Positions 1 to 64,000 of a stretch of DNA of 64,000 nt are shown here, one piece after another. Position 1 is the first letter of the stretch. Each line of letters starts with the position of its first letter. The stretch is from a candidate division WOR-3 bacterium (GTDB lineage: Bacteria > Hydrothermota > Hydrothermia > UBA1063): assembly GCA_039803545.1 (NCBI GenBank), contig JBDRYS010000001.1, positions 561,866 through 625,865 of the forward strand, in the 5' to 3' direction. Both the position numbers and the translations under genes were made by a program. The notes below the pieces were generated by a model. That model saw nothing but the letters and a program-made list of their open reading frames with translations. It was not told the DNA's origin and ran no database searches.

Positions 1-1
1 G

Positions 2-118
2 ACAAAGACCTTGTTAGAGTCAATTTTAAACGACGAGGAAAACCATATTGACGAAATAGAAGAGCAACTTGATCAAATCAAACAGATGGGTATACAGAAT
101 TACTTAGCGAAACAATAA
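2..118 (+). CDS. Bacterioferritin, C-terminal end (partial)
   Basis: This is the last 38 codons of a gene that begins before the window. The visible residues contain DEENHIDEIEEQLDQI followed by GIQNYLAKQ, which matches the last helix and the NYL-x-x-Q end typical of bacterioferritins. The glutamate and histidine of DEENHID lie where the family has ferroxidase metal ligands. By family knowledge it stores iron and detoxifies peroxide or oxygen. A strong terminator follows it. The N-terminal part, and therefore the haem-binding methionine, cannot be seen; a Dps-like ferritin is the alternative. Confidence 0.75.
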   Translation, partial: TKTLLESILNDEENHIDEIEEQLDQIKQMGIQNYLAKQ

Positions 119-139
119 AAAATTCTTGGTGGAAAATAG

Positions 140-165
140 AAGGGGAGGGGTTAACCCCTCCCCTT
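140..165. terminator. Bidirectional rho-independent terminator
   Basis: A perfect 26-base palindrome forms a 13-bp stem with no unpaired loop in the DNA reading; in RNA the centre TTAA would form the loop. It is followed on the + strand by a T-rich run (TGTTTTTT). It sits between two genes ending towards each other, so it probably ends the bacterioferritin transcript and, less strongly, the vWA transcript from the other side. Confidence 0.85.
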
Positions 166-187
166 TGTTTTTTAGTTGATATTAAGT

Positions 188-1207
188 TTATGGTGCAACA
201 AATTGCCATATCTTAGTCAACGTATTTCCACCAGAAGTAATTTTAATCTTCCCAAATATTGAAGAGCCCGTACCAGGGATGGGAGTTATCTTAGCAATCA
301 CCTTGCTATATCCTTGCGATAAGCCAAATCCCATCGAATTGAAAACGGTTTCGAGAGCATTTGCCTCAACTGCATTAGCGAAAACACCGCCTGTAGAATT
401 TGCAACCCGCTTTAATTCAGTAAAATCAACACTACCGGTATCTCCAAGTCCCACCGCATATATAGGAATTCCATAGTTTTTCGCCTTGTTTATTACGCTA
501 TCACTGGTAATTGGGTCACTTTCATTATCTTCACCGTCTGTCAGCACAAGAATTGCGTGACCATATCCCGACTCTCTTCTATTGTATACATAATCGAGAA
601 GATACCAGAGAGACAAATACAGGGGAGTCCCACCTAATTCAGTTGCACTATCGGCGGCAGTAAAGAGGCCAGTAGTATCTGAAACATAAACAAAATCCTG
701 CAGAACTCTCAAATAGTAGTCATCTATCCCATCACCATTGGCGTCCCCACTACTTCCTGCAAAATCGAAGATTCCGGCCTTGTGTAAGTTATTATTCGAT
801 AAAAGCAGTCTTATAAAATCCTTTGAAGCCGTAACTCTTACCCTATTTGGATCATTCCATTCCATACTGCCACTGGAATCGAGTAACAAGGCCACTTTTA
901 TTTTCCCGGTAGAACTCGGCTGGACGTAGGTAACATCAACAAGCTGGATTTTATAAGAACCAATCGAAGGTTTAACTGAATCTAAAATAACATGAGCTTG
1001 ATTATCAGAGAGCCTTATCACATTGTCTTCATTATCCAGCGCTATAACATTAAGATTGAATTTTCCGGTGGACTGGAAATCCGATTGAGGGACAGCGTCA
1101 CCCAAGAGCCGCAACTCTTTAAGTTCTGGCGTGTTATCGGGCAACTTAATACAGCTCGACAACAACAAGACTACACCCATTATTATAAGTACCTTTAACC
1201 TTGACAT
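188..1207 (-). CDS. vWA-domain lipoprotein
   Basis: This is a predicted lipoprotein of about 339 residues. The start is the ATG at 1207 because an AAGGAGGT ribosome site lies just upstream and a lipoprotein signal peptide begins there, with the lipobox LLSSC and the lipidated cysteine near residue 19. A von Willebrand A domain follows, with the metal-ion site DSSGSM near residues 110-117 and a later DGEDNES segment resembling the third metal-site loop. Such domains bind proteins in a metal-dependent way, here presumably at the cell envelope. The gene stands alone, reads towards the bacterioferritin terminator, and has a consensus promoter and a hairpin leader. The partner is unknown. Confidence 0.85.
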   Translation of the reverse strand: MSRLKVLIIMGVVLLLSSCIKLPDNTPELKELRLLGDAVPQSDFQSTGKFNLNVIALDNEDNVIRLSDNQAHVILDSVKPSIGSYKIQLVDVTYVQPSSTGKIKVALLLDSSGSMEWNDPNRVRVTASKDFIRLLLSNNNLHKAGIFDFAGSSGDANGDGIDDYYLRVLQDFVYVSDTTGLFTAADSATELGGTPLYLSLWYLLDYVYNRRESGYGHAILVLTDGEDNESDPITSDSVINKAKNYGIPIYAVGLGDTGSVDFTELKRVANSTGGVFANAVEANALETVFNSMGFGLSQGYSKVIAKITPIPGTGSSIFGKIKITSGGNTLTKIWQFVAP

Positions 1208-1222
1208 ATAACCTCCTTTAGC

Positions 1223-1260
1223 CTCAAACTTAGATCCGGGACTCAAGATATAAGTTTGAG
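1223..1260 (-). promoter_or_regulatory. Leader hairpin before vWA lipoprotein
   Basis: CTCAAACTTA (1223-1232 on the + strand) and TAAGTTTGAG (1251-1260) form a perfect 10-bp inverted repeat around an 18-base loop. It lies between the predicted transcription start near 1263 and the ribosome site at 1211-1218, so it would be the first structure in the mRNA. It does not cover the ribosome site. A role in mRNA stability, or as an operator, is inferred only. Confidence 0.55.
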
Positions 1261-1269
1261 ACGGTTTAG

Positions 1270-1298
1270 ATTATACAGATTTTTTAAATTTCTGTCAA
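1270..1298 (-). promoter_or_regulatory. Consensus sigma-70 promoter of vWA lipoprotein
   Basis: Read on the minus strand, TTGACA (1298-1293), a 17-base spacer and TATAAT (1275-1270) match the bacterial housekeeping consensus exactly. Transcription would start near 1263, giving a leader of about 56 bases before the ATG at 1207. Confidence 0.85.
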
Positions 1299-1363
1299 GC
1301 TTTCGTCTTTCCTTAAGGGGGGCCTATTGCAATTAGCCGCTGTTTGAATATTAAAAGCTTTCT

Positions 1364-1392
1364 TTGGAATACCGCCATCTCGAGAGTATAAT
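1364..1392 (+). promoter_or_regulatory. Promoter for leaderless YbhN-like gene
   Basis: TTGGAA (1364-1369), a 17-base spacer and TATAAT (1387-1392) are followed by only six bases before the GTG start at 1399. Transcription should therefore begin at or next to the start codon. No ribosome-binding site is present, which supports a leaderless message. Confidence 0.7.
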
Positions 1393-1398
1393 ATTTTC

Positions 1399-2352
1399 GT
1401 GAAAATACCGGGGTTATCAAAGAAGAATTTGATTATTTCAGCAAGTCTTATCGTTTTGGTTTTGCTAATCATCCTCCTAAAAACGACCTCTAAGGAAACT
1501 TTTGAGGCTTTAAAAAGCGCACAGCCTTCCTATTTATTTTTAGCTCTATTAGCCTGGATTTCCTATGTATTCTTTGACGGCCTGAGATTTGCCCTTGCCA
1601 GTTTAAGCATTGGAGAGCACAAACTTAACTTGCTTACCGCAATAAAAGTTATAACCGTCGGCATCTTCCTGGCAGCAGTTTCGCCATTTCAAGTCGCTGG
1701 TTTACCCGTTCAAATTATGCTTTTAAACAAAAGAAAAATTGGGTTGGGAAGGTCCACAGCGCTTTTGGCAGCACGAGGCTTTATTGGCTACTTAACCATT
1801 TTAATTGCCGTGTTAATTTCATTAAAATACATATGGCCCCCACCCTCAGGAATTGTTAGAGGAATTATCATTTATGCTACTATACTGGTTGCAGGAATTT
1901 TTCTCCTCTATTCTGTTGCTTTGTTTTTGCCTAATTTACTCAAAAAAATCATAAAAAGCGAGAGAATTATTAAGGAAATTTTTTCCCTCAGAGAAACAAC
2001 CATTGCCTTTGTCAAGAGTTCGGACAAGAAAATCCTTCTTCTGGCGATGTTATCATCCTTTGCGTCCCACCTTTCCATCTGCCTCATTCCGTTTTTTCTC
2101 TCCTATTCCTTTAATTCACCTATAGATTTTGGTAGGGCCTTCTCTTTTCAATCCTTAATTCAAGGAGGACTTTTATGGACGCCGACACCTGGGGGAACAG
2201 GGATAGCAGAGAGTGTTGGATATTTTATTTTTAAAGATTTTATGAATCAAGAAATCCTCGGCATATTTGTTATTGTCTGGAGGTTTTTCACCCATCACTT
2301 CGCCGCTGTGGTGGGTGCTATCTTCTTACTGCGAGAAATCAGAGAAATTTAA
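1399..2352 (+). CDS. YbhN/UPF0104-type membrane protein (flippase-like)
   Basis: This integral membrane protein of 317 residues has multiple hydrophobic segments and the family feature GTGIAESVGYFIF near residues 270-285. It belongs to the lysylphosphatidylglycerol synthase transmembrane-region / YbhN family; members are membrane proteins often linked to lipid or lipid-linked sugar handling, and the substrate here is unknown. There is no catalytic aminoacyl-transfer domain, so it is not a full MprF. The start is GTG with no ribosome site and a -10 box six bases upstream. Its 3' end overlaps the convergent recX by 27 bases. Confidence 0.8.
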   Translation: MKIPGLSKKNLIISASLIVLVLLIILLKTTSKETFEALKSAQPSYLFLALLAWISYVFFDGLRFALASLSIGEHKLNLLTAIKVITVGIFLAAVSPFQVAGLPVQIMLLNKRKIGLGRSTALLAARGFIGYLTILIAVLISLKYIWPPPSGIVRGIIIYATILVAGIFLLYSVALFLPNLLKKIIKSERIIKEIFSLRETTIAFVKSSDKKILLLAMLSSFASHLSICLIPFFLSYSFNSPIDFGRAFSFQSLIQGGLLWTPTPGGTGIAESVGYFIFKDFMNQEILGIFVIVWRFFTHHFAAVVGAIFLLREIREI

Positions 2353-2790
2353 GTCGAAACCCTGCCTCTTCAAAAACTCGAAGGTTTCTTGTGGTGTGTA
2401 GCCAAGGTATGCAAATTTGTTCAAAATTCGTCTTAAAGTTCTCTGATCAAGTTTCTTAGAACCACGGGTTATCTTCTCGACTACTTTAATTAAAGCATCT
2501 TCATTAATCTCCAGAACCGGAAGTGTCTCATCAATTACTTCGCCCTTTACACCTAAACCCCTTAAAATTCTCTCAATCTTTCTGGGTGATACCCCTTTAG
2601 ACTGATACTTTTCTGTCAATTCTTCGGCGAGGAGCCGCTCGTTCAACAGCCCTTTGTCCCTTAAATAATTCACGGTAGATTCAATTTCTTCGTCGGTAAA
2701 ACCTTTTTGTTTCATTCGTTTTCTCAGCTCATTTTCGCTCCTGAATCGGAATTTCAAAAGGGTAAAGGCATACTTTAAGGGGTCTTTCAT
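2326..2790 (-). CDS. recX: Regulatory protein RecX
   Basis: This 154-residue, mostly helical protein carries RecX-type repeats: an N-terminal [19 protein letters not shown]-like helix set, then [21 protein letters not shown] and a second repeat with [14 protein letters not shown]. RecX binds RecA filaments and limits recombination. The gene overlaps the end of mnmG by four bases (ATGA), so the two are co-transcribed and translationally coupled. recA is not in the window. The C-terminal third ([15 protein letters not shown]) fits the third helical repeat. Confidence 0.85.
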
Positions 2791-4658
2791 CCTTTCTTAC
2801 TTTTCAAATTTTCAAAGTAGTAGTACAAAACCATTATGTCTGATGGATTAACTCCTGAAATTCTGGAAGCCTGTGCAAGATTCTGTGGTTTAATCGCCTT
2901 AAGCTTTGTCAAGGCCTCCTTAGAAATTCCAGGAATCTGGTCGTAGTCAAAATCCTCCGGGATTTTAAATCTTTCAAGTTCTTGAAATCTTTCAATCTCC
3001 TTCTCCATTCGTTTAATGTACCCCTCATACTTTATTTCTGTCTCAACCCTTTCTTTAATGTAATAAGGGTAGTCCTCCACAACACCGAGTTTCACAAGGT
3101 CATCATAGCTATATTCAGGTCTCTTCAGGAGTTCATAGGCGGAAAGTGAATTCTCCAAAGCAGGCTTTCCGAGGCTTTCAAGCCTTTGGTTAAATTCTTT
3201 AGGTCTCAATATAATGCTTTTTAATCTTTCAATGAGGCCAAGCCAGGTCTCCCTTTGCCTTAAAAACTGCTGGTATTCAGAATCTTTAATGAGGCCGAAA
3301 CGATATCCATACTTCATAAGCCTGTCGCAGGCGTTATCCATTCTAAGAACCAATCTAAATTCTGCACGGGATGTAAAGAGTCTGTAGGGTTCATCAGTCC
3401 CTTTGGTTACAAGATCGTCAATTAAAACTCCAATGTACGCTTCGGATCTCGATAGGACAAAATCTTTACCATCTATCTTCAACAAAGCGTTTATGCCGGC
3501 AACTATACCCTGTGCAGCTGCCTCTTCATAACCTGAGGTTCCATTTATCTGACCTGCAAAAAAGAGATTTTCTATAAGCTTCGACTCTAAGGTAGAATAA
3601 AGTTGATGAGGCAAAACATAATCGTATTCGATAGCATAGCCCCATCTTAGCACTTTCACATTTTCAAGGCCTGGAATGCTCTTCAACATTCTCAATTGAT
3701 ATTCTACAGGAATTGATGTAGAAACACCATTCAAATAATACTCAAAGGTATCCCGTCCATCAGGTTCGAGAATCACTCTGTGGGATTCGCGATCTGCAAA
3801 TTGCACGACTTTGACTTCAATGGATGGGCAATACCGGGGGCCTATTCCGACAATTTTACCTGTGTATAAAGGTGAGAAGGCTAAAGATTCCATTATTATT
3901 TTGTGGGTCTCAGGAGTGGTTCTCGTCACGAAACACGGCAACTGATCAATATTGAGAATCGGATTTCTGAAGGAAAATCCTCGGGGAGGGACATCCCCTT
4001 CCTGGATCTCCATCTTTGAAAGGTCTACACTTCGGATATCAATCCTTGGAGAGGTCCCTGTTTTAAACCTGCCAAGTTTAAACCCAAGATTTCTTAAACT
4101 ATTTGAAAGCTCAATGGAGGGGAACTCTCCTGCCCTCCCTGCAGGAAAAGAGACAAGTCCTACATGTATCAAACCATTTAAAAAGGTTCCAGTTGTTATA
4201 ACAACCGAGTGGGCATAATATTCCATGCCCGATTTTGTCCTAACACCTTTTACTTTCCTCCCCTCAACTAAAATCTCGGTAACCTCATCCTGAACAATGG
4301 TTATGTTTTTCTCATTTTCCAAAACACGCTTCATTCTCTCTCTATATTTTTTTCGGTCGTTCTGACTTCTCAATGACCAAACCGCAGGGCCTTTGGAAGT
4401 ATTAAGGAGTTTAACCTGAATCGCTGTTTCATCCGCAGCGACACCGATTTCCCCACCAAGGGCATCCACCTCTTTTACAAGGTGCGACTTTGCAAGGCCT
4501 CCTATGGCTGGATTGCAGGACATCTGACCAATCTGATCAATATTTATCGTAACAACTAAGACTTTACCACCCATTCTTGCTGCGGCAAGGGCAGCTTCGA
4601 TACCCGCATGTCCAGCGCCGACAACAATTACGTCATATTTTTCTTTGAGAACTTCCAT
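2787..4658 (-). CDS. mnmG: tRNA uridine 5-carboxymethylaminomethyl modification enzyme MnmG
   Basis: MnmG (GidA), with MnmE, modifies the wobble uridine of several tRNAs using FAD, NADH and methylene-tetrahydrofolate. The N-terminus has the FAD motif [12 protein letters not shown], followed by [24 protein letters not shown] and GTFLNG. A second family signature is [14 protein letters not shown], and the C-terminal helical domain contains [21 protein letters not shown]. With the ATG at 4658 the protein has about 623 residues, the usual length. The frame stays open another 40 codons upstream, but that part does not resemble the family. There is no ribosome site, and a promoter ends seven bases before the ATG. 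Confidence 0.95.
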
Positions 4659-4665
4659 CAAATTA

Positions 4666-4694
4666 ATGATAATTCGCTGAGTTTGAAAAACCAA
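4666..4694 (-). promoter_or_regulatory. Promoter for leaderless mnmG
   Basis: On the minus strand TTGGTT (4694-4689), 17 bases, TATCAT (4671-4666), then seven bases to the ATG at 4658. The -35 hexamer directly abuts the -35 hexamer of the divergent promoter at 4683-4688. The match to consensus is moderate, but the geometry repeats that seen at recF/DUF763. Confidence 0.55.
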
Positions 4695-4711
4695 ACCGCA
4701 TACGTTAAATT
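4683..4711 (+). promoter_or_regulatory. Promoter for leaderless GAF/HD-GYP gene
   Basis: TTGAAA (4683-4688), a 17-base spacer and TAAATT (4706-4711) lie seven bases before the ATG at 4719. No ribosome site is seen, so the mRNA is probably leaderless. The promoter overlaps the divergent mnmG promoter, so polymerase binding at the two should be mutually exclusive. Confidence 0.6.
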
Positions 4712-4718
4712 TAAGTAC

Positions 4719-5879
4719 ATGGACAACTCTGGAATTTATAAAATTTTGTACGATATTGGCATATCGCTTTCTTCCCAACCAGATATCAACAAATTATTAG
4801 AGAGGATAGTTGATGAGGCTATTGAGCTTGCGAAATGTGATGGAGGAACGATTTACACCTTAAAAGACAATCACCTCATATTCAAGGTCTCGAAAAACAA
4901 AGTTTTAAAGCAGCAATTTTTTGCTGACGACATTACTGACCTCTTTTCGGTTAAAAAAATTCCCCTTTCTAAAAGCAGCCTATCAGGATATTCCGCACTA
5001 ACAAAGGAAATTTTGCATTTTCCAGATAGAAAAAGTGCCCATGAAAGGGGATTCGCCTTTGACCTTGTAGCACTCTCAGGAGTTGATTATGCCGTAGAAT
5101 CCTCATTAACAATGCCCCTCGTTTCCTCCACAGGTGAGATAGTCGGGGTTTTACAACTCATAAATGCACGAGAAGGTGATAAGATTGTACCTTTTAAGGA
5201 AGAAACGATAGAATTGATGAAATTTTTCGCTTCCCAAGCAGCTGCCGCCCTTCAGAATGCAAGACTTATGGAGGAACTCAAAGAGGTACAATTGGAATCA
5301 ATATATATGCTTTCGACCGCTGCGGAATTCAAAGATAAGGTCACCGGTGATCATATTAAAAGGATTTCGAAGGTGTCCTTTTTGATTGCAAGAACTTTGC
5401 AAACCAGCCGGGAATTCTCCGAGTTGATCCTATACGCAAGTCCAATGCACGATATAGGAAAAGTTGCGATCCCCGATTACATTTTAAATAAACCCGACAG
5501 GCTTAACCCTCAAGAATGGGAATTAATGAAAAAACATGTTATCTTTGGGGCACAAATTATTGGAGAATCTAAATATCCGCTTTTCAAAATGGCGAAAAAT
5601 ATTGCCCTTTTCCATCATGAACGCTTTGACGGAACTGGATACCCTTACGGTCTTTCGGGTGATAAAATTCCGTTAGAAGCAAGAATTGTTCAAGTTGCAG
5701 ATGTCTTTGATGCCCTCGTCTCCGAGAGACCCTACAAGTCCGCCTGGACCTTTGATGATGCTGCAGATTACATAAAGGACATGAAAGGTCAACAATTTGA
5801 CCCGGATGTCGCAAAGGCGTTTTTAGACAAGTTGGAGTTAATTTACAAGCTCTACCAGAAGCCAGAGCAACATGAATGA
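4719..5879 (+). CDS. GAF-HD-GYP cyclic-di-GMP phosphodiesterase-like protein
   Basis: This 386-residue protein has a GAF sensor domain (about residues 10-180) and an HD-GYP domain (about 195-370). The metal-binding HD pair is visible in [14 protein letters not shown] (about 243-256), and the family signature [14 protein letters not shown] is at about 299-312. HD-GYP proteins hydrolyse cyclic di-GMP; the GAF domain probably senses a small ligand or redox state. No receiver or membrane domain is present, so it should be cytoplasmic. The start at 4719 is chosen because the family homology begins there and a promoter sits directly before it. Its last eight bases overlap thiL. Confidence 0.88.
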
Positions 5880-6825
5880 AGACAAATTGCTTAAGATCCT
5901 TTCAAAATACTGGGGTAACGAAAGCAATCTAATCGTTCCCAATGGAGACGATACTCTTGCAATTCCTGGGTACGATGATAGAGCATATTTGGTAACGGTA
6001 GACACCAGTCTTGAAAACGTTCACTTCACCGAAGAAATTCTTACCTTCGAAGAAATAGGTTACAGGGCCGTGGCGGGTGCACTATCTGACATCGCTGCAA
6101 TGGGTGGAGAACCGGTTACCATACTTATAGATTTAGAAATACCTGCTCCCCAAACGGAAAAGATTGAATCGATATATAAAGGCATAAGTGCCCTACAGAC
6201 CAAATTTCACTTTTCAATAGGAGGTGGGAATATTGTCCACGGTAATCGCTGGAGAATAACAACCACAGTCATAGGCATTGTAGAAAGGAATTACATTCTA
6301 AGAAGAAATGGTTTTAGACCGGGAGACAAGGTTTACATCACTGGAGATATAGGAAGGGTCTTTTACTTCTTCGAAGAGCTCAAAAATCCCGATCGAAACT
6401 CAGAAATTTTTAGCAAATTACGTGAGAAAGTGTCTTACCCTACCCCTCGAATTAAAGAAATAAGAAAAATTAAAAACGAATACCTTTTGGGTGGCGCTAT
6501 TGATATTTCAGATGGATTGGGTATTGATCTCAAACGCGTGGCTGAAGCATCAGGGGTCGATATTATAATTGAACTGGATAAGATACCATATGTTGAGGAG
6601 TTGAACTATTACAAAAACCGCAAAGACTTTTATTTGAATCTGGTTTCCAGTGGGGAGGAATACGAAGTTTGCTTTTCCTGCAAAAATGAAATTGAATCTC
6701 CAGAAGTAACAAAGATAGGAGAAGTGAAGGAAGGTTCAGGAAAAGTCTACGGAAAGCTAAATGGTCAATTTTTTGAAATTTCAGGGCTCGGATATGATCA
6801 CATTAAAAAGCTAAGCCAGGATTAA
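5872..6825 (+). CDS. thiL: Thiamine-monophosphate kinase
   Basis: ThiL phosphorylates thiamine phosphate to thiamine diphosphate with ATP. The 317-residue protein has the expected N-terminal IVPNGDDTLAI, the VTVDTSLENVHF segment, ALSDIAAMGGEP (AIR-synthase-type ATP/metal site), the GGGNIVHG loop and the late DISDGLGIDLKRVAEASGV motif. It overlaps the preceding HD-GYP gene by eight bases and therefore shares its transcript, while its 3' end overlaps convergent recJ by 15 bases. No other thiamine genes are nearby. Its product would supply the cofactor needed by the POR enzymes, a metabolic link only. Confidence 0.93.
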   Translation: MNEDKLLKILSKYWGNESNLIVPNGDDTLAIPGYDDRAYLVTVDTSLENVHFTEEILTFEEIGYRAVAGALSDIAAMGGEPVTILIDLEIPAPQTEKIESIYKGISALQTKFHFSIGGGNIVHGNRWRITTTVIGIVERNYILRRNGFRPGDKVYITGDIGRVFYFFEELKNPDRNSEIFSKLREKVSYPTPRIKEIRKIKNEYLLGGAIDISDGLGIDLKRVAEASGVDIIIELDKIPYVEELNYYKNRKDFYLNLVSSGEEYEVCFSCKNEIESPEVTKIGEVKEGSGKVYGKLNGQFFEISGLGYDHIKKLSQD

Positions 6826-8376
6826 TTTATCGACCTTAAACCCATTAGGTGAAGTAATCAGTAAAGCCTTGACCCTTGTGTCTCCGTGGTAAAGGTCCAG
6901 GAGATTTTCTGGATCGACAATGGTGTACTTTCTCAGAGCTTCGCGTAGTTCACCAATTTTAATGGAGTTAAAAAGCACCCTTATTTCAACCCCTACATTA
7001 CCGAGCCTGTTTAACTCCTCTAAAAGGTTACCATCGACCTTATCATAAGAAAGGTCGTAAAAAAGCTCAACATTTTCAAAAGGATGTAATTTAAAATAAC
7101 TTTCAAGCTGCTCGAAAAGCTCGGGAATATCTCTTTCATACATGCTGAATCCGCTGGCTGGCTTGTGACCTCCATAATCAATAAAAAGGTCACTCAGATA
7201 ATTAAGCATATCAAGGGAATTAAATCCATAGGGCGCTCTCACTTCAGCTACAACTATTCCGTCTTCCCTTCTACCCATCACAATCACGGGCACATTAAAA
7301 GCATCTTTCAACTGACTCGCTACATAACCAATATACTGGGGTTCTGCATCTTTAAGGTCAATAGCAATATAATCTCTAACAACTTTTATCAAACTCTTTG
7401 CCTTCTCTAAATATGCTTGAGCCTTCAGTTGCCAATTAGTAGATGCCTCCCAAAGCGGTTTTAAAAGCTCTTCTGCGGAGGCGACATCTTCAGACAACAA
7501 TAGATGCACACCTGAATTCTCACCATTTACTGACTTGCCCGAGGAAATGATGGGAATAAGCTCTTCCATTGTGGGCCTTTCATTAGAATAGCCATTTTGC
7601 CTTCTTATTTCTTCAAAGGCCTTAACGAAATTCATTCGGTACCACTCGAAGGCCTTTTTACCTTCCTCGTAAAGGATCCTATTTTCGCAGAAGAGTGGAA
7701 CACGATCCGCTAAGGTCCCTATTGCAGCAAAGATGAATAGGTCTGGCATTTCATCTCTTATGCGGCTTAGGTCCCATCCGAATTTTAATGAAAGTAGTTC
7801 CCAAGCTACTTTAAAGGCCACTCCACATCCTGCAAGATAAGGGAAGGAATCACCTCCGATTTTGGGATTAATCACCAGTGTATCAGGAAGTGTTTCTTTA
7901 ATCTCGTGATGGTCTGTAACTATTACATCTATACCCTGTTCCTTGCAATATTCAACGCCCTCAAAACAGGAAGTGCACGAATCAACGGTAATTAAAAGTG
8001 TCGGATTATACTTTTCTTTTATGTAATCGATTGCTGATTTTGTTAGACCATATGCTTCGTTCTTTTTAGAAGGAATGTAATGTGAAGGATTAGAGCCGAG
8101 GGCCCTTAAAGTTTTTACCATAATTGCTGTTGAAGTTATACCATCGGCATCCTCGTGTCCAAAAATCACTATACTCTCGCCTTTTCCTACAGCCTTAAGT
8201 ATTCTTTCTACAGCAGGTATTAAATTAGGAAGAGTGGAAGGAGGTTGCAGATTTTCAAGGATGGGATTGAAGGTCGCTTCAGCAAGATCCAGATTCCTTA
8301 CACCTTTCTCCACCAAAACCTTTGCTAAGTCAAGAGAAATATTGTAATGCTGTGAAATCTCTTCAATAAGACTCAA
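6811..8376 (-). CDS. recJ: Single-strand-specific exonuclease RecJ-like DHH protein
   Basis: This 521-residue DHH-family phosphoesterase has FGHEDADGITSTAIM (about residues 72-86), LITVDSCTS and the DHHE motif, then a DHHA1 domain with YGGHKPASGFSM. It probably degrades single-stranded DNA 5' to 3' in repair. The start is TTG at 8376, preceded by GGAGGAAAGG; no in-frame ATG fits the N-terminus. It lies 22 bases downstream of the tRNA-Gly 3' end on the same strand. It is somewhat shorter than enterobacterial RecJ, so other nuclease subgroups of the family remain possible. Confidence 0.87.
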   Translation of the reverse strand: MSLIEEISQHYNISLDLAKVLVEKGVRNLDLAEATFNPILENLQPPSTLPNLIPAVERILKAVGKGESIVIFGHEDADGITSTAIMVKTLRALGSNPSHYIPSKKNEAYGLTKSAIDYIKEKYNPTLLITVDSCTSCFEGVEYCKEQGIDVIVTDHHEIKETLPDTLVINPKIGGDSFPYLAGCGVAFKVAWELLSLKFGWDLSRIRDEMPDLFIFAAIGTLADRVPLFCENRILYEEGKKAFEWYRMNFVKAFEEIRRQNGYSNERPTMEELIPIISSGKSVNGENSGVHLLLSEDVASAEELLKPLWEASTNWQLKAQAYLEKAKSLIKVVRDYIAIDLKDAEPQYIGYVASQLKDAFNVPVIVMGRREDGIVVAEVRAPYGFNSLDMLNYLSDLFIDYGGHKPASGFSMYERDIPELFEQLESYFKLHPFENVELFYDLSYDKVDGNLLEELNRLGNVGVEIRVLFNSIKIGELREALRKYTIVDPENLLDLYHGDTRVKALLITSPNGFKVDKLILA

Positions 8377-8398
8377 GGCCTTTCCTCCATCAAAAAAA

Positions 8399-8470
8399 GC
8401 GGGTGACGGGACTCGAACCCGCGACCCTCAGCTTGGGAAGCTGATGCTCTACCACCTGAGCTACACCCGC
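8399..8470 (-). tRNA. tRNA-Gly (anticodon CCC)
   Basis: The minus strand folds as a full cloverleaf. The acceptor stem is GCGGGTG / CACCCGC, and the D arm contains GCTCAGGTGGTAGAGC. The anticodon stem TCAGC / GCTGA holds the loop TTCCCAA, giving anticodon CCC (glycine, GGG). The T arm carries GTTCGAGTC. The 3' CCA is not encoded. Seven T residues follow the acceptor stem directly. The gene begins six bases after the stop codon of the UspA-family gene, so it may be cut from a longer POR-usp transcript. Confidence 0.95.
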
Positions 8471-8476
8471 TTATCA

Positions 8477-9352
8477 TTAACCTTTAAAGTTAGTTTGATA
8501 GATAAGTACCGGTATTTTCGCTAATCTTACTACTTTTGCTGAAACAGAGCCTAAAAAAGCCTTTTCCATCCAATCTTTTTCTTCCCTTGCAAGTATTATT
8601 AAATTATATTTCCCTTTCTCCGCAAAATCAACAATCTCGATTCCCGCGTCGGCACCTTCAATCACGTAATATGAGACATCCTTTGCACCGTACTCTGACA
8701 CCAATCTCTTTTCCAGGTTCTTTTTAACCTGTTCAAGGTCACCAAGCATCCAGGTAATCCCTTGCTCTAAATATGGCAAAGGATAAAGCTCGAATACATT
8801 GAGGACCGCCATTTCAACACTAAATTCTTTTTTGAATCCAATGGCAAATTCGTTAAAAGCCTTTTTGGAGGCTTCTGAAAAATCTGCTGCGAAAAGTACC
8901 TTCTTCAAAGAAAATTTGGCTTTTTCTTCTTTAACAACTAAACAGTTTGTCTTGACGCCTTTTATAATGTTGTAGCAAGTGTTTGCAACATGAGTTTTCT
9001 TTGAAGGAATCCCAACTACTACAAGGTCGTATCCCTTTGAAGACTCTTCAACAACTGTCTGGGCAGGTTCTCCCTCAATGAAGATATACTTCGCATGGAT
9101 TCCCCTTTCGTTAAGGGATTCTGTTATCTTCTCAAGTTCCGAGGCCGCCTTTTTCCTGAGCTCCTCTACCTCCGCTTCAAGGGCCTTTACCCTTTCAGGG
9201 ACATCATGAAAAGCAATCATCTCTCTTATTTTAGCTGGGAAAACGTGTATTAACACTATTTGCTTTTTCCCCTGAGTCAGCTCTACAGCATAGTTTAAAG
9301 CGGCCTTCGATGCATCACTAAAATCTATGGGTACAAGAATCTTTTTAAACAT
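8477..9352 (-). CDS. Tandem universal stress protein (UspA family)
   Basis: The 291-residue protein contains two UspA domains. The first begins KKILVPIDFSDASKAALNYA and ends with DLVVVGIPSKKT; the second begins KKVLFAADFSEASKKAFNEFA and ends with LIILAREEKDWMEKAFLGSVSAKV. The second domain keeps a GxxGS-V-like nucleotide loop, while in the first the loop is altered, so ATP binding may be confined to one half. It overlaps the upstream porB gene by eight bases. Linkage to a POR operon suggests a role in energy or redox stress, which is inferred. Confidence 0.88.
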   Translation of the reverse strand: MFKKILVPIDFSDASKAALNYAVELTQGKKQIVLIHVFPAKIREMIAFHDVPERVKALEAEVEELRKKAASELEKITESLNERGIHAKYIFIEGEPAQTVVEESSKGYDLVVVGIPSKKTHVANTCYNIIKGVKTNCLVVKEEKAKFSLKKVLFAADFSEASKKAFNEFAIGFKKEFSVEMAVLNVFELYPLPYLEQGITWMLGDLEQVKKNLEKRLVSEYGAKDVSYYVIEGADAGIEIVDFAEKGKYNLIILAREEKDWMEKAFLGSVSAKVVRLAKIPVLIYQTNFKG

Positions 9353-10310
9353 CTTCCTTTATCCCTTCAATTTCCCTTCTTTTTTCCATGAACTCAAGGA
9401 ACTTCCACCTTTGTTCAATAAACTTCTTGATCTCTTCAATAGCTTCCGGATGATTTAAGAGATGAGCAAACCTAACCTGGGACTTCAAAAATTCCTCAAT
9501 TGGAAGAGGATTTCTCGGCCTGTAGTTTATCTTGTAATAACCGTTTTCAACCTCGTAAAGAGGCCAGAAGCCTGTTTCCACGGCAATTTTTGCAACTTCA
9601 ATACTCTTATTTTCTGGGTAGCCCCAGCCCGGTACACAGGGCGAATAAACGGCGATAAAAGTTGGTCCCTCGATTGAAAGTGCCTTCCGTACCTTTTTCA
9701 CATAGTCATTCCAGTGACTAACCGATGCCTGTGCGACATAAGGCATACCATGAGCTGCCATTATATCTACAATAGGTTTCTTATGCTGCAGTTTCCCAGG
9801 TAACACCTTTCCTGCAGGGGAGGTGGTAGTGCTTGCACCGTAAGGTGTTGAACTTGATCTCTGTATCCCTGTATTCATGTAACCTTCATTGTCGTAAAGA
9901 ATATAGAGGAAATTGTGCCCCCTCTCTACTGCACCCGATAAAGCCTGAAGTCCGATATCATAGGTACCACCGTCGCCCCCAAAGGCAATAAATTTTACCT
10001 TCTTGTCAGATGGAATTTCACCTCTCCTTACAAGGGCCTTGTAGGCAGCTTCTACACCTGAAATTGTAGCCGCCGCATTCTCAAAAGCACTGTGAATCCA
10101 GGGGACAGGCCAGGCACCAAAGGGGAAAATAGAAGTCGTAACTTCCATACACCCCGTAGCATTAGCAACAACCACAGGGTAATCGGAAGCACTTAAAGTC
10201 ATCCTTATAATTGCGGGAAATGGGCACCCTGCACAAGCTCTGTGACCTGATGCAAGTCCTTTATTCCTCTTAGCGAGTTCCTTCAAACTGATAGAAAAAT
10301 TATCAGCCAT
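9345..10310 (-). CDS. porB: 2-oxoacid (pyruvate):ferredoxin oxidoreductase, beta subunit (set 1)
   Basis: This 321-residue subunit binds thiamine diphosphate, as shown by FGGDGGTYDIGLQALSGA and the downstream NEGYMNTG (GDG...N motif). CAGC near residue 26-29 and the cysteine in YSPCVPGWG fit the family's Fe-S ligands. POR converts pyruvate and CoA to acetyl-CoA, CO2 and reduced ferredoxin. The CAGC is followed by PFPA instead of the usual GxP/GG, an unusual variant. It is the last POR gene of the leftward set gamma-delta-alpha-beta. The exact 2-oxoacid cannot be decided from sequence alone. Confidence 0.9.
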   Translation of the reverse strand: MADNFSISLKELAKRNKGLASGHRACAGCPFPAIIRMTLSASDYPVVVANATGCMEVTTSIFPFGAWPVPWIHSAFENAAATISGVEAAYKALVRRGEIPSDKKVKFIAFGGDGGTYDIGLQALSGAVERGHNFLYILYDNEGYMNTGIQRSSSTPYGASTTTSPAGKVLPGKLQHKKPIVDIMAAHGMPYVAQASVSHWNDYVKKVRKALSIEGPTFIAVYSPCVPGWGYPENKSIEVAKIAVETGFWPLYEVENGYYKINYRPRNPLPIEEFLKSQVRFAHLLNHPEAIEEIKKFIEQRWKFLEFMEKRREIEGIKEDV

Positions 10311-10320
10311 TTTCTACCTC

Positions 10321-11508
10321 CTATTCTCTCACACCCACATATTCAACAAAATCTAAAGACTTACCCTCTTTGAGTTCCTTAACCCGATTGATTATATAAA
10401 GGGCATCACTTAGAGGAAAATCCCTACCCCCGAGTCCAAACACAAAATTCATTATCCTTGGTCTTGAATTGAGGTCATAAAGAGCCGACCTTACCTCGTT
10501 GAAAACAGGCCCACCCATCGTATTTACAGAATCTGCCCTGTCCATAACACCAATTGCCTTAACATTCTTAAAGAGTTCCTGGAGCACTTCGAAGGGGAAC
10601 GGTCTGAAGACCTTTAGCCTTACCAACCCCACTTTCTTCCCTTTCTCTCTCATTATATCCACAGCTTCTTTCATAGTTCCTGCCGCCGAGCTCATTACCA
10701 AAATGGCATACTCCGCATCTTCCATCCTGTAAGCCTCAGCAAAAACAGGAAAGTCAAAACCAAAACGCTTGTTATAATCCGTAACAACTTCTTCAATTAC
10801 CGCTTTTGCCTTTCTCATAGCCTCTATCTGTTGTCTTTTGTGTTCGAAATAGTAATCGGGAAGGTCAAGAGGACCTACCATTATTGGGTTTTCATAGTCA
10901 AGAACATTGTACATAGGCTTACGCTTACCAAGGTACTGTCTTACCGCATCGGTATCAAGGGTTTCTACAACTTCCATACCATGACTGATAATGAAACCAT
11001 CGAGGGTTACCATTACCGGCAAATTCACTGTCTCTGCAATTTTAACAGCCTGAATCAGCGAGTGATAACCTTCATTCGCATTTTCGCAGTAAATCTGAAT
11101 CCACCCAGAATCTCTTGAACCCATGGTATCTGAGTGATCACAGTGAATGTTGATCGGTGCAGAAAGGGCCCTATTCACTTCTGCAAGAACTATAGGTAAC
11201 CTAAGAGCTGATGCAATATACAACATCTCATGCATTAAAGCTAATCCCTGTGAGGATGTACCGGTCATAACCCTTGCGCCCGCGGCTGAAGCACCTATAC
11301 ACGCAGACATGGCAGAATGTTCAGATTCCACGGCAACGAATTCAGTATCTACTTCGCCATCTGCCACATATTTTGAGAAAATTTGCACAATTTCAGTAGC
11401 AGGAGTAATGGGATAAGCAGCAACTACATCAGGATTAATCTGCTTCATAGCATAAGCGAAAGCTTCATTCCCAGTTAAAGCCTGTCTTGTTTTCAAAATC
11501 TCAGACAT
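10321..11508 (-). CDS. porA: 2-oxoacid (pyruvate):ferredoxin oxidoreductase, alpha subunit (set 1)
   Basis: The 395-residue alpha subunit starts with LTGNEAFAYAMKQINPDVVAAYPITPATEIVQ, the typical pyrimidine-binding domain, and contains VESEHSAMSACIGASAAGAR. The C-terminal half (VGLVRLKVFRPFPFEVLQELF) matches the transketolase C-terminal-like domain. It acts with the beta subunit at the thiamine diphosphate site. The start follows an AGGAG-type site inside the end of the delta gene region, and delta ends immediately before it with no gap. It is clearly related to the alpha subunit encoded at 14208-15365 but differs through much of its length. Confidence 0.92.
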   Translation of the reverse strand: MSEILKTRQALTGNEAFAYAMKQINPDVVAAYPITPATEIVQIFSKYVADGEVDTEFVAVESEHSAMSACIGASAAGARVMTGTSSQGLALMHEMLYIASALRLPIVLAEVNRALSAPINIHCDHSDTMGSRDSGWIQIYCENANEGYHSLIQAVKIAETVNLPVMVTLDGFIISHGMEVVETLDTDAVRQYLGKRKPMYNVLDYENPIMVGPLDLPDYYFEHKRQQIEAMRKAKAVIEEVVTDYNKRFGFDFPVFAEAYRMEDAEYAILVMSSAAGTMKEAVDIMREKGKKVGLVRLKVFRPFPFEVLQELFKNVKAIGVMDRADSVNTMGGPVFNEVRSALYDLNSRPRIMNFVFGLGGRDFPLSDALYIINRVKELKEGKSLDFVEYVGVRE

Positions 11509-11808
11509 TTACAACTCCTCCTTTTCCATATGGATGGCCTTCACCTTTGGCGGACATACCTCTGCACAAATTCCGCACCCCTTGCAGTAGTCATAATTAA
11601 TTCCTGAAACCTTAGGCTCGCCATTTACTTCTCTCAAGATTATGGCAGAATCGGGACAATACAACCAGCACAGAAAACAATTTGTGCATTTGTTGGGATC
11701 CCAGACAGGTTTTTGCGTTCTCCAGCTACCTGTTTTTAGCTCCTGGGATGTCGGAACGTTTTTAATAATTCCACCCTCCGGTAATTCTTTCCATCCTTTC
11801 TTTTTCAT
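11509..11808 (-). CDS. porD: 2-oxoacid:ferredoxin oxidoreductase, delta (2x4Fe-4S) subunit (set 1)
   Basis: This 99-residue ferredoxin-like subunit has two 4Fe-4S motifs, CTNCFLCWLYCP and CKGCGICAEVCP, separated by about 25 residues. It passes electrons from the catalytic alpha/beta subunits to ferredoxin. It keeps the short N-terminal GSWRTQKPVWDPNKC lead typical of POR delta chains. It overlaps gamma by four bases (ATGA) and is directly followed by alpha. It is an ordinary stand-alone delta, unlike the fused one of set 2. Confidence 0.93.
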   Translation of the reverse strand: MKKKGWKELPEGGIIKNVPTSQELKTGSWRTQKPVWDPNKCTNCFLCWLYCPDSAIILREVNGEPKVSGINYDYCKGCGICAEVCPPKVKAIHMEKEEL

Positions 11809-12365
11809 AACCCCTTGACCTCCTGATAGGCCTTACGTATGGCCTTTATATTACCTTCTACCACCTGAGGTTTATACTTCATCTTTAATCTCGATTCAAC
11901 AGCTTCAATAAATTTTTCAAAATCCATAAGATTTAACACCCGCATCAAAGCGCCAAGCATTGGTGTATTAGGGAGATTTCGACCGAGAATTTCTTCCGAG
12001 ATACCTGAGGCATCCACCGTGTAAACCTTGCCTGGAAGACCATACTTTTCCTTGATAACCTTAGGATCCAAAGAGGAATTCACAATAAAAACAGTATTCT
12101 CATCAGTTCCCTCTTTAACTTGGTCAGTAGCGAGTAATGTGGGATCCAGCACGCAAACCGCCTGGGGATTTTGAACACCATAGTGAATTCTAATAGGCTT
12201 AGTATCAATGCGATTATAAGCAGTTACTGGTGCTCCTCTTCTTTCTGGACCGTATTCGGGGAACGCCTGAACATACATACCTGCATGCATCATGGCCTCC
12301 CCAAAAAGCAAAGCTGCCGTCTTGGCTCCTAATCCCCCTCTTCCATGCCACCTAATTTCAACCAT
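11805..12365 (-). CDS. porG: 2-oxoacid:ferredoxin oxidoreductase, gamma subunit (set 1)
   Basis: The 186-residue gamma subunit shows the family start EIRWHGRGGLGAKTAA, then FPEYGPERRGAPVTAYNRI and the LGRNLPNTPMLGAL segment. Gamma subunits complete the POR complex and help hold it together. It is the first gene of the leftward operon gamma-delta-alpha-beta-usp, possibly running on to tRNA-Gly and recJ. AAAGGAG precedes the ATG. The divergent gamma of set 2 starts 156 bases away and shares the RGAP block. Confidence 0.93.
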   Translation of the reverse strand: MVEIRWHGRGGLGAKTAALLFGEAMMHAGMYVQAFPEYGPERRGAPVTAYNRIDTKPIRIHYGVQNPQAVCVLDPTLLATDQVKEGTDENTVFIVNSSLDPKVIKEKYGLPGKVYTVDASGISEEILGRNLPNTPMLGALMRVLNLMDFEKFIEAVESRLKMKYKPQVVEGNIKAIRKAYQEVKGL

Positions 12366-12390
12366 TTCTACTCCTTTGTTACTTGCAATG

Positions 12391-12419
12391 ATTATAAACC
12401 CAAATACGCGAAAAAAATA
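12391..12419 (-). promoter_or_regulatory. Probable promoter of POR set 1
   Basis: A TATAAT lies on the minus strand at 12396-12391, about 26 bases before the ATG at 12365 and upstream of the AAAGGAG ribosome site. The matching -35 region (TATTTT) is poor, so an activator or an alternative -35 may be used. Confidence 0.4.
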
Positions 12420-12469
12420 AACTTATAAAGTGCTACTTTTTGCTGCAGATAGGTATACACCTCAATCAA

Positions 12470-12498
12470 TTGAATACACAACGTTTTGGGATTAAACT
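12470..12498 (+). promoter_or_regulatory. Probable promoter of POR set 2 operon
   Basis: TTGAAT (12470-12475), a 17-base spacer and TAAACT (12493-12498) place the transcript start near 12505, just ahead of AGGAGG and the ATG at 12522. The spacing is ideal and the hexamers are moderate. Confidence 0.5.
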
Positions 12499-12521
12499 AT
12501 TTTTAAATCAAGGAGGGCTCG

Positions 12522-13085
12522 ATGGTTGAAATACGGACCCATGGAAGGGGTGGACAGGGCGCAGTCATAGCTTCAAAAATCATCGCTGATGCAGCTTTCA
12601 GGGTTGGTAAGTACGCTCAATCCTTTCCCCAATTCGGGGTGGAAAGAAGAGGAGCCCCTGTAGTAGCTTTCACAAGGATAGCCGAAAAAGAAGATGAGCT
12701 ACCGGTTCGGTCAAATATTTATGAACCAGATCACATAATCGTTCTTGACCCTACTCTTCTTACAATTCCAGATACCTTTGCAGGCCTTAAAGAAGGCGGT
12801 TGGATTATAGTTAATACTCCTGAAGACCCAGAAAAACTTGACATCCCTGACAAATTTAGAGTTGCTACCGTAGACGCCACAGCAATAGCCCTAAAATATG
12901 GACTCGGTTCTAAGGCCCAACCTATAGTAAATACCGCAATACTCGGTGCATTTTCGAGGGTTCTGGAATCTTTGATCCCACTCCAAGCCATATTAGAATC
13001 GATACCCGAGGAAGTACCTATAAAGCCTGAAGCTAATCAAAAGGCATGCGAAGAAGCATACAATTTGACTAAGATTAGAAAATAA
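12522..13085 (+). CDS. porG: 2-oxoacid:ferredoxin oxidoreductase, gamma subunit (set 2)
   Basis: The 187-residue protein begins EIRTHGRGGQGAVIASKIIAD and has FPQFGVERRGAPVVAFTRI plus LGAFSRVLESL, all marks of POR gamma. The ATG at 12522 follows AGGAGG at good spacing. It opens the rightward operon gamma, fused delta, alpha, beta, M18 peptidase and DASS transporter. It resembles the set 1 gamma in the RGAP region but is not a recent copy: most positions differ. Confidence 0.93.
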   Translation: MVEIRTHGRGGQGAVIASKIIADAAFRVGKYAQSFPQFGVERRGAPVVAFTRIAEKEDELPVRSNIYEPDHIIVLDPTLLTIPDTFAGLKEGGWIIVNTPEDPEKLDIPDKFRVATVDATAIALKYGLGSKAQPIVNTAILGAFSRVLESLIPLQAILESIPEEVPIKPEANQKACEEAYNLTKIRK

Positions 13086-13094
13086 GGAGGCTTC

Positions 13095-14195
13095 ATGGAC
13101 GTTAAACCCATTAAAGTTAACTCCATAAACGATCTTCCAGAAGCCCCGGTTTCCCAAGGTATTACCCTTGTCCGAAAAACGGGGAGCTGGAAGAACGTAA
13201 GACCTGTCGTAGGTGAACGCAGTGCACCCTGCGAAAATGCATGCCCCTTAAAAATAAGAATCCCCAAGTTTATAGATTATCTTACAAAAAAAGAGCCGGA
13301 AAAGGCAGCGTTAGAGATTTTAAAGTGGAATCCATTCCCAAGCATAACGGGAAGACTTTGCCCAGCAAAATGTGAAACTGGTTGCAACAGGAACAAATAC
13401 GACGAAAAAATATCAATAAGGGAACTCGAGAGATTCCTTGGAGACCTCATATTAGAAAAGAAAAAAATCGAAGTGAAAAGCCAGAAAAAAACGAAAGTAG
13501 CGGTTCTTGGAACATCAACCTCTTTAATGGGCACTGCATACAGGCTCCGCGAAAACGGTTTCGAGGTGACAATTTTTGCTAAAGGACAAAGCCTATTTAG
13601 TGATGAAAAAGAGAGCATCCCAGGGGAAATTCTCCAAAAAGAAGAGCAAGTATTGATTAACGCAAAGATTGAACTAATAGCCGATAAGCCGCCCTCCATT
13701 TCAGAGCTAAAAGCCTCATTCAATTACATTGTAACTTCTGCAGAAGATGCCCCAGAGGTAAACGTCGTTGATCCAAAGGTAGGAAAAACCAACGACGAAA
13801 AGGTTTTCATAGTTGCAGAAGATCAAGACATCTCAAGAAGCATAAAGAACGGGCTGACGGTAGCGAATTTTATAACCTCTTTGGACGAAGGGAAAGAGTT
13901 TCAGGAAGAAAAACTCCCTCGGGTTGTCTCTTTTAAAGAAGTTATTACCGACTATTTCAACCACGAAACAGCGGTCAAAGAAATAAAAACCATTGAAGAC
14001 GCGATAAAAGAAGGTCTGAGGTGCTTTTCCTGTGGAACCTGCAACTCCTGTGGAAATTGTTACGTATTTTGTCCTGACAACGCCGTTAAGTGGATCGACA
14101 ACTTTCCGTCTTTTGACTACGACTACTGCAAAGGTTGCGGCGTTTGTGTAAACGAATGCCCGAGGGGCGTTCTTGAACTTATTCCAGAAAAATAA
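13095..14195 (+). CDS. porD: POR delta subunit fused to a reduced GltD-like module (set 2)
   Basis: This 366-residue protein is an unusual delta chain. After a delta-like lead (about 1-45) comes a GltD-type cysteine domain with CENACP and CPAKCETGC (about 45-105). Next is a Rossmann-like segment starting KVAVLGTSTSLMGTAYRL (about 135-150). The usual GxGxxG glycines are lost there, so FAD binding is doubtful, and the second nucleotide-binding half of GltD is missing. The C-terminus holds two ferredoxin motifs, CGTCNSCGNCYVFCP and CKGCGVCVNECP. It probably feeds electrons in or out of the POR complex through extra clusters. Spacing to gamma and alpha is 9-12 bases, each with a ribosome site. 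Confidence 0.85.
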   Translation: MDVKPIKVNSINDLPEAPVSQGITLVRKTGSWKNVRPVVGERSAPCENACPLKIRIPKFIDYLTKKEPEKAALEILKWNPFPSITGRLCPAKCETGCNRNKYDEKISIRELERFLGDLILEKKKIEVKSQKKTKVAVLGTSTSLMGTAYRLRENGFEVTIFAKGQSLFSDEKESIPGEILQKEEQVLINAKIELIADKPPSISELKASFNYIVTSAEDAPEVNVVDPKVGKTNDEKVFIVAEDQDISRSIKNGLTVANFITSLDEGKEFQEEKLPRVVSFKEVITDYFNHETAVKEIKTIEDAIKEGLRCFSCGTCNSCGNCYVFCPDNAVKWIDNFPSFDYDYCKGCGVCVNECPRGVLELIPEK

Positions 14196-14207
14196 GGGAG
14201 GACCTTT

Positions 14208-15365
14208 ATGTCCATTAAAAAAGTGTTAACAGGAAACCACGCAATCTCATATGGAGCGATGGTTTCAAGGGTCCAGGTAATCTCTGCGTATCCCATCACA
14301 CCTCAGACACAGGTAGTGGAACTCTTATCAGAAATGGTGGCGGATGGCATTTTAGATGCCATTTTTGTGAATGTCGAATCTGAACACTCCGCCATGTCTG
14401 CCTGCGTCTCGGCCTCAGCTGCCGGAGCAAGGGCATTCACAGCCACTTCAGCTCAAGGCCTTGCACTAATGCACGAAATGCTCCATTGGGCAGCGGGAGC
14501 AAGGCTGCCCATAGTACTCGCAGAGATAAACAGGGCAATGGCTCCTCCGTGGTCCATCTGGACAGATCAAAACGATTCACTTTCGCAAAGAGATACAGGC
14601 TGGATGCAAATTTATGTGGAATCCAACCAGGAAGCCTTTGACAGCGTAATCCTTGCATACAAAGTTGCAGAACAGGTCTATCTCCCCTGTATGGTGGTCC
14701 TTGACGCCTTTGTCCTTTCCCACACGTCAGAGCCCGTTGAAATTTATGATCAGGAAAAGGTGGATGAGTTTCTTCCGCCCTACAAACCCATGGTAGCAAT
14801 AGAACCTGGAAAGACTTTTGGGTATGGTGCTCTTGCTGCTCCGGACACCTACATGGAATTCCGGTATAAAATGCAGAAAGCAATGGAAAAAGCCATAACA
14901 CTCTTCGAAAAAGAAGGAAAACTCTTTGGAGAGATGTTTGGTAGGACTTACGGACTTGTAGAAGAGTACATGATGGACGATGCAGACTACGTCATCGTAA
15001 CCGTTGGGGCTACGACATCGACAGCAAGAGTAGCCATTCAGGAACTCAGGAAACAGGGAGAGAAAGTTGGCCTTTTAAAACTCAGAGTCATAAGGCCATT
15101 CCCATTCGATAAAGTTCGAGAAGTACTTAAAGGCAGGAAGAAAGTCGCAGTTCTTGACAGAAATATCTCCTTTGGCCATCACGGAATTTTCTACCAGGAA
15201 ATTAAATCTGCACTCTATCCACTCAAAGAAAGGCCACAAGTTTATGGCTACATTGCGGGATTAGGCGGAAGGGACATTACGGTAAAGGACTTCATCGATA
15301 TCTACCACGACATGAAAAATCGCGAAGATATGGTAGAAATAATCTGGAAGGGGGTAAAACTATGA
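14208..15365 (+). CDS. porA: 2-oxoacid (pyruvate):ferredoxin oxidoreductase, alpha subunit (set 2)
   Basis: The 385-residue alpha subunit starts LTGNHAISYGAMVSRVQVISAYPITPQTQ and carries VESEHSAMSACVSASAAGAR and TSAQGLALMHEMLHW, the pyrimidine-binding domain of POR alpha. The C-terminal domain includes VGLLKLRVIRPFPFDKVREVL. It pairs with the beta gene that overlaps its stop by four bases (ATGA). GGGAGG precedes the start. Substrate could be pyruvate or another 2-oxoacid. Confidence 0.92.
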   Translation: MSIKKVLTGNHAISYGAMVSRVQVISAYPITPQTQVVELLSEMVADGILDAIFVNVESEHSAMSACVSASAAGARAFTATSAQGLALMHEMLHWAAGARLPIVLAEINRAMAPPWSIWTDQNDSLSQRDTGWMQIYVESNQEAFDSVILAYKVAEQVYLPCMVVLDAFVLSHTSEPVEIYDQEKVDEFLPPYKPMVAIEPGKTFGYGALAAPDTYMEFRYKMQKAMEKAITLFEKEGKLFGEMFGRTYGLVEEYMMDDADYVIVTVGATTSTARVAIQELRKQGEKVGLLKLRVIRPFPFDKVREVLKGRKKVAVLDRNISFGHHGIFYQEIKSALYPLKERPQVYGYIAGLGGRDITVKDFIDIYHDMKNREDMVEIIWKGVKL

Positions 15366-16294
15366 TAATGAAAAACTGGAACATTCCACAGGATGAATTG
15401 TTATACAGTGGACATGCCGCATGCCAGGGCTGTGGTGGTGCTCTCGCAATGCGGTTGGCTTTAAAAGCCATCGGAGAAAACGCGGTTGCAACAATTCCTG
15501 CATGCTGTTGGACGATTATTTCCGGAGATGTGCTTTATCACGCTTTAAAAATACCCGTTTTCCATACAGCCTTTGAAACCGCGGCGATTTCCGCCACAGG
15601 GTTAAAAGCCGGTTTGACAATGAGAGGCTTTAAAGACACTACGGTTTTTGCCTGGGCGGGAGATGGTGGGACCTTCGATATTGGGATTCAGGCAATATCT
15701 GGTGCTGCAGAGAGAAATGAAGATATAATCTATTTTGTTTACGATAATGAAGCTTACATGAACACAGGAATTCAGAGGTCCAGTGCGACCCCATGGGGTG
15801 CCTGGACGACTACAACTCCTGTAAAACATCCAGAAGACAAGCCAAAGAAAAACATTGATGAGATCCTGGCTGCTCACAAAATACCTTATTTAGCAACCGT
15901 TAATGTTGCATACCCGGAGGACTTCATAAGAAAGGTGAAAAAAGCCAAAGAGATCAAAGGTTTCAGATTCATCCACATCTTCGCTCCATGTCCCCCAGGG
16001 TGGAAAATGCCATCAGATATAAGCATTCAAGTGGCACGACTCGCGACACAAACCGGCGTTTTTCCATTGTACGAAGTCGAAAATGGGAAAAATTACACAA
16101 TAAACTACTTACCACCGAAGAAACTCCCGGTTATCGAATACCTAAAGCTTCAGGGTAGATTCAAACACCTTAACGAATCCCAGGTTGAGTACATCCAGCA
16201 AATGGTTGACGAAAATCTGGAAACCCTCCTCAAAAAGCATGAATTAACCCACGGCACGCTTGAAAACATCCCGAGACCAGAATTTTATAAGTGA
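15362..16294 (+). CDS. porB: 2-oxoacid (pyruvate):ferredoxin oxidoreductase, beta subunit (set 2)
   Basis: The 310-residue subunit has AGDGGTFDIGIQAISGA with NEAYMNTGIQ for thiamine diphosphate binding, CQGCGG near residue 22-26 and CPPGW later as cluster cysteines. It differs from the set 1 beta at the first cluster (CQGCGG versus CAGCPF). The ATG at 15362 overlaps the alpha stop. A second ATG six bases on (MKNWNIP) is an alternative start. It catalyses decarboxylation with alpha and sends electrons through delta. Confidence 0.92.
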   Translation: MIMKNWNIPQDELLYSGHAACQGCGGALAMRLALKAIGENAVATIPACCWTIISGDVLYHALKIPVFHTAFETAAISATGLKAGLTMRGFKDTTVFAWAGDGGTFDIGIQAISGAAERNEDIIYFVYDNEAYMNTGIQRSSATPWGAWTTTTPVKHPEDKPKKNIDEILAAHKIPYLATVNVAYPEDFIRKVKKAKEIKGFRFIHIFAPCPPGWKMPSDISIQVARLATQTGVFPLYEVENGKNYTINYLPPKKLPVIEYLKLQGRFKHLNESQVEYIQQMVDENLETLLKKHELTHGTLENIPRPEFYK

Positions 16295-16303
16295 GGAGAC
16301 ATT

Positions 16304-17635
16304 ATGGAATTTAAAAACGCATGGAGTAGAAAAAACCTTCAAGAAGTTTTTGCTTTCTGCGAAGATTACAGAAAATTCCTCTCAAAGGCCAAAACCGAAA
16401 GGGAAGTAGTAGAGTTCTTTGAAAATCTTGTTAAAAACAGACCTGATATTAAAGCGTACAACATAAAGAATAAGAGCCTCATCCTCTACAAAAAAGGTAC
16501 TGAGAGTATTTCTGAGGGATTTAAAATCGTAGCCGCTCACATTGATGCCCCAAGAATCGATATCAAGCAAAATCCCGTTTACGAAGACACTGATCTCGTG
16601 CTACTTGAAACCCACTATTATGGAGGCATCAAAAAATATCAGTGGGTTACAAAACCTATGGCGATTCACGGTGTTATAGTGAAAGGGGATGGAACGGTTC
16701 TGAAGGTAAACATAGGTGATGAACCCGGAGACCCTGTCTTTACTTTTACGGATATCTTACCACACCTTGCCAGGAATGTCCAGGCAAACAAAAACATATC
16801 CGAAGCCATTCATGGTGAGAAATTGGACTTACTTTTTGGGCATATTCCCCTCGAGACGGAGGACGAAAAGGTTAAAGAAAAGGTCAAACAGAATGTTTTG
16901 CAGATACTAAAAGAAAAATACAACATAGAAGAGAAGGATTTTGTCGCTGCCGAACTCGAAATAGTTCCACAGGGAGAGGCCCTCGATGTGGGTATCGATC
17001 GTTCGATGATCGGTGGATACGGTCAGGATGACAGGGTTTGTGCCTACACTGCTGTGAAAGCCCTATTAGACGCAGAAAACCCAAAGAAACACCTTTTAGT
17101 TGTACTTTTTGATAAAGAAGAGATTGGATCTGACGGAAACACAGGGGCTCAGTCACTAATTATTGAAAATATTATTAGCAAAATCCTCAAAGAAAACGGA
17201 GTTGAGGAGTACTCCCAGATCAGAGAAATCCTCGCAAAAAGTGAAGCCATTTCAGGAGATGTAACAGCAGGTGTTGATCCCAACTGGAAAGAAGTTCATG
17301 AACTTAAAAATGCAGCTAAACTTGGCTATGGAATTGCTATTTCAAAATATACTGGCTCAGGCGGAAAGTATTCTACAAACGATGCAAATGCCGAATTTGT
17401 GGCAAAGATAGTAAGTATTTTTGACTCAGATAACGTCGCATGGCAAGTGGCTGAACTTGGTAAAGTAGATGAAGGAGGTGGAGGTACCGTTGCAAAATAT
17501 CTCGCAAAATACGGGATGGACGTAATAGATGCAGGAACTCCCCTTCTCTCGATGCATTCACCCTTTGAAATTGCATCAAAAGTTGATGTTTACATGACTT
17601 ATAAAGGGTATAAGGCATTTTTGAACTCAAAATGA
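16304..17635 (+). CDS. M18-family aminopeptidase
   Basis: This 443-residue zinc aminopeptidase shows the first metal site AAHIDAPRID (about residues 83-92), a second region GYGQDDRVCAYTA, the catalytic glutamates in FDKEEIGSDGNTGAQS and the C-terminal metal histidine in MHSPFEIASK. M18 enzymes cut N-terminal residues, often acidic or aliphatic, from peptides in the cytoplasm. It follows porB by nine bases with GAGGAG, so it is co-transcribed. That link suggests it feeds amino acids and hence 2-oxoacids to the neighbouring oxidoreductase. Confidence 0.9.
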   Translation: MEFKNAWSRKNLQEVFAFCEDYRKFLSKAKTEREVVEFFENLVKNRPDIKAYNIKNKSLILYKKGTESISEGFKIVAAHIDAPRIDIKQNPVYEDTDLVLLETHYYGGIKKYQWVTKPMAIHGVIVKGDGTVLKVNIGDEPGDPVFTFTDILPHLARNVQANKNISEAIHGEKLDLLFGHIPLETEDEKVKEKVKQNVLQILKEKYNIEEKDFVAAELEIVPQGEALDVGIDRSMIGGYGQDDRVCAYTAVKALLDAENPKKHLLVVLFDKEEIGSDGNTGAQSLIIENIISKILKENGVEEYSQIREILAKSEAISGDVTAGVDPNWKEVHELKNAAKLGYGIAISKYTGSGGKYSTNDANAEFVAKIVSIFDSDNVAWQVAELGKVDEGGGGTVAKYLAKYGMDVIDAGTPLLSMHSPFEIASKVDVYMTYKGYKAFLNSK

Positions 17636-17645
17636 AGGAGGTTAT

Positions 17646-19004
17646 ATGAACACCTGGAAAAGGTTATTTGGTCTCCTACTTACCGCTTTAATCGCGGTGC
17701 TATTATATAAATTGCCTGTCATGACATCCATGACCATTCCACAAAAAATAACCGCTATCATTTTCATCGTCGCTGCAATCCTGTGGATTTTTGAGATCAT
17801 ACCACTCTATGTCACCTCCTTTGTGATTCTTGTTCTCGAAGTACTGTGGTTAATGCCGAAAATGGAAGGGGCTAAAGCGACTACATTCCTATCTCCCTTC
17901 TTCAGCACTACAATTCTCCTTTTCTTGGGCGGTTTTGTCCTTGCCAAAGGTCTTGAAGCCTACAAAATAGACGAACTTGTTGCAGAAAAAATACTGGAAA
18001 ACACAGGTGGAAAACCCGGAATTACCCTTTTTGCATTTCTCGCAGTCTCCGCCTTCCTATCAATGTGGATGTCAAATACAGCAGTCACCGCGCTCATGCT
18101 GGCAGTAACTCTCCCTGTCGTAAGAAAACTCACAGATAAAAATTATGCAAAGGCCCTCTTAATAGCTATTGCCTTCGGCTCGAACATTGGTGGAATGGGA
18201 ACGCCAATTGGAACTCCACCTAATGCAATAGCCCTTGACTATATCAAAAAGGCTGGTAGCAATGTTAACTTTGCTAAATGGGTTTTCTTTGCGTTTCCCT
18301 ATGTGGTAATCTTAACGGTATTGGCATGGCTTGTGTTATACTTCCTCTTCCCGCACAAGGTTGACAAAGTTGAAATGCATGTTTCCCCCGATGCATCAAA
18401 GAGAAATGATCCACGGGTAAAAGTTATAATAATCGTATCGATCATTACAGCCTTATTATGGCTTACTGAGTCTATTCACAAAATAGATGCGGCATACGTA
18501 GCCCTCGTGCCGGTTTTAATTTACTTCTCCTTTGGCATACTAAAAAGAGAAGATTTCAACAGCCTTAGCTGGGATGTACTCATTTTAATGGGTGGTGGAC
18601 TCTCCCTGGGTGAAGCCTTCAAGGCAAGCGGACTTGGTACTTATATAGTAAACTCTCTTGGAATAAGCAACCTCTCTTTCGCTGCCCAACTTGCCCTTCT
18701 TGCCGGTGTGACCGCCATAATCACCAACTTCATGTCCAATACCAGTACAGCAGCACTAATAATACCTCTTGCCATGGGATTAAACTTAGATCCCGTACAC
18801 CAGGCTATTTTAGTGATCGCTATTGGGCTTGCTGCATCCGCATCTATGTTGCTCCCCATTAGCACTCCACCGAACGCCATTGTCTACAGCTCGGGAGAAC
18901 TTAAAGTTGTGGATATGTTCAAAGCCGGCCTTGTGATTTTAATTTTGCAGTACGCACTTCTAATCACCTTCGAGAAATTCATGATTCAGTTGATAATAAA
19001 ATAG
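17646..19004 (+). CDS. DASS (SLC13) family carboxylate:sodium symporter
   Basis: The 452-residue inner-membrane protein has about a dozen hydrophobic segments and both halves of the DASS signature: SNTAV with GMGTPIGTPPNAIA, then SNTSTAA with LLPISTPPNAIV. These paired SNT and TPPN motifs form the substrate and sodium sites in the family. Typical substrates are succinate, malate or related anions; sulfate or phosphate cannot be excluded. AAGGAGGT precedes the ATG, 10 bases after the peptidase gene. As last gene of the POR set 2 operon it may export or import fermentation acids. Confidence 0.9.
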   Translation: MNTWKRLFGLLLTALIAVLLYKLPVMTSMTIPQKITAIIFIVAAILWIFEIIPLYVTSFVILVLEVLWLMPKMEGAKATTFLSPFFSTTILLFLGGFVLAKGLEAYKIDELVAEKILENTGGKPGITLFAFLAVSAFLSMWMSNTAVTALMLAVTLPVVRKLTDKNYAKALLIAIAFGSNIGGMGTPIGTPPNAIALDYIKKAGSNVNFAKWVFFAFPYVVILTVLAWLVLYFLFPHKVDKVEMHVSPDASKRNDPRVKVIIIVSIITALLWLTESIHKIDAAYVALVPVLIYFSFGILKREDFNSLSWDVLILMGGGLSLGEAFKASGLGTYIVNSLGISNLSFAAQLALLAGVTAIITNFMSNTSTAALIIPLAMGLNLDPVHQAILVIAIGLAASASMLLPISTPPNAIVYSSGELKVVDMFKAGLVILILQYALLITFEKFMIQLIIK

Positions 19005-19007
19005 TTC

Positions 19008-19044
19008 GGGAAAAACGGGAGGGGGGTGGTTTTTCCCTATTTTG
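19008..19044 (+). terminator. Probable terminator of POR set 2 operon
   Basis: GGGAAAAAC (19008-19016) and GTTTTTCCC (19029-19037) form a perfect 9-bp stem with a 12-base G-rich loop, followed by TATTTT. The T run is short, so efficiency may be moderate. It lies right after the transporter stop and just before the thrS promoter. Confidence 0.65.
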
Positions 19045-19069
19045 AAAAACAAGGAAAATGCGTTAATAT
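19042..19069 (+). promoter_or_regulatory. Promoter of thrS-infC-rpmI-ddl
   Basis: TTGAAA (19042-19047), a 16-base spacer and TAATAT (19064-19069) lie ten bases before the thrS ATG. The transcript would carry only about three leader bases, and no ribosome site is visible. Confidence 0.55.
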
Positions 19070-19079
19070 ATAGAACTGT

Positions 19080-20993
19080 ATGAAGCTTGTAAAAGGGCAA
19101 AAAGTAAAGGATTTTTTGCAAAGCGAAGTTGTAGGGAGGTCTATACTGGAACTTGCCGGTGAAGACCAAAATTACTTTGTCGCTTTAGTGGACGGAATCC
19201 CCAAAGACTTAACTTACCGTCTCACCGGAAATGAAAAAGAAGTTGTTCTTTTAGATTTTAATTCGGAGATAGGAAGAGAGACTTACTGGCACACCACTTC
19301 CCATATTATGGCTCAAGCAGTTAAAGAGCTTTTTCCACAATTCAAGGTAACGATAGGTCCAGCAATTGAAAACGGTTTCTATTACGATTTCGACACCAAC
19401 GGTTACAACTTTACCGAGGAAGATTTAAGAAACATAGAAAATAAAATGAGGGAAATAATCAAGCGAAGTCTCCCCATTGAGCGTATCGAATTGCCGAAGG
19501 GTGAGGCTATCGAGTATTTCAAAAAAATAGGTGAAGACTACAAAATCGAAATTCTCAATGAAATTCCAGATGAAATTGTATCAATCTACAAGCAGGGAGA
19601 CTTTGCAGACCTTTGCCGTGGTCCTCATCTACCTAACACTTCTTATGTAAAGGCAATAAAACTTTTAAGCTCATCGGGAAGCTACTGGAGAGGCGACGAA
19701 AACAATGCAAGATTGCAAAGAATTTACGGAATCTCCTTTCCAACAGAAGAACAGCTACAGGAGTACTTGAATAAACTTGAGGAAGCAAAAAAGAGAGATC
19801 ATAGAGTCCTTGGAAAAGAGCTTGATCTTTTTTCAGTGCATGAAGAAATTGGGCCAGGACTTATCCTCTGGCACCCCAAGGGAGCAGCCATTAGAAGAGT
19901 CATCGAGGAATTCTGGATAAAAGAACACTTGAAACGCGATTACCAGCTGGTATATACCCCTCACGTAGGAAGATCAAAATTGTGGGAAATTTCTGGTCAC
20001 TTAAACTATTACAAAGAAAATATGTACCCTCAAATGGAGCTGGACAATCAGCAATATTATATAAAGCCGATGAATTGCCCATTCCACATAATGATCTACA
20101 AGACCAAGGTTAGAAGCTACAGAGATTTACCAATCAGATACTGTGAACTTGGCACGGTTTACAGGTATGAAAGATCTGGGGTTTTGCACGGACTCCTGAG
20201 GGTAAGAGGATTTACCCAGGATGATGCCCACATTTTTGCACGTCCCGACCAAATATTAGGCGAAATTAAGGAAGTAGTAAAATTTGCCTATTTTATTTTG
20301 AACAGATTTGGATTTAAAGAATACGAAGTCTTTGTATCAACGAGGCCGAAGAACAGCGTAGGAAGCCCTGAAATGTGGGAGGAAGCAACTAAAGCCCTGA
20401 TGAATGCCCTCAACGAGCTCAATATTCCTTACAAAATCGACGAAGGGGCAGGCGCCTTTTACGGACCAAAAATCGACATTACAATAAAAGATGCCCTTGG
20501 TCGTTCCTGGCAATGCACTACAATACAATTTGACTTCAATTTACCAGAGAGATTTGACGTAACTTATAGAGATAAAGACGGTATTGACAAAAGACCATAT
20601 CTAATACACAGAGCCCTCTTAGGGTCCTTTGAAAGATTTTTTGCAACCCTCATTGAATATTATGGTGGAAACTTCCCGCTTTGGCTAGCACCTATTCAGG
20701 TCGCTGTACTGCCAATCTCTGAGGAAAACGTAGAATATGCAGACAAGATTTATAAAGCTCTGAAGGATAACGAAATAAGAGTTACTATCAACCGGTCAGA
20801 CGAGAAGTTAAACGCAAAAATCAGAGATGCTGAAATTGAAAAAATCCCTTATATGGTTATTGTTGGAAAGAAAGAAAGGGAACAAAACTTGATTTCTGTC
20901 AGGAAACATAGTGTTGGTGACCTGGGGAAAATGACACTGGAACAATTTTTAAACTTGATAAAAGAAGAGATAAAAGGAGGTTACACCCATTAG
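19080..20993 (+). CDS. thrS: Threonyl-tRNA synthetase
   Basis: ThrS charges tRNA-Thr with threonine. The 637-residue protein has an N-terminal TGS domain (about 1-60), the editing domain with [10 protein letters not shown] and the DLCRGPH segment, and the class II core with [31 protein letters not shown] and [13 protein letters not shown]. The C-terminal anticodon domain follows. Length is normal. The ATG at 19080 lacks a ribosome site but sits just after a promoter. The last five bases overlap the ATT start of infC, coupling the two genes as in many bacteria. Confidence 0.96.
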
Positions 20994-21573
20994 CAGAGAT
21001 ACACAACCCCCATTAGCGCCAAACTTTAAAAAGAGAAACAAGGAAGAGCCTTACAGGGTAAATGAGAAAATCAAGGCCTACGAAGTGAGAGTCATTGGAC
21101 CTGACGGTTCCCACCTCGGTATCATGAAGACAAAAGATGCTCTGAAATTAGCTTATGAATATGGACTTGACCTTGTGGAAGTCTCGCCCAACGCAAATCC
21201 CCCTGTATGCAAGATACTCGACTACGGAAGATTAAAATACGAAGAGCAGAAAAAGCAAAAAGAGGCAAAAAAGAAGCAGCAGGGCGAAGTAAGAGAAATT
21301 ACGATGAGTCCAAGAATCTCCGATCACGACTTAGAAGTTAAACTCAAAAAAGTCAGAGAGTTTTTAGAAGAAGGAAACAAAGTTCGTATAATAATTATGT
21401 TCAAAGGAAGGGAATTGGCCCATCCAGAGTGGGGAAATGAAATATACGAAAAAATCGTACAGCAATTAGAAGGTGAAGCCGTCGTAGAAGTACCCCCAAA
21501 AATGGAAGGGAAAAACTTAACCTTCCTTCTAAAAGCTGTATCAAAGAAAACAAAGGAGGATGACCATGCCTAA
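20989..21573 (+). CDS. infC: Translation initiation factor IF-3 (ATT start)
   Basis: IF-3 binds the 30S subunit and checks start-codon choice. The protein of about 194 residues contains the family N-terminus [20 protein letters not shown], then [14 protein letters not shown] and the C-terminal domain with [14 protein letters not shown]. The frame has an in-frame stop at 20971 and no ATG, GTG or TTG before residue 33, where homology is already under way. ATT at 20989 lies eight bases after a perfect AAGGAGG (20974-20980), so it must be the start. The same rare codon starts infC in E. coli, where it mediates self-control. Confidence 0.95.
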
Positions 21574-21766
21574 GGTTAAAAGTAAACGTTCTGCTCAAAA
21601 GAGATTTAAAGTGACCGCCACAGGAAAGGTTAAGAGATTCAAAGCATTCAAAAGCCACCTTCTTATTGGCAAAAACGCAAAGAGAAGAAGAAATCTCAGA
21701 AAGCCAACCTTAGTGGATAAAACGGAGCTTAAAAAAGTAAGAAGGTTGATGCCTAATAGTTTCTAA
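21566..21766 (+). CDS. rpmI: Ribosomal protein L35
   Basis: The 66-residue basic protein begins [24 protein letters not shown] and ends RLMPNS, a clear L35 of the large subunit. The ATG at 21566 is preferred over the one six bases earlier because family members begin MPK and AAGGAGG is well spaced from it. It overlaps infC by eight bases. rplT (L20), which normally follows, is absent here; ddl comes next after five bases. Confidence 0.95.
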   Translation: MPKVKSKRSAQKRFKVTATGKVKRFKAFKSHLLIGKNAKRRRNLRKPTLVDKTELKKVRRLMPNSF

Positions 21767-21771
21767 GGTTT

Positions 21772-22734
21772 ATGGATTTTTCAGAGCTAAAAGAGATTTT
21801 AAAAGACAAGAGAATAACTGTAATTTGTGGCGGTTGGTCTGGCGAAAGGGAAGTATCTCTTAGATCTGGTAGAAAGGTTTACGAGAGCTTACTGAGACAA
21901 GGTTTTAACGCAACTCTTTTTGATCTAACCAGGGAGAATATCTCTGAAATTAAACCTGGCTTCACTGATGTCGCCTTCGTAATCCTTCATGGAAAGCCAG
22001 GCGAAGACGGGACTATTCAAGGAATGCTCGAAATAATGGGAATTCCTTATACCGGTTCAGGTGTCCTCGCATCGGCTATCGGAATGGATAAGATAATGAC
22101 AAAGAAAATCATGCACTACGCGAACATAAACACTCCACCCTATTATTTCATACCGTCGCACAAAAAAAACTTAAGGGGAGAAGCAGAAATCGCCTTAAAA
22201 ACCCTGGGGATACCCGCCGTTGTAAAACCGAGATATGAAGGATCCAGCCTCGGAGTCAGAATAGTTCATAATGATCAAGAGTTCTTTGAAGCAGTTTACG
22301 AAACCCGCGAGAAGTTTGGCGATTTTTACATTGAAAAATACATAAAAGGTAAAACCATAACCTGTGGGGTATTGGGGACCGGCGAGGAAAGCTTCCCATT
22401 ACCAATTCTTGAAATGGAAGTTGTTGGAAGAGAATTCTACGACTACACCGCAAAATATACTAAGGGGTTAACAAATTTTATAATACCTGCACGCCTTTCT
22501 GAAGAGACTACAAGAGCCTTCCAGGAAGCTTCCGTAAAACTTCATAGAGAGATAGGATGTCGTGGCTTTTCCAGGGTAGATGGGATAGTGGACGAAAGCG
22601 ATAACTACTATGTTTTAGAAATAAATACACTTCCCGGTATGACAGATCTTTCTGACTTGCCAAAGGAAGCTGAGCACATGGGGATCTCTTACGATGAGGT
22701 AGTACTGTACATTCTCAGATCGGCCTTTGAGTAG
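21772..22734 (+). CDS. ddl: D-alanine--D-alanine ligase
   Basis: Ddl joins two D-alanines for peptidoglycan. The 320-residue ATP-grasp protein shows CGGWSGEREVSLRSG at the N-terminus, VILHGKPGEDGTIQG, GSGVLASAIGMDK, the ATP-grasp lysines in AVVKPRYEGSSLGV and EINTLPGMTDLSDLPK at the C-terminal metal site. Length is typical. It follows rpmI by five bases in the same transcript, an unusual partner for a ribosomal operon. Its end overlaps the convergent acyltransferase by 20 bases. alr, the source of D-alanine, is at 43475. Confidence 0.95.
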   Translation: MDFSELKEILKDKRITVICGGWSGEREVSLRSGRKVYESLLRQGFNATLFDLTRENISEIKPGFTDVAFVILHGKPGEDGTIQGMLEIMGIPYTGSGVLASAIGMDKIMTKKIMHYANINTPPYYFIPSHKKNLRGEAEIALKTLGIPAVVKPRYEGSSLGVRIVHNDQEFFEAVYETREKFGDFYIEKYIKGKTITCGVLGTGEESFPLPILEMEVVGREFYDYTAKYTKGLTNFIIPARLSEETTRAFQEASVKLHREIGCRGFSRVDGIVDESDNYYVLEINTLPGMTDLSDLPKEAEHMGISYDEVVLYILRSAFE

Positions 22735-23512
22735 TGAAAAAGTAAAAATTAAACCACTGATCGGGGTATTTTCTTACACTTTCCGCAAATAATTCAAAGA
22801 TTTGCTTCTCAATATTTTCTCTCTCAAGAGGCACAATATCAAACCTAACCTTTCTCATCTCTTCGTCCCAATGGCAAGTTAAAAAGTAGACATCACTCTC
22901 CAAAATTTTTGGAAGTTTAAAAATCCCCTCGGCAAAAATAACATCCTGTCCCTGGAATTTTCTAACCACATATTTCCCGGAGGTAACCCGATCAACGAGG
23001 ACCACAAGGGCATACTCCTTTTCCCTCTTCAATCTTTGAAGAGCCTTTATAGTCCCAGTACCCACAAGAAAAACTTTAATACCTTTGCGAAACCTTAACC
23101 ACATCCACAAATAAAACTTAGGAAGATTTTCCATGAGCGCGTAGAATTCAAACCCGTACAAGTTTATGTATTTAGAGGCTATATCCCAGGGGCCCATATG
23201 AATAGAGAAAACTACGGACTTTTTGCCTTTAAAAACCTCAAGGTCTGTAAGTTCCATATAGTTTTCCCACTTTTTTCTACTGAGCTTCATAACCCTCACG
23301 TAACTCAGGAACAACTTACGAAAAGTATCCCTCATAATCACTTTTCTTTCCCTTAATGGTTTGTCAGGAAAGAAGATTTCGAGATTCCTCATAACAGCCT
23401 TTGTGCGCCAATCAAAAATTCGGAAGGCATCAGCGAGAATTACAGCGATAAATTCGGCTACTTTTTGCGGCACAAAAAAAGCAACAAACTGAGCAATCAA
23501 CGTCACCAACAT
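22715..23512 (-). CDS. LpxL/HtrB-type acyltransferase
   Basis: The 265-residue protein has an N-terminal hydrophobic segment and the H-x4-D active motif in SIHMGPWDIASK (about residues 100-112), then FRKGIKVFLVG and a VLVDRVTSGKYVVRKFQGQDV segment as in lipid A late acyltransferases. It probably adds an acyl chain to lipid A or another glycolipid at the inner membrane, implying an outer membrane. The ATG at 23512 is preferred over a TTG at 23521, since GGAG lies ten bases ahead. It directly follows a glycosyltransferase, giving a small envelope-lipid unit. Confidence 0.8.
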   Translation of the reverse strand: MLVTLIAQFVAFFVPQKVAEFIAVILADAFRIFDWRTKAVMRNLEIFFPDKPLRERKVIMRDTFRKLFLSYVRVMKLSRKKWENYMELTDLEVFKGKKSVVFSIHMGPWDIASKYINLYGFEFYALMENLPKFYLWMWLRFRKGIKVFLVGTGTIKALQRLKREKEYALVVLVDRVTSGKYVVRKFQGQDVIFAEGIFKLPKILESDVYFLTCHWDEEMRKVRFDIVPLERENIEKQIFELFAESVRKYPDQWFNFYFFTTQRPI

Positions 23513-23513
23513 C

Positions 23514-24623
23514 TCAAACAATCTCCATATAAACTTTCTCTATTTGCTTTGCAACTTCAAGCCAGTGATATGGTTTCACAAATTCTAAAGCATTTTTGAC
23601 AATCTTCAATCTTAAATTTTCATCAGAAATAAGCTCTTTAATTTTCTCCGCCAAATCAAAGGCATCTCCCTTTTCGAAAAGAAGGCCATTTTCACCATCG
23701 ATAACAACATTTTTATAACCCTCTATGTTAGAAGCAATTACAGGGGTGCCGCAGGCCATCGCCTCAAGTAAGATCAAACCGAAACTTTCACCACCCGTCG
23801 CAGGAGCTACAAAGATGTCAATTTTCCTATAAAAATCTGGAAGTTCACTCTTCGGAATCTTTCCAAGAAAAGTGGCAGGTATATTGTGCTCCTCACAAAA
23901 TTCTTTGTAATATTCAGTAAGGGGCCCCGAACTTCCTATTACTAAGTGTGCGTCCTCTCCGAGCTTCCTATCCTTTGCAAAGGCCTCAAGGAGGATATGC
24001 AAACCTTTTCGTGGCTCGTGCCTGCTTAAAAAACCCACATTAATCTTCCCGTATACAAAACGACCTTTCTCCTCCGGATAAAAAAGCTCCAAATCAACCC
24101 CGTTCGGTATGATAACCCAGTCGCCATGATAAGGAGGGATAACGGCCTCTTTAGCGGTTTTTGATACAAAAATAAACTTTCTTAACTTTCTTGCATCTTT
24201 TTCAAAAAATATCCTCGCAACTTTATTCCAGTTGAAACCAACAAAGGCGGTGTGAAAGGTTGCCACCGAGGGATAAGGTGAATAATGAAGGGCGAGTCCA
24301 GGAAGATTAGGTGCAAGGGGACCGTGAAGATGTACCACATCGAATCTATTCTCCTTGTAAAATTCTTTCAAAAAAGAGGGTAGTCCAGGATCAAAAGTTA
24401 AGGTGAGCTGGGTATTATTAAAAATCTTCAAAGCAGGAGTAAGTACTACCCTACCCCTCCTTATAACGTTGGTATCGACCTCCTCCGTAAGTTCAGGAAA
24501 CCCTGATGTGAGAACAAAAACCTCATGTCCGAGCCTTTCAAGATACTTTTTTAAGTTATATATATGTTCACCAACGCCTCCAGGAAAAGGCAGATAGGCG
24601 TCACTTACTTGTAAAATCTTCAT
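23514..24623 (-). CDS. Glycosyltransferase family 4 (PimA-like)
   Basis: The 369-residue GT-B enzyme starts MKILQVSDAYLPFPGGVGEHI with the donor loop glycines, has VHLHGPLAP and GVDLELFYPEEKGRF, and ends with the GT4 motif ESFGLILLEAMACGTPVIAS. The E-x7-E pair within it contacts the nucleotide-sugar donor. It likely transfers a sugar to a lipid acceptor, as phosphatidylinositol mannosyltransferases do; the acyltransferase gene next to it fits glycolipid synthesis. It overlaps the znuB-like gene by four bases. Confidence 0.88.
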   Translation of the reverse strand: MKILQVSDAYLPFPGGVGEHIYNLKKYLERLGHEVFVLTSGFPELTEEVDTNVIRRGRVVLTPALKIFNNTQLTLTFDPGLPSFLKEFYKENRFDVVHLHGPLAPNLPGLALHYSPYPSVATFHTAFVGFNWNKVARIFFEKDARKLRKFIFVSKTAKEAVIPPYHGDWVIIPNGVDLELFYPEEKGRFVYGKINVGFLSRHEPRKGLHILLEAFAKDRKLGEDAHLVIGSSGPLTEYYKEFCEEHNIPATFLGKIPKSELPDFYRKIDIFVAPATGGESFGLILLEAMACGTPVIASNIEGYKNVVIDGENGLLFEKGDAFDLAEKIKELISDENLRLKIVKNALEFVKPYHWLEVAKQIEKVYMEIV

Positions 24624-25414
24624 TTCTTGAATATAAAGGACCCTAAATAAAACATTGTCGCAGTCACGACCACCGCAGCACCCACCGGTACATCAACCAC
24701 AAGGGAAAGAATAAACCCAACAAATGCACTCACTATTCCGACCAAAACCGATATCCAAATCATTTGACTAAAATGCCTTGAGACCCTTTGTGACAAAGAA
24801 GGTGGGATAATCATAAGACCATAAACCACAAGGGCACCGACGGATTTCATACTGAAAACCACAGCGAGGGCTGTAAACAGGAAAAAGTAAAGCCTGAACC
24901 TGCTAACATCTACACCAGAGGCTAAGGAAAGCTCAGTTGAAAAAACAATTAGAAACAAAACTCTATGATAGTAAATAACAAAAACAAGGTAAAAAAGGAA
25001 GGCGACAAGAAGAAGTGTTATATCAATTTTATTCGCCATTAAAGGGCTACCGAAGAGGTAAGACATGGCATCAGAAGTGTATGTCTTAGTGAGCCCAAAA
25101 AACAAAATGGCTAAGGCCATAAAGAAAGAAAACAGAATACTCAGGGTCTGTTCGTATTTGCCCTCTTTCTTTTCGCTCAAATACCACAGAGAATAGGCAG
25201 AAAGCACAGTTACAACGAGGGCTCCCAAAAGCGGATCAAAACGAAGAAGGTACCCTAAGGCAACTCCTGCAAAAGCAATGTGGGCAAAACCAGCCGCAAG
25301 AAAAGAAGTACCAGAGAGAAGGGAAAAAGAGCCAGCTAATGGTAGAAAGGCACCTGTAATCAAGATCGCTATGAGTGCCCTTTGTATGACCGAAAGTTTA
25401 AGCATTTCGATCAT
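24620..25414 (-). CDS. znuB: Zinc/manganese ABC transporter permease (ABC-3)
   Basis: The 264-residue membrane protein has about eight hydrophobic segments and family features such as FLAAGFAHIAFAGVALGYLL near the N-terminus and SVGALVVYGLMIIPPS. It is the permease of a metal-type ABC importer (ZnuB/MntB/TroC). Metal identity cannot be set by sequence alone. It overlaps the ATPase gene by 17 bases and the glycosyltransferase by four, so all are on one transcript. Confidence 0.88.
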   Translation of the reverse strand: MIEMLKLSVIQRALIAILITGAFLPLAGSFSLLSGTSFLAAGFAHIAFAGVALGYLLRFDPLLGALVVTVLSAYSLWYLSEKKEGKYEQTLSILFSFFMALAILFFGLTKTYTSDAMSYLFGSPLMANKIDITLLLVAFLFYLVFVIYYHRVLFLIVFSTELSLASGVDVSRFRLYFFLFTALAVVFSMKSVGALVVYGLMIIPPSLSQRVSRHFSQMIWISVLVGIVSAFVGFILSLVVDVPVGAAVVVTATMFYLGSFIFKK

Positions 25415-26186
25415 GGTGAAAGTCCCTTACGTTGATAAACTTAAATCCTCCCTTTGTTACAACATCAACCTTGGTTTTGTATACTTCAGAGAGAACATCA
25501 GGTCGTATAACCTCTTCGAAAGAACCGAAGAAGTACCTGCCATACCCCATCAAAATAAATTTAGTGGCTACTTCAAGATATGGATTTATGTCGTGGGTAA
25601 TAAGGATTACGGGAATCTGAAATGTTCTGTGAGTATTTATAATCACCTCATTTACCTGAATCTCGCTGGCCATATCTATACCAGAAGTGGGTTCATCCAG
25701 AAGTAAAGCCTTTGGGGGTCCTATCAGAGCCCTTGCAATTAGTCCTCTTTTCTGCTGCCCTCCTGAGAGATGGGCGAAGGGTTTATCTTTAAAATCAATT
25801 AGTCCAACAGTTTTAAGGTTTTCAACAGCCTCTTCCTTAAAATGGGATGGAATCTTCTGCAATGGCTTTAAAAGAGGATAGCAACCTGAAATTACCACAT
25901 CGTAAAGGGTGGCGGGAAAATCTTTATCTATGTTATAAATCTGAGGGACGTATCCAATCATCTTTTTGTGAGGACACACTCCAGTAACCGGACAGCCGAA
26001 GATGTAAGTTTCACCCTTTAGTGGTTTCAAAATTCCAAGAATCGTTTTCGCAAGGGTAGTTTTACCTGCTCCGTTTGGCCCGAAAATGATAAGGAAGTCG
26101 TTTTTTTCGACGGTAAAAGTAATATCCTCAGCAATAACATTACCAGGATAACCAATTGCAACTTTGTAAAAGACTATTTCCGGCAT
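25398..26186 (-). CDS. znuC: Zinc/manganese ABC transporter ATPase
   Basis: The 262-residue ATPase has Walker A GPNGAGKTTLAK (about residues 36-47), the signature LSGGQQKRGLIARAL and Walker B ALLLDEPTSGID, followed by the switch histidine in LITHD. It powers metal import with the adjacent permease and binding protein. A cysteine-containing stretch FGCPVTGVCPHKK after the Walker A region is unusual for this family and could bind metal. Confidence 0.92.
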   Translation of the reverse strand: MPEIVFYKVAIGYPGNVIAEDITFTVEKNDFLIIFGPNGAGKTTLAKTILGILKPLKGETYIFGCPVTGVCPHKKMIGYVPQIYNIDKDFPATLYDVVISGCYPLLKPLQKIPSHFKEEAVENLKTVGLIDFKDKPFAHLSGGQQKRGLIARALIGPPKALLLDEPTSGIDMASEIQVNEVIINTHRTFQIPVILITHDINPYLEVATKFILMGYGRYFFGSFEEVIRPDVLSEVYKTKVDVVTKGGFKFINVRDFHHDRNA

Positions 26187-26968
26187 TCTAAACCTTTTTT
26201 AATTAAAACAGCTTGCTCTCTTAACCCCTCAAGAAAGTCACCACCAAACAATGGGTTAAGGAGAACGTAACAAGTCCCCGACTCCTTAGAGAGGTTTTCA
26301 CAGATTCGAGAAGGCATATTTTTCTCCGCGATAATGAGGCGGATATTTTCAGTCTTAATCCTTTGGACCCACTTTGCAAAATCACCGGCTGAGACCTCTT
26401 TCTCTCCATGATGAACGAGGGCACCCGCCACTTTCAAGCCAAGGGGCTCGACAAAATTATTCCAGGAGGGGTGATACAATAAGACCTTGGTCCCGGAGTA
26501 ATTTTTAAATAGATCTTTTAGCTCTGTTTTCAAAGAATCGAAATTTAAAAGAAATTGATTAAGATTTTTTCTAAAAAGAAGAGAATCCTGGGGAAAAGTC
26601 TTCTCAAGTCTCTTCTCAATAATTCTCGCACATTCGTGGATGAGGGTTAAATCTAACCATATATGGGGGTTAGAGACTTTGATATTTCGACTTTCGAGCT
26701 CATCGTAAATTCTCAAACAGTTTTTGTGTTTCTCACAAATCCTTTTGCCCCATCCCTCTAAATGGTCTCCAACCTCAATATAAAGATCTGAAGTAATAGC
26801 GGTTTTTAAATCCGAAGGCCTAATCTCGTAAGTATGAGGATTTTGAGTTTGATTCAATATAGAAACCACCTTGTACCGTTCACCTGCCAAATAGCTAACC
26901 ATCGAGGCAAGAGGTGGAATTGAAACCGAGATAGTTCTTGTAGAAACTAACAGAAAAAGTAAAAACAT
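26174..26968 (-). CDS. znuA: Zinc/manganese ABC transporter substrate-binding protein
   Basis: The 264-residue cluster A-1 binding protein starts with a short signal peptide (MFLLFLLVSTRT) and has the metal-ligand histidines in NPHTYEIRPSD, NPHIWLDLTL and LLYHPSWNNF, with a late IAEKNMPSR segment. There is no lipobox cysteine, so it is likely periplasmic. The ATG at 26968 is chosen over an upstream TTG because AGGAGG lies at proper spacing. Both metal histidines are kept, but no long His-rich loop typical of zinc proteins is present, so manganese is equally possible. First gene of the operon. Confidence 0.87.
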   Translation of the reverse strand: MFLLFLLVSTRTISVSIPPLASMVSYLAGERYKVVSILNQTQNPHTYEIRPSDLKTAITSDLYIEVGDHLEGWGKRICEKHKNCLRIYDELESRNIKVSNPHIWLDLTLIHECARIIEKRLEKTFPQDSLLFRKNLNQFLLNFDSLKTELKDLFKNYSGTKVLLYHPSWNNFVEPLGLKVAGALVHHGEKEVSAGDFAKWVQRIKTENIRLIIAEKNMPSRICENLSKESGTCYVLLNPLFGGDFLEGLREQAVLIKKGLECRK

Positions 26969-27288
26969 TACCAACCCTCCTTTTTATCTTAATTTTAAAA
27001 CCTACGAGACGTTTTTGCACGTTGATTTAGCAGTAAGAAGGCACACAAAACTAAACCTGCTTTTCTTTTAATGCAAAGCCCTAAAGCTCGTAAATAACCC
27101 TCTTCTATTGTACTAACGAAATAACGGCCAAAAACCGAATCCAAACAAAGAAATTTTCAATCCTCTTGAAACAAAAAGCTGAAAACTCCAAAGCAAATAA
27201 ACAACTTTATCGAAAATTTGAACAATATTCAGCCCTTGACATTTCGGCAAATCCATTGTACACTCAAATTAGAGTGTGAGGGGGTAAA
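26969..27288. other. Divergent intergenic region, znuA / secreted protein
   Basis: About 320 bases separate the leftward znuA from a rightward secreted-protein gene. The znuA ribosome site (AGGAGG) is at its left end and a near-consensus promoter is at its right end (27236-27264). No RNA gene or clear metal-regulator palindrome was seen in the AT-rich middle. Confidence 0.5.
27236..27264 (+). promoter_or_regulatory. Promoter of secreted T9SS-tail protein
   Basis: TTGACA (27236-27241), a 17-base spacer and TACACT (27259-27264) give a strong housekeeping promoter. Transcription would start near 27271, a few bases before a GAGGGGG ribosome site (27279-27284). Confidence 0.75.
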
Positions 27289-28725
27289 ATAAAACGTAAA
27301 TTTGCTATTGTACTTATCACTTCCATAATTTCGATATTGCATGCAAAAGATTACCCCATCGCATGGGGGTACATTTACCGCTACATTGATGGGCAGTTAG
27401 TTCCTGTCTCCGGCGCAAAGCCCTTGATTTTAGAAGGTAATCCACCGTATTTCCCTTCTACCTCAACAAATCAAACCTTTGATTTTGAAAGTGATGTATC
27501 GCTTTTTACAGCAGATAATAACAGCAACGCAAGAAAAAATTGTACCATTAATTTCTATCCCTTATGCAATTGGTCTGATTCAGGGTTTAGTGTTTTTGAT
27601 GTTAAGTTCTTTTCAATCAATAATAGAAATTTCATAGCTCTAACTGGACAATATACCACTCCGCTCCAGTTTAGATTTAAAATAATCGAATATTTTCCAG
27701 AGAGCCAAAATTTATCACTTAAACTTGATCTAAACCTGCCATGGACAACTCGCATTTTTGCAGACCCTCCCTTTGTTTATGTAGGTATGAGGGAATATGG
27801 CATAAAAGTTGTAAACTTCAGTAACCCAGAATCTCCAGAAACCCTCACTATCTCAGGTATAAGAGCCCACGACATCTGCGGAGATGACCAATACCTATAT
27901 GTTGCTTCAGGAACAGGGCTTGCGGTTATTAACAAATCCGACTTTAATGTCGCCTATACCTGGAGTGACAGCGGGGAGCGCAACTACACCATTGCATACA
28001 ACCCCGCTACTCAAAAAGTTTACCTCAGTCATAGATACTCAATGGTGAGAATCTTTGATGCTTCAAATCCTCCAAACCTCATAGTCCTCGACTCCATTAT
28101 CTCCCCCGGGGATTATTTCGATGTCGGAGCATGGAATCACGATACATTATTTGTTATAAGGACTCCCTTGATGGGATTTTCACTATTCAAGGAGGATGGA
28201 ACCAACTGTGGTTCCTATGAACACGATTACGGAATGGTCTATCCGTACGCAGGCACAGCCAGATCACCTTATCTTTACGTATGCTGGGAGGTCCAGGGAA
28301 TCCATAAATACCTTTATAGTGCAGGCGAATTTCAGCTTATAGGATTTTTCCAGCCAGATACTACCTGGTACGGAGCCGTGGAAAGCTGTGATATCATTGA
28401 TGATTCTACCATCGTTATAGGTGCTGATAATAAAGGGATATACATATTGAGAGAGAGGTCGGTAAGAGTTGAAGAACGTGTTTCTTGCAAAAATATTAAA
28501 ATAAACGCCCTCTACTCCAGTGGCACATTAAAATTGGAGGTACCTCCACAGGTTGGACTTCCAGCAAGCATAGAGATTTTTACCATCGACGGAAAAAGAA
28601 TTTATTCTACCACCCTGAATCGCTCGGGCTTGCAAACCCTCAAAATTCCGTTGGCCTCAGGAGTGTACCTTTTGGTATTAAAGGGGGAAAACAGATATAC
28701 TGGAAAATTTGTCTCGGTGAAGTAA
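27289..28725 (+). CDS. Secreted beta-propeller-like protein with Por-type C-terminal tail
   Basis: This protein of about 478 residues has a clear signal peptide (IKRKFAIVLITSIISILHA) that lies upstream of any normal start. An in-frame stop is at 27277 and the first codon with the right spacing to GAGGGGG is ATA at 27289; TTG at 27337 would remove the signal. The body contains repeated propeller-like segments (FVYVGMREYGIKVVNFSNPE, YLYVASGTGLAVINK) resembling LVIVD repeats. The last 80 residues (IFTIDGKRIYSTTL, then ASGVYLLVLKGENRYTGK) match type IX/Por secretion tails. Function is unknown; it is probably exported to the surface. Confidence 0.75.
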   Translation: MKRKFAIVLITSIISILHAKDYPIAWGYIYRYIDGQLVPVSGAKPLILEGNPPYFPSTSTNQTFDFESDVSLFTADNNSNARKNCTINFYPLCNWSDSGFSVFDVKFFSINNRNFIALTGQYTTPLQFRFKIIEYFPESQNLSLKLDLNLPWTTRIFADPPFVYVGMREYGIKVVNFSNPESPETLTISGIRAHDICGDDQYLYVASGTGLAVINKSDFNVAYTWSDSGERNYTIAYNPATQKVYLSHRYSMVRIFDASNPPNLIVLDSIISPGDYFDVGAWNHDTLFVIRTPLMGFSLFKEDGTNCGSYEHDYGMVYPYAGTARSPYLYVCWEVQGIHKYLYSAGEFQLIGFFQPDTTWYGAVESCDIIDDSTIVIGADNKGIYILRERSVRVEERVSCKNIKINALYSSGTLKLEVPPQVGLPASIEIFTIDGKRIYSTTLNRSGLQTLKIPLASGVYLLVLKGENRYTGKFVSVK

Positions 28726-28842
28726 ATACCCGCAGGTTTTCCTTAACAAATATTCGCATTGAATCACGCCTTTCAGTTGATTTTCAATAATCTCACTTGA
28801 AGTGACGCAAAAAATCCATGAAAATTTTAAAAAGGAGGTTGA

Positions 28843-29343
28843 ATGGATAAAGTTACAATAGTTGACATTGCCATTGAAAACGAAAAGGGTGCTATTTTTA
28901 CTTACCTGGAAATTGCGAGAAAAACAAAGGATACCAGTGGTAAAAATATGTTCATAACCCTCGCAAGCGAGGAAGTTAGGCACCTCCTTTCTCTCTTAGA
29001 AGTCAAGGATCTATTCAGTAAAGAGGTCCACATAAAGACCCTTGAAGTTCCCAAATCTGAAATTGAAAAACTACTCCCAGACATAAAGGCAAGAGAAAAG
29101 AAAAAACATGGAAAATCTGAGTTAAACGAACTGGATGCCCTTGAAATAGCATTAGAGCAAGAAAAGAAATCGATGGAATTTTATGAAACCCATTACCAAT
29201 CGGTTGATGACGATTCTTTAAAAGCTTTGCTAAAAAAACTCTATGAGACCGAAAAAGCCCATTATGAGCTCATAATGGCTCAAATCGATTACATAAAAGG
29301 AACAGGTTTCTGGTTTGACATTCCAGAATTTAGTATGGAATAA
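28843..29343 (+). CDS. Ferritin-like (rubrerythrin-type) diiron protein
   Basis: The 166-residue helical protein has two diiron-type helices, with E-x-x-R/H patterns at IAIENEKGAIFTYLEIA, LASEEVRHLLSLLE, ALEIALEQEKKSMEFYE and YETEKAHYELI. This is the ferritin-like/rubrerythrin domain; no rubredoxin cysteines are present. It probably handles peroxide or iron. AAGGAGGT precedes the start. Endonuclease IV begins two bases after its stop, so oxidative defence and DNA repair share a transcript. Confidence 0.85.
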   Translation: MDKVTIVDIAIENEKGAIFTYLEIARKTKDTSGKNMFITLASEEVRHLLSLLEVKDLFSKEVHIKTLEVPKSEIEKLLPDIKAREKKKHGKSELNELDALEIALEQEKKSMEFYETHYQSVDDDSLKALLKKLYETEKAHYELIMAQIDYIKGTGFWFDIPEFSME

Positions 29344-29345
29344 AA

Positions 29346-30191
29346 ATGGGACTCTTGGGTGCTCACGTTTCCATTGCAGGTGGTGTTGAAAATGCCCCAG
29401 ACAGGGGTCATGAATTAAAATGTGACACAATTCAGATATTTACGAAAAACCAGAGACAATGGATCGCAAAGGAACTCTCCGAAGAATCGATTAAAACTTT
29501 TAAAGAAAAAATAAAACTTTACAATCTTCAAAAACCCGTAGTTCACGACTCCTACCTAATAAATTTGGCCTCCGCTAATAAAGAGACCTATGAAAAATCC
29601 AGGGAAGCTTTTATAGACGAGGCGTATCGGGCTTACCAGCTGGAGATACCCTACCTTGTCTTTCATCCTGGCTCGAATCCCGATATTGAAGAAGGAATCA
29701 AAAGAATTTCCGAGGCGCTCAACATAACAATCTCCAAGGTAAAAGATGTAATTCTTCTTATTGAAATAACAGCTGGGCAGGGAAATGCAATAGGTAGAAG
29801 ATTTGAAGAAATTGCGGAAATTATTGAACAGGTTGAAGAAAAGTCTCGAATTGGTGTCTGCTTTGACACGGCCCATGCCTTTGAATCGGGCTACGATATA
29901 AGAGACGAGGAATCTTATCATAAAACCTTTGAAAACTTTGACCAAATTATCGGGCTCCACTATCTGAAATGCTTTCACCTGAACGACTCTAAGACCCCTT
30001 TGGGATCCAACGTAGATCGTCATGAACACATAGGTAAAGGTGAAATTGGGCTCAAAGCCTTCGAACTTTTAGTCAATGATCCGAGGTTCCAAGAACACCC
30101 GATGATCCTTGAGACACCTGGAGCTGAAGAATTCTACGAAGAGAATTTAAAAGTGTTAAGGAAGCTTATAAAGTCCAGAAAGAAGCGCTAA
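29346..30191 (+). CDS. nfo: Endonuclease IV (AP endonuclease)
   Basis: The 281-residue TIM-barrel enzyme starts MGLLGAHVSIAGGVENA and carries the zinc-site motifs HPGSNP, IEITAGQGN, GVCFDTAHAF, FHLNDSKTPLGSNVDRHEHIG and ILETPG. It cuts DNA at abasic sites and some oxidised bases. There is no good ribosome site, so translation probably depends on coupling to the ferritin-like gene two bases upstream. Its last four bases overlap the convergent DUF763 gene. Confidence 0.95.
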   Translation: MGLLGAHVSIAGGVENAPDRGHELKCDTIQIFTKNQRQWIAKELSEESIKTFKEKIKLYNLQKPVVHDSYLINLASANKETYEKSREAFIDEAYRAYQLEIPYLVFHPGSNPDIEEGIKRISEALNITISKVKDVILLIEITAGQGNAIGRRFEEIAEIIEQVEEKSRIGVCFDTAHAFESGYDIRDEESYHKTFENFDQIIGLHYLKCFHLNDSKTPLGSNVDRHEHIGKGEIGLKAFELLVNDPRFQEHPMILETPGAEEFYEENLKVLRKLIKSRKKR

Positions 30192-31261
30192 AGAAAATAC
30201 TTTTGCAATCTTCTTAAGGCTTCCAACTCTTCCCTGTGACCCAATTTAGCCATTTTGATTGCCTTCTCCAAAATTTCGATGGATTTGTCATATACGTCCC
30301 TTCTTACCCGATAAGGATATCCATCCTTACCTCCATGTGCAAAACTATAAATGACTGGATCTTCATAACTTGGCCTCGCACCGTAAATCACATCCGAAAT
30401 CAAGACCAGTGCTCTCATACTCATAGGGCCAAGCCCCCTTACCGCCAGAAGGCTTTCAAAATCCTGTGGAATTGTCTCATAGGTTTTTATGAGAACCTTT
30501 TTCAAATTTTCCGGTCTCATATCCTTTAAAGTAATGTAGTGCCTTGACGGCATTTTGTAAGAAATAGCCTTCTGGTAAAGCGAAATAACTTTGTCGGGTG
30601 CAGTCCCCACTAAGTCAAGGATTACCTTTCGCGCATCTTTTGATTTCCTCGATGTTATGTCAAGGACGCTCCGTTCTCTTCTCTCAGAAATGATTCCAGT
30701 ATGCGGTTCCAAAGTGAAATCCTGCACCTTTTCCGAAAACCAATGATATCTCCTCGCAGTGCGGGACTCTTCGTTCATCCCTTGCTGAATTACACTCCAC
30801 TTGCCTTCTTTTGTATAAATGATCACATGATGGTACAGAGAATATCCATCCTGCAACAACACAGAATCGACCTTTGCACTCAGTCTACTGGCATAAATGA
30901 TCCTTTCGGCATCGAAACCAAAGGCATCACCCGTTTTTTTAACCTCCTCAGGCACTAACAAAGAGTGCTTACCCTTCCCACCTGCTACAAAAATACCCAA
31001 TTCCCCTTCAAGGCCTTTAAGGCCGGACTTTATAGCGTAAGTTACAGTAGTTGTCACCCCTGAAGAATGCCAGTCAAAACCAAGTAGACACCCAAGGGAT
31101 TGAAACCAGACCGGGTCTGAAAGTCTTCTTAGAACCTCTTCTCTTCCAAATTCCATCACCATTATGGATATAATGCTCCTCGCAAGCTTAGTCATTCTTT
31201 CCATCAGCCAGTGAGGGGCTTTTCCGCCGTGAAGGGGAAGGGTCATATATCCCGTTTTCAT
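30188..31261 (-). CDS. DUF763 protein with helix-hairpin-helix-like motif
   Basis: This 357-residue protein starts MKTGYMTLPLHGGKAPHWL and has FDWHSSGVTTTVTYAIKSGL, typical of the DUF763 family found in thermophiles and archaea; no function is established that I know of. Residues about 270-293 (LLAVRGLGPMSMRALVLIS) have the form of a DNA-binding helix-hairpin-helix of the glycosylase/endonuclease III kind, followed by a conserved YEDPVIYSFAHGGKDG stretch. It is convergent with endonuclease IV and shares an overlapping divergent promoter region with recF. A DNA-repair role is inferred. The ATG has no ribosome site and a -10 box six bases upstream. Confidence 0.85.
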   Translation of the reverse strand: MKTGYMTLPLHGGKAPHWLMERMTKLARSIISIMVMEFGREEVLRRLSDPVWFQSLGCLLGFDWHSSGVTTTVTYAIKSGLKGLEGELGIFVAGGKGKHSLLVPEEVKKTGDAFGFDAERIIYASRLSAKVDSVLLQDGYSLYHHVIIYTKEGKWSVIQQGMNEESRTARRYHWFSEKVQDFTLEPHTGIISERRERSVLDITSRKSKDARKVILDLVGTAPDKVISLYQKAISYKMPSRHYITLKDMRPENLKKVLIKTYETIPQDFESLLAVRGLGPMSMRALVLISDVIYGARPSYEDPVIYSFAHGGKDGYPYRVRRDVYDKSIEILEKAIKMAKLGHREELEALRRLQKYFL

Positions 31262-31267
31262 ATGCTA

Positions 31268-31296
31268 ATAATAGCGTCTTTTTATTGAAATTTCAA
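31268..31296 (-). promoter_or_regulatory. Promoter for leaderless DUF763 gene
   Basis: On the minus strand TTGAAA (31296-31291), 17 bases, TATTAT (31273-31268), then six bases to the ATG at 31261. Its -35 is one half of the palindrome TTGAAATTTCAA; the other half is the -35 of recF. Confidence 0.7.
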
Positions 31297-31313
31297 GGAT
31301 TTTGCCGTAAAAT
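31285..31313 (+). promoter_or_regulatory. Promoter for leaderless recF operon
   Basis: TTGAAA (31285-31290), a 17-base spacer and TAAAAT (31308-31313) are followed by six bases and the ATG at 31320. The predicted transcription start coincides with the start codon, and no ribosome site exists. Confidence 0.7.
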
Positions 31314-31319
31314 TATCAA

Positions 31320-32327
31320 ATGATCAAAGAGATAACTCTGTCATCCTTCAGAAATTTCAAAGCCAAAAAATTCGACTTTGACAGCGGAATAAATTTAATT
31401 TTAGGCCCAAACGGAAGTGGAAAAACCAATTTGCTGGAAGCAATTTGCTATTTGTCACAGGCCAAATCCTTTAGGAGAGTTTCTGACAGAGATTTAGTTA
31501 CCTGGGGAGAAAACTTTTTTAGAATTGAAGCCACTTTCGAGAAAGATGGATTAACACATAACATTGTAGTATTTTACGACAGTGAAACAGGAATGAAAAA
31601 GATTTTCATCAACAATAAAGCCTTGGACCGAGTGGCAACTCTTTTTTCAATACTACCGAGTTTGATCTCATCGGATCGAGACCAGGACATAATTGACGGT
31701 CCACCAAGGGAAAGAAGAAGGGTTATAAATAGGCTAATTTCTATAACAAACAGTGAATACATGAGGCTTATCCTTGATTACACAAAGGTTGTCGAAAACA
31801 AGAACTACCTACTAAGAAATCGCAAAGTTGAAGAGCTAAAGCCCTGGAATCAGAAACAGGAACAACTTTCCCATGAAATTATTCGCTACAGAAAAAATTT
31901 CATTGAAAAGATTAAGGACCACTTTTCGGCAACTTCTCAGGAGTTCCTGAGAGGCAAAACCGCAGATATAACATACAACCCTTCTATAGAAGAGGAGGCT
32001 TCTTTTGACAATTTTGTTAAAGAAGAATTAGAAAGAGGGTACTCCTTTCATGGCCCGCACAGGGACTTGATCGAATTTTTAATTGATGGGAAACCTGCCA
32101 AAATTTTTGCTTCAGAAGGAGAAAAGCGCTTGATAATTCTGGCCTTTTACTTTACCTTTTTAAACATATTCAACCCAAATTCTATAGTGATACTGGATGA
32201 GCCCTTTAGTGTCCTGGATAAAAGGGGGGTCGAGCTGGTCTTGTCACGCCTAAGAAACCAATCCTTTATCAGCGCACCATATCTTGACTTAGAGCATCAA
32301 AGAATTACGAGAGTCATAAAATTATGA
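31320..32327 (+). CDS. recF: DNA replication and repair protein RecF
   Basis: RecF is an SMC-like ATPase that helps load RecA at gaps. The 335-residue protein has Walker A GPNGSGKTNLLEAICYLS (about residues 29-46), the family's YRKNF and SFHGPHRDLIEF regions, SEGEKRLIILAF as signature motif and Walker B VILDEPFSVLD. It is slightly shorter than many RecF proteins. The next gene, dciA-like, overlaps its stop by four bases, and gyrB follows, a classic replication gene cluster but without dnaA or dnaN. Confidence 0.92.
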   Translation: MIKEITLSSFRNFKAKKFDFDSGINLILGPNGSGKTNLLEAICYLSQAKSFRRVSDRDLVTWGENFFRIEATFEKDGLTHNIVVFYDSETGMKKIFINNKALDRVATLFSILPSLISSDRDQDIIDGPPRERRRVINRLISITNSEYMRLILDYTKVVENKNYLLRNRKVEELKPWNQKQEQLSHEIIRYRKNFIEKIKDHFSATSQEFLRGKTADITYNPSIEEEASFDNFVKEELERGYSFHGPHRDLIEFLIDGKPAKIFASEGEKRLIILAFYFTFLNIFNPNSIVILDEPFSVLDKRGVELVLSRLRNQSFISAPYLDLEHQRITRVIKL

Positions 32328-32611
32328 GAAACCTGGACGATTCCGTAAAAAAAATCTTGGAGAATCTCGGGATTGAAAGAAATGTAGACCTTACTGAGAA
32401 GGCAAAAAAATTGCGAGAATATTTGGTAAAAACTTACGGGGAGGAAAACATAGGAAAAGTGAAAGTTAAAAAGGGAAAAATTTTCATTGAGATTAAAAGT
32501 CCTGTCCTTAGAAATGAACTTTTTATGAGGAGGGCGGAACTCCTTTCCATCATAAATGGAAAAGAGTTGCAAAATAACCCAGAAAATATTGTCATCGTAG
32601 GGAGGTTGTAA
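32324..32611 (+). CDS. dciA: DUF721 / DciA-like protein
   Basis: The 95-residue basic protein has the DUF721 fold pattern: an N-terminal helix (SVKKILENLGIER), then KVKKGKIFIEIKSPVLRNELFMRRAELLSIIN. That second region resembles the KH-like core, where LR.EL..R...L...L is conserved. DciA proteins help load the replicative helicase DnaB where DnaC is absent. Its place between recF and gyrB is a conserved context for this family. It overlaps recF by four bases and abuts gyrB. Confidence 0.8.
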   Translation: MRNLDDSVKKILENLGIERNVDLTEKAKKLREYLVKTYGEENIGKVKVKKGKIFIEIKSPVLRNELFMRRAELLSIINGKELQNNPENIVIVGRL

Positions 32612-34534
32612 ATGGACGAAAAAATCTTTGAGCAAGAGCAAAATAACTACACTGCGAAAGAAATCAAAGTTCTTAAAGGTCTTGAAGGGGTTAGAACACG
32701 CCCTGCAATGTACATCGGAGATACGTCTAAACAGGGCCTGCACCACTTAGTTTACGAAATTGTGGATAACGCTATAGATGAAGCACTGGCTGGCTTTTGC
32801 ACAGAAATAAAAGTGACAATAAGAAAAGATGGAATGATTACGATAAGAGACAACGGTAGAGGAATTCCTGTAGACATGCACCCTGAAGAGAAAATCCCTG
32901 CTGTAGAGATAGTTTTTACCTATTTGCATGCTGGAGGAAAATTTGGATCTAAGGCATATCAAATCTCCGGTGGTTTACATGGTGTGGGTGCATCCGTTGT
33001 AAACGCCCTTTCAGAATACCTCGAAGTCAAGGTGTTCCGAGACGGGAAAATTTATCACATGGCCTTCTCTAAAGGCAAAAAGATTAAGGACCTTGAGGTT
33101 ATAGGAGAAACCGATGAACACGGTACTGAGGTCACCTTCAAACCCGATATTGAAATCTTCAAGAATATAAACTTCGATTTTGAATTGTTAAGTGAAAGGC
33201 TGAAGGAACTTGCCTACCTTGTAAAGGGAATTAAAATATCCATCGAAGATCAGAGAACAGGGAAATACAAAGAGTATCAATTTGAAGGTGGATTAAAAGA
33301 ATTCCTTAAAGAACTTGATGAGGGCCAATATGTACTGAATGAAAAGCCTTTTTACTTCCATAGGAGATTTGAAAATGAAAAGGTCGAAGTCGAAGTTGCC
33401 TTAGAATATAATAAAGGCTATGAAGAAGTACTTATCTCTTTTGTTAACACGATAAACACCACAGAACACGGGACCCATGTCACTGGGCTGCGCCAGGGGC
33501 TTACCCGAGCTCTTAACGACTTTGCAAGAAAAAATAACCTAATAAAGGAGAATCAGGCCTTTCAAGGTGAGGATTTACGAGAGGGACTTACCTGCATTAT
33601 CCATGTAAAGTTACCTGACCCACAATTTGAAGGACAGACAAAAACAAAACTGGGCAACACTTATATAACCGGCCTTGTTTCTTCTGCAGTCTATGAAGAA
33701 TTCACAAGATACCTTGAAGAAAACCCTAACGATGCAAAAGTTATTATTGGAAAATGCCTTGAAAACCAGAGGGCAAGAGAAGCAGCGAGAAAAGCGAAGG
33801 AAATAGAAAGGCGAAAATCTTCCTGGGATGCGAACGGGCTTGCAGGAAAGCTCGCCGATTGTACCACCAAAGACCGGTCCAAGGCAGAACTATTTATTGT
33901 TGAGGGCGAATCAGCAGGTGGTTCAGCCAAACAGGGAAGAAACAGAGAATTTCAAGCCATTTTACCCCTTAGGGGTAAAACTTTAAACATTGAAAAGGCA
34001 TCCTTCGAAAAGGTCCTTGAAAACGAACAGATTAAGATATTGATTCAGGCTATTGGCACGGGCATTAAAGACAACTGCGTACCAGAGAACTCACGCTATT
34101 CTAAAATCATCATAATGACCGATGCAGACGTCGATGGTTCTCACATCAGAACCCTTCTCCTAACATTCTTTTACAGGTATATGCAGCCCCTTATCGAACA
34201 CGGGTATATTTACATCGCCCAACCACCTCTTTACAAACTAAAGGCCAAGAAAGAAGAAAAATACGCTTACACCGAGGAAGAAAAAGAAGAATTTATAAGA
34301 ATCCACGGGATTGAAAATGTAACCATACAGAGGTACAAGGGTCTTGGTGAAATGAATCCCGAACAATTGTGGGAAACGACTATGGATCCTGCACGCAGAG
34401 TTTTAAAGAAAGTAACCCTTGAAGATGCTGCCCAAGCAAGTATGCTAATTAGCATCCTAATGGGGCCAAAAGTCGAACCTCGTAAGAATTACATAATGGA
34501 ACACGCAACTCTTGTTACAAATCTTGACATTTAA
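32612..34534 (+). CDS. gyrB: DNA gyrase subunit B
   Basis: The 640-residue ATPase subunit contains the GHKL motifs EIVDNAIDEALAG, RDNGRGIPVDMH and GGLHGVGASVVNALS, then the transducer, and the TOPRIM motifs LFIVEGESAGGSAKQGR, PLRGKTLNIEKA and MTDADVDGSHIRTLLL. It ends with the usual C-terminal LMGPKVEPRKNYI. With GyrA it introduces supercoils. GGGAGG precedes the start. Length and order are normal and no intein is present. gyrA is outside the window. Confidence 0.96.
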   Translation: MDEKIFEQEQNNYTAKEIKVLKGLEGVRTRPAMYIGDTSKQGLHHLVYEIVDNAIDEALAGFCTEIKVTIRKDGMITIRDNGRGIPVDMHPEEKIPAVEIVFTYLHAGGKFGSKAYQISGGLHGVGASVVNALSEYLEVKVFRDGKIYHMAFSKGKKIKDLEVIGETDEHGTEVTFKPDIEIFKNINFDFELLSERLKELAYLVKGIKISIEDQRTGKYKEYQFEGGLKEFLKELDEGQYVLNEKPFYFHRRFENEKVEVEVALEYNKGYEEVLISFVNTINTTEHGTHVTGLRQGLTRALNDFARKNNLIKENQAFQGEDLREGLTCIIHVKLPDPQFEGQTKTKLGNTYITGLVSSAVYEEFTRYLEENPNDAKVIIGKCLENQRAREAARKAKEIERRKSSWDANGLAGKLADCTTKDRSKAELFIVEGESAGGSAKQGRNREFQAILPLRGKTLNIEKASFEKVLENEQIKILIQAIGTGIKDNCVPENSRYSKIIIMTDADVDGSHIRTLLLTFFYRYMQPLIEHGYIYIAQPPLYKLKAKKEEKYAYTEEEKEEFIRIHGIENVTIQRYKGLGEMNPEQLWETTMDPARRVLKKVTLEDAAQASMLISILMGPKVEPRKNYIMEHATLVTNLDI

Positions 34535-34604
34535 GTAGCAATAGCACCAAACATTGGTTTTAATTGATAAGGCGAACTAAAATTGTAAATATGAATCGAC
34601 TAAC

Positions 34605-36251
34605 TTAAAACTTTATAACCACTGAAAAGTTCACAGAATCGAAGCGGTTCAATTTATTCCTGAAGTAAGCCTCAACAGCGATGTTCTCATTAATCTCGAG
34701 ACTTAGTCCATAAGTCAAAAAGACCATTATATTCTCTTTGACAAAGGATGTTCTCTGCCTTAATTGAGAAATTGGAGTCCTAACCACTATTACCGTAGAA
34801 TCGCCTCTAAGGGTCGAATCGATCTTCTCACCCAAGGGGACAATTTTTAATTCCTCAGCAGAAAATTTGTGGGTGAAATTAAAAAGACTACCAAACCACA
34901 AAGTCACCCCTTTTAAGTTAAAGGGATTTACTTCAACTGCAGTGGGGATTTGAATTGCATACTCCTTCTCTTCCGTCGTCTTCCAGCCAACTTTGTTTTG
35001 CATTACAACCCTTTCATAGTCATCCGAATCATGGAATACGGTATCGCCATCTGAATACCCCACGTATAAAGAATCCAGTCCAGAATAAGAGAGATTCATA
35101 TAGCTGTAACGGTAATAACCATTGATCCCAAGGGCAAATCTTGCAAAGGGATTTAATTCAAAGACTTCACTATAATAAGCCTTAAAGTAATCCTCAGTTT
35201 TGCCCTTTGAACTTGTGAAATTTTCCTCGTTGTAAGTCACGCTATCATATTTTGACATAAAAGTATCAACCACCGTGTTGAAATTTCCGAAGTAGCTCAT
35301 ATTGACCTTTGAGATGTTATCTACTGCCATGTTATCCCTTATAAAGAAAAGCCCTGCTTCTCTGTATGTATTGTGGTCCTTCGGAAGACAATAATCGAGA
35401 TTTAAAGAATAACCCCTGCCCGCAAAAGAAGTCTCTTCGTCTAACCTGCCCTGATCGTAGGCTACGTGGGTTTCCCGTCTCGTAGTATCCGAGTCAATAG
35501 CCCAAGAAAAATATCCATCACTTAAATTCCTTTCCTCCGAGGTCTTATATCCTAAAAGCAAGCTTACAAAGGATGAATCACTGAGAATTATGCCACCACC
35601 AAGCTGGACAAAGTTTAGATTATCTATGATTTTACTCGCAAAATCCCCTCGCCCAATCCTTTGCAAAACAAAACGATTGTCAGGATAAGTAGCCTCCGTC
35701 ATTGAATAGTTGAAGTAGCCAAAATTCCTCAAAGTATCACCGGGCTTCTGATATTGGGTATTAAATTGTGACTTTAAGAAAGAGGCAGAAACAAACCAGT
35801 TTTCATAAACAAACTGAAAGCCAACAAGGGCAGACAAGTTAAAAACGGTGGAATCTCCATTAACCTCAAACTTCACTAACTTGGCTCTGTCATAAGAGCC
35901 GTTAAGGTCTGCATCCTCATATTGGAGTGTATCTTTTCTGAAATATCCAGAAGTCCCAAAGGCGTTAGCTAATGGAAACTTTTCTTCTCCGATTTTAATA
36001 AGACCACCTTCCATAAGCTGCTCGGTCCTTACATTTCCACCGAATACAAAGAGCTTGTTTTTATCGGAAAAATTACTCAAATTTAGTAATAAATAGGAAT
36101 TCCTTGCAAGAAGCAGATAAGAAGGATCCTGAATGAGTTCCTGTGGCCCTTTCATCAAAAAACCCGTTGCAAAATAACGCCCAGAGTAAAAGTCTGATAC
36201 GCAAGAAGCAGGATTGAATTGAGCCATTAAGATAGCTAAAAGAAAAATCAT
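34605..36251 (-). CDS. Outer-membrane beta-barrel-like protein, unknown function
   Basis: This protein of about 548 residues has a signal peptide (MIFLLAILMAQFNPASC) and a body rich in alternating aromatic/hydrophobic strands (YFNYSMTEATYPDN, NLDYCLP, LGINGYYRYSYMNLSY). It ends in VNFSVVIKF, where a terminal aromatic residue is typical of barrel proteins. The ATG at 36251 follows AAAGGAGG. The signal ends near a cysteine (NPASC), but a lipobox is not convincing. No family was recognised. Decayed sequence at about 39056-39330 seems to be a paralogue of its C-terminal part. Confidence 0.6.
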   Translation of the reverse strand: MIFLLAILMAQFNPASCVSDFYSGRYFATGFLMKGPQELIQDPSYLLLARNSYLLLNLSNFSDKNKLFVFGGNVRTEQLMEGGLIKIGEEKFPLANAFGTSGYFRKDTLQYEDADLNGSYDRAKLVKFEVNGDSTVFNLSALVGFQFVYENWFVSASFLKSQFNTQYQKPGDTLRNFGYFNYSMTEATYPDNRFVLQRIGRGDFASKIIDNLNFVQLGGGIILSDSSFVSLLLGYKTSEERNLSDGYFSWAIDSDTTRRETHVAYDQGRLDEETSFAGRGYSLNLDYCLPKDHNTYREAGLFFIRDNMAVDNISKVNMSYFGNFNTVVDTFMSKYDSVTYNEENFTSSKGKTEDYFKAYYSEVFELNPFARFALGINGYYRYSYMNLSYSGLDSLYVGYSDGDTVFHDSDDYERVVMQNKVGWKTTEEKEYAIQIPTAVEVNPFNLKGVTLWFGSLFNFTHKFSAEELKIVPLGEKIDSTLRGDSTVIVVRTPISQLRQRTSFVKENIMVFLTYGLSLEINENIAVEAYFRNKLNRFDSVNFSVVIKF

Positions 36252-36270
36252 TACAACCTCCTTTGGGAAG

Positions 36271-36298
36271 ATTATAAATTCGAGGGTCCAAACTTCAA
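36271..36298 (-). promoter_or_regulatory. Promoter of outer-membrane-like protein gene
   Basis: On the minus strand TTGAAG (36298-36293), 16 bases and TATAAT (36276-36271). The start near 36264 leaves a leader just long enough to hold the AAAGGAGG site. Confidence 0.6.
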
Positions 36299-36583
36299 AG
36301 ATTCCGGCGGTTAACTTTGTGCACCAAGCTACTCGAAACACGAAGTTTAACGATTAGAGCACAAAATATTTGAAGACCAAATCCGGCACCAACGTTGAAA
36401 TGCAATACCACGACTTAAAGCCGCTTTTGTATCAAGAAAACACTTTTTGAAGAAACTGTGTGTAAGAACTTTTCGCTACTTCTTGTTTTTAAAGGACAGC
36501 TGCCCTCTCTCTTTTCCTATTTTTACTTTTCAAGAGACTACCCCATTGCGAGAGTAGATTTAACCTTGAGGAACGCCGAAAAC
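36299..36583. other. Intergenic region before SBBP gene
   Basis: This roughly 285-base stretch has no intact gene. A near-perfect inverted repeat (AACTTTGTG near 36313 and CACGAAGTT near 36340) lies beyond the -35 of the leftward gene. The stretch 36495-36594 reads as a short open frame with SLFSYFYFSRDYPIARVDLTL, which echoes the signal peptide and DYPIA start of the mature protein at 27289; it may be a relic. Confidence 0.4.
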
Positions 36584-36612
36584 TTGACGACATAAAAAGC
36601 CTAAATTATAAT
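36584..36612 (+). promoter_or_regulatory. Near-consensus promoter of SBBP protein
   Basis: TTGACG (36584-36589), a 17-base spacer and TATAAT (36607-36612) put transcription start near 36619. A GAGGGGGT ribosome site follows, as in the secreted protein at 27289. Confidence 0.8.
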
Positions 36613-36637
36613 TATCTTGCTTATGAGGGGGTGTTTA

Positions 36638-38734
36638 ATGCAAAAATATCTTGAGGGGGTAGTATTAGGGGTGCTTCTTTGGCTTTTTCCCCTCTATGCC
36701 TATGTCCCTACAGGTGAACTGATAAAGGTCTACAGGGGCTTTGAACCCAACTATGGCCAGGTGCAGGACTTTGAAGGGAGACCTGTAAAAGACATCATCT
36801 TCTCAACAAAGGCTCCGGGACTCAATTTGTTCTTTAAGAAAGATGGCGTTAGTTATGTGATTTACACAAAAACAGAAGAAGAATTAAATTCTTTCGAAGG
36901 CTTTGATTTGAAAGAGAGGCTCAATAAAGAAGATTCTTCTCCTGTAAATTATGCCCGTGTTGATCTTGAACTGGTAGGTGGAAACATTGACAGATCAAAG
37001 ATTGTCTTTGAAGATGAACTGCCGGGTTATGTGAACTACTATCTTCCCAGTTGCCCTGAGGGGATAACAAATCTAAAGACTTACAGGGTTGTAAGAGTGA
37101 AGGAGGTTTATCCTGGTATAGACTGGGTCTTCAGGTACGATGCCGATGGGAACTTACACCATGAGTTTGTGGTAAAGCCTGAGGGTAATCCTGATGAAAT
37201 AAAACTAAAGGTGAAGTGGGCAGATGTAAAGTTAAATGATGATGGGAGTGAGATCATTTTATCCACACCGGTAGGAGATATTCTTGATGGTAGTATTTAT
37301 GCTTATGAGGGTGATAGAAGGGTGAAGGTGAACTATGTTTTTGATGATGGGCTTTTGGCCTATGATGTAAGAGACTGGAGCAGGAATGAAAATCTTGTCA
37401 TAGACCCGCCTTTAGCAAGGTTATGGGCTACTTATTATGGGGGAAGTGGTTTGTGGGAGGAGCCCTTGTCTGTAACGACAGACGCACAGGGTAATGTTTA
37501 TGTGGTGGGTGGCACTTATTCTACCGATTTTCCTGTTTACAATCCAGGTGGTGGTGCTTACTATCAGGAAAGTGGTAATTTTGATGCCTTCATACTCAAA
37601 TTCAATTCCAGTGGAGTAAGGCTATGGGCTGCTTATTATGGGGGAAGTGGTTTTGATAGGGCCAATTCTGTAGTAACAGACGCACAGGGTAATGTTTATG
37701 TGGTGGGTTATACACGTTCTACCAATTTTCCTGTTTACGATCCAGGATGTGGTGCTTACTTTCAGGGAAGTAAAACTGGTGGTGATGATGCCTTCATACT
37801 CAAATTTGATTCAAGTGGGGCAAGGCTATGGGCTACTTATTATGGGGGAAGTGGTAATGATTGTGCCTCTTCTGTAGTAACAGACCCACAGGGTAATGTT
37901 TACGTGGTGGGTCATACTCGTTCTACCAATTTCCCTGTTTACGATCCAGGTGATGGTGCTTACTATCAGGGAAGTTTTGCCGGTTATGATGATGCCTTCA
38001 TTCTCAAATTCAATTTTCGTGGAAGAAGACAATGGGCTACCTATTATGGGGGGAGTTGTGATGAACGTGCCTATTCTGTAGCGACAGACCCACAGGGGAA
38101 TGTTTATGTAGTGGGTTGGACTTGTTCTTTAGACTTTCCTGTTTACAATCCACGTAGTTGTGCTCACTATAGGAGAAGTCTTGTTGGCCTGGCTAAATTC
38201 TTCTACAATCTTTTAGTGCTCAGTGGTGCTTATTACCAGAGAAGTAACGCTGGTTATCGGGATGCCTTCATTCTCAAATTCGATTCCGGTGGAGTAAGGC
38301 TATGGGCTACTTATTATGGGGGAAGCAGTGTTGATGATGCCAGTTCTGTAGCGACAGACCCACAGGGGAATGTTTATGTAGTAGGCAAGACTTACTTTTC
38401 CGATTTTCCTGTTTACAAACTACGTGGTGCTTATCCTTATATAAGTAGGGCTTGTATAGATTCTTGTGATGTCTTCATTCTCAAATTTAATCCCCGCAGA
38501 ATAAAGCTACAATGGGCTATTTATTGTGGGGGAAGTAGTGTTGATGTTGCCAGTTCTGTAGCGACAGACGCACAGGGTAATGTTTATGTGGTAGGTAATA
38601 CTTATTCTACCGATTTTCCTGTTTACAATCCAGGTGGTGGTGCTTACTTTCAGGGAAGTTATGCTGGTTATTGGGATCCCTTCATTCTAAAATTCAATGC
38701 CAATCTAATAACTTCAAGTGGGAAGATTAGGTAG
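36638..38734 (+). CDS. SBBP-repeat beta-propeller secreted protein
   Basis: The 698-residue protein has a signal peptide (VLGVLLWLFPLYAYV), an N-terminal domain (about 25-270) of the type found before SBBP repeats, with EPNYGQVQDFEG and PGIDWVFRYDADGNLHHEFVVKPEG, and six SBBP repeats (about 265-690). Each repeat has the form RLWATYYGGS..D.A.SV.TDPQGNVYVVG.T.S.DFPVYNPG, then DAFILKF. They should fold as a propeller outside the cell. Repeat 4 carries a 22-residue insertion. The protein stops soon after repeat 6, with no secretion tail, and decayed sequence follows, so its C-terminus may have been lost. The ATG at 36638 fits the GAGGGGGT site. Confidence 0.85.
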   Translation: MQKYLEGVVLGVLLWLFPLYAYVPTGELIKVYRGFEPNYGQVQDFEGRPVKDIIFSTKAPGLNLFFKKDGVSYVIYTKTEEELNSFEGFDLKERLNKEDSSPVNYARVDLELVGGNIDRSKIVFEDELPGYVNYYLPSCPEGITNLKTYRVVRVKEVYPGIDWVFRYDADGNLHHEFVVKPEGNPDEIKLKVKWADVKLNDDGSEIILSTPVGDILDGSIYAYEGDRRVKVNYVFDDGLLAYDVRDWSRNENLVIDPPLARLWATYYGGSGLWEEPLSVTTDAQGNVYVVGGTYSTDFPVYNPGGGAYYQESGNFDAFILKFNSSGVRLWAAYYGGSGFDRANSVVTDAQGNVYVVGYTRSTNFPVYDPGCGAYFQGSKTGGDDAFILKFDSSGARLWATYYGGSGNDCASSVVTDPQGNVYVVGHTRSTNFPVYDPGDGAYYQGSFAGYDDAFILKFNFRGRRQWATYYGGSCDERAYSVATDPQGNVYVVGWTCSLDFPVYNPRSCAHYRRSLVGLAKFFYNLLVLSGAYYQRSNAGYRDAFILKFDSGGVRLWATYYGGSSVDDASSVATDPQGNVYVVGKTYFSDFPVYKLRGAYPYISRACIDSCDVFILKFNPRRIKLQWAIYCGGSSVDVASSVATDAQGNVYVVGNTYSTDFPVYNPGGGAYFQGSYAGYWDPFILKFNANLITSSGKIR
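37427..38720 (+). repeat. Six tandem SBBP coding repeats of about 204 bases
   Basis: Repeat units begin at about 37427, 37628, 37832, 38036, 38306 and 38516, marked by GGCTACTTATTATGGGGG or a close variant. Spacings are 201, 204, 204, 270 and 210 bases. Long stretches such as CACAGGGTAATGTTTATGT recur nearly unchanged at the DNA level, so the units were recently copied or are kept alike by gene conversion. The 270-base unit contains a 66-base partial duplication of its own AYYQ-S segment. Confidence 0.9.
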
Positions 38735-39055
38735 CTTTGCTATTTGCTGGCTTGATAACCTGCCATTGGAGCCCGCAGAGCTATGAAAGGATAGTGATTG
38801 TATACTAAGCCAGAAGTCGTATGTGAACTGATTATCGTTGAACTTTCTTTTAATAAAGCAGATTAAGAGATTAAAGTTCTGACACCGGGTATTTATTTAT
38901 GCGATGTGGAGCACCCTTACCTGGAGGATAAGGGGGGTATTGGGAGTAGAATAATAGAGATTGTAAATCCGGAAGCTGATTGAGAAAAAGAATCACACTC
39001 TTGTGCGGGGCTCCGAAAGAGCCCCGCATGTCTATAATGATACCCCAAAATAGTC
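38735..39055. other. Decayed sequence after SBBP gene
   Basis: No intact gene is present. On the + strand, 38867-38983 reads open as EIKVLTPGIYLCDVEH and a further 22 residues up to a stop, with stops just before; LTPGIYL resembles the core of Por-type secretion tails (compare ASGVYLLVL in the protein at 27289). It may be the broken-off C-terminus of the SBBP protein. The link is weak. Confidence 0.3.
39005..39027. other. GC-rich perfect hairpin
   Basis: GCGGGGCTC and GAGCCCCGC form a 9-bp stem with a 5-base loop (CGAAA). No T run follows on either strand, so it is not a classical intrinsic terminator, though it may still end or stabilise the SBBP transcript. It stands out in an AT-rich region. 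Confidence 0.55.
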
Positions 39056-39330
39056 TTAACACGCGACCTTTAATGCTTTTTCGTCCCTATAAATCGGTTT
39101 TCCCTCTAAATAAAAAGAGATCGCCACTAATTTAAGCATTTCTTTCCCCCCGAAACGAGTTAAACTGAATAAAGGCAATGAACCTATAACCCCTCTCCTG
39201 TCAGCGTCTCTTGTCCTATAAACACAGAACTTAGTACCCTCTTCAAGCATCAAACCCACACCGAAATTTAGCGGTAAATAATAGCCAAGTTAGGCTCACT
39301 CCTTTCAAATCAAACCAAAATTCCGGGAAG
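39056..39330 (-). pseudogene. Relic of an outer-membrane-like gene (paralogue of 34605-36251)
   Basis: Two neighbouring minus-strand frames together resemble the C-terminus of the barrel-like protein at 34605-36251. The upstream frame reads FDLKGVSLTWLLFTAKF, close to FNLKGVTLWFGSLFNFTHKF. After a frame change the other reads RTRDADRRGV then SLTRFGGKEMLKLVAISFY, resembling RTPISQLRQRT and FLTYGLSLEINENIAVEAYF. There is no start, no ribosome site and at least one frameshift, so this is probably a dead partial copy. The similarity was judged by eye. Confidence 0.35.
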
Positions 39331-39394
39331 GCATAGAATACTTAAAGAACGGTGCTATCCAAACAATATGGAAGGCGAAGAATGCTTAAAAAAC
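39327..39394. repeat. Imperfect direct repeat, about 24 bases, 44 apart
   Basis: GAAGGCATAGAATACTTAAA (39327 on) recurs as GAAGGCGAAGAATGCTTAAA (39371 on), and flanking bases also partly match. The repeat lies upstream (in the leftward sense) of the barrel-gene relic and probably reflects old duplication. Confidence 0.45.
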
Positions 39395-39499
39395 CCTTAC
39401 AAGGACTCCCAACCCGTAATTCTTTATAATTCAGCCTTTCTCAAAACCATTTCCAAAAGCTGCAACTCAGATTCTATTTTATATTCAAATTCACGCCTT

Positions 39500-39505
39500 T
39501 AAAAT
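39500..39505 (+). promoter_or_regulatory. -10 box for leaderless PLD gene
   Basis: TAAAAT ends six bases before the ATG at 39512, the same distance as at recF and DUF763, and no ribosome site is present. The -35 region is poor (TTTTAT at 17 bases). Confidence 0.4.
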
Positions 39506-39511
39506 TAAACC

Positions 39512-40303
39512 ATGCTTGCGTGGTTCTTGTTTTTTCAACTGGCGCTACAGCCTAATTCTATAACAAATTTTACCGATGAAAGTGCAAAAGTTAAGGCGGT
39601 CTATGATTCCTCTTACTGTGATGTAGTATCAAACCTTATTGACAATGCTCAGAAAGAGATTTTAATATGTATGTTCCAATTCTCCTACTATGCCGACAAA
39701 CCGGAGAGCTTCTCCAATAAGCTCCTTTCAAAATTAATAGAAAAATCCAAGAAAGGCGTCAAGATAAAAATAATCCTGGAAGGCGGGGAGCCTTTCTTAG
39801 GCAAAGATTTTTACGAATCTGTAAGTGAAATCATGAGGCTCTTAAAACAGGCAAATATCGAAGTAAAAACCGACAAGAGGAATAAGACTACCCATGCAAA
39901 GTTCATCGTTGTGGATTCAAAATACATTCTTCTTGGGTCTACAAATTGGACCTACTTCGGACTACAGGCAAATAATGAAAGCAATGTCCTGATTGAGAGC
40001 GAAGCCCTTGCAAAGGAATTCAAAAAGTACTTTGAAAAATTGTGGAAAGAGTCCGAGGAAAAAGCACCATCCTATTTCGAGACTGAAAAATCCTATTTTG
40101 CGGGAGTTATTAGAAGTGTTGAAAGAAAGGTTTCAAAGAAAGGCAGGCCCTACACGATAATATACTTGAAAGATGGCACTAAAATCTTTATAACGGGCCA
40201 TTACGACCTCTTGCCGGGGATGAGAATAAAAGTTGAGGGTAAGAAAACAACCTTCCGTGGCAAGGAAGAGATCAAAGCTTACAGAATTGAAGTATTGAAT
40301 TAA
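39512..40303 (+). CDS. Secreted phospholipase D-type nuclease with OB-fold-like tail
   Basis: The 263-residue protein has a short hydrophobic N-terminus (MLAWFLFFQLAL), which may be a signal peptide, then one PLD domain with the HKD motif HAKFIVVD followed by LLGSTNWT (about residues 128-147). One HKD motif per chain suggests a dimer, as in Nuc/EDTA-resistant nucleases. The last 65 residues (YFAGVIRSVERKVSKKGRPY, then IKVEGKKTTFRGKEEIKAYRIEVL) look like an OB-fold nucleic-acid-binding domain. A DNA-degrading role outside the cytoplasm is likely. tldD follows after 13 bases. Confidence 0.8.
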   Translation: MLAWFLFFQLALQPNSITNFTDESAKVKAVYDSSYCDVVSNLIDNAQKEILICMFQFSYYADKPESFSNKLLSKLIEKSKKGVKIKIILEGGEPFLGKDFYESVSEIMRLLKQANIEVKTDKRNKTTHAKFIVVDSKYILLGSTNWTYFGLQANNESNVLIESEALAKEFKKYFEKLWKESEEKAPSYFETEKSYFAGVIRSVERKVSKKGRPYTIIYLKDGTKIFITGHYDLLPGMRIKVEGKKTTFRGKEEIKAYRIEVLN

Positions 40304-40316
40304 AAGGAGTCAATTT

Positions 40317-41681
40317 ATGCTGGAAAAACTTAGAGATATTCTTGGAAAGGTCTCAAGTGGATATGCGGATATCCGCTTCGAGATCTGGAAAGTAACCGAT
40401 ATAAGCATGGTGAATGGGCGGATTGAAAGTTCCTCTACAAACATCATTTCCGGAGGCTCAGTGAGATTCTTTAACAAAGGAACTTTTGGATTCGCAACTT
40501 TCACAAGGCCAGAGGATGCAGAAAAAGCCTTAAGCAGTGCAGAAAAGATGTCGAAACTAATCAAAACGGACAAAGAGGTAGGATTGTATCCTGATAAGCC
40601 CAAAAAAGACAAAGTCATCCCCTACGTTTCAATCCACCCTGAGACGGTTTCCTTTGACGAAAAAGTGGAACTGGTCAAAAGATACCACAACATCTTCACA
40701 GGAAACGAAAAATTTTCAGCGGTATCCGTGGTATATCGTGAGGAACTGCTCACAAGATACTATCTCAACACCGAGGGAACGGAAATTATTGAAGAGAGGC
40801 CCTATTGCGGTGTAGCGGCAACGGTCGTAGGCAAGGAGGGAAACATCCTTCAGAGAGCATATAGAAGTTTCGGAGATTTAAGAGGTTATGAAACGGTTCT
40901 GAACAGAGAAAAAGATTTTGAAGAAATTAAAAAAGATGTTCTGGACCTCCTGAAAGCCGACAAAGTCGAAGGTGGTGTTTACACCGTAATTCTTGACCCT
41001 CAGATTGCTGGTGTTTTCATTCACGAAGCCTTTGGTCACCTCTCAGAGGCAGACCATGTTTATGGGAATGAAAAGTTAAAGGAAATTATGACCCTTGGCA
41101 AAACGATGGCATCAGAAATTTTATCTGTCGTTGATGACGGCTCAATGGTAGGAGAGAGAGGCTATATCGCTTATGACGATGATGGGGTAAAATCAAGAAA
41201 AACTTACCTCATAAAAAATGGGAAATTGGTAGGTAGACTCCATTCCCGTTACACTGCTGCCCTTATGAACGAGGAACCTACCGGAAATTCAAGAGCCATC
41301 AGATTCAACTACATGCCCCTTGTTAGAATGACTAATACTTACATCGAAAATGGAGATAAAACCTTTGAAGAGCTCCTGGAAGGCGTTGATAAGGGCCTTT
41401 ATGTAGTTGGTGCACTGGGTGGACAAACAGAACTTGAGATGTTTACCTTCTCTGCTGCAAAGGCCTACAAAATAGAAAAAGGAAAGATTACTGAACCTGT
41501 AAGAGATGTGGTGCTTTCTGGAAACCTTTTCGAAACACTGAAAAACATTGATGCAGTGGGAAATGATCTTAAAATCTTTGGAGGCCTTGGAGGTTGTGGT
41601 AAAGGTGGCCAGATGCCCCTTCCAGTCTCCGATGGGGCTCCTCACATCCGCATCAGAAATGTAATAATAGGAGGGAAATAA
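40317..41681 (+). CDS. tldD: TldD metalloprotease subunit
   Basis: The 454-residue protein carries the zinc motif HEAFGHLSEAD (about residues 238-248) and the family segments GEGHLSE-like surroundings, YDDDGVKSRKTYLIKNG, and the C-terminal GGLGGCGKGGQMPLPVSDGAPHIRI with its metal cysteine. TldD and TldE together form a protease that trims unfolded peptides and matures some peptide antibiotics. AAAGGAG precedes the ATG. The stop codon and the tldE start share one base. No precursor peptide gene is evident nearby. Confidence 0.93.
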   Translation: MLEKLRDILGKVSSGYADIRFEIWKVTDISMVNGRIESSSTNIISGGSVRFFNKGTFGFATFTRPEDAEKALSSAEKMSKLIKTDKEVGLYPDKPKKDKVIPYVSIHPETVSFDEKVELVKRYHNIFTGNEKFSAVSVVYREELLTRYYLNTEGTEIIEERPYCGVAATVVGKEGNILQRAYRSFGDLRGYETVLNREKDFEEIKKDVLDLLKADKVEGGVYTVILDPQIAGVFIHEAFGHLSEADHVYGNEKLKEIMTLGKTMASEILSVVDDGSMVGERGYIAYDDDGVKSRKTYLIKNGKLVGRLHSRYTAALMNEEPTGNSRAIRFNYMPLVRMTNTYIENGDKTFEELLEGVDKGLYVVGALGGQTELEMFTFSAAKAYKIEKGKITEPVRDVVLSGNLFETLKNIDAVGNDLKIFGGLGGCGKGGQMPLPVSDGAPHIRIRNVIIGGK

Positions 41682-42994
41682 TGGAAAAAATCCTTAGCGA
41701 GGCAAAGAAAAGAGATTTAAAATACGAAATTTTCTTCTCTAAGGTTGAAACAAAGAGCATAAATTTTGAGCAAAGCCAGCTTAAAGACATCTCCCATAAA
41801 ATTGTCGAAGGCGTAGGGGTTAGAATACTGAAAGATGGACACATAGGTTTTAGCAGTACAAACCAGTTGGACAATGTAGATGTGCTTGACTATGCTATAA
41901 ATTCTGCAAAATATGCAAAGGAAGCAAAATTTGATTTCCCAGAAATACAAGGGGTAAATTTCGAATATGGGAACCTGCAGAGCGAAATCGACTTCGAATC
42001 CGTTTTTTATGAAGTGAAAGAAATAATCACCTACTTAGAGGGAAAATACCACGGCAAGGTTGACCTTTCACTGGAAGAAATAAGTAGGGAAAATCTTTTG
42101 ACCAACTACAAAAACAACAATGTAGCACGTTCCAGGATAAAATATTTTGACTTTTCCTTGAGCCTTTTCACCATAACGGAGGCAGGCTTCACTTTTTCCT
42201 GGAAATGGACATGGTCAAAAAGCAAGCTTTCAAAGGAAGAATTATGGAATGTGGTTAAAGAATTAGAAAAAACTTTGATTGGCTTCGACCGCGTTGCTAA
42301 ATTGGAATCAGGCAAATATAAGGTGATTTTTTCGCCTTTTGCCGTTGGCTCCACCCTTGGACTATCTATCGGCTCTGGAGTCAATGGCCTTAGTATTGCA
42401 AGGAAAATGTCACCCCTTCAGAATAAACTCAATGAAAAGATTCTCCATGAAAGCATCACAATAACCGATGACCCTGAATACGATATGCCGGGTAAGTGTA
42501 CTATTGACGATGAAGGTATCAAAGCGGAGAAAAAGCCCATCGTAGAAAACGGGATATTAAAAAATTTCGTGCTTAATTTGGACACCTCGGCAGATCTCAA
42601 TATGAAGCCTACGGGAAATGGTAAGCGAGGGGGCTTCGCATCCCTTCCTACCCCTGCCTTTCACAATCTGATAATAAAAGAAGGAAAATCTGATTTAGAC
42701 ACAATCATTAAAAACCTCGATAAAGGCATTCTCTTCCTCTTCCCAATTGGCGCAGGCCAGTCAAACATAATGATGGGAGACTACTCGGTGAACGTAGGGC
42801 TTGGTTATTACATCGAGAATGGTGAGATAGTCGGCAGGGTAAAGGACACGATGATTTCCGGCAACGTCTACGAAGATTATCAGAGAGTAATTGAAATATC
42901 AAGCAATGTGGAAGCAATGCCCAGTATGGGGACAGGCGGTTTTGCAAGAATTCCTTACATTCTACTTGACGGTATCTCAGTAACTACAAAATGA
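41681..42994 (+). CDS. tldE: TldE/PmbA protease subunit
   Basis: The 437-residue partner of TldD starts with the matching alpha/beta domain and lacks the HExxxH motif, as expected for TldE. It has DDPEYDMPGKCTIDDEGIKAEKKPIVENG, TGNGKRGGFASLPTPAFHNL and the ending NVEAMPSMGTGGFARIPYILLDGISVT. It begins at the last base of tldD and runs into a small membrane-linked gene with a four-base overlap. Confidence 0.92.
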   Translation: MEKILSEAKKRDLKYEIFFSKVETKSINFEQSQLKDISHKIVEGVGVRILKDGHIGFSSTNQLDNVDVLDYAINSAKYAKEAKFDFPEIQGVNFEYGNLQSEIDFESVFYEVKEIITYLEGKYHGKVDLSLEEISRENLLTNYKNNNVARSRIKYFDFSLSLFTITEAGFTFSWKWTWSKSKLSKEELWNVVKELEKTLIGFDRVAKLESGKYKVIFSPFAVGSTLGLSIGSGVNGLSIARKMSPLQNKLNEKILHESITITDDPEYDMPGKCTIDDEGIKAEKKPIVENGILKNFVLNLDTSADLNMKPTGNGKRGGFASLPTPAFHNLIIKEGKSDLDTIIKNLDKGILFLFPIGAGQSNIMMGDYSVNVGLGYYIENGEIVGRVKDTMISGNVYEDYQRVIEISSNVEAMPSMGTGGFARIPYILLDGISVTTK

Positions 42995-43473
42995 ACTTGC
43001 TCTTAATTCTTATGAGCTTTTTGACGTCCAATTTAAAGGGCTATATTGCAGTTGGCATACCTTCGGGAGAGACAAGGAACCTGCTGAAAGGTGGAGGGAC
43101 GGTGGGATTTGATGCCACCATTTATCAATGGCGATTTTTGGCAGCAGGAATTTCTTTTGAAGGCTCTTCCTTTGTGATGTCAGGCAGTGGAAACTCTGAA
43201 ATTAAACTGGCCAGCATAGCCCCCCTCATTACCTTAGTCCCACCTCTTTTAAGAAATATTTGTTCCTTTGAAGGAAGGCCCCTTTTTACTCGTTTTCAAA
43301 TCCAAAACCCTTCTTACACCAATGTCTACTATATTACAGGGTACAGCCTCGGTACCGATATCAAGATCACAGACAAACCTTTAAAATTGTACATCTCTGT
43401 AAATTACTCGAACTACCGTGGAATTGATAAGAAATTCTCGTTTTACAACTTAGGCTTTGCCCTGAGGATGTGA
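42991..43473 (+). CDS. Small secreted beta-barrel-like protein, unknown
   Basis: This 160-residue protein has a signal peptide (MNLLLILMSFLTSNLKG) followed by alternating strand-like stretches (YIAVGIPSGETRNLL, FLAAGISFEGSSF, YYITGYSLGTDIKI) and ends YNLGFALRM. It resembles a small outer-membrane barrel but no family was recognised. It overlaps tldE by four bases (ATGA) and precedes alr by one base, so it is part of the operon. It may be a surface protein unrelated to the neighbouring enzymes. Confidence 0.6.
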   Translation: MNLLLILMSFLTSNLKGYIAVGIPSGETRNLLKGGGTVGFDATIYQWRFLAAGISFEGSSFVMSGSGNSEIKLASIAPLITLVPPLLRNICSFEGRPLFTRFQIQNPSYTNVYYITGYSLGTDIKITDKPLKLYISVNYSNYRGIDKKFSFYNLGFALRM

Positions 43474-43474
43474 T

Positions 43475-44563
43475 ATGCCCTTAAACTGGATTGAAATTTC
43501 AAAAGAGGCCTTGATAAACAACGTAAGTTTAATAAAAGAAAAAGCAAAAGGCAAAAAGATACTTGCTGTTATAAAATCCAATGCCTACGGACATGGACTT
43601 CTACCGGTAGCGCAGATTTTAAAAGACCATGTTGATGCTTTCGTTGTAGGGGACTTTGAGGAAGCATTAGAGCTTTACGAACACACGAGAGACATTAAAA
43701 TAATGGTATCACTACCACCTTTAGAGGAAAGGGAAATCGTTGAAACTTCGAGGTTAAATTTTAGCATTTTTGTGGGGAACACTCAGTATCTAAAATGGTT
43801 AAACTCCCTAAGCTTACCCTGGCCTGTAAAGGTGCATCTCGAAATCAACACCGGAATGAATCGCTCTGGCTTAACACCCGAGGAACTCTCTGAAGCTTTA
43901 GAAATCATCTATAACTCAAAAAATTTAAAGTTAGAAGGAATTTTTTCTCATTATGCAACGCTCCCCGAGAACACAAAGTTTGCACAAAAGCAGGCAGAGA
44001 AGTTCAAATCTGTCATAGAGAAAATTCCTCAAAAACAAGATCTGTTAATTCATATGGAAAATAGTTCGGGAATTCTCAAACTCCTCCTCGATTTTACGAA
44101 TAGTGTACGCCCTGGGATTTCCCTTTATGGTCTTTTAACTAACAATTCAACAACGAGCCACTTCAAACCGGTCCTGAGCCTTTACTCCACTGTAATAGAT
44201 GTACTAAAAATACGAAAAGGAGAAGGGGTTAGTTACGATCACCTCTTTAAAGCAAAGCGAGATATGTATGTAGCTACTATCCCCTTCGGTTACGGCAATG
44301 GTTATATGTGGAATCTTAAAGGAAAGGCAGAAGTCATTGTAAAAGGGAAGAGAGTTCCAGTAGTGGGAAAAATCTGCATGAACCATATAATCTTTGACGC
44401 TTCACAGGTTGTAAATTATATTAAAATCGGTGACAAGGTGACGCTTATTGGACGTGACGGGGCAGAAGAGATCACCGTTCAAGAGTTAGCAGAAAAAAGC
44501 GGTACTATAAATTACGAAATTGTAACGAAACTGTCACCAAAACTTCCGAGAATAATAGTATGA
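43475..44563 (+). CDS. alr: Alanine racemase
   Basis: Alr makes D-alanine for peptidoglycan. The 362-residue PLP enzyme has the PLP lysine in AVIKSNAYGHGLLP (about residues 33-46), HLEINTGMNRSGL, IFSHYATLPE, SVRPGISLYGLL and the second catalytic tyrosine region VSYDHLFKAKRDMYVATIPFGYGNGY. Length is typical. It overlaps dnaB by four bases. Its product feeds the ddl enzyme encoded at 21772. Confidence 0.94.
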   Translation: MPLNWIEISKEALINNVSLIKEKAKGKKILAVIKSNAYGHGLLPVAQILKDHVDAFVVGDFEEALELYEHTRDIKIMVSLPPLEEREIVETSRLNFSIFVGNTQYLKWLNSLSLPWPVKVHLEINTGMNRSGLTPEELSEALEIIYNSKNLKLEGIFSHYATLPENTKFAQKQAEKFKSVIEKIPQKQDLLIHMENSSGILKLLLDFTNSVRPGISLYGLLTNNSTTSHFKPVLSLYSTVIDVLKIRKGEGVSYDHLFKAKRDMYVATIPFGYGNGYMWNLKGKAEVIVKGKRVPVVGKICMNHIIFDASQVVNYIKIGDKVTLIGRDGAEEITVQELAEKSGTINYEIVTKLSPKLPRIIV

Positions 44564-45951
44564 CAGAACGAAGAAAAAAAGAGCAGAAGAAAACCACGGA
44601 GAATCTAACCCAGGAACTCCCCTTTGCAAGGGAAATAGAGATGTCGGTCCTCGGTGCAATGATTATGAGTGAAGAGGCTCTTTATAAGGGTCTCGAGACT
44701 TTAAAGGAAGATGACTTTTATCTTGATGCCCACAGGAAGATATTTAACACCATATCTGAGATCTTTGAAACTAAAAAAACCGTTGATCCACTTACATTAG
44801 TTGAGGAGCTAAAGAAAAAGGGCTATTTAGAGGAAATTGGAGGGCCCGAGTATATAATGGCAATTGCCGAAAGCGTAATCTCGCCTGCCTTAATTGATAA
44901 CCACTGTAAAATCCTCCTCGAGAAGTCAATTTACAGAAAAATCATCGAAAATGCCACAGAGATTTTAAAGGAAGCCTACACAGGAGCGCTTCCTGCCGAA
45001 GAACTCCTGGACTACGCAGAGCAACAGATTCTCAGTGTGAGGGAAAGAGAAATTCGACGAGGTTTCATCACAATGGAAACTCTGGTCAGCGAAAACGTCA
45101 AACTCATAGAAAGGATAAAAAACACTGGTTCGACTATTACAGGTCTACCCACAGGATTTAAAGACCTTGATGAACTCACTACAGGTTTTCATAACGGAGA
45201 CCTGATAATCATCGCCTCAAGGCCCTCTCAAGGAAAAACAAGCCTTGCTCTGAGCATAATGCGTTATTTAAGCGTCGAACAAGGTATACCAACGGCGATG
45301 TTCAGCCTTGAAATGCCGGTAGACCAGATAGGACTCAGACTCTTGTGTATGGAATCGCGGGTAGACATCTCAAAGCTTAGAAAAGGAATAATAAGGGAAG
45401 AAGATTTTGAAAAGATTACGATGGCGGCAGGCGCACTCAAAAAAGCCCCAATCTTCATCGATGATACCCCCTCAATACCAATTCTGGAGCTAAGGGCAAA
45501 AGCAAGAAGGATCAAAAGAGAACACGACGTAAAGGCAATCTTTATAGACTATCTCCAACTCATAAGGGGACCAGAGAACGCCGAGAACAGACAGCAAGAA
45601 ATTTCAGCAATCTCAAGGTCTCTTAAAGCCCTTGCAAAAGAGTTGCAAATCCCCGTTATAGCGCTTTCTCAGCTTTCCAGAGCTATTGAACAACGCGCCG
45701 ACAAAAGGCCTCAACTCTCAGACCTGAGGGAATCCGGGGCCATCGAGCAGGATGCCGACCTTGTAATTTTCCTTCACAAACCCCGCATAGAAGACGAATT
45801 AGACTTTCGTGGAGCAGAACCTCCAGAAGAGGATGTGGTGGATGTAATTGTGGGAAAACACAGGAATGGGCCAGTTGGTGAAGTTAAGCTTACCTTCATC
45901 AAAGAGTATACCCGCTTTGAAAACTACGCGCCACCTGGTTTAGAATTCTAA
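44560..45951 (+). CDS. dnaB: Replicative DNA helicase DnaB
   Basis: The 463-residue helicase has the N-terminal DnaB domain (EMSVLGAMIMSEEALYKG), Walker A ASRPSQGKTSLALSIM (about residues 219-234), Walker B IFIDYLQLI and the later LSQLSRAIEQRADKRPQLSDLRESGAIEQDAD region, ending with the arginine-finger neighbourhood GKHRNGPVGEV. Walker A reads SRPSQGKT instead of the usual GRPxMGKT. No intein is present. It overlaps alr by four bases. The DciA-like loader gene is about 12 kb away. Confidence 0.95.
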   Translation: MTERRKKEQKKTTENLTQELPFAREIEMSVLGAMIMSEEALYKGLETLKEDDFYLDAHRKIFNTISEIFETKKTVDPLTLVEELKKKGYLEEIGGPEYIMAIAESVISPALIDNHCKILLEKSIYRKIIENATEILKEAYTGALPAEELLDYAEQQILSVREREIRRGFITMETLVSENVKLIERIKNTGSTITGLPTGFKDLDELTTGFHNGDLIIIASRPSQGKTSLALSIMRYLSVEQGIPTAMFSLEMPVDQIGLRLLCMESRVDISKLRKGIIREEDFEKITMAAGALKKAPIFIDDTPSIPILELRAKARRIKREHDVKAIFIDYLQLIRGPENAENRQQEISAISRSLKALAKELQIPVIALSQLSRAIEQRADKRPQLSDLRESGAIEQDADLVIFLHKPRIEDELDFRGAEPPEEDVVDVIVGKHRNGPVGEVKLTFIKEYTRFENYAPPGLEF

Positions 45952-45954
45952 TTA

Positions 45955-48858
45955 ATGCATAAAAAGTTAATTCCGCTTTATACAGTTTACATCCTTAAAA
46001 TCCTCTTGAAATGCGCCCTTTTGCTTTTGACCTTTGTCTTGATTCTTTTAACCTTAAAACCGTTCCCCGCATTATATACTTTAGCAAAATTTGTACTTGC
46101 CTTTATCTTTGCCCTTTTTGCAAAGAATCAGGCAAATAAACTTACCTTTAAAAATTTCCTCTGGACCTTAGAAAAATCAAACCCCGAATTTCAGGAGTCC
46201 TTGATTTCTTACTATGAATTAAAGAAAAGCAAAACGCCTTACTTAGAAATCCTCGAAAATCGGATAAAAGAAAAACTCAAGGGGAAGATCAAAACACGTG
46301 TGAATATACTCTCCGAACTGAGGTTGTTGCCGTACTCAATCCTTTTCGTTCTCACAGCGATTACCCTCTTCCCCTCCGTTTATTCCGGTTTAAAAAATGT
46401 TCCACAAGGTGAAATTTTGCCTCGCTTTGCATTAGCATTCAAAGATACCACAATAACATTCAAAGCAAACAAAAAGGTGCGATTTTATCTTCTCAAAGAA
46501 AATTCAAAGCCAGTTTTTGTGGCTAAGGATACCACTGTGCCGATTAGCTTCCAATCCCCAGGAACATATAAGATTTTTGGGAAGTTTAATGGATTTACCA
46601 CTATACCCTCCCTAGTAAAAATTCTGGAAAAGCCCCAGATTGATTCCTTTCGGGTCTTTGTTGCCAAAACATCTTATCTTAGTCCTGAATGGATTGCAAT
46701 CACGGAAAAGACACCTGTAAAAATAAAGATTTTTGCAAATCCTTCCTACAAGTTAAAAGTATTCGCCAACGACAAACTTATAAAATCAGGAAACAAATCC
46801 GTTGAATTTACCCTAAGCCCTTCAGTAGATTTAGACATCACGGCAGAAATTGAGTATAAAACGCTTAAAAACAAAATCCACCTTTTCAGTTTATCGGTAG
46901 TTCCAAATCTTCCCCCAAGGATTGAGGTACTCGAACCACAGGACCCTTACTCTTACATTCCAGAGGATATGAAACTCAAAATTTCATCACACATCTTTGA
47001 CGAAGATGGCATCAAGGTCGTTTACTTACACTACACCTTGAGGGGAGGCATAAGAAGGATAAAGTTCCTCGGAGAAAACCAGGTTGAAAAATTCCTGAGG
47101 TACGAAATAGACCTTCAGAAAGAGGCAATGCTCCCCGGAGATGAGTTAAAGTTTTATGTAATCGCAGAAGATAGAACGGGACTTATCGATTCCTCTCAGG
47201 TTTATACCGTTGTGTTCCCCACCCTTGAGCAGACCTACCAGGAGGAATTTGAAAAAATGGAAAAAGTAACCGCCGAATTTGAAAAAAGTGCAGAAAACTT
47301 CAGTAATCTCAAAAGTAAAGTCTCTGATATCATTGATTCACTGAAAATCCAGTCCCTTAAAGGAGAAACCAGCGTTGAAACAGATAAGATCCTTGAAGAG
47401 CTACAATCAGCTATTCAGCAGTTTTCGAAAATCCAGGAATCTATCGAGAATCTTCAAACTCTATCCCTCTCCCCCGAGCTTCTTCAGAAGCTCCAGAAGG
47501 TCGGAGAAGAACTCTATTCAATTCTGCAGAAAGATCTTCCAGACCTTTTGAAGAAATTTGAATCCTTAGCCGATTCCACAAAAAGGTTTGATAGTAAGAA
47601 GGCAGAGGAACTCAATAAGAAAAGTGAAGAGCTTCTGGAAAGGCTCAGCTATTTAGAGCAACTGTTGGAATTGGCGAAAAAAGAATTGGCTATCAACGAC
47701 GCCACAGAAAGAATCCAGAAACTTTTGGAAAAGAGAGAAAACCTGCATGAACTCGCAAAAACGGGAGACCTTAAAGAACTCAAAAAATTAGAGGAGCAAT
47801 TCAATTCCGAACTTTCCAAGAATTTCTTTCAAATTAAGGAAAGCCTAAAAGACTTGATATCACCCGAAGAATTAAATGAGAATTTAAGCAAAATACAGAA
47901 ATTACAGGAAGAGATTCTAAAATCGGTCGCAAGCAATAATCGGAAGCAGACATTGAAATCTCAAGAAGCCCAGGAGGAAGAGCTTAAGGAGATGCTTTCC
48001 TATATGAAGGATTTAAAGCAATCTGCCATTGACCAAGAGATCTCGAAATTAATTGAAATGGTAGGAAGCCTCAGAAGAAAACTTCTGATAGCTTCCTTAG
48101 CTCTGGAAGACAACTTAAAAAATGAACAATTTTTACCTTACGTTATGAGGTCACTACAGCGATGCCGGGAGGAGCTGAGAAAGACAGGTATACTCATTCT
48201 CATAACTTCATCAAGGGTTCCAAAGCTCATCGATCTGGCCATGGATTCACTCTATGTGAAGCCTTGGGCCTCTTTGAATTACTTAAATTACGCAATCTTT
48301 GAACTCTTCAGGATGGAGGCTACGGCAAAATCCACTTCTCAAAGTGGCGGTATGGAAGCAATGAAAATGCTGGAAAAATTGATGAAAGAACAGGCTTCTA
48401 TGATAAGACAGACAGGGGAAATGATGCAAATACCAATTCCCATTCCTCAAAATTTCACCTCCTCTATGCTCGATAAAATATCAGAGATGAAGAGCCAGAT
48501 GCTTTCTCTCTATATGAAATCCCAAAATCAAGAAGTTAGAGAAAAAATCGAACAGGCCCTTAAGGAACTTCAAAAGGTGGAGGATAAATTAAGAAAGCGG
48601 GAATTCGACAATGAGCTCATCGAGTCCCAGAGGAAGACATTGAAACACCTTCTCGACGCCTATGGCACGTATAAGAAAGAGGAGTACACCCAAAAGAGGT
48701 ATGCTGAACCGGCAAAGCCCTATCCTTTCGTGGAACCAAAAGGCGAAAAGATCATCAATACGGAAAAAATCAGCGAAACTCTAAAGGAAATAGAAAAGCT
48801 TCCGCCAGAAGAAAGAAAAATAATAAGGGAATATTACAACAGGTTACTGCGACTGTGA
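45955..48858 (+). CDS. Large membrane-anchored coiled-coil protein (DUF4175-like)
   Basis: This 967-residue protein has two hydrophobic N-terminal segments (about 10-60) and another near 125-145, then a beta-rich part (about 150-420) and a very long coiled-coil region (about 430-900) rich in leucine, glutamate and lysine. The arrangement resembles DUF4175-type proteins of Bacteroidetes-like lineages; membership was judged by eye. It probably spans the inner membrane with most of the chain outside the cytoplasm. It follows dnaB by three bases and overlaps the convergent mltG by 15 bases. Function unknown. Confidence 0.65.
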   Translation: MHKKLIPLYTVYILKILLKCALLLLTFVLILLTLKPFPALYTLAKFVLAFIFALFAKNQANKLTFKNFLWTLEKSNPEFQESLISYYELKKSKTPYLEILENRIKEKLKGKIKTRVNILSELRLLPYSILFVLTAITLFPSVYSGLKNVPQGEILPRFALAFKDTTITFKANKKVRFYLLKENSKPVFVAKDTTVPISFQSPGTYKIFGKFNGFTTIPSLVKILEKPQIDSFRVFVAKTSYLSPEWIAITEKTPVKIKIFANPSYKLKVFANDKLIKSGNKSVEFTLSPSVDLDITAEIEYKTLKNKIHLFSLSVVPNLPPRIEVLEPQDPYSYIPEDMKLKISSHIFDEDGIKVVYLHYTLRGGIRRIKFLGENQVEKFLRYEIDLQKEAMLPGDELKFYVIAEDRTGLIDSSQVYTVVFPTLEQTYQEEFEKMEKVTAEFEKSAENFSNLKSKVSDIIDSLKIQSLKGETSVETDKILEELQSAIQQFSKIQESIENLQTLSLSPELLQKLQKVGEELYSILQKDLPDLLKKFESLADSTKRFDSKKAEELNKKSEELLERLSYLEQLLELAKKELAINDATERIQKLLEKRENLHELAKTGDLKELKKLEEQFNSELSKNFFQIKESLKDLISPEELNENLSKIQKLQEEILKSVASNNRKQTLKSQEAQEEELKEMLSYMKDLKQSAIDQEISKLIEMVGSLRRKLLIASLALEDNLKNEQFLPYVMRSLQRCREELRKTGILILITSSRVPKLIDLAMDSLYVKPWASLNYLNYAIFELFRMEATAKSTSQSGGMEAMKMLEKLMKEQASMIRQTGEMMQIPIPIPQNFTSSMLDKISEMKSQMLSLYMKSQNQEVREKIEQALKELQKVEDKLRKREFDNELIESQRKTLKHLLDAYGTYKKEEYTQKRYAEPAKPYPFVEPKGEKIINTEKISETLKEIEKLPPEERKIIREYYNRLLRL

Positions 48859-49875
48859 ATTCTGTATTTTTTGTTTATACAGTGATCTGACTTTCATTGT
48901 GTAGAGACGGTGCTCAGCGAAAGTCCTGGAAAAGTGGTGGGTACCATCACCTTTTGCAACAAAATAGAGATAGTTCACCATTGCAGGATAGAGTGCAGCA
49001 GTTATCGACTTGATTGACGGAGAACATATTGGAGTTGGCGGAAGTCCAGTATACTTGTAAGTGTTGTAGGGAGTATCAAGCCTTGTTTCACTTCCCTTTA
49101 GCCAGGCCCGGCGTTCTCTCAGGTAATACTCTAAGGTTACATTCGATTCTAAAGGACGGCGGAGCCTCAAGCGATTATGAAATACTGCAGAAATAAGGGG
49201 CCTTTCAAAGTCAACTTGAGCCTCCTTCTCGATGATAGAGGCCAGAATCAATGTCTTATTCAAAGTGAACTTTAACTCCTTCATCCTGTCATAGAAGGAA
49301 TCAGGTATAACAGCGAAAAGCTGCGAAACCATCTTAAAAATAACCTGTCTTGGGTCTTCGGCCCAGTAAAACATATAGGTCTCGGGATAAAGGTAACCTT
49401 CAAGGGTCTCCCTCGCATCAAGTCTCGGAAAGTATTTTTTCAGATACTCAAAAAAGGAAGGATCTCTTGTAAGTCTCAGAAATTCAGCGGTATCAACTTC
49501 AATCGTGGCGAGAGTTTTTGCGATGTCGGCAATGGTTTCACCTTCTTTAACGGTAACAGGGTTCTCGAGAACATATAGTCCGTTATATACCATCGCATAT
49601 AAAAGCCGGAAGGTCGGAAGGGGACGGGACAATTTATATTTTCCTGCCTTTATTTTTTTATCCCAGCCCGTTATCCTTGACAAAATCAAGAAACTGTATG
49701 CATTTCTTATAAAACCCCCTTTTTCAAGAGACTTAGCTACAACGGAAGCTGGAACCTTTCTGGAAACCAGGAATTCGTACTCCCCTTTAATAGGGTAAAA
49801 AAACTCAATAAAATAAATACATGCTGCAAGTAAAAGGATGGTAAAGACCACTAAAAAAATCTTAAAAGTTTTCAT
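48844..49875 (-). CDS. mltG: Endolytic murein transglycosylase MltG
   Basis: The 343-residue protein has an N-terminal membrane anchor (IFLVVFTILLLAACIYFIEFF), a LysM-like region with VKEGETIADIAKTL, and the YceG-type catalytic domain with the active glutamate in LASIIEKEAQ (about residues 212-221), then NVTLEYYL, TPYNTYKYTGLPPTPICSPS and YFVAKGDGTHHFSRT. It cuts growing glycan strands at the inner membrane. The first 14 bases overlap ruvX, so ROK kinase, ruvX and mltG are one operon. Confidence 0.93.
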   Translation of the reverse strand: MKTFKIFLVVFTILLLAACIYFIEFFYPIKGEYEFLVSRKVPASVVAKSLEKGGFIRNAYSFLILSRITGWDKKIKAGKYKLSRPLPTFRLLYAMVYNGLYVLENPVTVKEGETIADIAKTLATIEVDTAEFLRLTRDPSFFEYLKKYFPRLDARETLEGYLYPETYMFYWAEDPRQVIFKMVSQLFAVIPDSFYDRMKELKFTLNKTLILASIIEKEAQVDFERPLISAVFHNRLRLRRPLESNVTLEYYLRERRAWLKGSETRLDTPYNTYKYTGLPPTPICSPSIKSITAALYPAMVNYLYFVAKGDGTHHFSRTFAEHRLYTMKVRSLYKQKIQNSQSQ

Positions 49876-50302
49876 CTTTCCTAAGGTATTCTTCCAGCAA
49901 AATCGCCGCCGAATAACTGTCGATTATATACTTATCCCTTTTTTCTACTGGATACCTTCCGTGCTTGGATTTGAAGAGAGCTTCGGCATCCTTTGAAGTC
50001 AGGCTTTCATCAAAGAAACAAATAGCAATATTTGGCAATTTGTTAGAAAGTTCCTTTGCAAAATTTTTTATCTCTTCTGCAAGTTCACCTTCCTCTCCAC
50101 TCATTCTCAAAGGAATTCCAAAGACGACCTCTGTCACATTGTTTTCTGTAATCAACGAGACCAATTTATTTAGCAAATTTTCATCGTTGTCATAAGCCTT
50201 AAGCGGTGACACCACTACCCTCATCTCATCACTCCAGGCAAGTCCTACCCTTTTCCTGCCATAATCTACCGCCAGTATCCTACCAGACTTTACCTTCTTC
50301 AT
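49862..50302 (-). CDS. ruvX: Holliday junction resolvase-like RuvX/YqgF
   Basis: The 146-residue RNase H-fold protein has the first catalytic aspartate in ILAVDYGRKRVGLAW, then VFGIPLRMSGEEGE, FFDESLTSKDAE and the last aspartate in DKYIIDSYSAAILLEEYL. Members act on pre-16S rRNA ends or Holliday junctions. The ATG at 50302 is preferred over a TTG at 50308; either overlaps the ROK gene by more than 20 bases, so translation is coupled. Confidence 0.9.
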   Translation of the reverse strand: MKKVKSGRILAVDYGRKRVGLAWSDEMRVVVSPLKAYDNDENLLNKLVSLITENNVTEVVFGIPLRMSGEEGELAEEIKNFAKELSNKLPNIAICFFDESLTSKDAEALFKSKHGRYPVEKRDKYIIDSYSAAILLEEYLRKDENF

Positions 50303-51203
50303 GGGCAAAATAGTAGGCTCCTAACAGGGCAGAATCATCACCTAAGGAAGATTTTCTGATTTCTATTCTGCGCTTGGCATACCCCATAACCCTCTCCTTC
50401 ATCGTATTCGTAGCACTTTCAATAAAGAGTTCAAAGGCGTTGGATACACCTCCACCGATAACGAAAACCTCTGGGTCGAAGATGTGGGTAAGATTTGTAA
50501 GGCCAATTCCAAGGAAATATCCAAACTCTTCCCACAGTAATTTAGCTGGTTCACTGCCCTGCTTTGCAAGTTCGCTTAACTCCTTAGGAGAATATTCCTT
50601 AAGGACAATGCCATACTTTTGCAAGAATAACTTTGCCCTTTGAGAAAAATAAGCACTCCCTAAAAAAGCCTCCCAGCATCCCCTTTGCCCGCAATTGCAT
50701 ACAGGACCAGAAGGATCAATGACCATGTGGCCTATTTCTGCAGCAAAATGAACACCGCCTAAAAGTAATTTTCCATGGGCAATAATTCCACCGCCAACAC
50801 CCGTTCCTAAGGTTATTCCAATTACATTAGAGACCTTTCTGCCAATTCCGAATTGCCATTCTCCGAGCACAAAGGCATTGGCATCGTTCAATACAAAGGT
50901 AGGTTTTTCAGTCTTACTTTCGATAATCTCCTTAATCGGGACATAATTCCAACCCGGTAAATTGGGTGGTTCGTAAACAATTCCCTTCTCGTGGTCAACA
51001 AGTCCTGCAACAGCAAGCCCAATCCCATCAATTCTATCAATCTTTTCCTTAGCAAGTTCAACCAGTCTTGAGATTAAAAAATCCTTTCCCTTATCCACAT
51101 CCGTTGGAAAAGAACCCCTCTCCAAAATCTTTCCGTCTTCAACAACCCCATACTTTACATTGGTGCCCCCAATATCAAAGGATAATATTCGTTTCAACTT
51201 CAT
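50280..51203 (-). CDS. ROK-family sugar kinase (glucokinase-like)
   Basis: The 307-residue kinase has the phosphate loop SFDIGGTNVKYGVVEDG, GIGLAVAGLVDHEKG, the sugar-site segment LNDANAFVLGEW, TLGTGVGGGII, the histidine of HFAAEIGHMVID and the zinc motif CNCGQRGCWEAFLG. It probably phosphorylates glucose or a related hexose. Such activity would serve the glucan-degrading enzymes encoded at 56-64 kb. GGAG precedes the ATG. First gene of the ROK-ruvX-mltG operon. Confidence 0.92.
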   Translation of the reverse strand: MKLKRILSFDIGGTNVKYGVVEDGKILERGSFPTDVDKGKDFLISRLVELAKEKIDRIDGIGLAVAGLVDHEKGIVYEPPNLPGWNYVPIKEIIESKTEKPTFVLNDANAFVLGEWQFGIGRKVSNVIGITLGTGVGGGIIAHGKLLLGGVHFAAEIGHMVIDPSGPVCNCGQRGCWEAFLGSAYFSQRAKLFLQKYGIVLKEYSPKELSELAKQGSEPAKLLWEEFGYFLGIGLTNLTHIFDPEVFVIGGGVSNAFELFIESATNTMKERVMGYAKRRIEIRKSSLGDDSALLGAYYFAHEEGKVW

Positions 51204-51310
51204 TTCTCCATCTGATTTTAATTATTCAACAAGATTGCTCAACTTTCAACTAATTAAAAAGTTCCAAAAGGCTTCACAAAAACTTGAACAGGCCGCTGCC
51301 TTTAAATTTA

Positions 51311-51937
51311 TCACCCAAAAACCTCTAAGAAACTTTCGTAGACACACTTTTTAAGTTCCCCCATAGGAACTTCTTTACCGAGAATCAAACTCATTGACAC
51401 CATAGGAATATGGGATATACCACAGGGAATTATGAATTTGAAAGGGTCAAGACTATTATTCACATTCAGGGCAAAACCATGAAAGGAAACCCATTTCCTA
51501 AAAGCAAGGCCAATGGATGCTATTTTGCCCTGAGGAGTAAAAACTCCAGTGTACTCCTTGTGCCTGTAGGCTTCAATACCGTACCTTTTTAACGTTCTTA
51601 CAAGGGCCTCTTCCACATTGTAAACAAATTTTTTAACACCGGCAAGGGCGCTGTTTAATTTAAAAATGGGGTATCCAACGAGTTGCCCAGGACCATGGTA
51701 GGTAATATCCCCTCCCCTCTCCACTTTATAAAGGGAATATCCCATCCTTCTCAAATAATCCTCGGGAAAAAGGAGATTTTTCCAATCTCTATTTCTGCCA
51801 AGTGTAAACACCGGTTCGTGTTCAACGAAAATAAGGGTATCAGGAATTTCGTCTCTGATCCTCTTTTCCACAAGTTCCTTCTGGAAATCCCAAGTATCTT
51901 TGTAATGCTTAAACCCCAAGTCTATTAATTCAATCAT
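51311..51937 (-). CDS. lipB: Lipoyl(octanoyl) transferase LipB
   Basis: LipB moves octanoate from acyl carrier protein to lipoyl domains. The 208-residue protein shows FVEHEPVFTLGRN, RGGDITYHGPGQLVGYPIF, the lysine region GKIASIGLAFRKWVSFHGFALNV and the catalytic cysteine in IIPCGISHIPMVSM. It overlaps lpd by four bases (ATGA), giving a two-gene unit for lipoyl-protein function. No E2, glycine-cleavage H or lipoyl synthase gene is in the window. Confidence 0.94.
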   Translation of the reverse strand: MIELIDLGFKHYKDTWDFQKELVEKRIRDEIPDTLIFVEHEPVFTLGRNRDWKNLLFPEDYLRRMGYSLYKVERGGDITYHGPGQLVGYPIFKLNSALAGVKKFVYNVEEALVRTLKRYGIEAYRHKEYTGVFTPQGKIASIGLAFRKWVSFHGFALNVNNSLDPFKFIIPCGISHIPMVSMSLILGKEVPMGELKKCVYESFLEVFG

Positions 51938-53295
51938 CGATTGATGATGTGGATCGCCTTTTTGTAGTAATTTTCAGCACACTCCATTATAGCCTCAGAG
52001 AGAGTTGGATGAGGGAAAACGACCTTCGCAATATCCTCAACCTTAAGGCCATTTTCAAGAACCAAAGCTCCGATACCTGCAAATTCCGAGGCATGAGGTC
52101 CTACAATATGGAATCCTAAAACATTATCCCTCTCATCACCTAAGATCTTCACAAATCCCTGCACATTTTCCTGGGTCAATGCACGGCCATTTGCCTGGAA
52201 GGGAAATTTTCCTACTTTATAATTTATACCCTTCTCCTTCAATTCCTCTTCAGTGTAGCCAACCTTAACAATCTCAGGGTCACCGTAAACTACGGAAGGA
52301 ATGAATTTTGCACGGTTAGAAGGCTTACCCGAAGCGATAATTTCAGCGACCATAATGCCTTCCCTTGACGCCTTATGGGCAAGCTGAGGTCCCGGAATAA
52401 TATCACCAATGGCATAAACACTTTTTAGATTTGTTGAGAAGTTTTCGTCAACCTTTACAAATCCCCTCTCATCAAGTTCTACACCAGCATTTACAAAGGC
52501 TTCGGTATTAGGTTTTCTACCCGTCGCAATCAAAATCTTATCAGGCTCAATAGAGATTTTCTCCTCGCCTTTTACAACAAACAGTTTACCATCCTCCTTA
52601 ATCAATTTAGAGCTAAGGTGGAACTTGATGCCCTTTCTTTCCAAATTTCTCTTCAAAACACTCACCGTCTCCGTGTCAAAACCCGTCAGGATTTGGGGCA
52701 ATATTTCCACTACAGTGACCTCCGAACCAAGTCTTCTGTAAATGGTTGCCATTTCTACACCAATTACACCAGCGCCCACAATTAAAAGATGCTTGGGAAT
52801 TTCGTTTATTTCTAAGGCTGAGGTGGAATCGAGAACTTTTACGCCATCAAAGTCAAAGCCGGGGATGGTCTTTGGAGAAGAGCCAGTTGCAAGGATAATG
52901 GAATCTGCCTCAATTATCTCACCATCGACCTTTACCTGCCTTTCGTTTAAAAGTTCACCATACCCTCGAAGGAGTTCAACGCCGTTCTGTTTAAAGAGAT
53001 ACTCCACACCCTTTACAAGTCTCGTAACTACACTCTTCTTCCACTCCCGCATCCTTTCGGGCTCGAATCTAAAGCCATCAACCCAAATTCCTTTCCCTTT
53101 GAAAGTTTCAACCTTTTCTATAATAGAAGTAACTTCAAGAAGGGCTTTAGTGGGAATGCAACCAACATTCAGGCAAACTCCACCAACCTGATCTTTTTCC
53201 ACAACACAAACCTTCTTGCCCAGTTGTGCCAGGCGGATTGCTGCAACGTACCCTCCAGGTCCAGCACCAAGAATCACAGCATCAAAAAACTTCAT
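51934..53295 (-). CDS. lpd: Dihydrolipoamide dehydrogenase
   Basis: The 453-residue flavoprotein starts with the FAD motif VILGAGPGGYVAAIRLA, then the redox pair in GGVCLNVGCIPTKAL. It has the NAD motif IVGAGVIGVEMATIYRRLG, the second FAD motif YAIGDIIPGPQLAHKASREG and the C-terminal FPHPTLSEAIMECAE with the active-site histidine and glutamate. It reoxidises dihydrolipoyl groups, here perhaps for a glycine cleavage system since POR replaces pyruvate dehydrogenase. The ATG at 53295 has GGAGG upstream and fits better than a TTG at 53301. Confidence 0.95.
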   Translation of the reverse strand: MKFFDAVILGAGPGGYVAAIRLAQLGKKVCVVEKDQVGGVCLNVGCIPTKALLEVTSIIEKVETFKGKGIWVDGFRFEPERMREWKKSVVTRLVKGVEYLFKQNGVELLRGYGELLNERQVKVDGEIIEADSIILATGSSPKTIPGFDFDGVKVLDSTSALEINEIPKHLLIVGAGVIGVEMATIYRRLGSEVTVVEILPQILTGFDTETVSVLKRNLERKGIKFHLSSKLIKEDGKLFVVKGEEKISIEPDKILIATGRKPNTEAFVNAGVELDERGFVKVDENFSTNLKSVYAIGDIIPGPQLAHKASREGIMVAEIIASGKPSNRAKFIPSVVYGDPEIVKVGYTEEELKEKGINYKVGKFPFQANGRALTQENVQGFVKILGDERDNVLGFHIVGPHASEFAGIGALVLENGLKVEDIAKVVFPHPTLSEAIMECAENYYKKAIHIINR

Positions 53296-53312
53296 CACCA
53301 ACCTCCAGAGTT

Positions 53313-53340
53313 TTGCTTTTTCTTATTGCAATATTATAAT
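53313..53340 (+). promoter_or_regulatory. Promoter for DUF1232 gene
   Basis: TTGCTT (53313-53318), 16 bases and TATAAT (53335-53340) lie nine bases before the ATG at 53350, so the leader would be about three bases. A minus-strand TATAAT overlaps it at 53338-53333 and might serve lpd, though without a good -35. Confidence 0.5.
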
Positions 53341-53349
53341 TTATCTGCT

Positions 53350-53904
53350 ATGGAAAACATAAAGAAGGTACGGAGTGTTGAGGGTTACTTAAGTTTTTAT
53401 AAGTTTTTGCGCAGAAAAATCGCTGAGGATGCAGAGAAAATCTTAGGCAAATATGGCAGAACAGCAGTGGAGATCCTCCTCACAGGTCCAGATCTTTTCA
53501 TCTTTCTCTTCAGGATTTATAGAGATCCGGAAGTTCCCTTAGAATTTAAGGCAGGCCTTGCGTCAGTTCTCGCATACTGGATTATTCCTATTGATATCTT
53601 TTCGGAGATGTTTTTTGGCATTCTCGGTTATGTTGATGATATATTCCTTGCTGCCTATATTTTAAATGGACTTATGAAACACCTCAACGAGGAAAAAATA
53701 AAATCCTACTGGCCAGGATGTGAGTCAGCTCCCAAGATAATAGAGAAGATCCTTGGATATTCCCAATTCTTAGCTTCCCTGCTCGGTAAGAACTCAGAAC
53801 AGAAATTTAACCAGCTCGTCAGCAGAATTGAAAAGAAACTAAACCTTCAAACGGAAAAAGAAAACTCCTCTAAAACAGACATTGAAGATGCAGCTGAAGA
53901 ATAG
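53350..53904 (+). CDS. DUF1232 (YkvA-like) protein
   Basis: The 184-residue protein has the DUF1232 core: FKAGLASVLAYWIIPIDIFSEM and GYVDDIFLAAYILNGLM at about residues 70-115, a helical hairpin that is probably membrane-associated. The C-terminus is charged and probably disordered. The family has no settled function. The ATG at 53350 is chosen because homology begins close to it and a TATAAT lies just upstream. The methyltransferase gene follows 53 bases later. Confidence 0.75.
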   Translation: MENIKKVRSVEGYLSFYKFLRRKIAEDAEKILGKYGRTAVEILLTGPDLFIFLFRIYRDPEVPLEFKAGLASVLAYWIIPIDIFSEMFFGILGYVDDIFLAAYILNGLMKHLNEEKIKSYWPGCESAPKIIEKILGYSQFLASLLGKNSEQKFNQLVSRIEKKLNLQTEKENSSKTDIEDAAEE

Positions 53905-53910
53905 TATAAT
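53882..53910 (+). promoter_or_regulatory. Promoter of restriction-modification pair
   Basis: TTGAAG (53882-53887), a 17-base spacer and TATAAT (53905-53910) span the stop codon of the DUF1232 gene. Transcription would start near 53917, giving a leader of about 40 bases before the methyltransferase ATG, with no ribosome site in it. Confidence 0.6.
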
Positions 53911-53957
53911 TAAAAAACGGATGTCAGTTTATTGAATGTTTTTAAGACTACCGCACA

Positions 53958-55433
53958 ATGGTAAAAGCGATAATTGGAGACGTTAGAAAAGTTTACAATT
54001 TGCTTGAAGACAATAGTATAGATTGTGTTATTACCTCTCCCCCGTACTGGCAACAACGAGATTACGGGATTGAGGGGCAAATAGGACAAGAAACATCACC
54101 TGAGGACTACGCCAAGGAGATTGCATACGTATTTGAGCTATTGTGGCCAAAGTTAAAAACCACTGCTACTATTTTCTTAAATATAGGTTACAAATTTCAA
54201 AATGAGGAATTTTTGCTGATACCAGAACTTGTTGCCTTTGAAATGAGAAAGTTAGGCTACATGTTAAAAAACAAAATTATCTGGTACAAGCCTAACGCAA
54301 TGCCAACACCAGCAAGGAACAGATTAAACAACACTTATGAAGCTGTATTCTTTTTCGTAAAAAATGTGGGGAAAGAGGTATTCTATTTCAATCTGGCAGA
54401 GCTATATGAAAGGAGTGAATTATTTACCCCGCGCCTTAGCACAAACATTGAAAGTCTTCTCTCAGGGAAAATTGAAGACAACTTAACATCAAGAGGTAAA
54501 AGAGAAGGCATTGTCACAGGAGTTAATAAAAAATTCATAAAGGTTTTATGGGATGACGGTCAGGAAGAGAACATAGAGTTTGCAGAGGAGCAAAAAGAAG
54601 CGACTTTTCGATGTGAGAATTGTTCGCACAAAGTTAGCTACTGGGACATTTTACTCTCCTACGCAAATTATGGGAATTTCCTTTGTCCAAACTGCAAGAC
54701 AACTAATTTACCTATACCAGAATTTCAAAATGAAGTGCAAGAAGAAAGAGAATGGTTTTTTTCTACCAACTTGTCCACAAAAAGCAAATTGACCTATGCA
54801 AAAGGGAGCGAAAAATACAAAAAAGCTAAGCTTCTTACCTCTTCGCCAGCTGGAAGACTTGCAATTACTGGAGAAAAATTGGTTTTAAAAAGAAAATGGA
54901 TATTTCCCCAGCCACTTATTGCAGACTATCTAAAGAGACACCTAAAAAAATCAAATATAACCATCGAAGCCTTAGAAAAACTCTTAGGTTACAATTATAC
55001 TGCAGCACATTGGCTCAGAAAGGATTTCTCGCACTGGGGCAAAGGCGGAAGCTTGCCAAGGCCTTCAGACTGGAGCAAGTTAAAAGATGTTTTAAAGTTG
55101 GATAGCCGATACGACAGACTCTTAACTGATGTTGTAGCGATGATTTCTACAGTCCGCCCACACCCAAAAGGTAAAAACATTGGGGATGTGTGGGAAATCC
55201 CCACTGAACCTTATGAAGGGGAACATTTTGCAGTTTTCCCGAAAAAACTGGTCGAAAGATGCATAAAATTGGGTTGTCCACCAGGTGGAACGGTTCTTGA
55301 TCCTTTCGCAGGTTCTGGCACCGTTGGTGAAGTGGCACAAAAACTAAACCGGAAGGCAATCTTAATAGAAATAAATCCCGACTATAAAAAATTAATCCTG
55401 GGAAGATGTGGAAATGTCGAATTCATTGAATAA
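53958..55433 (+). CDS. Type II DNA methyltransferase (beta class, N4-cytosine or N6-adenine)
   Basis: The 491-residue enzyme has the catalytic motif TSPPYWQQRDYG near residues 26-37 and the S-adenosylmethionine motif VLDPFAGSGTVGE near 445-457, in the motif IV-first order. SPPYW favours N4-cytosine methylation, but N6-adenine is possible. Between them lie a four-cysteine zinc-ribbon-like segment (cysteines about 219, 222, 243, 246) and a helix-turn-helix-like block (about 320-395; LGYNYTAAHWLRKDFSHWGK). These inserts probably read the target site. The restriction gene overlaps its end by about 20 bases. No ribosome site precedes the ATG. Confidence 0.88.
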   Translation: MVKAIIGDVRKVYNLLEDNSIDCVITSPPYWQQRDYGIEGQIGQETSPEDYAKEIAYVFELLWPKLKTTATIFLNIGYKFQNEEFLLIPELVAFEMRKLGYMLKNKIIWYKPNAMPTPARNRLNNTYEAVFFFVKNVGKEVFYFNLAELYERSELFTPRLSTNIESLLSGKIEDNLTSRGKREGIVTGVNKKFIKVLWDDGQEENIEFAEEQKEATFRCENCSHKVSYWDILLSYANYGNFLCPNCKTTNLPIPEFQNEVQEEREWFFSTNLSTKSKLTYAKGSEKYKKAKLLTSSPAGRLAITGEKLVLKRKWIFPQPLIADYLKRHLKKSNITIEALEKLLGYNYTAAHWLRKDFSHWGKGGSLPRPSDWSKLKDVLKLDSRYDRLLTDVVAMISTVRPHPKGKNIGDVWEIPTEPYEGEHFAVFPKKLVERCIKLGCPPGGTVLDPFAGSGTVGEVAQKLNRKAILIEINPDYKKLILGRCGNVEFIE

Positions 55434-56163
55434 CATAGAATTAGCTGAACACAGGTATTTCGTAACTATTAAAACAAACATGCTTACGAGAATAAACGAA
55501 ATAATTAATCAATTAAACTCGAGAATCCCAATAAAAAGTGATTGGGTAAATGTATTTCTTAGTACGGCAAGGAAAGGTTATAAGCAAAGTGACCTTGACA
55601 AAGGTTCAGAGAGGGTTTTTCACAAATGGGCGAGTAGCTATTTTTCGATCCCCAACTCTACTCCTATAGGCTCTGATTTGGTTTTCGATTCAGATGAAGG
55701 TTTTAGAATCCATATTGACATAAAAACTGCACTTATTTCTAACGAATCAGATTACAAAGGGGTAATAAACATCGGCCAAAATCAAACAAGCTATTCAATT
55801 CCTAATACATTCACAGCAAACCTCCCGCCCAGGTATGTGGATGAAAAGATAACCCTAACTTATGTGGTACAAGTTATTCACGAACAACTATCAGATAAGA
55901 TCCACGCAATAGTGCTGGGATGTATACCCAATGGCCTGTTATATGGAATTTATGGAAATCAAATTGTAAGAGCGGGTAAAGGCGGATGGGGAAAAGCCAA
56001 GGACTTTCGATTTAGATATTACACTAAAAAGGGCGGCATATTAAGTTTTATGTTATTACCCGACAAACCGCCCCGAGTAGAGATCATAACAGCTTTACAA
56101 AACTCTGCTTGTGTAAACAGCTTAGCCTCTTTAGGACTAATCGTTAACCACTATCACAAATAG
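55414..56163 (+). CDS. Probable type II restriction endonuclease (PD-(D/E)XK)
   Basis: The 249-residue protein directly overlaps the methyltransferase and carries a plausible PD-(D/E)XK active site: E66 in KGSERVFHKW, D88 in GSDLVF and D102-x-K104 in HIDIKTA. The position next to the methyltransferase is the main evidence for its role in cutting unmethylated DNA. It was not matched to a named enzyme, and the target is unknown. ATG at 55414 or GTG at 55408 are both possible starts. The nearby genes are ordinary housekeeping, so the pair may be an inserted cassette. Confidence 0.75.
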   Translation: MSNSLNNIELAEHRYFVTIKTNMLTRINEIINQLNSRIPIKSDWVNVFLSTARKGYKQSDLDKGSERVFHKWASSYFSIPNSTPIGSDLVFDSDEGFRIHIDIKTALISNESDYKGVINIGQNQTSYSIPNTFTANLPPRYVDEKITLTYVVQVIHEQLSDKIHAIVLGCIPNGLLYGIYGNQIVRAGKGGWGKAKDFRFRYYTKKGGILSFMLLPDKPPRVEIITALQNSACVNSLASLGLIVNHYHK

Positions 56164-56174
56164 AATAAAGTTCC

Positions 56175-56882
56175 CTATTCCTGTAAAATTTCTTTTCGCC
56201 TTTTTTCGAATTCCTCGAGAGCAACCTCGAAGTCTTCTTTCCTTCCGAGGTCAAGCCAGAACCCATCGTGTAAATAAATTCCGATCTCAAGATTATCCTT
56301 CAAAAGGTCATTGACCAGGTCAGGAAAGTCGTACTTCTGGTTTTCAGGGATTCTCCTCAAAATGTAAGGATTGAAAACATAAACCCCCATGGAAACGTAA
56401 TATTCAAGGGTGGGCTTTTCCTGATACTCCTTAAGAACATTCCCCTCAAATTTAACTACCCCAAATTCCGTTGCAATCTCTCGTTTTACAACACCAATGG
56501 TTAGTGGCTTACCCTGTATTAGATGGAATCTATAGATTTTCTGAAAGTCAAGGTCCGTGAGGGTATCGCCATTAACCACGAGAAAGGATTCATCCAGTTT
56601 ATCCCTTAGAAGTTTCAAAGGCCCTACAGTACCAAGCTCTCTGTCTTCCAGGGAATATTCGATGTTTGCCCCCCACTTCTTTCCATTGTTAAAGTACGAT
56701 TTAATAAGTTCTGCAAGATGGCCACAGGCAACGTAAATTTCTGTAAATCCGCTTTTTACCAGCTTCTTCACAATGATCTCCATTATGGGCATATCACCAA
56801 CGGGCATAAGAGGCTTAGGAATTACGAGGGAATAGGGTTCAAGCCGCTTTCCCTTTCCGCCCGCCAGAATTACCGCCTTCAT
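56175..56882 (-). CDS. Sugar-1-phosphate nucleotidyltransferase
   Basis: The 235-residue enzyme starts MKAVILAGGKGKRLEPYSLV with the nucleotide loop, followed by PKPLMPVGDMPIMEIIV and the metal site VVNGDTLTDLDF. It joins a sugar-1-phosphate to a nucleotide, making for example GDP-mannose or a glucose nucleotide. The ATG at 56882 shares an ATGA overlap with the branching-enzyme stop and has GGAG upstream, so it is preferred over a TTG at 56894. No extra C-terminal hexapeptide domain is present. It is the last gene of the sugar operon. Confidence 0.87.
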   Translation of the reverse strand: MKAVILAGGKGKRLEPYSLVIPKPLMPVGDMPIMEIIVKKLVKSGFTEIYVACGHLAELIKSYFNNGKKWGANIEYSLEDRELGTVGPLKLLRDKLDESFLVVNGDTLTDLDFQKIYRFHLIQGKPLTIGVVKREIATEFGVVKFEGNVLKEYQEKPTLEYYVSMGVYVFNPYILRRIPENQKYDFPDLVNDLLKDNLEIGIYLHDGFWLDLGRKEDFEVALEEFEKRRKEILQE

Positions 56883-58573
56883 TGTAGTCTCCAATCCATG
56901 GGATTAATATCCTCAAAAAGTCTGTCCTTATCTTCAAGGGTCTCGAGAAGATTTAAATCTTCCGCACTTAAGCCTTGCTTTTCCCTCAATTTAGTTAGCA
57001 TATCAAGAAGCCTTTTGCAGTATTCATAGTGAATCGCCACCCTCTGTTCAGCGTAATCCCTGGCGCTCCACGTAGTTATGAGAAATTGCCAGTCAGAGGA
57101 TTGAAGCAGGAGGACTTCCCTCCCCAGCTGTTTTAGAATTCTGAAATACATCGGTTCCTTTGCGAAATCTTCATTTAAGGCCTCTTTAAAAAACCTGTCC
57201 TCAACCTCATAGATCTTTTCCCAGGTCCAGGAGGTCCAATCGTTTAACCAAACCCAGTGAAAACCTCCTTCCCCCCATGATCCCTCTGGAAGATTAACAA
57301 CAGTTTCGGGTGGGTATTTCCGATGATATTCACCGAGGGTAATAGTTTCTACCAAGTTGCTTTTACTAATATTTTCGAAAACCTTTTCAAGCCACTCTAT
57401 ACCCTCAAACCACCAGTGACCGTAAAGCTCTGTGTCAAAGGGTGCTACAATGACGGGATTTTCCAGTTCACTCTCAGTAATGATCTTTTCGATTAGACCT
57501 ACAAAATGATTTGCATGGCTCTGCAAGGCCATTTCAGCCCAATCCCTTCGGTACTCATCCTTGTTTCCGAGGTCTACATCTTTCCCAGTAATTCTCCAGT
57601 AACGATGGCCCCCAGGGAAGTGCTTTTTATGGAATTCCAGATATGCAAAATCACCGGGATAACCAATATCCCTTGACCATACCTGCAGGGCAGTCCTCGG
57701 ATCCCTTGCAAATACACCCGCCCCGGCTTTTTTACCAGGTGAAACTACATAGTAGTTTCGGAGGGTGTCTTTCTTTTCAATTTCGAGCGGCTTATAGGCA
57801 GAGGCCTGGGTCTCCCACAAAAGCTTAAGGGCATCGAAAAGCCCAATGTAAGTTCCAACCGCTTTACCGCCCTCAATCAGGTGGTGATCAACGAGGAAAT
57901 ACTCGATCCCCAATTTGTTGTAAATTTCTTCAAGGCCAAGCCTAACATACTTTGGGTAATTTCCTACGGGCGATTTCCATTCGTAGGAAAATCGGTAAGC
58001 CAGTTCAGGTGGCCAGATACCAGAAGGCTCTAAGCCCACATTTTTTGAAAAAGCCCTCTTGCCTTCCAAAACCTGGGCATAGCAGGACTCGTCCTTTAAC
58101 AAAAGAGGCAGATATCCATGAGTTGCTCCAGAGGTAATCATTTCGATGTGACCTGCTTTGTAATAAGTTGCGAATTTATCAAGAATGTCTTTATTTATCC
58201 TATCGAAATATTCACCAACCTGTTCGTAAAACCTTTGCCAGAAAACGGCAAGACTCGCCCTATGTTTATACCCCGTTTTTAAGAAATAGACTTCATCCTC
58301 TTTCGCCGAGTCAATCTTCTGTTCAATGTAACCTTTAACTCCTTCTTTAAACCTCACGTCTTTAAGCTGCTCTTGCAAAACTGGAGTAATCCCTATGGTA
58401 AAATGTACCCTAACACCTTTGGACACGAGCCTCTCCAAGGCCATAAGGAGTGGAATGTAGGTTTCCGTTGCCGCTTCATAAAGCCACTCCGCACCGTGGG
58501 GCCATATACCATGCCCAAGAACGTAAGGCAAGTGGGAATGTAACACTAAAGAAAAATAACCCCTCTTAGCCAT
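56879..58573 (-). CDS. GH57 1,4-alpha-glucan branching enzyme
   Basis: The 564-residue protein begins SLVLHSHLPYVLGHG (GH57 motif 1) and has the nucleophile glutamate region SGIWPPELAYR (about residues 182-192) and the acid aspartate region VAPFDTELYGHWWFEG (about 342-357). It ends with the helical DUF1957 domain, characteristic of GH57 branching enzymes. It makes alpha-1,6 branches in glycogen-like polymer. No glycogen synthase is in the window. GalT ends nine bases upstream. Confidence 0.9.
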   Translation of the reverse strand: MAKRGYFSLVLHSHLPYVLGHGIWPHGAEWLYEAATETYIPLLMALERLVSKGVRVHFTIGITPVLQEQLKDVRFKEGVKGYIEQKIDSAKEDEVYFLKTGYKHRASLAVFWQRFYEQVGEYFDRINKDILDKFATYYKAGHIEMITSGATHGYLPLLLKDESCYAQVLEGKRAFSKNVGLEPSGIWPPELAYRFSYEWKSPVGNYPKYVRLGLEEIYNKLGIEYFLVDHHLIEGGKAVGTYIGLFDALKLLWETQASAYKPLEIEKKDTLRNYYVVSPGKKAGAGVFARDPRTALQVWSRDIGYPGDFAYLEFHKKHFPGGHRYWRITGKDVDLGNKDEYRRDWAEMALQSHANHFVGLIEKIITESELENPVIVAPFDTELYGHWWFEGIEWLEKVFENISKSNLVETITLGEYHRKYPPETVVNLPEGSWGEGGFHWVWLNDWTSWTWEKIYEVEDRFFKEALNEDFAKEPMYFRILKQLGREVLLLQSSDWQFLITTWSARDYAEQRVAIHYEYCKRLLDMLTKLREKQGLSAEDLNLLETLEDKDRLFEDINPMDWRLQ

Positions 58574-58581
58574 AATCTCCC

Positions 58582-59616
58582 CTAAAAGCTTATGTCAGCT
58601 TCTCTCAAATACCTTGCTGCCTCTTCCGGCGGTGTGGGGTTTATATAAAGGCCAGAACCCCACTCAAATCCAGCAATCTTTGTAATCCTCGGAATAAGTT
58701 CTATGTGCCAGTGATAATCGTACTCAATTGTTGACCAGTAATCAGGCCTGCCTGGCCTCTCGTGGGGGCTTGGCGCAGTGTGAAGAACCATATTAAAGGG
58801 AGGGTCATTCAAAACCACTTTAATACGCAGCAGCATTTCCTTTAAAACGCTGGCAAGGACTTCCAGTTCATGATCTTCAAGGAGGGCAAAATCGTGAAGA
58901 TGTTTCTTAGGAATTAGCCAGGTTTCGAAGGGGAAGGATGAGGCAAAAGGTTCCCAAACAATGTAGTTATCCCTGTCCATTACAATGCGAGAACCATATT
59001 GAAGCTCCTGACTTATAATGTCACACATTAAACATCTTTCCTTGGTCCTAAAATGGTCCCTCGACGCTTGAAGCTCAGTGACTACTACCGTTGGAATCAT
59101 AGGTGTTGCAATCAATTGAGAATGGGGATGGGACAGTGAGGCTCCCGCCTCTCTCCCATAATTCTTGAAGATGAGCACATAACGAATGCGAACGTCCTTC
59201 CGTAGATCCTTAATACGCTCTCTATAGGCTATCAACACCTTTTTTATCTGTTCAACACTTAGATCTCCTAAATTCTTATCGTGTTCCGGGGTTTCAATAA
59301 TCACCTCATGGGCACCAATTCCATTGATTTTGTCAAAAAGTCCAACTGCCTCCCGAGTTAATTCGCCTTCGACTCGAAGAGCAGGAAACTTATTAGGTAC
59401 AACCCTTACTTCCCAACCCTCCGTATTGGGGGCACGATCCTTCGGACCAATAACAAAAATCTCTGGTGGTGTTGTGTGTTCATGCCCATAGCAAAAGGGA
59501 CAAACTCCCCCTTTAATTTCTTCCTTTGTCGTCACGTAATCTGATGGCCTTCTACCCCTCTCCGTTGAAATAATCGTCCATCTAACTCTGAAGACATCAT
59601 ATCTCAGCTCAGGCAT
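58582..59616 (-). CDS. galT: Galactose-1-phosphate uridylyltransferase
   Basis: The 344-residue HIT-superfamily enzyme has the nucleotide-handling sequence SLSHPHSQLIATP with the catalytic histidine (about residues 158-170), CPFCYGHEHTTPPE as a zinc site, and a second CLMCDII zinc-like segment. It exchanges UMP between glucose-1-phosphate and galactose-1-phosphate; related enzymes in thermophiles may accept other sugar phosphates or ADP-sugars. It overlaps the GH57 glucanotransferase gene by eight bases, which suggests a place in glucan rather than dedicated galactose metabolism. Confidence 0.9.
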   Translation of the reverse strand: MPELRYDVFRVRWTIISTERGRRPSDYVTTKEEIKGGVCPFCYGHEHTTPPEIFVIGPKDRAPNTEGWEVRVVPNKFPALRVEGELTREAVGLFDKINGIGAHEVIIETPEHDKNLGDLSVEQIKKVLIAYRERIKDLRKDVRIRYVLIFKNYGREAGASLSHPHSQLIATPMIPTVVVTELQASRDHFRTKERCLMCDIISQELQYGSRIVMDRDNYIVWEPFASSFPFETWLIPKKHLHDFALLEDHELEVLASVLKEMLLRIKVVLNDPPFNMVLHTAPSPHERPGRPDYWSTIEYDYHWHIELIPRITKIAGFEWGSGLYINPTPPEEAARYLREADISF

Positions 59617-61630
59617 TTTTCCCTCCTTTGAACCTCACTCTGATTAAATCCCTGTAATTCTTGCCCATCAGTTTAGCTAATAGAAAAATTGAGCTTCCCT
59701 GATATACTAAGTCAAACCCCTTTTCTGACTGGGAAATAGTCAAGATAGGGTAAAGGTATATATCCTCAAAATGGGAACCTTCTATGGATACGATCACTCC
59801 TAAAATCTCATCTGCGATTTCCAAACGATTCCTACCCTTTAAAAGGTATTCACTGTGGCTTATGTTTACGTTACTGCCATCAAAAACAAGAGTTGGCACT
59901 TCAAACTTTAAATTCAACTCAACACCAAGAAGGTGATCCAAATCCCCCTCGCTCTTTATTGTCAACCCTAAGTCAAATCCACCCTTAACCGGTGCAATAG
60001 TCTTAACAACACTCACCTTCACTTCCCTTTCCCCTTTTACTCTTCCCTGGCGCCTTAATTGAAGCACGTTTCGATTAAATTTATAATCAAATTCTCCCGC
60101 AACAAAGTCGCCTAACTCCTCATAACGGTTATATCTAAGGCCCTGCAAATCCAATTCCTTAGGAAGGAAATGGACGAAGAAGGAGTAACGAGGATACTTG
60201 TCATAGACCATCTCTTTGGCACTTTGTTCATCAATCCATTTCTCCTGTTCATGAATGGAAGCGACTCCTTCCTTAGGTGGCTCTCCGATTTTCACACCCA
60301 CATGATAGTGCTCAAAACGCCTTGTCAGGGTGTCCTGGAAATTATAAAGGTATTTAAAACTGGAAATCTCATAAATAGAGCCACCAAGATGGGGTATTAT
60401 TGTAAGCCTCAAATCCTTACTTTTTATGCTGATCTCCGGCCTACCATCTTTATTCAGGTCCTCCACCAGTCTTTCAGGACTCTTCACATTCCTGTCAACT
60501 TCAATGAGGTTGGAATATATCTCTTTTCTTAGATGGGGAAGGTATAAGCCCCCAAAAACTCCATGCCAGTAAGCATCGTTGCACTGAGCTCTGTAAAGAT
60601 TAATCTTTAATTTTCGAACCTTACTTGTAGAGAGAAGTTCTGAAAGATATAGCATCTTCTTGTGCATGTTGTTGGACTCTTCATATTTTACTAAGAAGTT
60701 CTTCCAAATACCACCCCTTACAAACCTCCTGTACTCATCGAAAATGCCCTCTGCTCGTAGCCTGTTTACAAACTTAATGAAATCCACGGCCCCATCCGCC
60801 GGAAGAGACCACTCACCCATTTCAAAATAGGAAGCGGTGGGAAGATAAATCCTACCAAGAGGAGAGAAAAATTTCATTGCCTCAGAATAGGTCATGGGCT
60901 CAATATCGTCGCTATTTAAAACTGCCTCAACAAAATTTCTAAGCCATCCTCTTTCATAAACCCATTCATAAGTCCCGGGCCAGAGCCCAAATTTTTCGCC
61001 ATCATCGAAGATTATAGCCATTTGGCCTGGAATATTCTTTATGTAGTCGATACTTTGATAAACCTCTCTAAAGGGGGTTAAATACCTGAGGGTCTCATCA
61101 ATGGGAAAAATGGCTAAGGTCTTCCCTTCCCCTTCTGTTACATAATACCCGTGCAGCTCCTCTTTCTTTTTTCCCGCAGAGAGAAAGTGAAAGTCGTCCA
61201 CAAGGACATATTTTATCCCGCTCTCAACGAGGGATTGGACAATATCTGATTCCCATACCCTTTCAGTCAACCACAGGCCTTTTGCATCGTAGTTGAAACG
61301 GTCTTTAATATAATCTTTGGCAAGCTTTATTTGCCCAATCCTATCCCTGTGGGGAATAGAGGCGAGTACAGGCTCATAAAAACCGCTAATCACCAGCTCT
61401 AATTGTCCCCTCAAGACCATCTCCCTTACCTTTTCGATGTATTCAGGGTGCTCTGCCTCAAAATACTCCCAAAGAGGACCGGTTGTGTGCATCGAAAACT
61501 TGAACTGTGGGTATTCATACATAATATCGAGGAAAGGCTTGTAACTGCGCTCAAAGGAGTGGTCAAAAACGTGTTTGAAATTTCCAACGGGTTGATGGTT
61601 ATGAACTCCAAATAGCAGTTTCTTCTTCAT
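59609..61630 (-). CDS. GH57 4-alpha-glucanotransferase / alpha-amylase
   Basis: The 673-residue protein starts KLLFGVHNHQPVGNFKHVF, has the nucleophile glutamate in GLWLTERVWESD (about residues 119-130) and the acid aspartate in IIFDDGEKFGLWPG (about 208-221), as in the Thermococcus 4-alpha-glucanotransferase. The C-terminal half (about 300-670) is the beta-sandwich domain typical of this subgroup. It moves maltooligosaccharide units between chains. There is no signal peptide, so it acts in the cytoplasm. The upstream GH57 gene ends eight bases away, with AAGGAGGT-like spacing. Confidence 0.88.
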   Translation of the reverse strand: MKKKLLFGVHNHQPVGNFKHVFDHSFERSYKPFLDIMYEYPQFKFSMHTTGPLWEYFEAEHPEYIEKVREMVLRGQLELVISGFYEPVLASIPHRDRIGQIKLAKDYIKDRFNYDAKGLWLTERVWESDIVQSLVESGIKYVLVDDFHFLSAGKKKEELHGYYVTEGEGKTLAIFPIDETLRYLTPFREVYQSIDYIKNIPGQMAIIFDDGEKFGLWPGTYEWVYERGWLRNFVEAVLNSDDIEPMTYSEAMKFFSPLGRIYLPTASYFEMGEWSLPADGAVDFIKFVNRLRAEGIFDEYRRFVRGGIWKNFLVKYEESNNMHKKMLYLSELLSTSKVRKLKINLYRAQCNDAYWHGVFGGLYLPHLRKEIYSNLIEVDRNVKSPERLVEDLNKDGRPEISIKSKDLRLTIIPHLGGSIYEISSFKYLYNFQDTLTRRFEHYHVGVKIGEPPKEGVASIHEQEKWIDEQSAKEMVYDKYPRYSFFVHFLPKELDLQGLRYNRYEELGDFVAGEFDYKFNRNVLQLRRQGRVKGEREVKVSVVKTIAPVKGGFDLGLTIKSEGDLDHLLGVELNLKFEVPTLVFDGSNVNISHSEYLLKGRNRLEIADEILGVIVSIEGSHFEDIYLYPILTISQSEKGFDLVYQGSSIFLLAKLMGKNYRDLIRVRFKGGKNA

Positions 61631-61638
61631 TTCACCTC

Positions 61639-63663
61639 CTACCAGATTTGATCGATTTCATCCTTCTGCAACTTATTAATTTTAAAGGAGCCAACTCGTG
61701 GATACCTTTCAGCAACCTCTTCACCTCTTACAATTAAATAAAACTTCAATTCCTTTGAATTACCGCACAAACCCAGGGGCAGGGCAATTTCCAGAACCTT
61801 CCGGTACGCAAATTCAACGCCCTCATAATTAGAACTATTCTGTTTCAAATCTATAACGATGTCGCTCCCGCCCTCGAAGTAGAGCTCCAATCTTTCGATG
61901 GAACGCCCTGGTTGTAACCTGAGCATTAAAAAGATCTTTTCATCATTAAAGCCGTAAACAATTTTCTCCAAAAAGTAACTTTTCACAACCATTTGACCTG
62001 TTGAAAAGGTGGAAACATCAAATTCACCAGCCCCTAAGTACTCGTAATAACTTTCCACGAGACCATCGATTTTGGGATTGATATAAGATACTGCCAAGAC
62101 AGAAGGGGTAATACTTTGAATCTCCTTTTTGATTGGTTCTTCAAGGAAATCGGGAACCTGGAGATTTGCAAGTTCGAGCGCTCTTTTTAAATGCTTTCTA
62201 AAAAGTTCATCAAACTCCCTAAAATACAGGGTAAAATTGTCGTCTCCATACCACCAAAACCAGTCAGACCCCTCGGCACACATCAATTCCTCTTCTGCCT
62301 GTGGGTTTAAATGACCTTTTAACATCGATTTAACCTGCGCTAAATATTTCCATGCCCTATTCTTCTCTTCATGCCCTACCCAGGTGGTAAAGTCTCCCCG
62401 GATCCAGGAACCTGGATGCAGATAATGTAAAGGCTCCGCCCCCTCCTCTGCTACTTCACTGAAGGTAGCGGTTTTTATACGGGTGCATTTGTTCAAAAGA
62501 CTGTATAATGTTTCTAGAAATTTAAGACCCCCATTGGGATAATTATCCCATGGGTTTTCACCATCGAGAATTATAGACACTATCCTATCCTCAACCTTGG
62601 AGAGGTCTCTTAACCTTTCAAAAAGGTCCAGGGCAGCTTCTACCTCACCCTGTCTTGTATATTCGAAGCCTATTTTGTCTGAAAGGATCCGATCCCTGAA
62701 AAAAATCTTTATACCATTTACGAGATAAGGCTTGTAAATCTTTTCTCTATCAAGGGTTCTGAGAGATTTGAAAAGGATTTCCTCGTCCGTTGCAATCCAT
62801 TTAATTCCGTACTCCCTGTAAATATCTACAGTGTCCATAGAAACCGAGCCTTCCGCAGGCCACATACCCTGGACCTTTACCTTCATTGTTTCAGCCATGA
62901 ATTGAACTGCCTTGGCTACTTGCCTCTTTGCATTTTCAGGTTCAGAAAAGGTAAAGTCGGGCTTACGGGTATTAGGGTTTGAAATTTCTGCATTCTTAGA
63001 ATTGCAAATTACAGGGAGAATCGGATGGTAATAAGGAGTCGTTGATATCTCAATATGTTTAGATTCGTGCAATTCTCTATAAAGATCAACGGTCTTTTTA
63101 ATCAGCGGAACCATCTCCTGGTAGAGCAGTTTGACATCTTCATCGCTGTATTTTTGGCCTTTCTTTCCAAGTTCTTTTAAAACGGGATGATTCTCGATAA
63201 TCAAGGGACTTACAGCACTAAATAGCCAGTAAAACTTCAAATCACGAAGATCCTGAAGGGTAAAATATTTCCACCGGGACTCAATTTCATGGGGTTTCCC
63301 CCTTTTTCTTAAAAGATAGTAATAACGGGGATATGGCCTAATTCTGGTCTTTTCGCTTACGTTAAAGAAATGAAAGAGGATAAATTTAATCTCTTCTTCC
63401 GTTAAAGAATCTGCAGGCTTTAACGCAAGATTTGTAAATTTGCACTCTGCCTTGCCTTCCGCATAGTCAAGAAGTTGCTCAATAAGAACGGGGACAAGGT
63501 TAAAGGTTACCTTAACTTCATCAAACTTTGAAAGAATATAAGGCATCTCATAGTACTCTCTCAGGGCATGCTGAAGGACCCAAGGCAAATAGTATACACG
63601 TCTGCCATTTTCATTCACAAAATAGGCAGGCTGGTGCATGTGCCAGAGGAAAAGTACCCTCAT
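61639..63663 (-). CDS. GH57 alpha-amylase/amylopullulanase-like protein
   Basis: The 674-residue protein starts VLFLWHMHQPAYF (motif 1) and has the nucleophile glutamate in QGMWPAEGSVSMD (about residues 264-276) and the acid aspartate in SIILDGENPWDNYPNGG (about 365-381), of the amylopullulanase-like GH57 branch. The last 120 residues look like a beta-rich carbohydrate-linked domain. No signal peptide is present. It overlaps the stop of the phosphohexomutase gene by four bases (ATGA). It is the third GH57 enzyme of the operon, probably breaking alpha-1,4 or alpha-1,6 links in stored glucan. Confidence 0.87.
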   Translation of the reverse strand: MRVLFLWHMHQPAYFVNENGRRVYYLPWVLQHALREYYEMPYILSKFDEVKVTFNLVPVLIEQLLDYAEGKAECKFTNLALKPADSLTEEEIKFILFHFFNVSEKTRIRPYPRYYYLLRKRGKPHEIESRWKYFTLQDLRDLKFYWLFSAVSPLIIENHPVLKELGKKGQKYSDEDVKLLYQEMVPLIKKTVDLYRELHESKHIEISTTPYYHPILPVICNSKNAEISNPNTRKPDFTFSEPENAKRQVAKAVQFMAETMKVKVQGMWPAEGSVSMDTVDIYREYGIKWIATDEEILFKSLRTLDREKIYKPYLVNGIKIFFRDRILSDKIGFEYTRQGEVEAALDLFERLRDLSKVEDRIVSIILDGENPWDNYPNGGLKFLETLYSLLNKCTRIKTATFSEVAEEGAEPLHYLHPGSWIRGDFTTWVGHEEKNRAWKYLAQVKSMLKGHLNPQAEEELMCAEGSDWFWWYGDDNFTLYFREFDELFRKHLKRALELANLQVPDFLEEPIKKEIQSITPSVLAVSYINPKIDGLVESYYEYLGAGEFDVSTFSTGQMVVKSYFLEKIVYGFNDEKIFLMLRLQPGRSIERLELYFEGGSDIVIDLKQNSSNYEGVEFAYRKVLEIALPLGLCGNSKELKFYLIVRGEEVAERYPRVGSFKINKLQKDEIDQIW

Positions 63664-64000
63664 TGTTCCTTAGCTTTCTCGATAATCCTCTTATAGGTCT
63701 TTAAAACCTTTTCCAATTCCTCTTTATCTTTAAACTGTGCATATATGCTTATAGAAGGATGATACTCCTCCGGCCTTATCAAAATCCATCCACTATCTTT
63801 AAAGATCTTAATGCCATCTACAAAGAGGCATTTTCTCCCTTGATGGATTCCGCAATTTCTCGCATGACGGTCCCTTTTTTCTCAAAAGAACATGGGATTC
63901 TCTCTTGATAAATTTCAAAAGGAGGAATACTTCTGGAAAGTTCTGCAATGTCGATTTTTGAAGAGGAGACAATTTCAAGAATCCTCCCAAAGGCAAACAT
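63660..64000 (-). pseudogene. Phosphomannomutase/phosphoglucomutase C-terminus with frameshift (partial)
   Basis: The minus strand encodes the end of an alpha-D-phosphohexomutase that begins beyond the window. Residues include ILEIVSSSKIDIAELSRSI and KKGTVMREIAESIKGENAS, and then the frame hits TAG at 63820-63818. Shifting by one base near 63821-63825 restores VDGIKIFKDSGWILIRPEEY and an ending that overlaps the next gene as ATGA. That is the family's normal phosphate-binding and C-terminal layout. A single missing T in a TTT run (read TTTT) explains it. The lost part would hold the phosphate-binding segment, so a true mutation would probably inactivate it; a sequencing or assembly error is as likely. 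Confidence 0.75.

Follow-up and report, generated by a model that had tools for sequence, protein, structure and literature searches.

How are two divergent genes served from an interval of only 58 bp, and does the packing of both promoters into it make the genes take turns? The question is raised by positions 31262-31319 of the window, by which we mean the whole 64,000-nucleotide stretch of DNA analysed here from a candidate division WOR-3 bacterium. On the minus strand the interval leads into a gene for a DUF763 protein of 357 aa (30188-31261; PF05559, E=3.2e-132) and on the plus strand into recF (31320-32327; 335 aa, SMC_N/AAA matches), the identities that both genes had received in a first-pass annotation. 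At its far end the DUF763 gene meets an endonuclease IV-like gene (29346-30191, plus strand) tail to tail, with a 4-bp overlap (30188-30191) that includes the stop codons. Within the interval, TTGAAA-17-TAAAAT-6-ATG reading into recF interlocks with TTGAAA-17-TATTAT-6-ATG reading into DUF763. The recF -35 hexamer TTGAAA (31285-31290, plus strand) and -10 hexamer TAAAAT (31308-31313) are separated by a spacer of 17, and the 6-nt gap to the ATG (31314-31319) predicts a leaderless start at 31320. On the minus strand, the DUF763 -35 hexamer TTGAAA (31296-31291; 31291-31296 in forward numbering) abuts that of recF, a spacer of 17 separates it from TATTAT (31273-31268; forward 31268-31273), and the 6-nt gap (31262-31267) predicts a leaderless start at 31261, about 59 bp from that of recF. 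The -10 elements are exactly 34 bp apart, which means that the -35 elements have passed each other and abut, in inverted orientation, as a 12-bp core TTGN6CAA (31285-31296, here TTGAAATTTCAA). From one -10 to the other the arrangement occupies 46 bp (31268-31313) and can be written ANNNTA-N11-TTGN6CAA-N11-TANNNT. Each promoter matches at 10 of 12 positions, and both are among the top promoter-like sites in a scan of 6.5 kb. When the 58 bases were shuffled (n=400,000, mononucleotide), a 10/12 promoter in the 6-nt position was obtained 415 times on one side and 433 times on the other and not once on both sides. The opposed promoters of the first-pass annotation, with their hexamers, 17- and 6-nt spacings and coordinates, were all confirmed in the sequence.

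Conservation of the arrangement was followed through a family of five WOR-3/Hydrothermota MAGs (G000-G004, of which G000 is the source genome). DUF763 and recF are divergent neighbors in all five, with intergenic lengths of 58 bp in G000 to G003 and 64 bp in G004, and all four hexamers keep their columns in an ungapped alignment. The recF -35 reads TTGAAA, TTGGAA, TTGAAT, TTGAAT, and TTGATT in the five genomes (TTGRAW or TTGATT at the matching column), and its -10 is TAAAAT in four and TATAAT in one. On the DUF763 side, TTGAAA is unchanged in 5/5 and the -10 alternates between TATTAT and TATATT with its column kept in 5/5. The register is thereby that of an overlapping divergent sigma70 pair by both scan and conservation, with opposite-strand -35/-10 promoters whose elements interlock, and it has persisted between species that share only 48% identity in RecF. 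It had been suggested that hexamers and a fixed 6-base gap should persist in relatives; the hexamers do so in all five genomes and the DUF763 gap is 6 nt in all five, including G003 with its GTG start, whereas the recF gap is 6 nt in 4/5 and 12 nt in G004. Misannotated starts were considered as a source of these short gaps and rejected, as the ATG at DUF763 codon 6 is not conserved, the GTG of G003 lies at the equivalent place, and the recF N-terminus looks standard. A class-wide functional pairing of recF and DUF763 was likewise rejected: a search of the class found no DUF763-recF adjacency outside the family (f1), the two genes lying apart elsewhere in the class.

The 6-nt gaps raise the matter of how translation begins. 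At both genes a TANNNT element ends 6 nt before the start codon, and no Shine-Dalgarno motif was found upstream of either one, here or in any family orthologue, which bears out the earlier remark that neither gene has a ribosome site. The spacing is not peculiar to this locus. In the source genome TAnnnT lies exactly 6 nt before the start codon at 34 of 382 genes, compared with about 10 at other positions, and when an acceptable -35 is also demanded the count at 6 nt is 31 divergent starts versus about 4 elsewhere. Of the 133 intergenic TTG-17-TAnnnT promoters followed by an ORF, 36 (~27%) stand exactly 6 nt from the start. Ribosome sites dominate in this genome and leaderless starts form a minority class, of which the genome-wide peak at 6 nt makes recF and DUF763 ordinary members. 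Transcription at this copy thus probably starts at both start codons to yield two leaderless mRNAs, a prediction of the first-pass annotation that is well supported by the conserved hexamers and gaps together with the genome-wide excess at 6 nt. In an uncultured phylum that relies otherwise on ribosome sites, predicted leaderless initiation would be a minority mode in regular use. DUF763 genes of several other WOR-3 families (loci L023, L025, L026, L028, L030, and others) also have a -10 whose end lies 5-7 nt ahead of the start codon and lack a ribosome site. Because the leaderless type occurs outside the family, leaderless DUF763 may predate the pairing with recF.

Whether the interlocked arrangement is special to recF and DUF763 was addressed by looking for the same register elsewhere, defined by two spacers of 17, two TTG-type -35 elements, -10 elements exactly 34 bp apart, and a TTGN6CAA core. 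The window itself holds a second copy, a 60-bp interval (4659-4718) between mnmG on the minus strand and a GAF/HD-GYP-like gene on the plus strand (4719-5879). Its -10 elements are 34 bp apart, its core is TTGAAAAACCAA (4683-4694), both start gaps are 7 nt, and it is conserved in G001 and G002. Counts of the distance between opposed -10 elements covered G000 (1.57 Mb), G001 (0.54 Mb), and 80 kb of G003. At 34 bp there were five pairs in G000 and four in G001, where the other distances averaged 0.25 and 0.18 pairs each, respectively. The Poisson probability of at least five in G000 is 7e-6, and it is 1.4e-4 when the recF copy, which suggested the test, is set aside and four remain. The 46-bp pattern was also scanned against a reversed control in 147 genomes of the phylum. 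Family members carry 5, 6, 7, 4, and 6 loci (G000 to G004), a total of 28 versus 0 for the control; four genomes of a sister family carry 2 loci each, or 8 versus 1; and in the other 138 genomes, with table entries summed, the pattern and the control occur 36 and 34 times. When start codons were required 6 nt off on both sides, matches were confined to the source genus. Altogether about ten unrelated gene pairs, some of them orthologous from one species to another, have this register between them. With gene names beyond the Pfam-tested genes of the locus taken from reading the translated sequences, these are DUF763/recF, mnmG/GAF-HD-GYP-like, aminotransferase-like protein/800-aa membrane protein, leuS/secreted protein, DUF1015-like protein/FecCD-type permease, sirtuin/gamma-carbonic anhydrase-like, recJ/HypE-like, and V-ATPase D-like/folD, together with gcvT/GAF protein and DAK-domain-like/HD-domain protein in the sister family. 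Leaders in some copies run to 18-26 nt, which means that neither leaderlessness nor intergenic length is constant; what stays fixed is the register of one promoter to the other. Divergent pairs that are leaderless on both sides occur at various distances, among which the 34-bp register stands out.

A small, AT-rich genome could arrive at this arrangement by chance and compaction, with overlapping promoters simply filling short divergent intervals. For two promoters with 17-nt spacers, 34 bp is the largest distance that allows interlocking without shared -35 bases; 35-45 bp would force hexamers to share bases, and distances of 34 bp or less or of 46 bp or more do not. Distances of 23-33 bp fit equally well, however, and are not favored, with few pairs found there, and the reversed control gave 0 loci in the family versus 28. 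We consider this explanation unlikely. A smaller excess was seen at 39 bp, with two cases each in the divergent intergenic regions of G000 and G001; this is the distance at which one TTGNCAA could act as a -35 in both directions. The possibility that the pattern reflects a general extended promoter consensus, with CAA following the -35 and an AT box at -50, was rejected from non-divergent promoters. CAA stands 9 nt after TTG in 9 of 46 divergent promoters versus 2 of 87 non-divergent ones (Fisher p=0.0012, which is optimistic since the 9 count both strands of some pairs). As CAA tracks the presence of a reverse gene, it is best understood as the partner's -35 and not as a general promoter element.

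The core could also be viewed as the binding site of a regulator. The inverted repeat TTGAA-N2-TTCAA would then be an operator through which both genes are controlled, and in the source genome TTGAAATTTCAA is indeed the perfect 12-bp palindrome that the first-pass annotation had pointed out. Its counterparts in the other four family genomes are TTGGAATTTCAA, TTGAATTTTCAA (twice), and TTGATTTTTCAA, all imperfect. The palindrome is thus perfect in the source genome only, and what is conserved is the two -35 elements and not the palindrome, as TTGGAATTTCAA and TTGATTTTTCAA show: the symmetry is broken in 4/5 species and the -35 bases are kept. Other copies of the module differ inside the core (TTGACTATTCAA, TTGATTGGACAA, TTGAAAAACCAA) and hold the TTG and CAA ends constant, as expected for -35 elements, with the proviso that these ends are fixed by the search pattern itself. 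More favorable to an operator is the extra conservation of the adjoining TCAAGGATTTTG. Mean pairwise identity is 0.875 in the hexamers, 0.40 in the DUF763 leader, 0.43 in the spacer used by DUF763 only, and 0.72 in the spacer used by recF only, and the high-identity stretch on the recF side lies within TCAAGGATTTTG. In addition, a near copy of the TCAAGGATTTTGCTTTAAAAT stretch occurs upstream of another gene in G004 and likewise in the recF promoter of G035, where DUF763 is not adjacent. Against this, near-matches to the block elsewhere are mostly within coding sequence. A search for TTGAAWTTTCAAGGATTTTG that allowed up to 3 mismatches and covered 60 relatives and the five family members found no regulon, as the excess over the reversed control consisted largely of coding matches. 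An operator for both genes therefore strikes us as very unlikely. The recF-side spacer (TCAAGGATTTTG) is nevertheless conserved beyond what two promoters would need, hinting at a further protein or a recF-specific element.

Two observations made alongside concern the surroundings of promoters. At the recF spacer GGATTTTGCCG (31297-31307), family conservation extends past the hexamers, and the recF promoter of G035 (L036) carries TTGAATTTTCAGCGATTTTG with a spacer that is likewise 17 nt. Separately, a repeat of about 40 bp, TGAAACAATCCCATTTCGAGTAGATTAATTTTGAGGAACGCCG, lies at 36538-36612 and in 13 further G000 copies at a fixed distance upstream of -35 hexamers. The distance from TTGAGGAAC to TTG is 18 nt in 13 of 14 copies and 19 in one, and each continues as TTG-17-TAnnnT. 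The repeat was absent from the sampled G001 and G003 DNA. It precedes unrelated genes and may be either the site of a species-specific activator or a repeat that carries a promoter.

With the promoters and their recurrence in hand, the reciprocal switch can be assessed. According to this proposal of the first-pass annotation, mutual occlusion makes expression of recF alternate with that of DUF763, and gyrB would go along with recF. In its favor, the promoters physically interlock, the arrangement is kept in five species, and polymerase interference at E. coli bidirectional promoters is real once one direction is strongly activated (PMC12825309). The same study found that bidirectional promoters compete little at basal activity: weakening one -35 left output in the opposite direction almost unaltered, and it took strengthening or activation of one direction to bring out competition (PMC12825309). 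The operon downstream presents a further difficulty. recF heads an apparent operon with a 95-aa ORF (32324-32611, plus strand; no Pfam match) and gyrB (32612-34534, plus strand), the last of which has a GGGAGG ribosome site. The end of recF and the start of the 95-aa ORF share 4 bp (32324-32327), and the ORF in turn runs directly up to gyrB at 32612, which makes it probable that gyrB, too, is driven by the recF promoter. With gyrB in the apparent operon, shutting the promoter off would be expected to starve the cell of an essential gyrase subunit. There is no feedback element and no regulator gene at the locus, the identical geometry serves many unrelated gene pairs, and recF and DUF763 are paired in this family only. 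A dedicated switch is thus not supported, and we regard it as improbable to the same degree as the operator. What does hold from that proposal is its physical premise, well supported by conservation, that the interlocked promoters would admit one polymerase at a time.

The reading that we prefer, at a probability of roughly 70%, is that the 58 bp represent one copy of a compact bidirectional promoter module that recurs in this order and would provide constitutive, space-saving supply of two unrelated units and not a dedicated switch. Reuse of the register at many unrelated pairs points to a general promoter format, most likely a lineage-specific one. Two sigma70-type promoters, each with a TTG-rich -35, a spacer of 17, and TAnnnT, would point apart with their -10 elements 34 bp from each other. 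Because each -35 sits inside the partner's spacer, a polymerase on the module would, judging from polymerase size, exclude another, and one at a time could bind in either orientation. Both promoters would be active, and any competition between directions would be passive at most.

Why the distance should be exactly 34 bp invites a further explanation in which the two promoters help each other. At this distance each AT-rich -10 falls at about -52 to -47 of the partner, the binding region of the alpha C-terminal domain, and divergent firing might also raise negative supercoiling for both. Either effect would account for an exact preferred distance, and in E. coli the topological coupling between divergent pairs has itself been studied (PMC4469952). 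Non-divergent promoters in the source genome, however, have neither ANNNTA nor extra AT at that position. Sites for the alpha C-terminal domain also usually tolerate shifts in position, which fits poorly with an exact distance. Cooperation of this kind seems to us distinctly unlikely. A broader proposal, to which we give somewhat less than even odds, is that the order (the WOR-3/Hydrothermota lineage) uses the stereotyped 46-bp pattern as its standard element for divergent genes and that the exact register has been selected for a benefit of interlocked -35 elements, be it cooperation, noise coupling, or one-at-a-time firing. Such a benefit, if true, is not described for known bidirectional promoters. 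The module also offers a simple system for learning whether opposed polymerases compete with, ignore, or help each other.

Several known systems come close to what is seen here. In leaderless, or TA-led, bacterial genes, TAnnnT precedes the start codon by about 12 bp (Zheng et al. 2011, PMC3160421), and in Deinococcus-Thermus the -10 adjoins the ORF of leaderless genes (PMC12340547). Our locus has in common with these genes the TAnnnT with its 6-nt gap and the missing ribosome site, and we see no essential difference apart from their minority status beside ribosome-site genes in the source genome. Bidirectional promoters in bacteria have so far been portrayed mostly as arising incidentally from near-symmetric -10 elements. 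As outlined for Warman et al. 2021 in PMC10268837, these promoters share a near-symmetric -10 and have starts 7-25 bp apart with an optimum of 18. They resemble the module in that one segment fires both ways, with one polymerase orientation at a time and a preferred distance (PMC10268837; PMC12825309). The recF/DUF763 locus differs from them in having separate -10 elements 34 bp apart, interlocked -35 elements, and predicted starts about 59 bp apart, and each direction of the module serves a protein-coding gene. A second, lineage-specific register of this kind, kept across species and reused at unrelated loci, would show selection on promoter-promoter spacing itself. Overlapping divergent, or back-to-back, promoters in general likewise serve divergent genes from promoters that overlap in a short intergenic region. 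Unlike them, the module has no evident regulator or operator, both starts at this copy are apparently leaderless, and the register recurs across the order. The recurrent register is a member of this known class of overlapping divergent promoters and is distinct from the symmetric -10 type with its starts about 18 bp apart.
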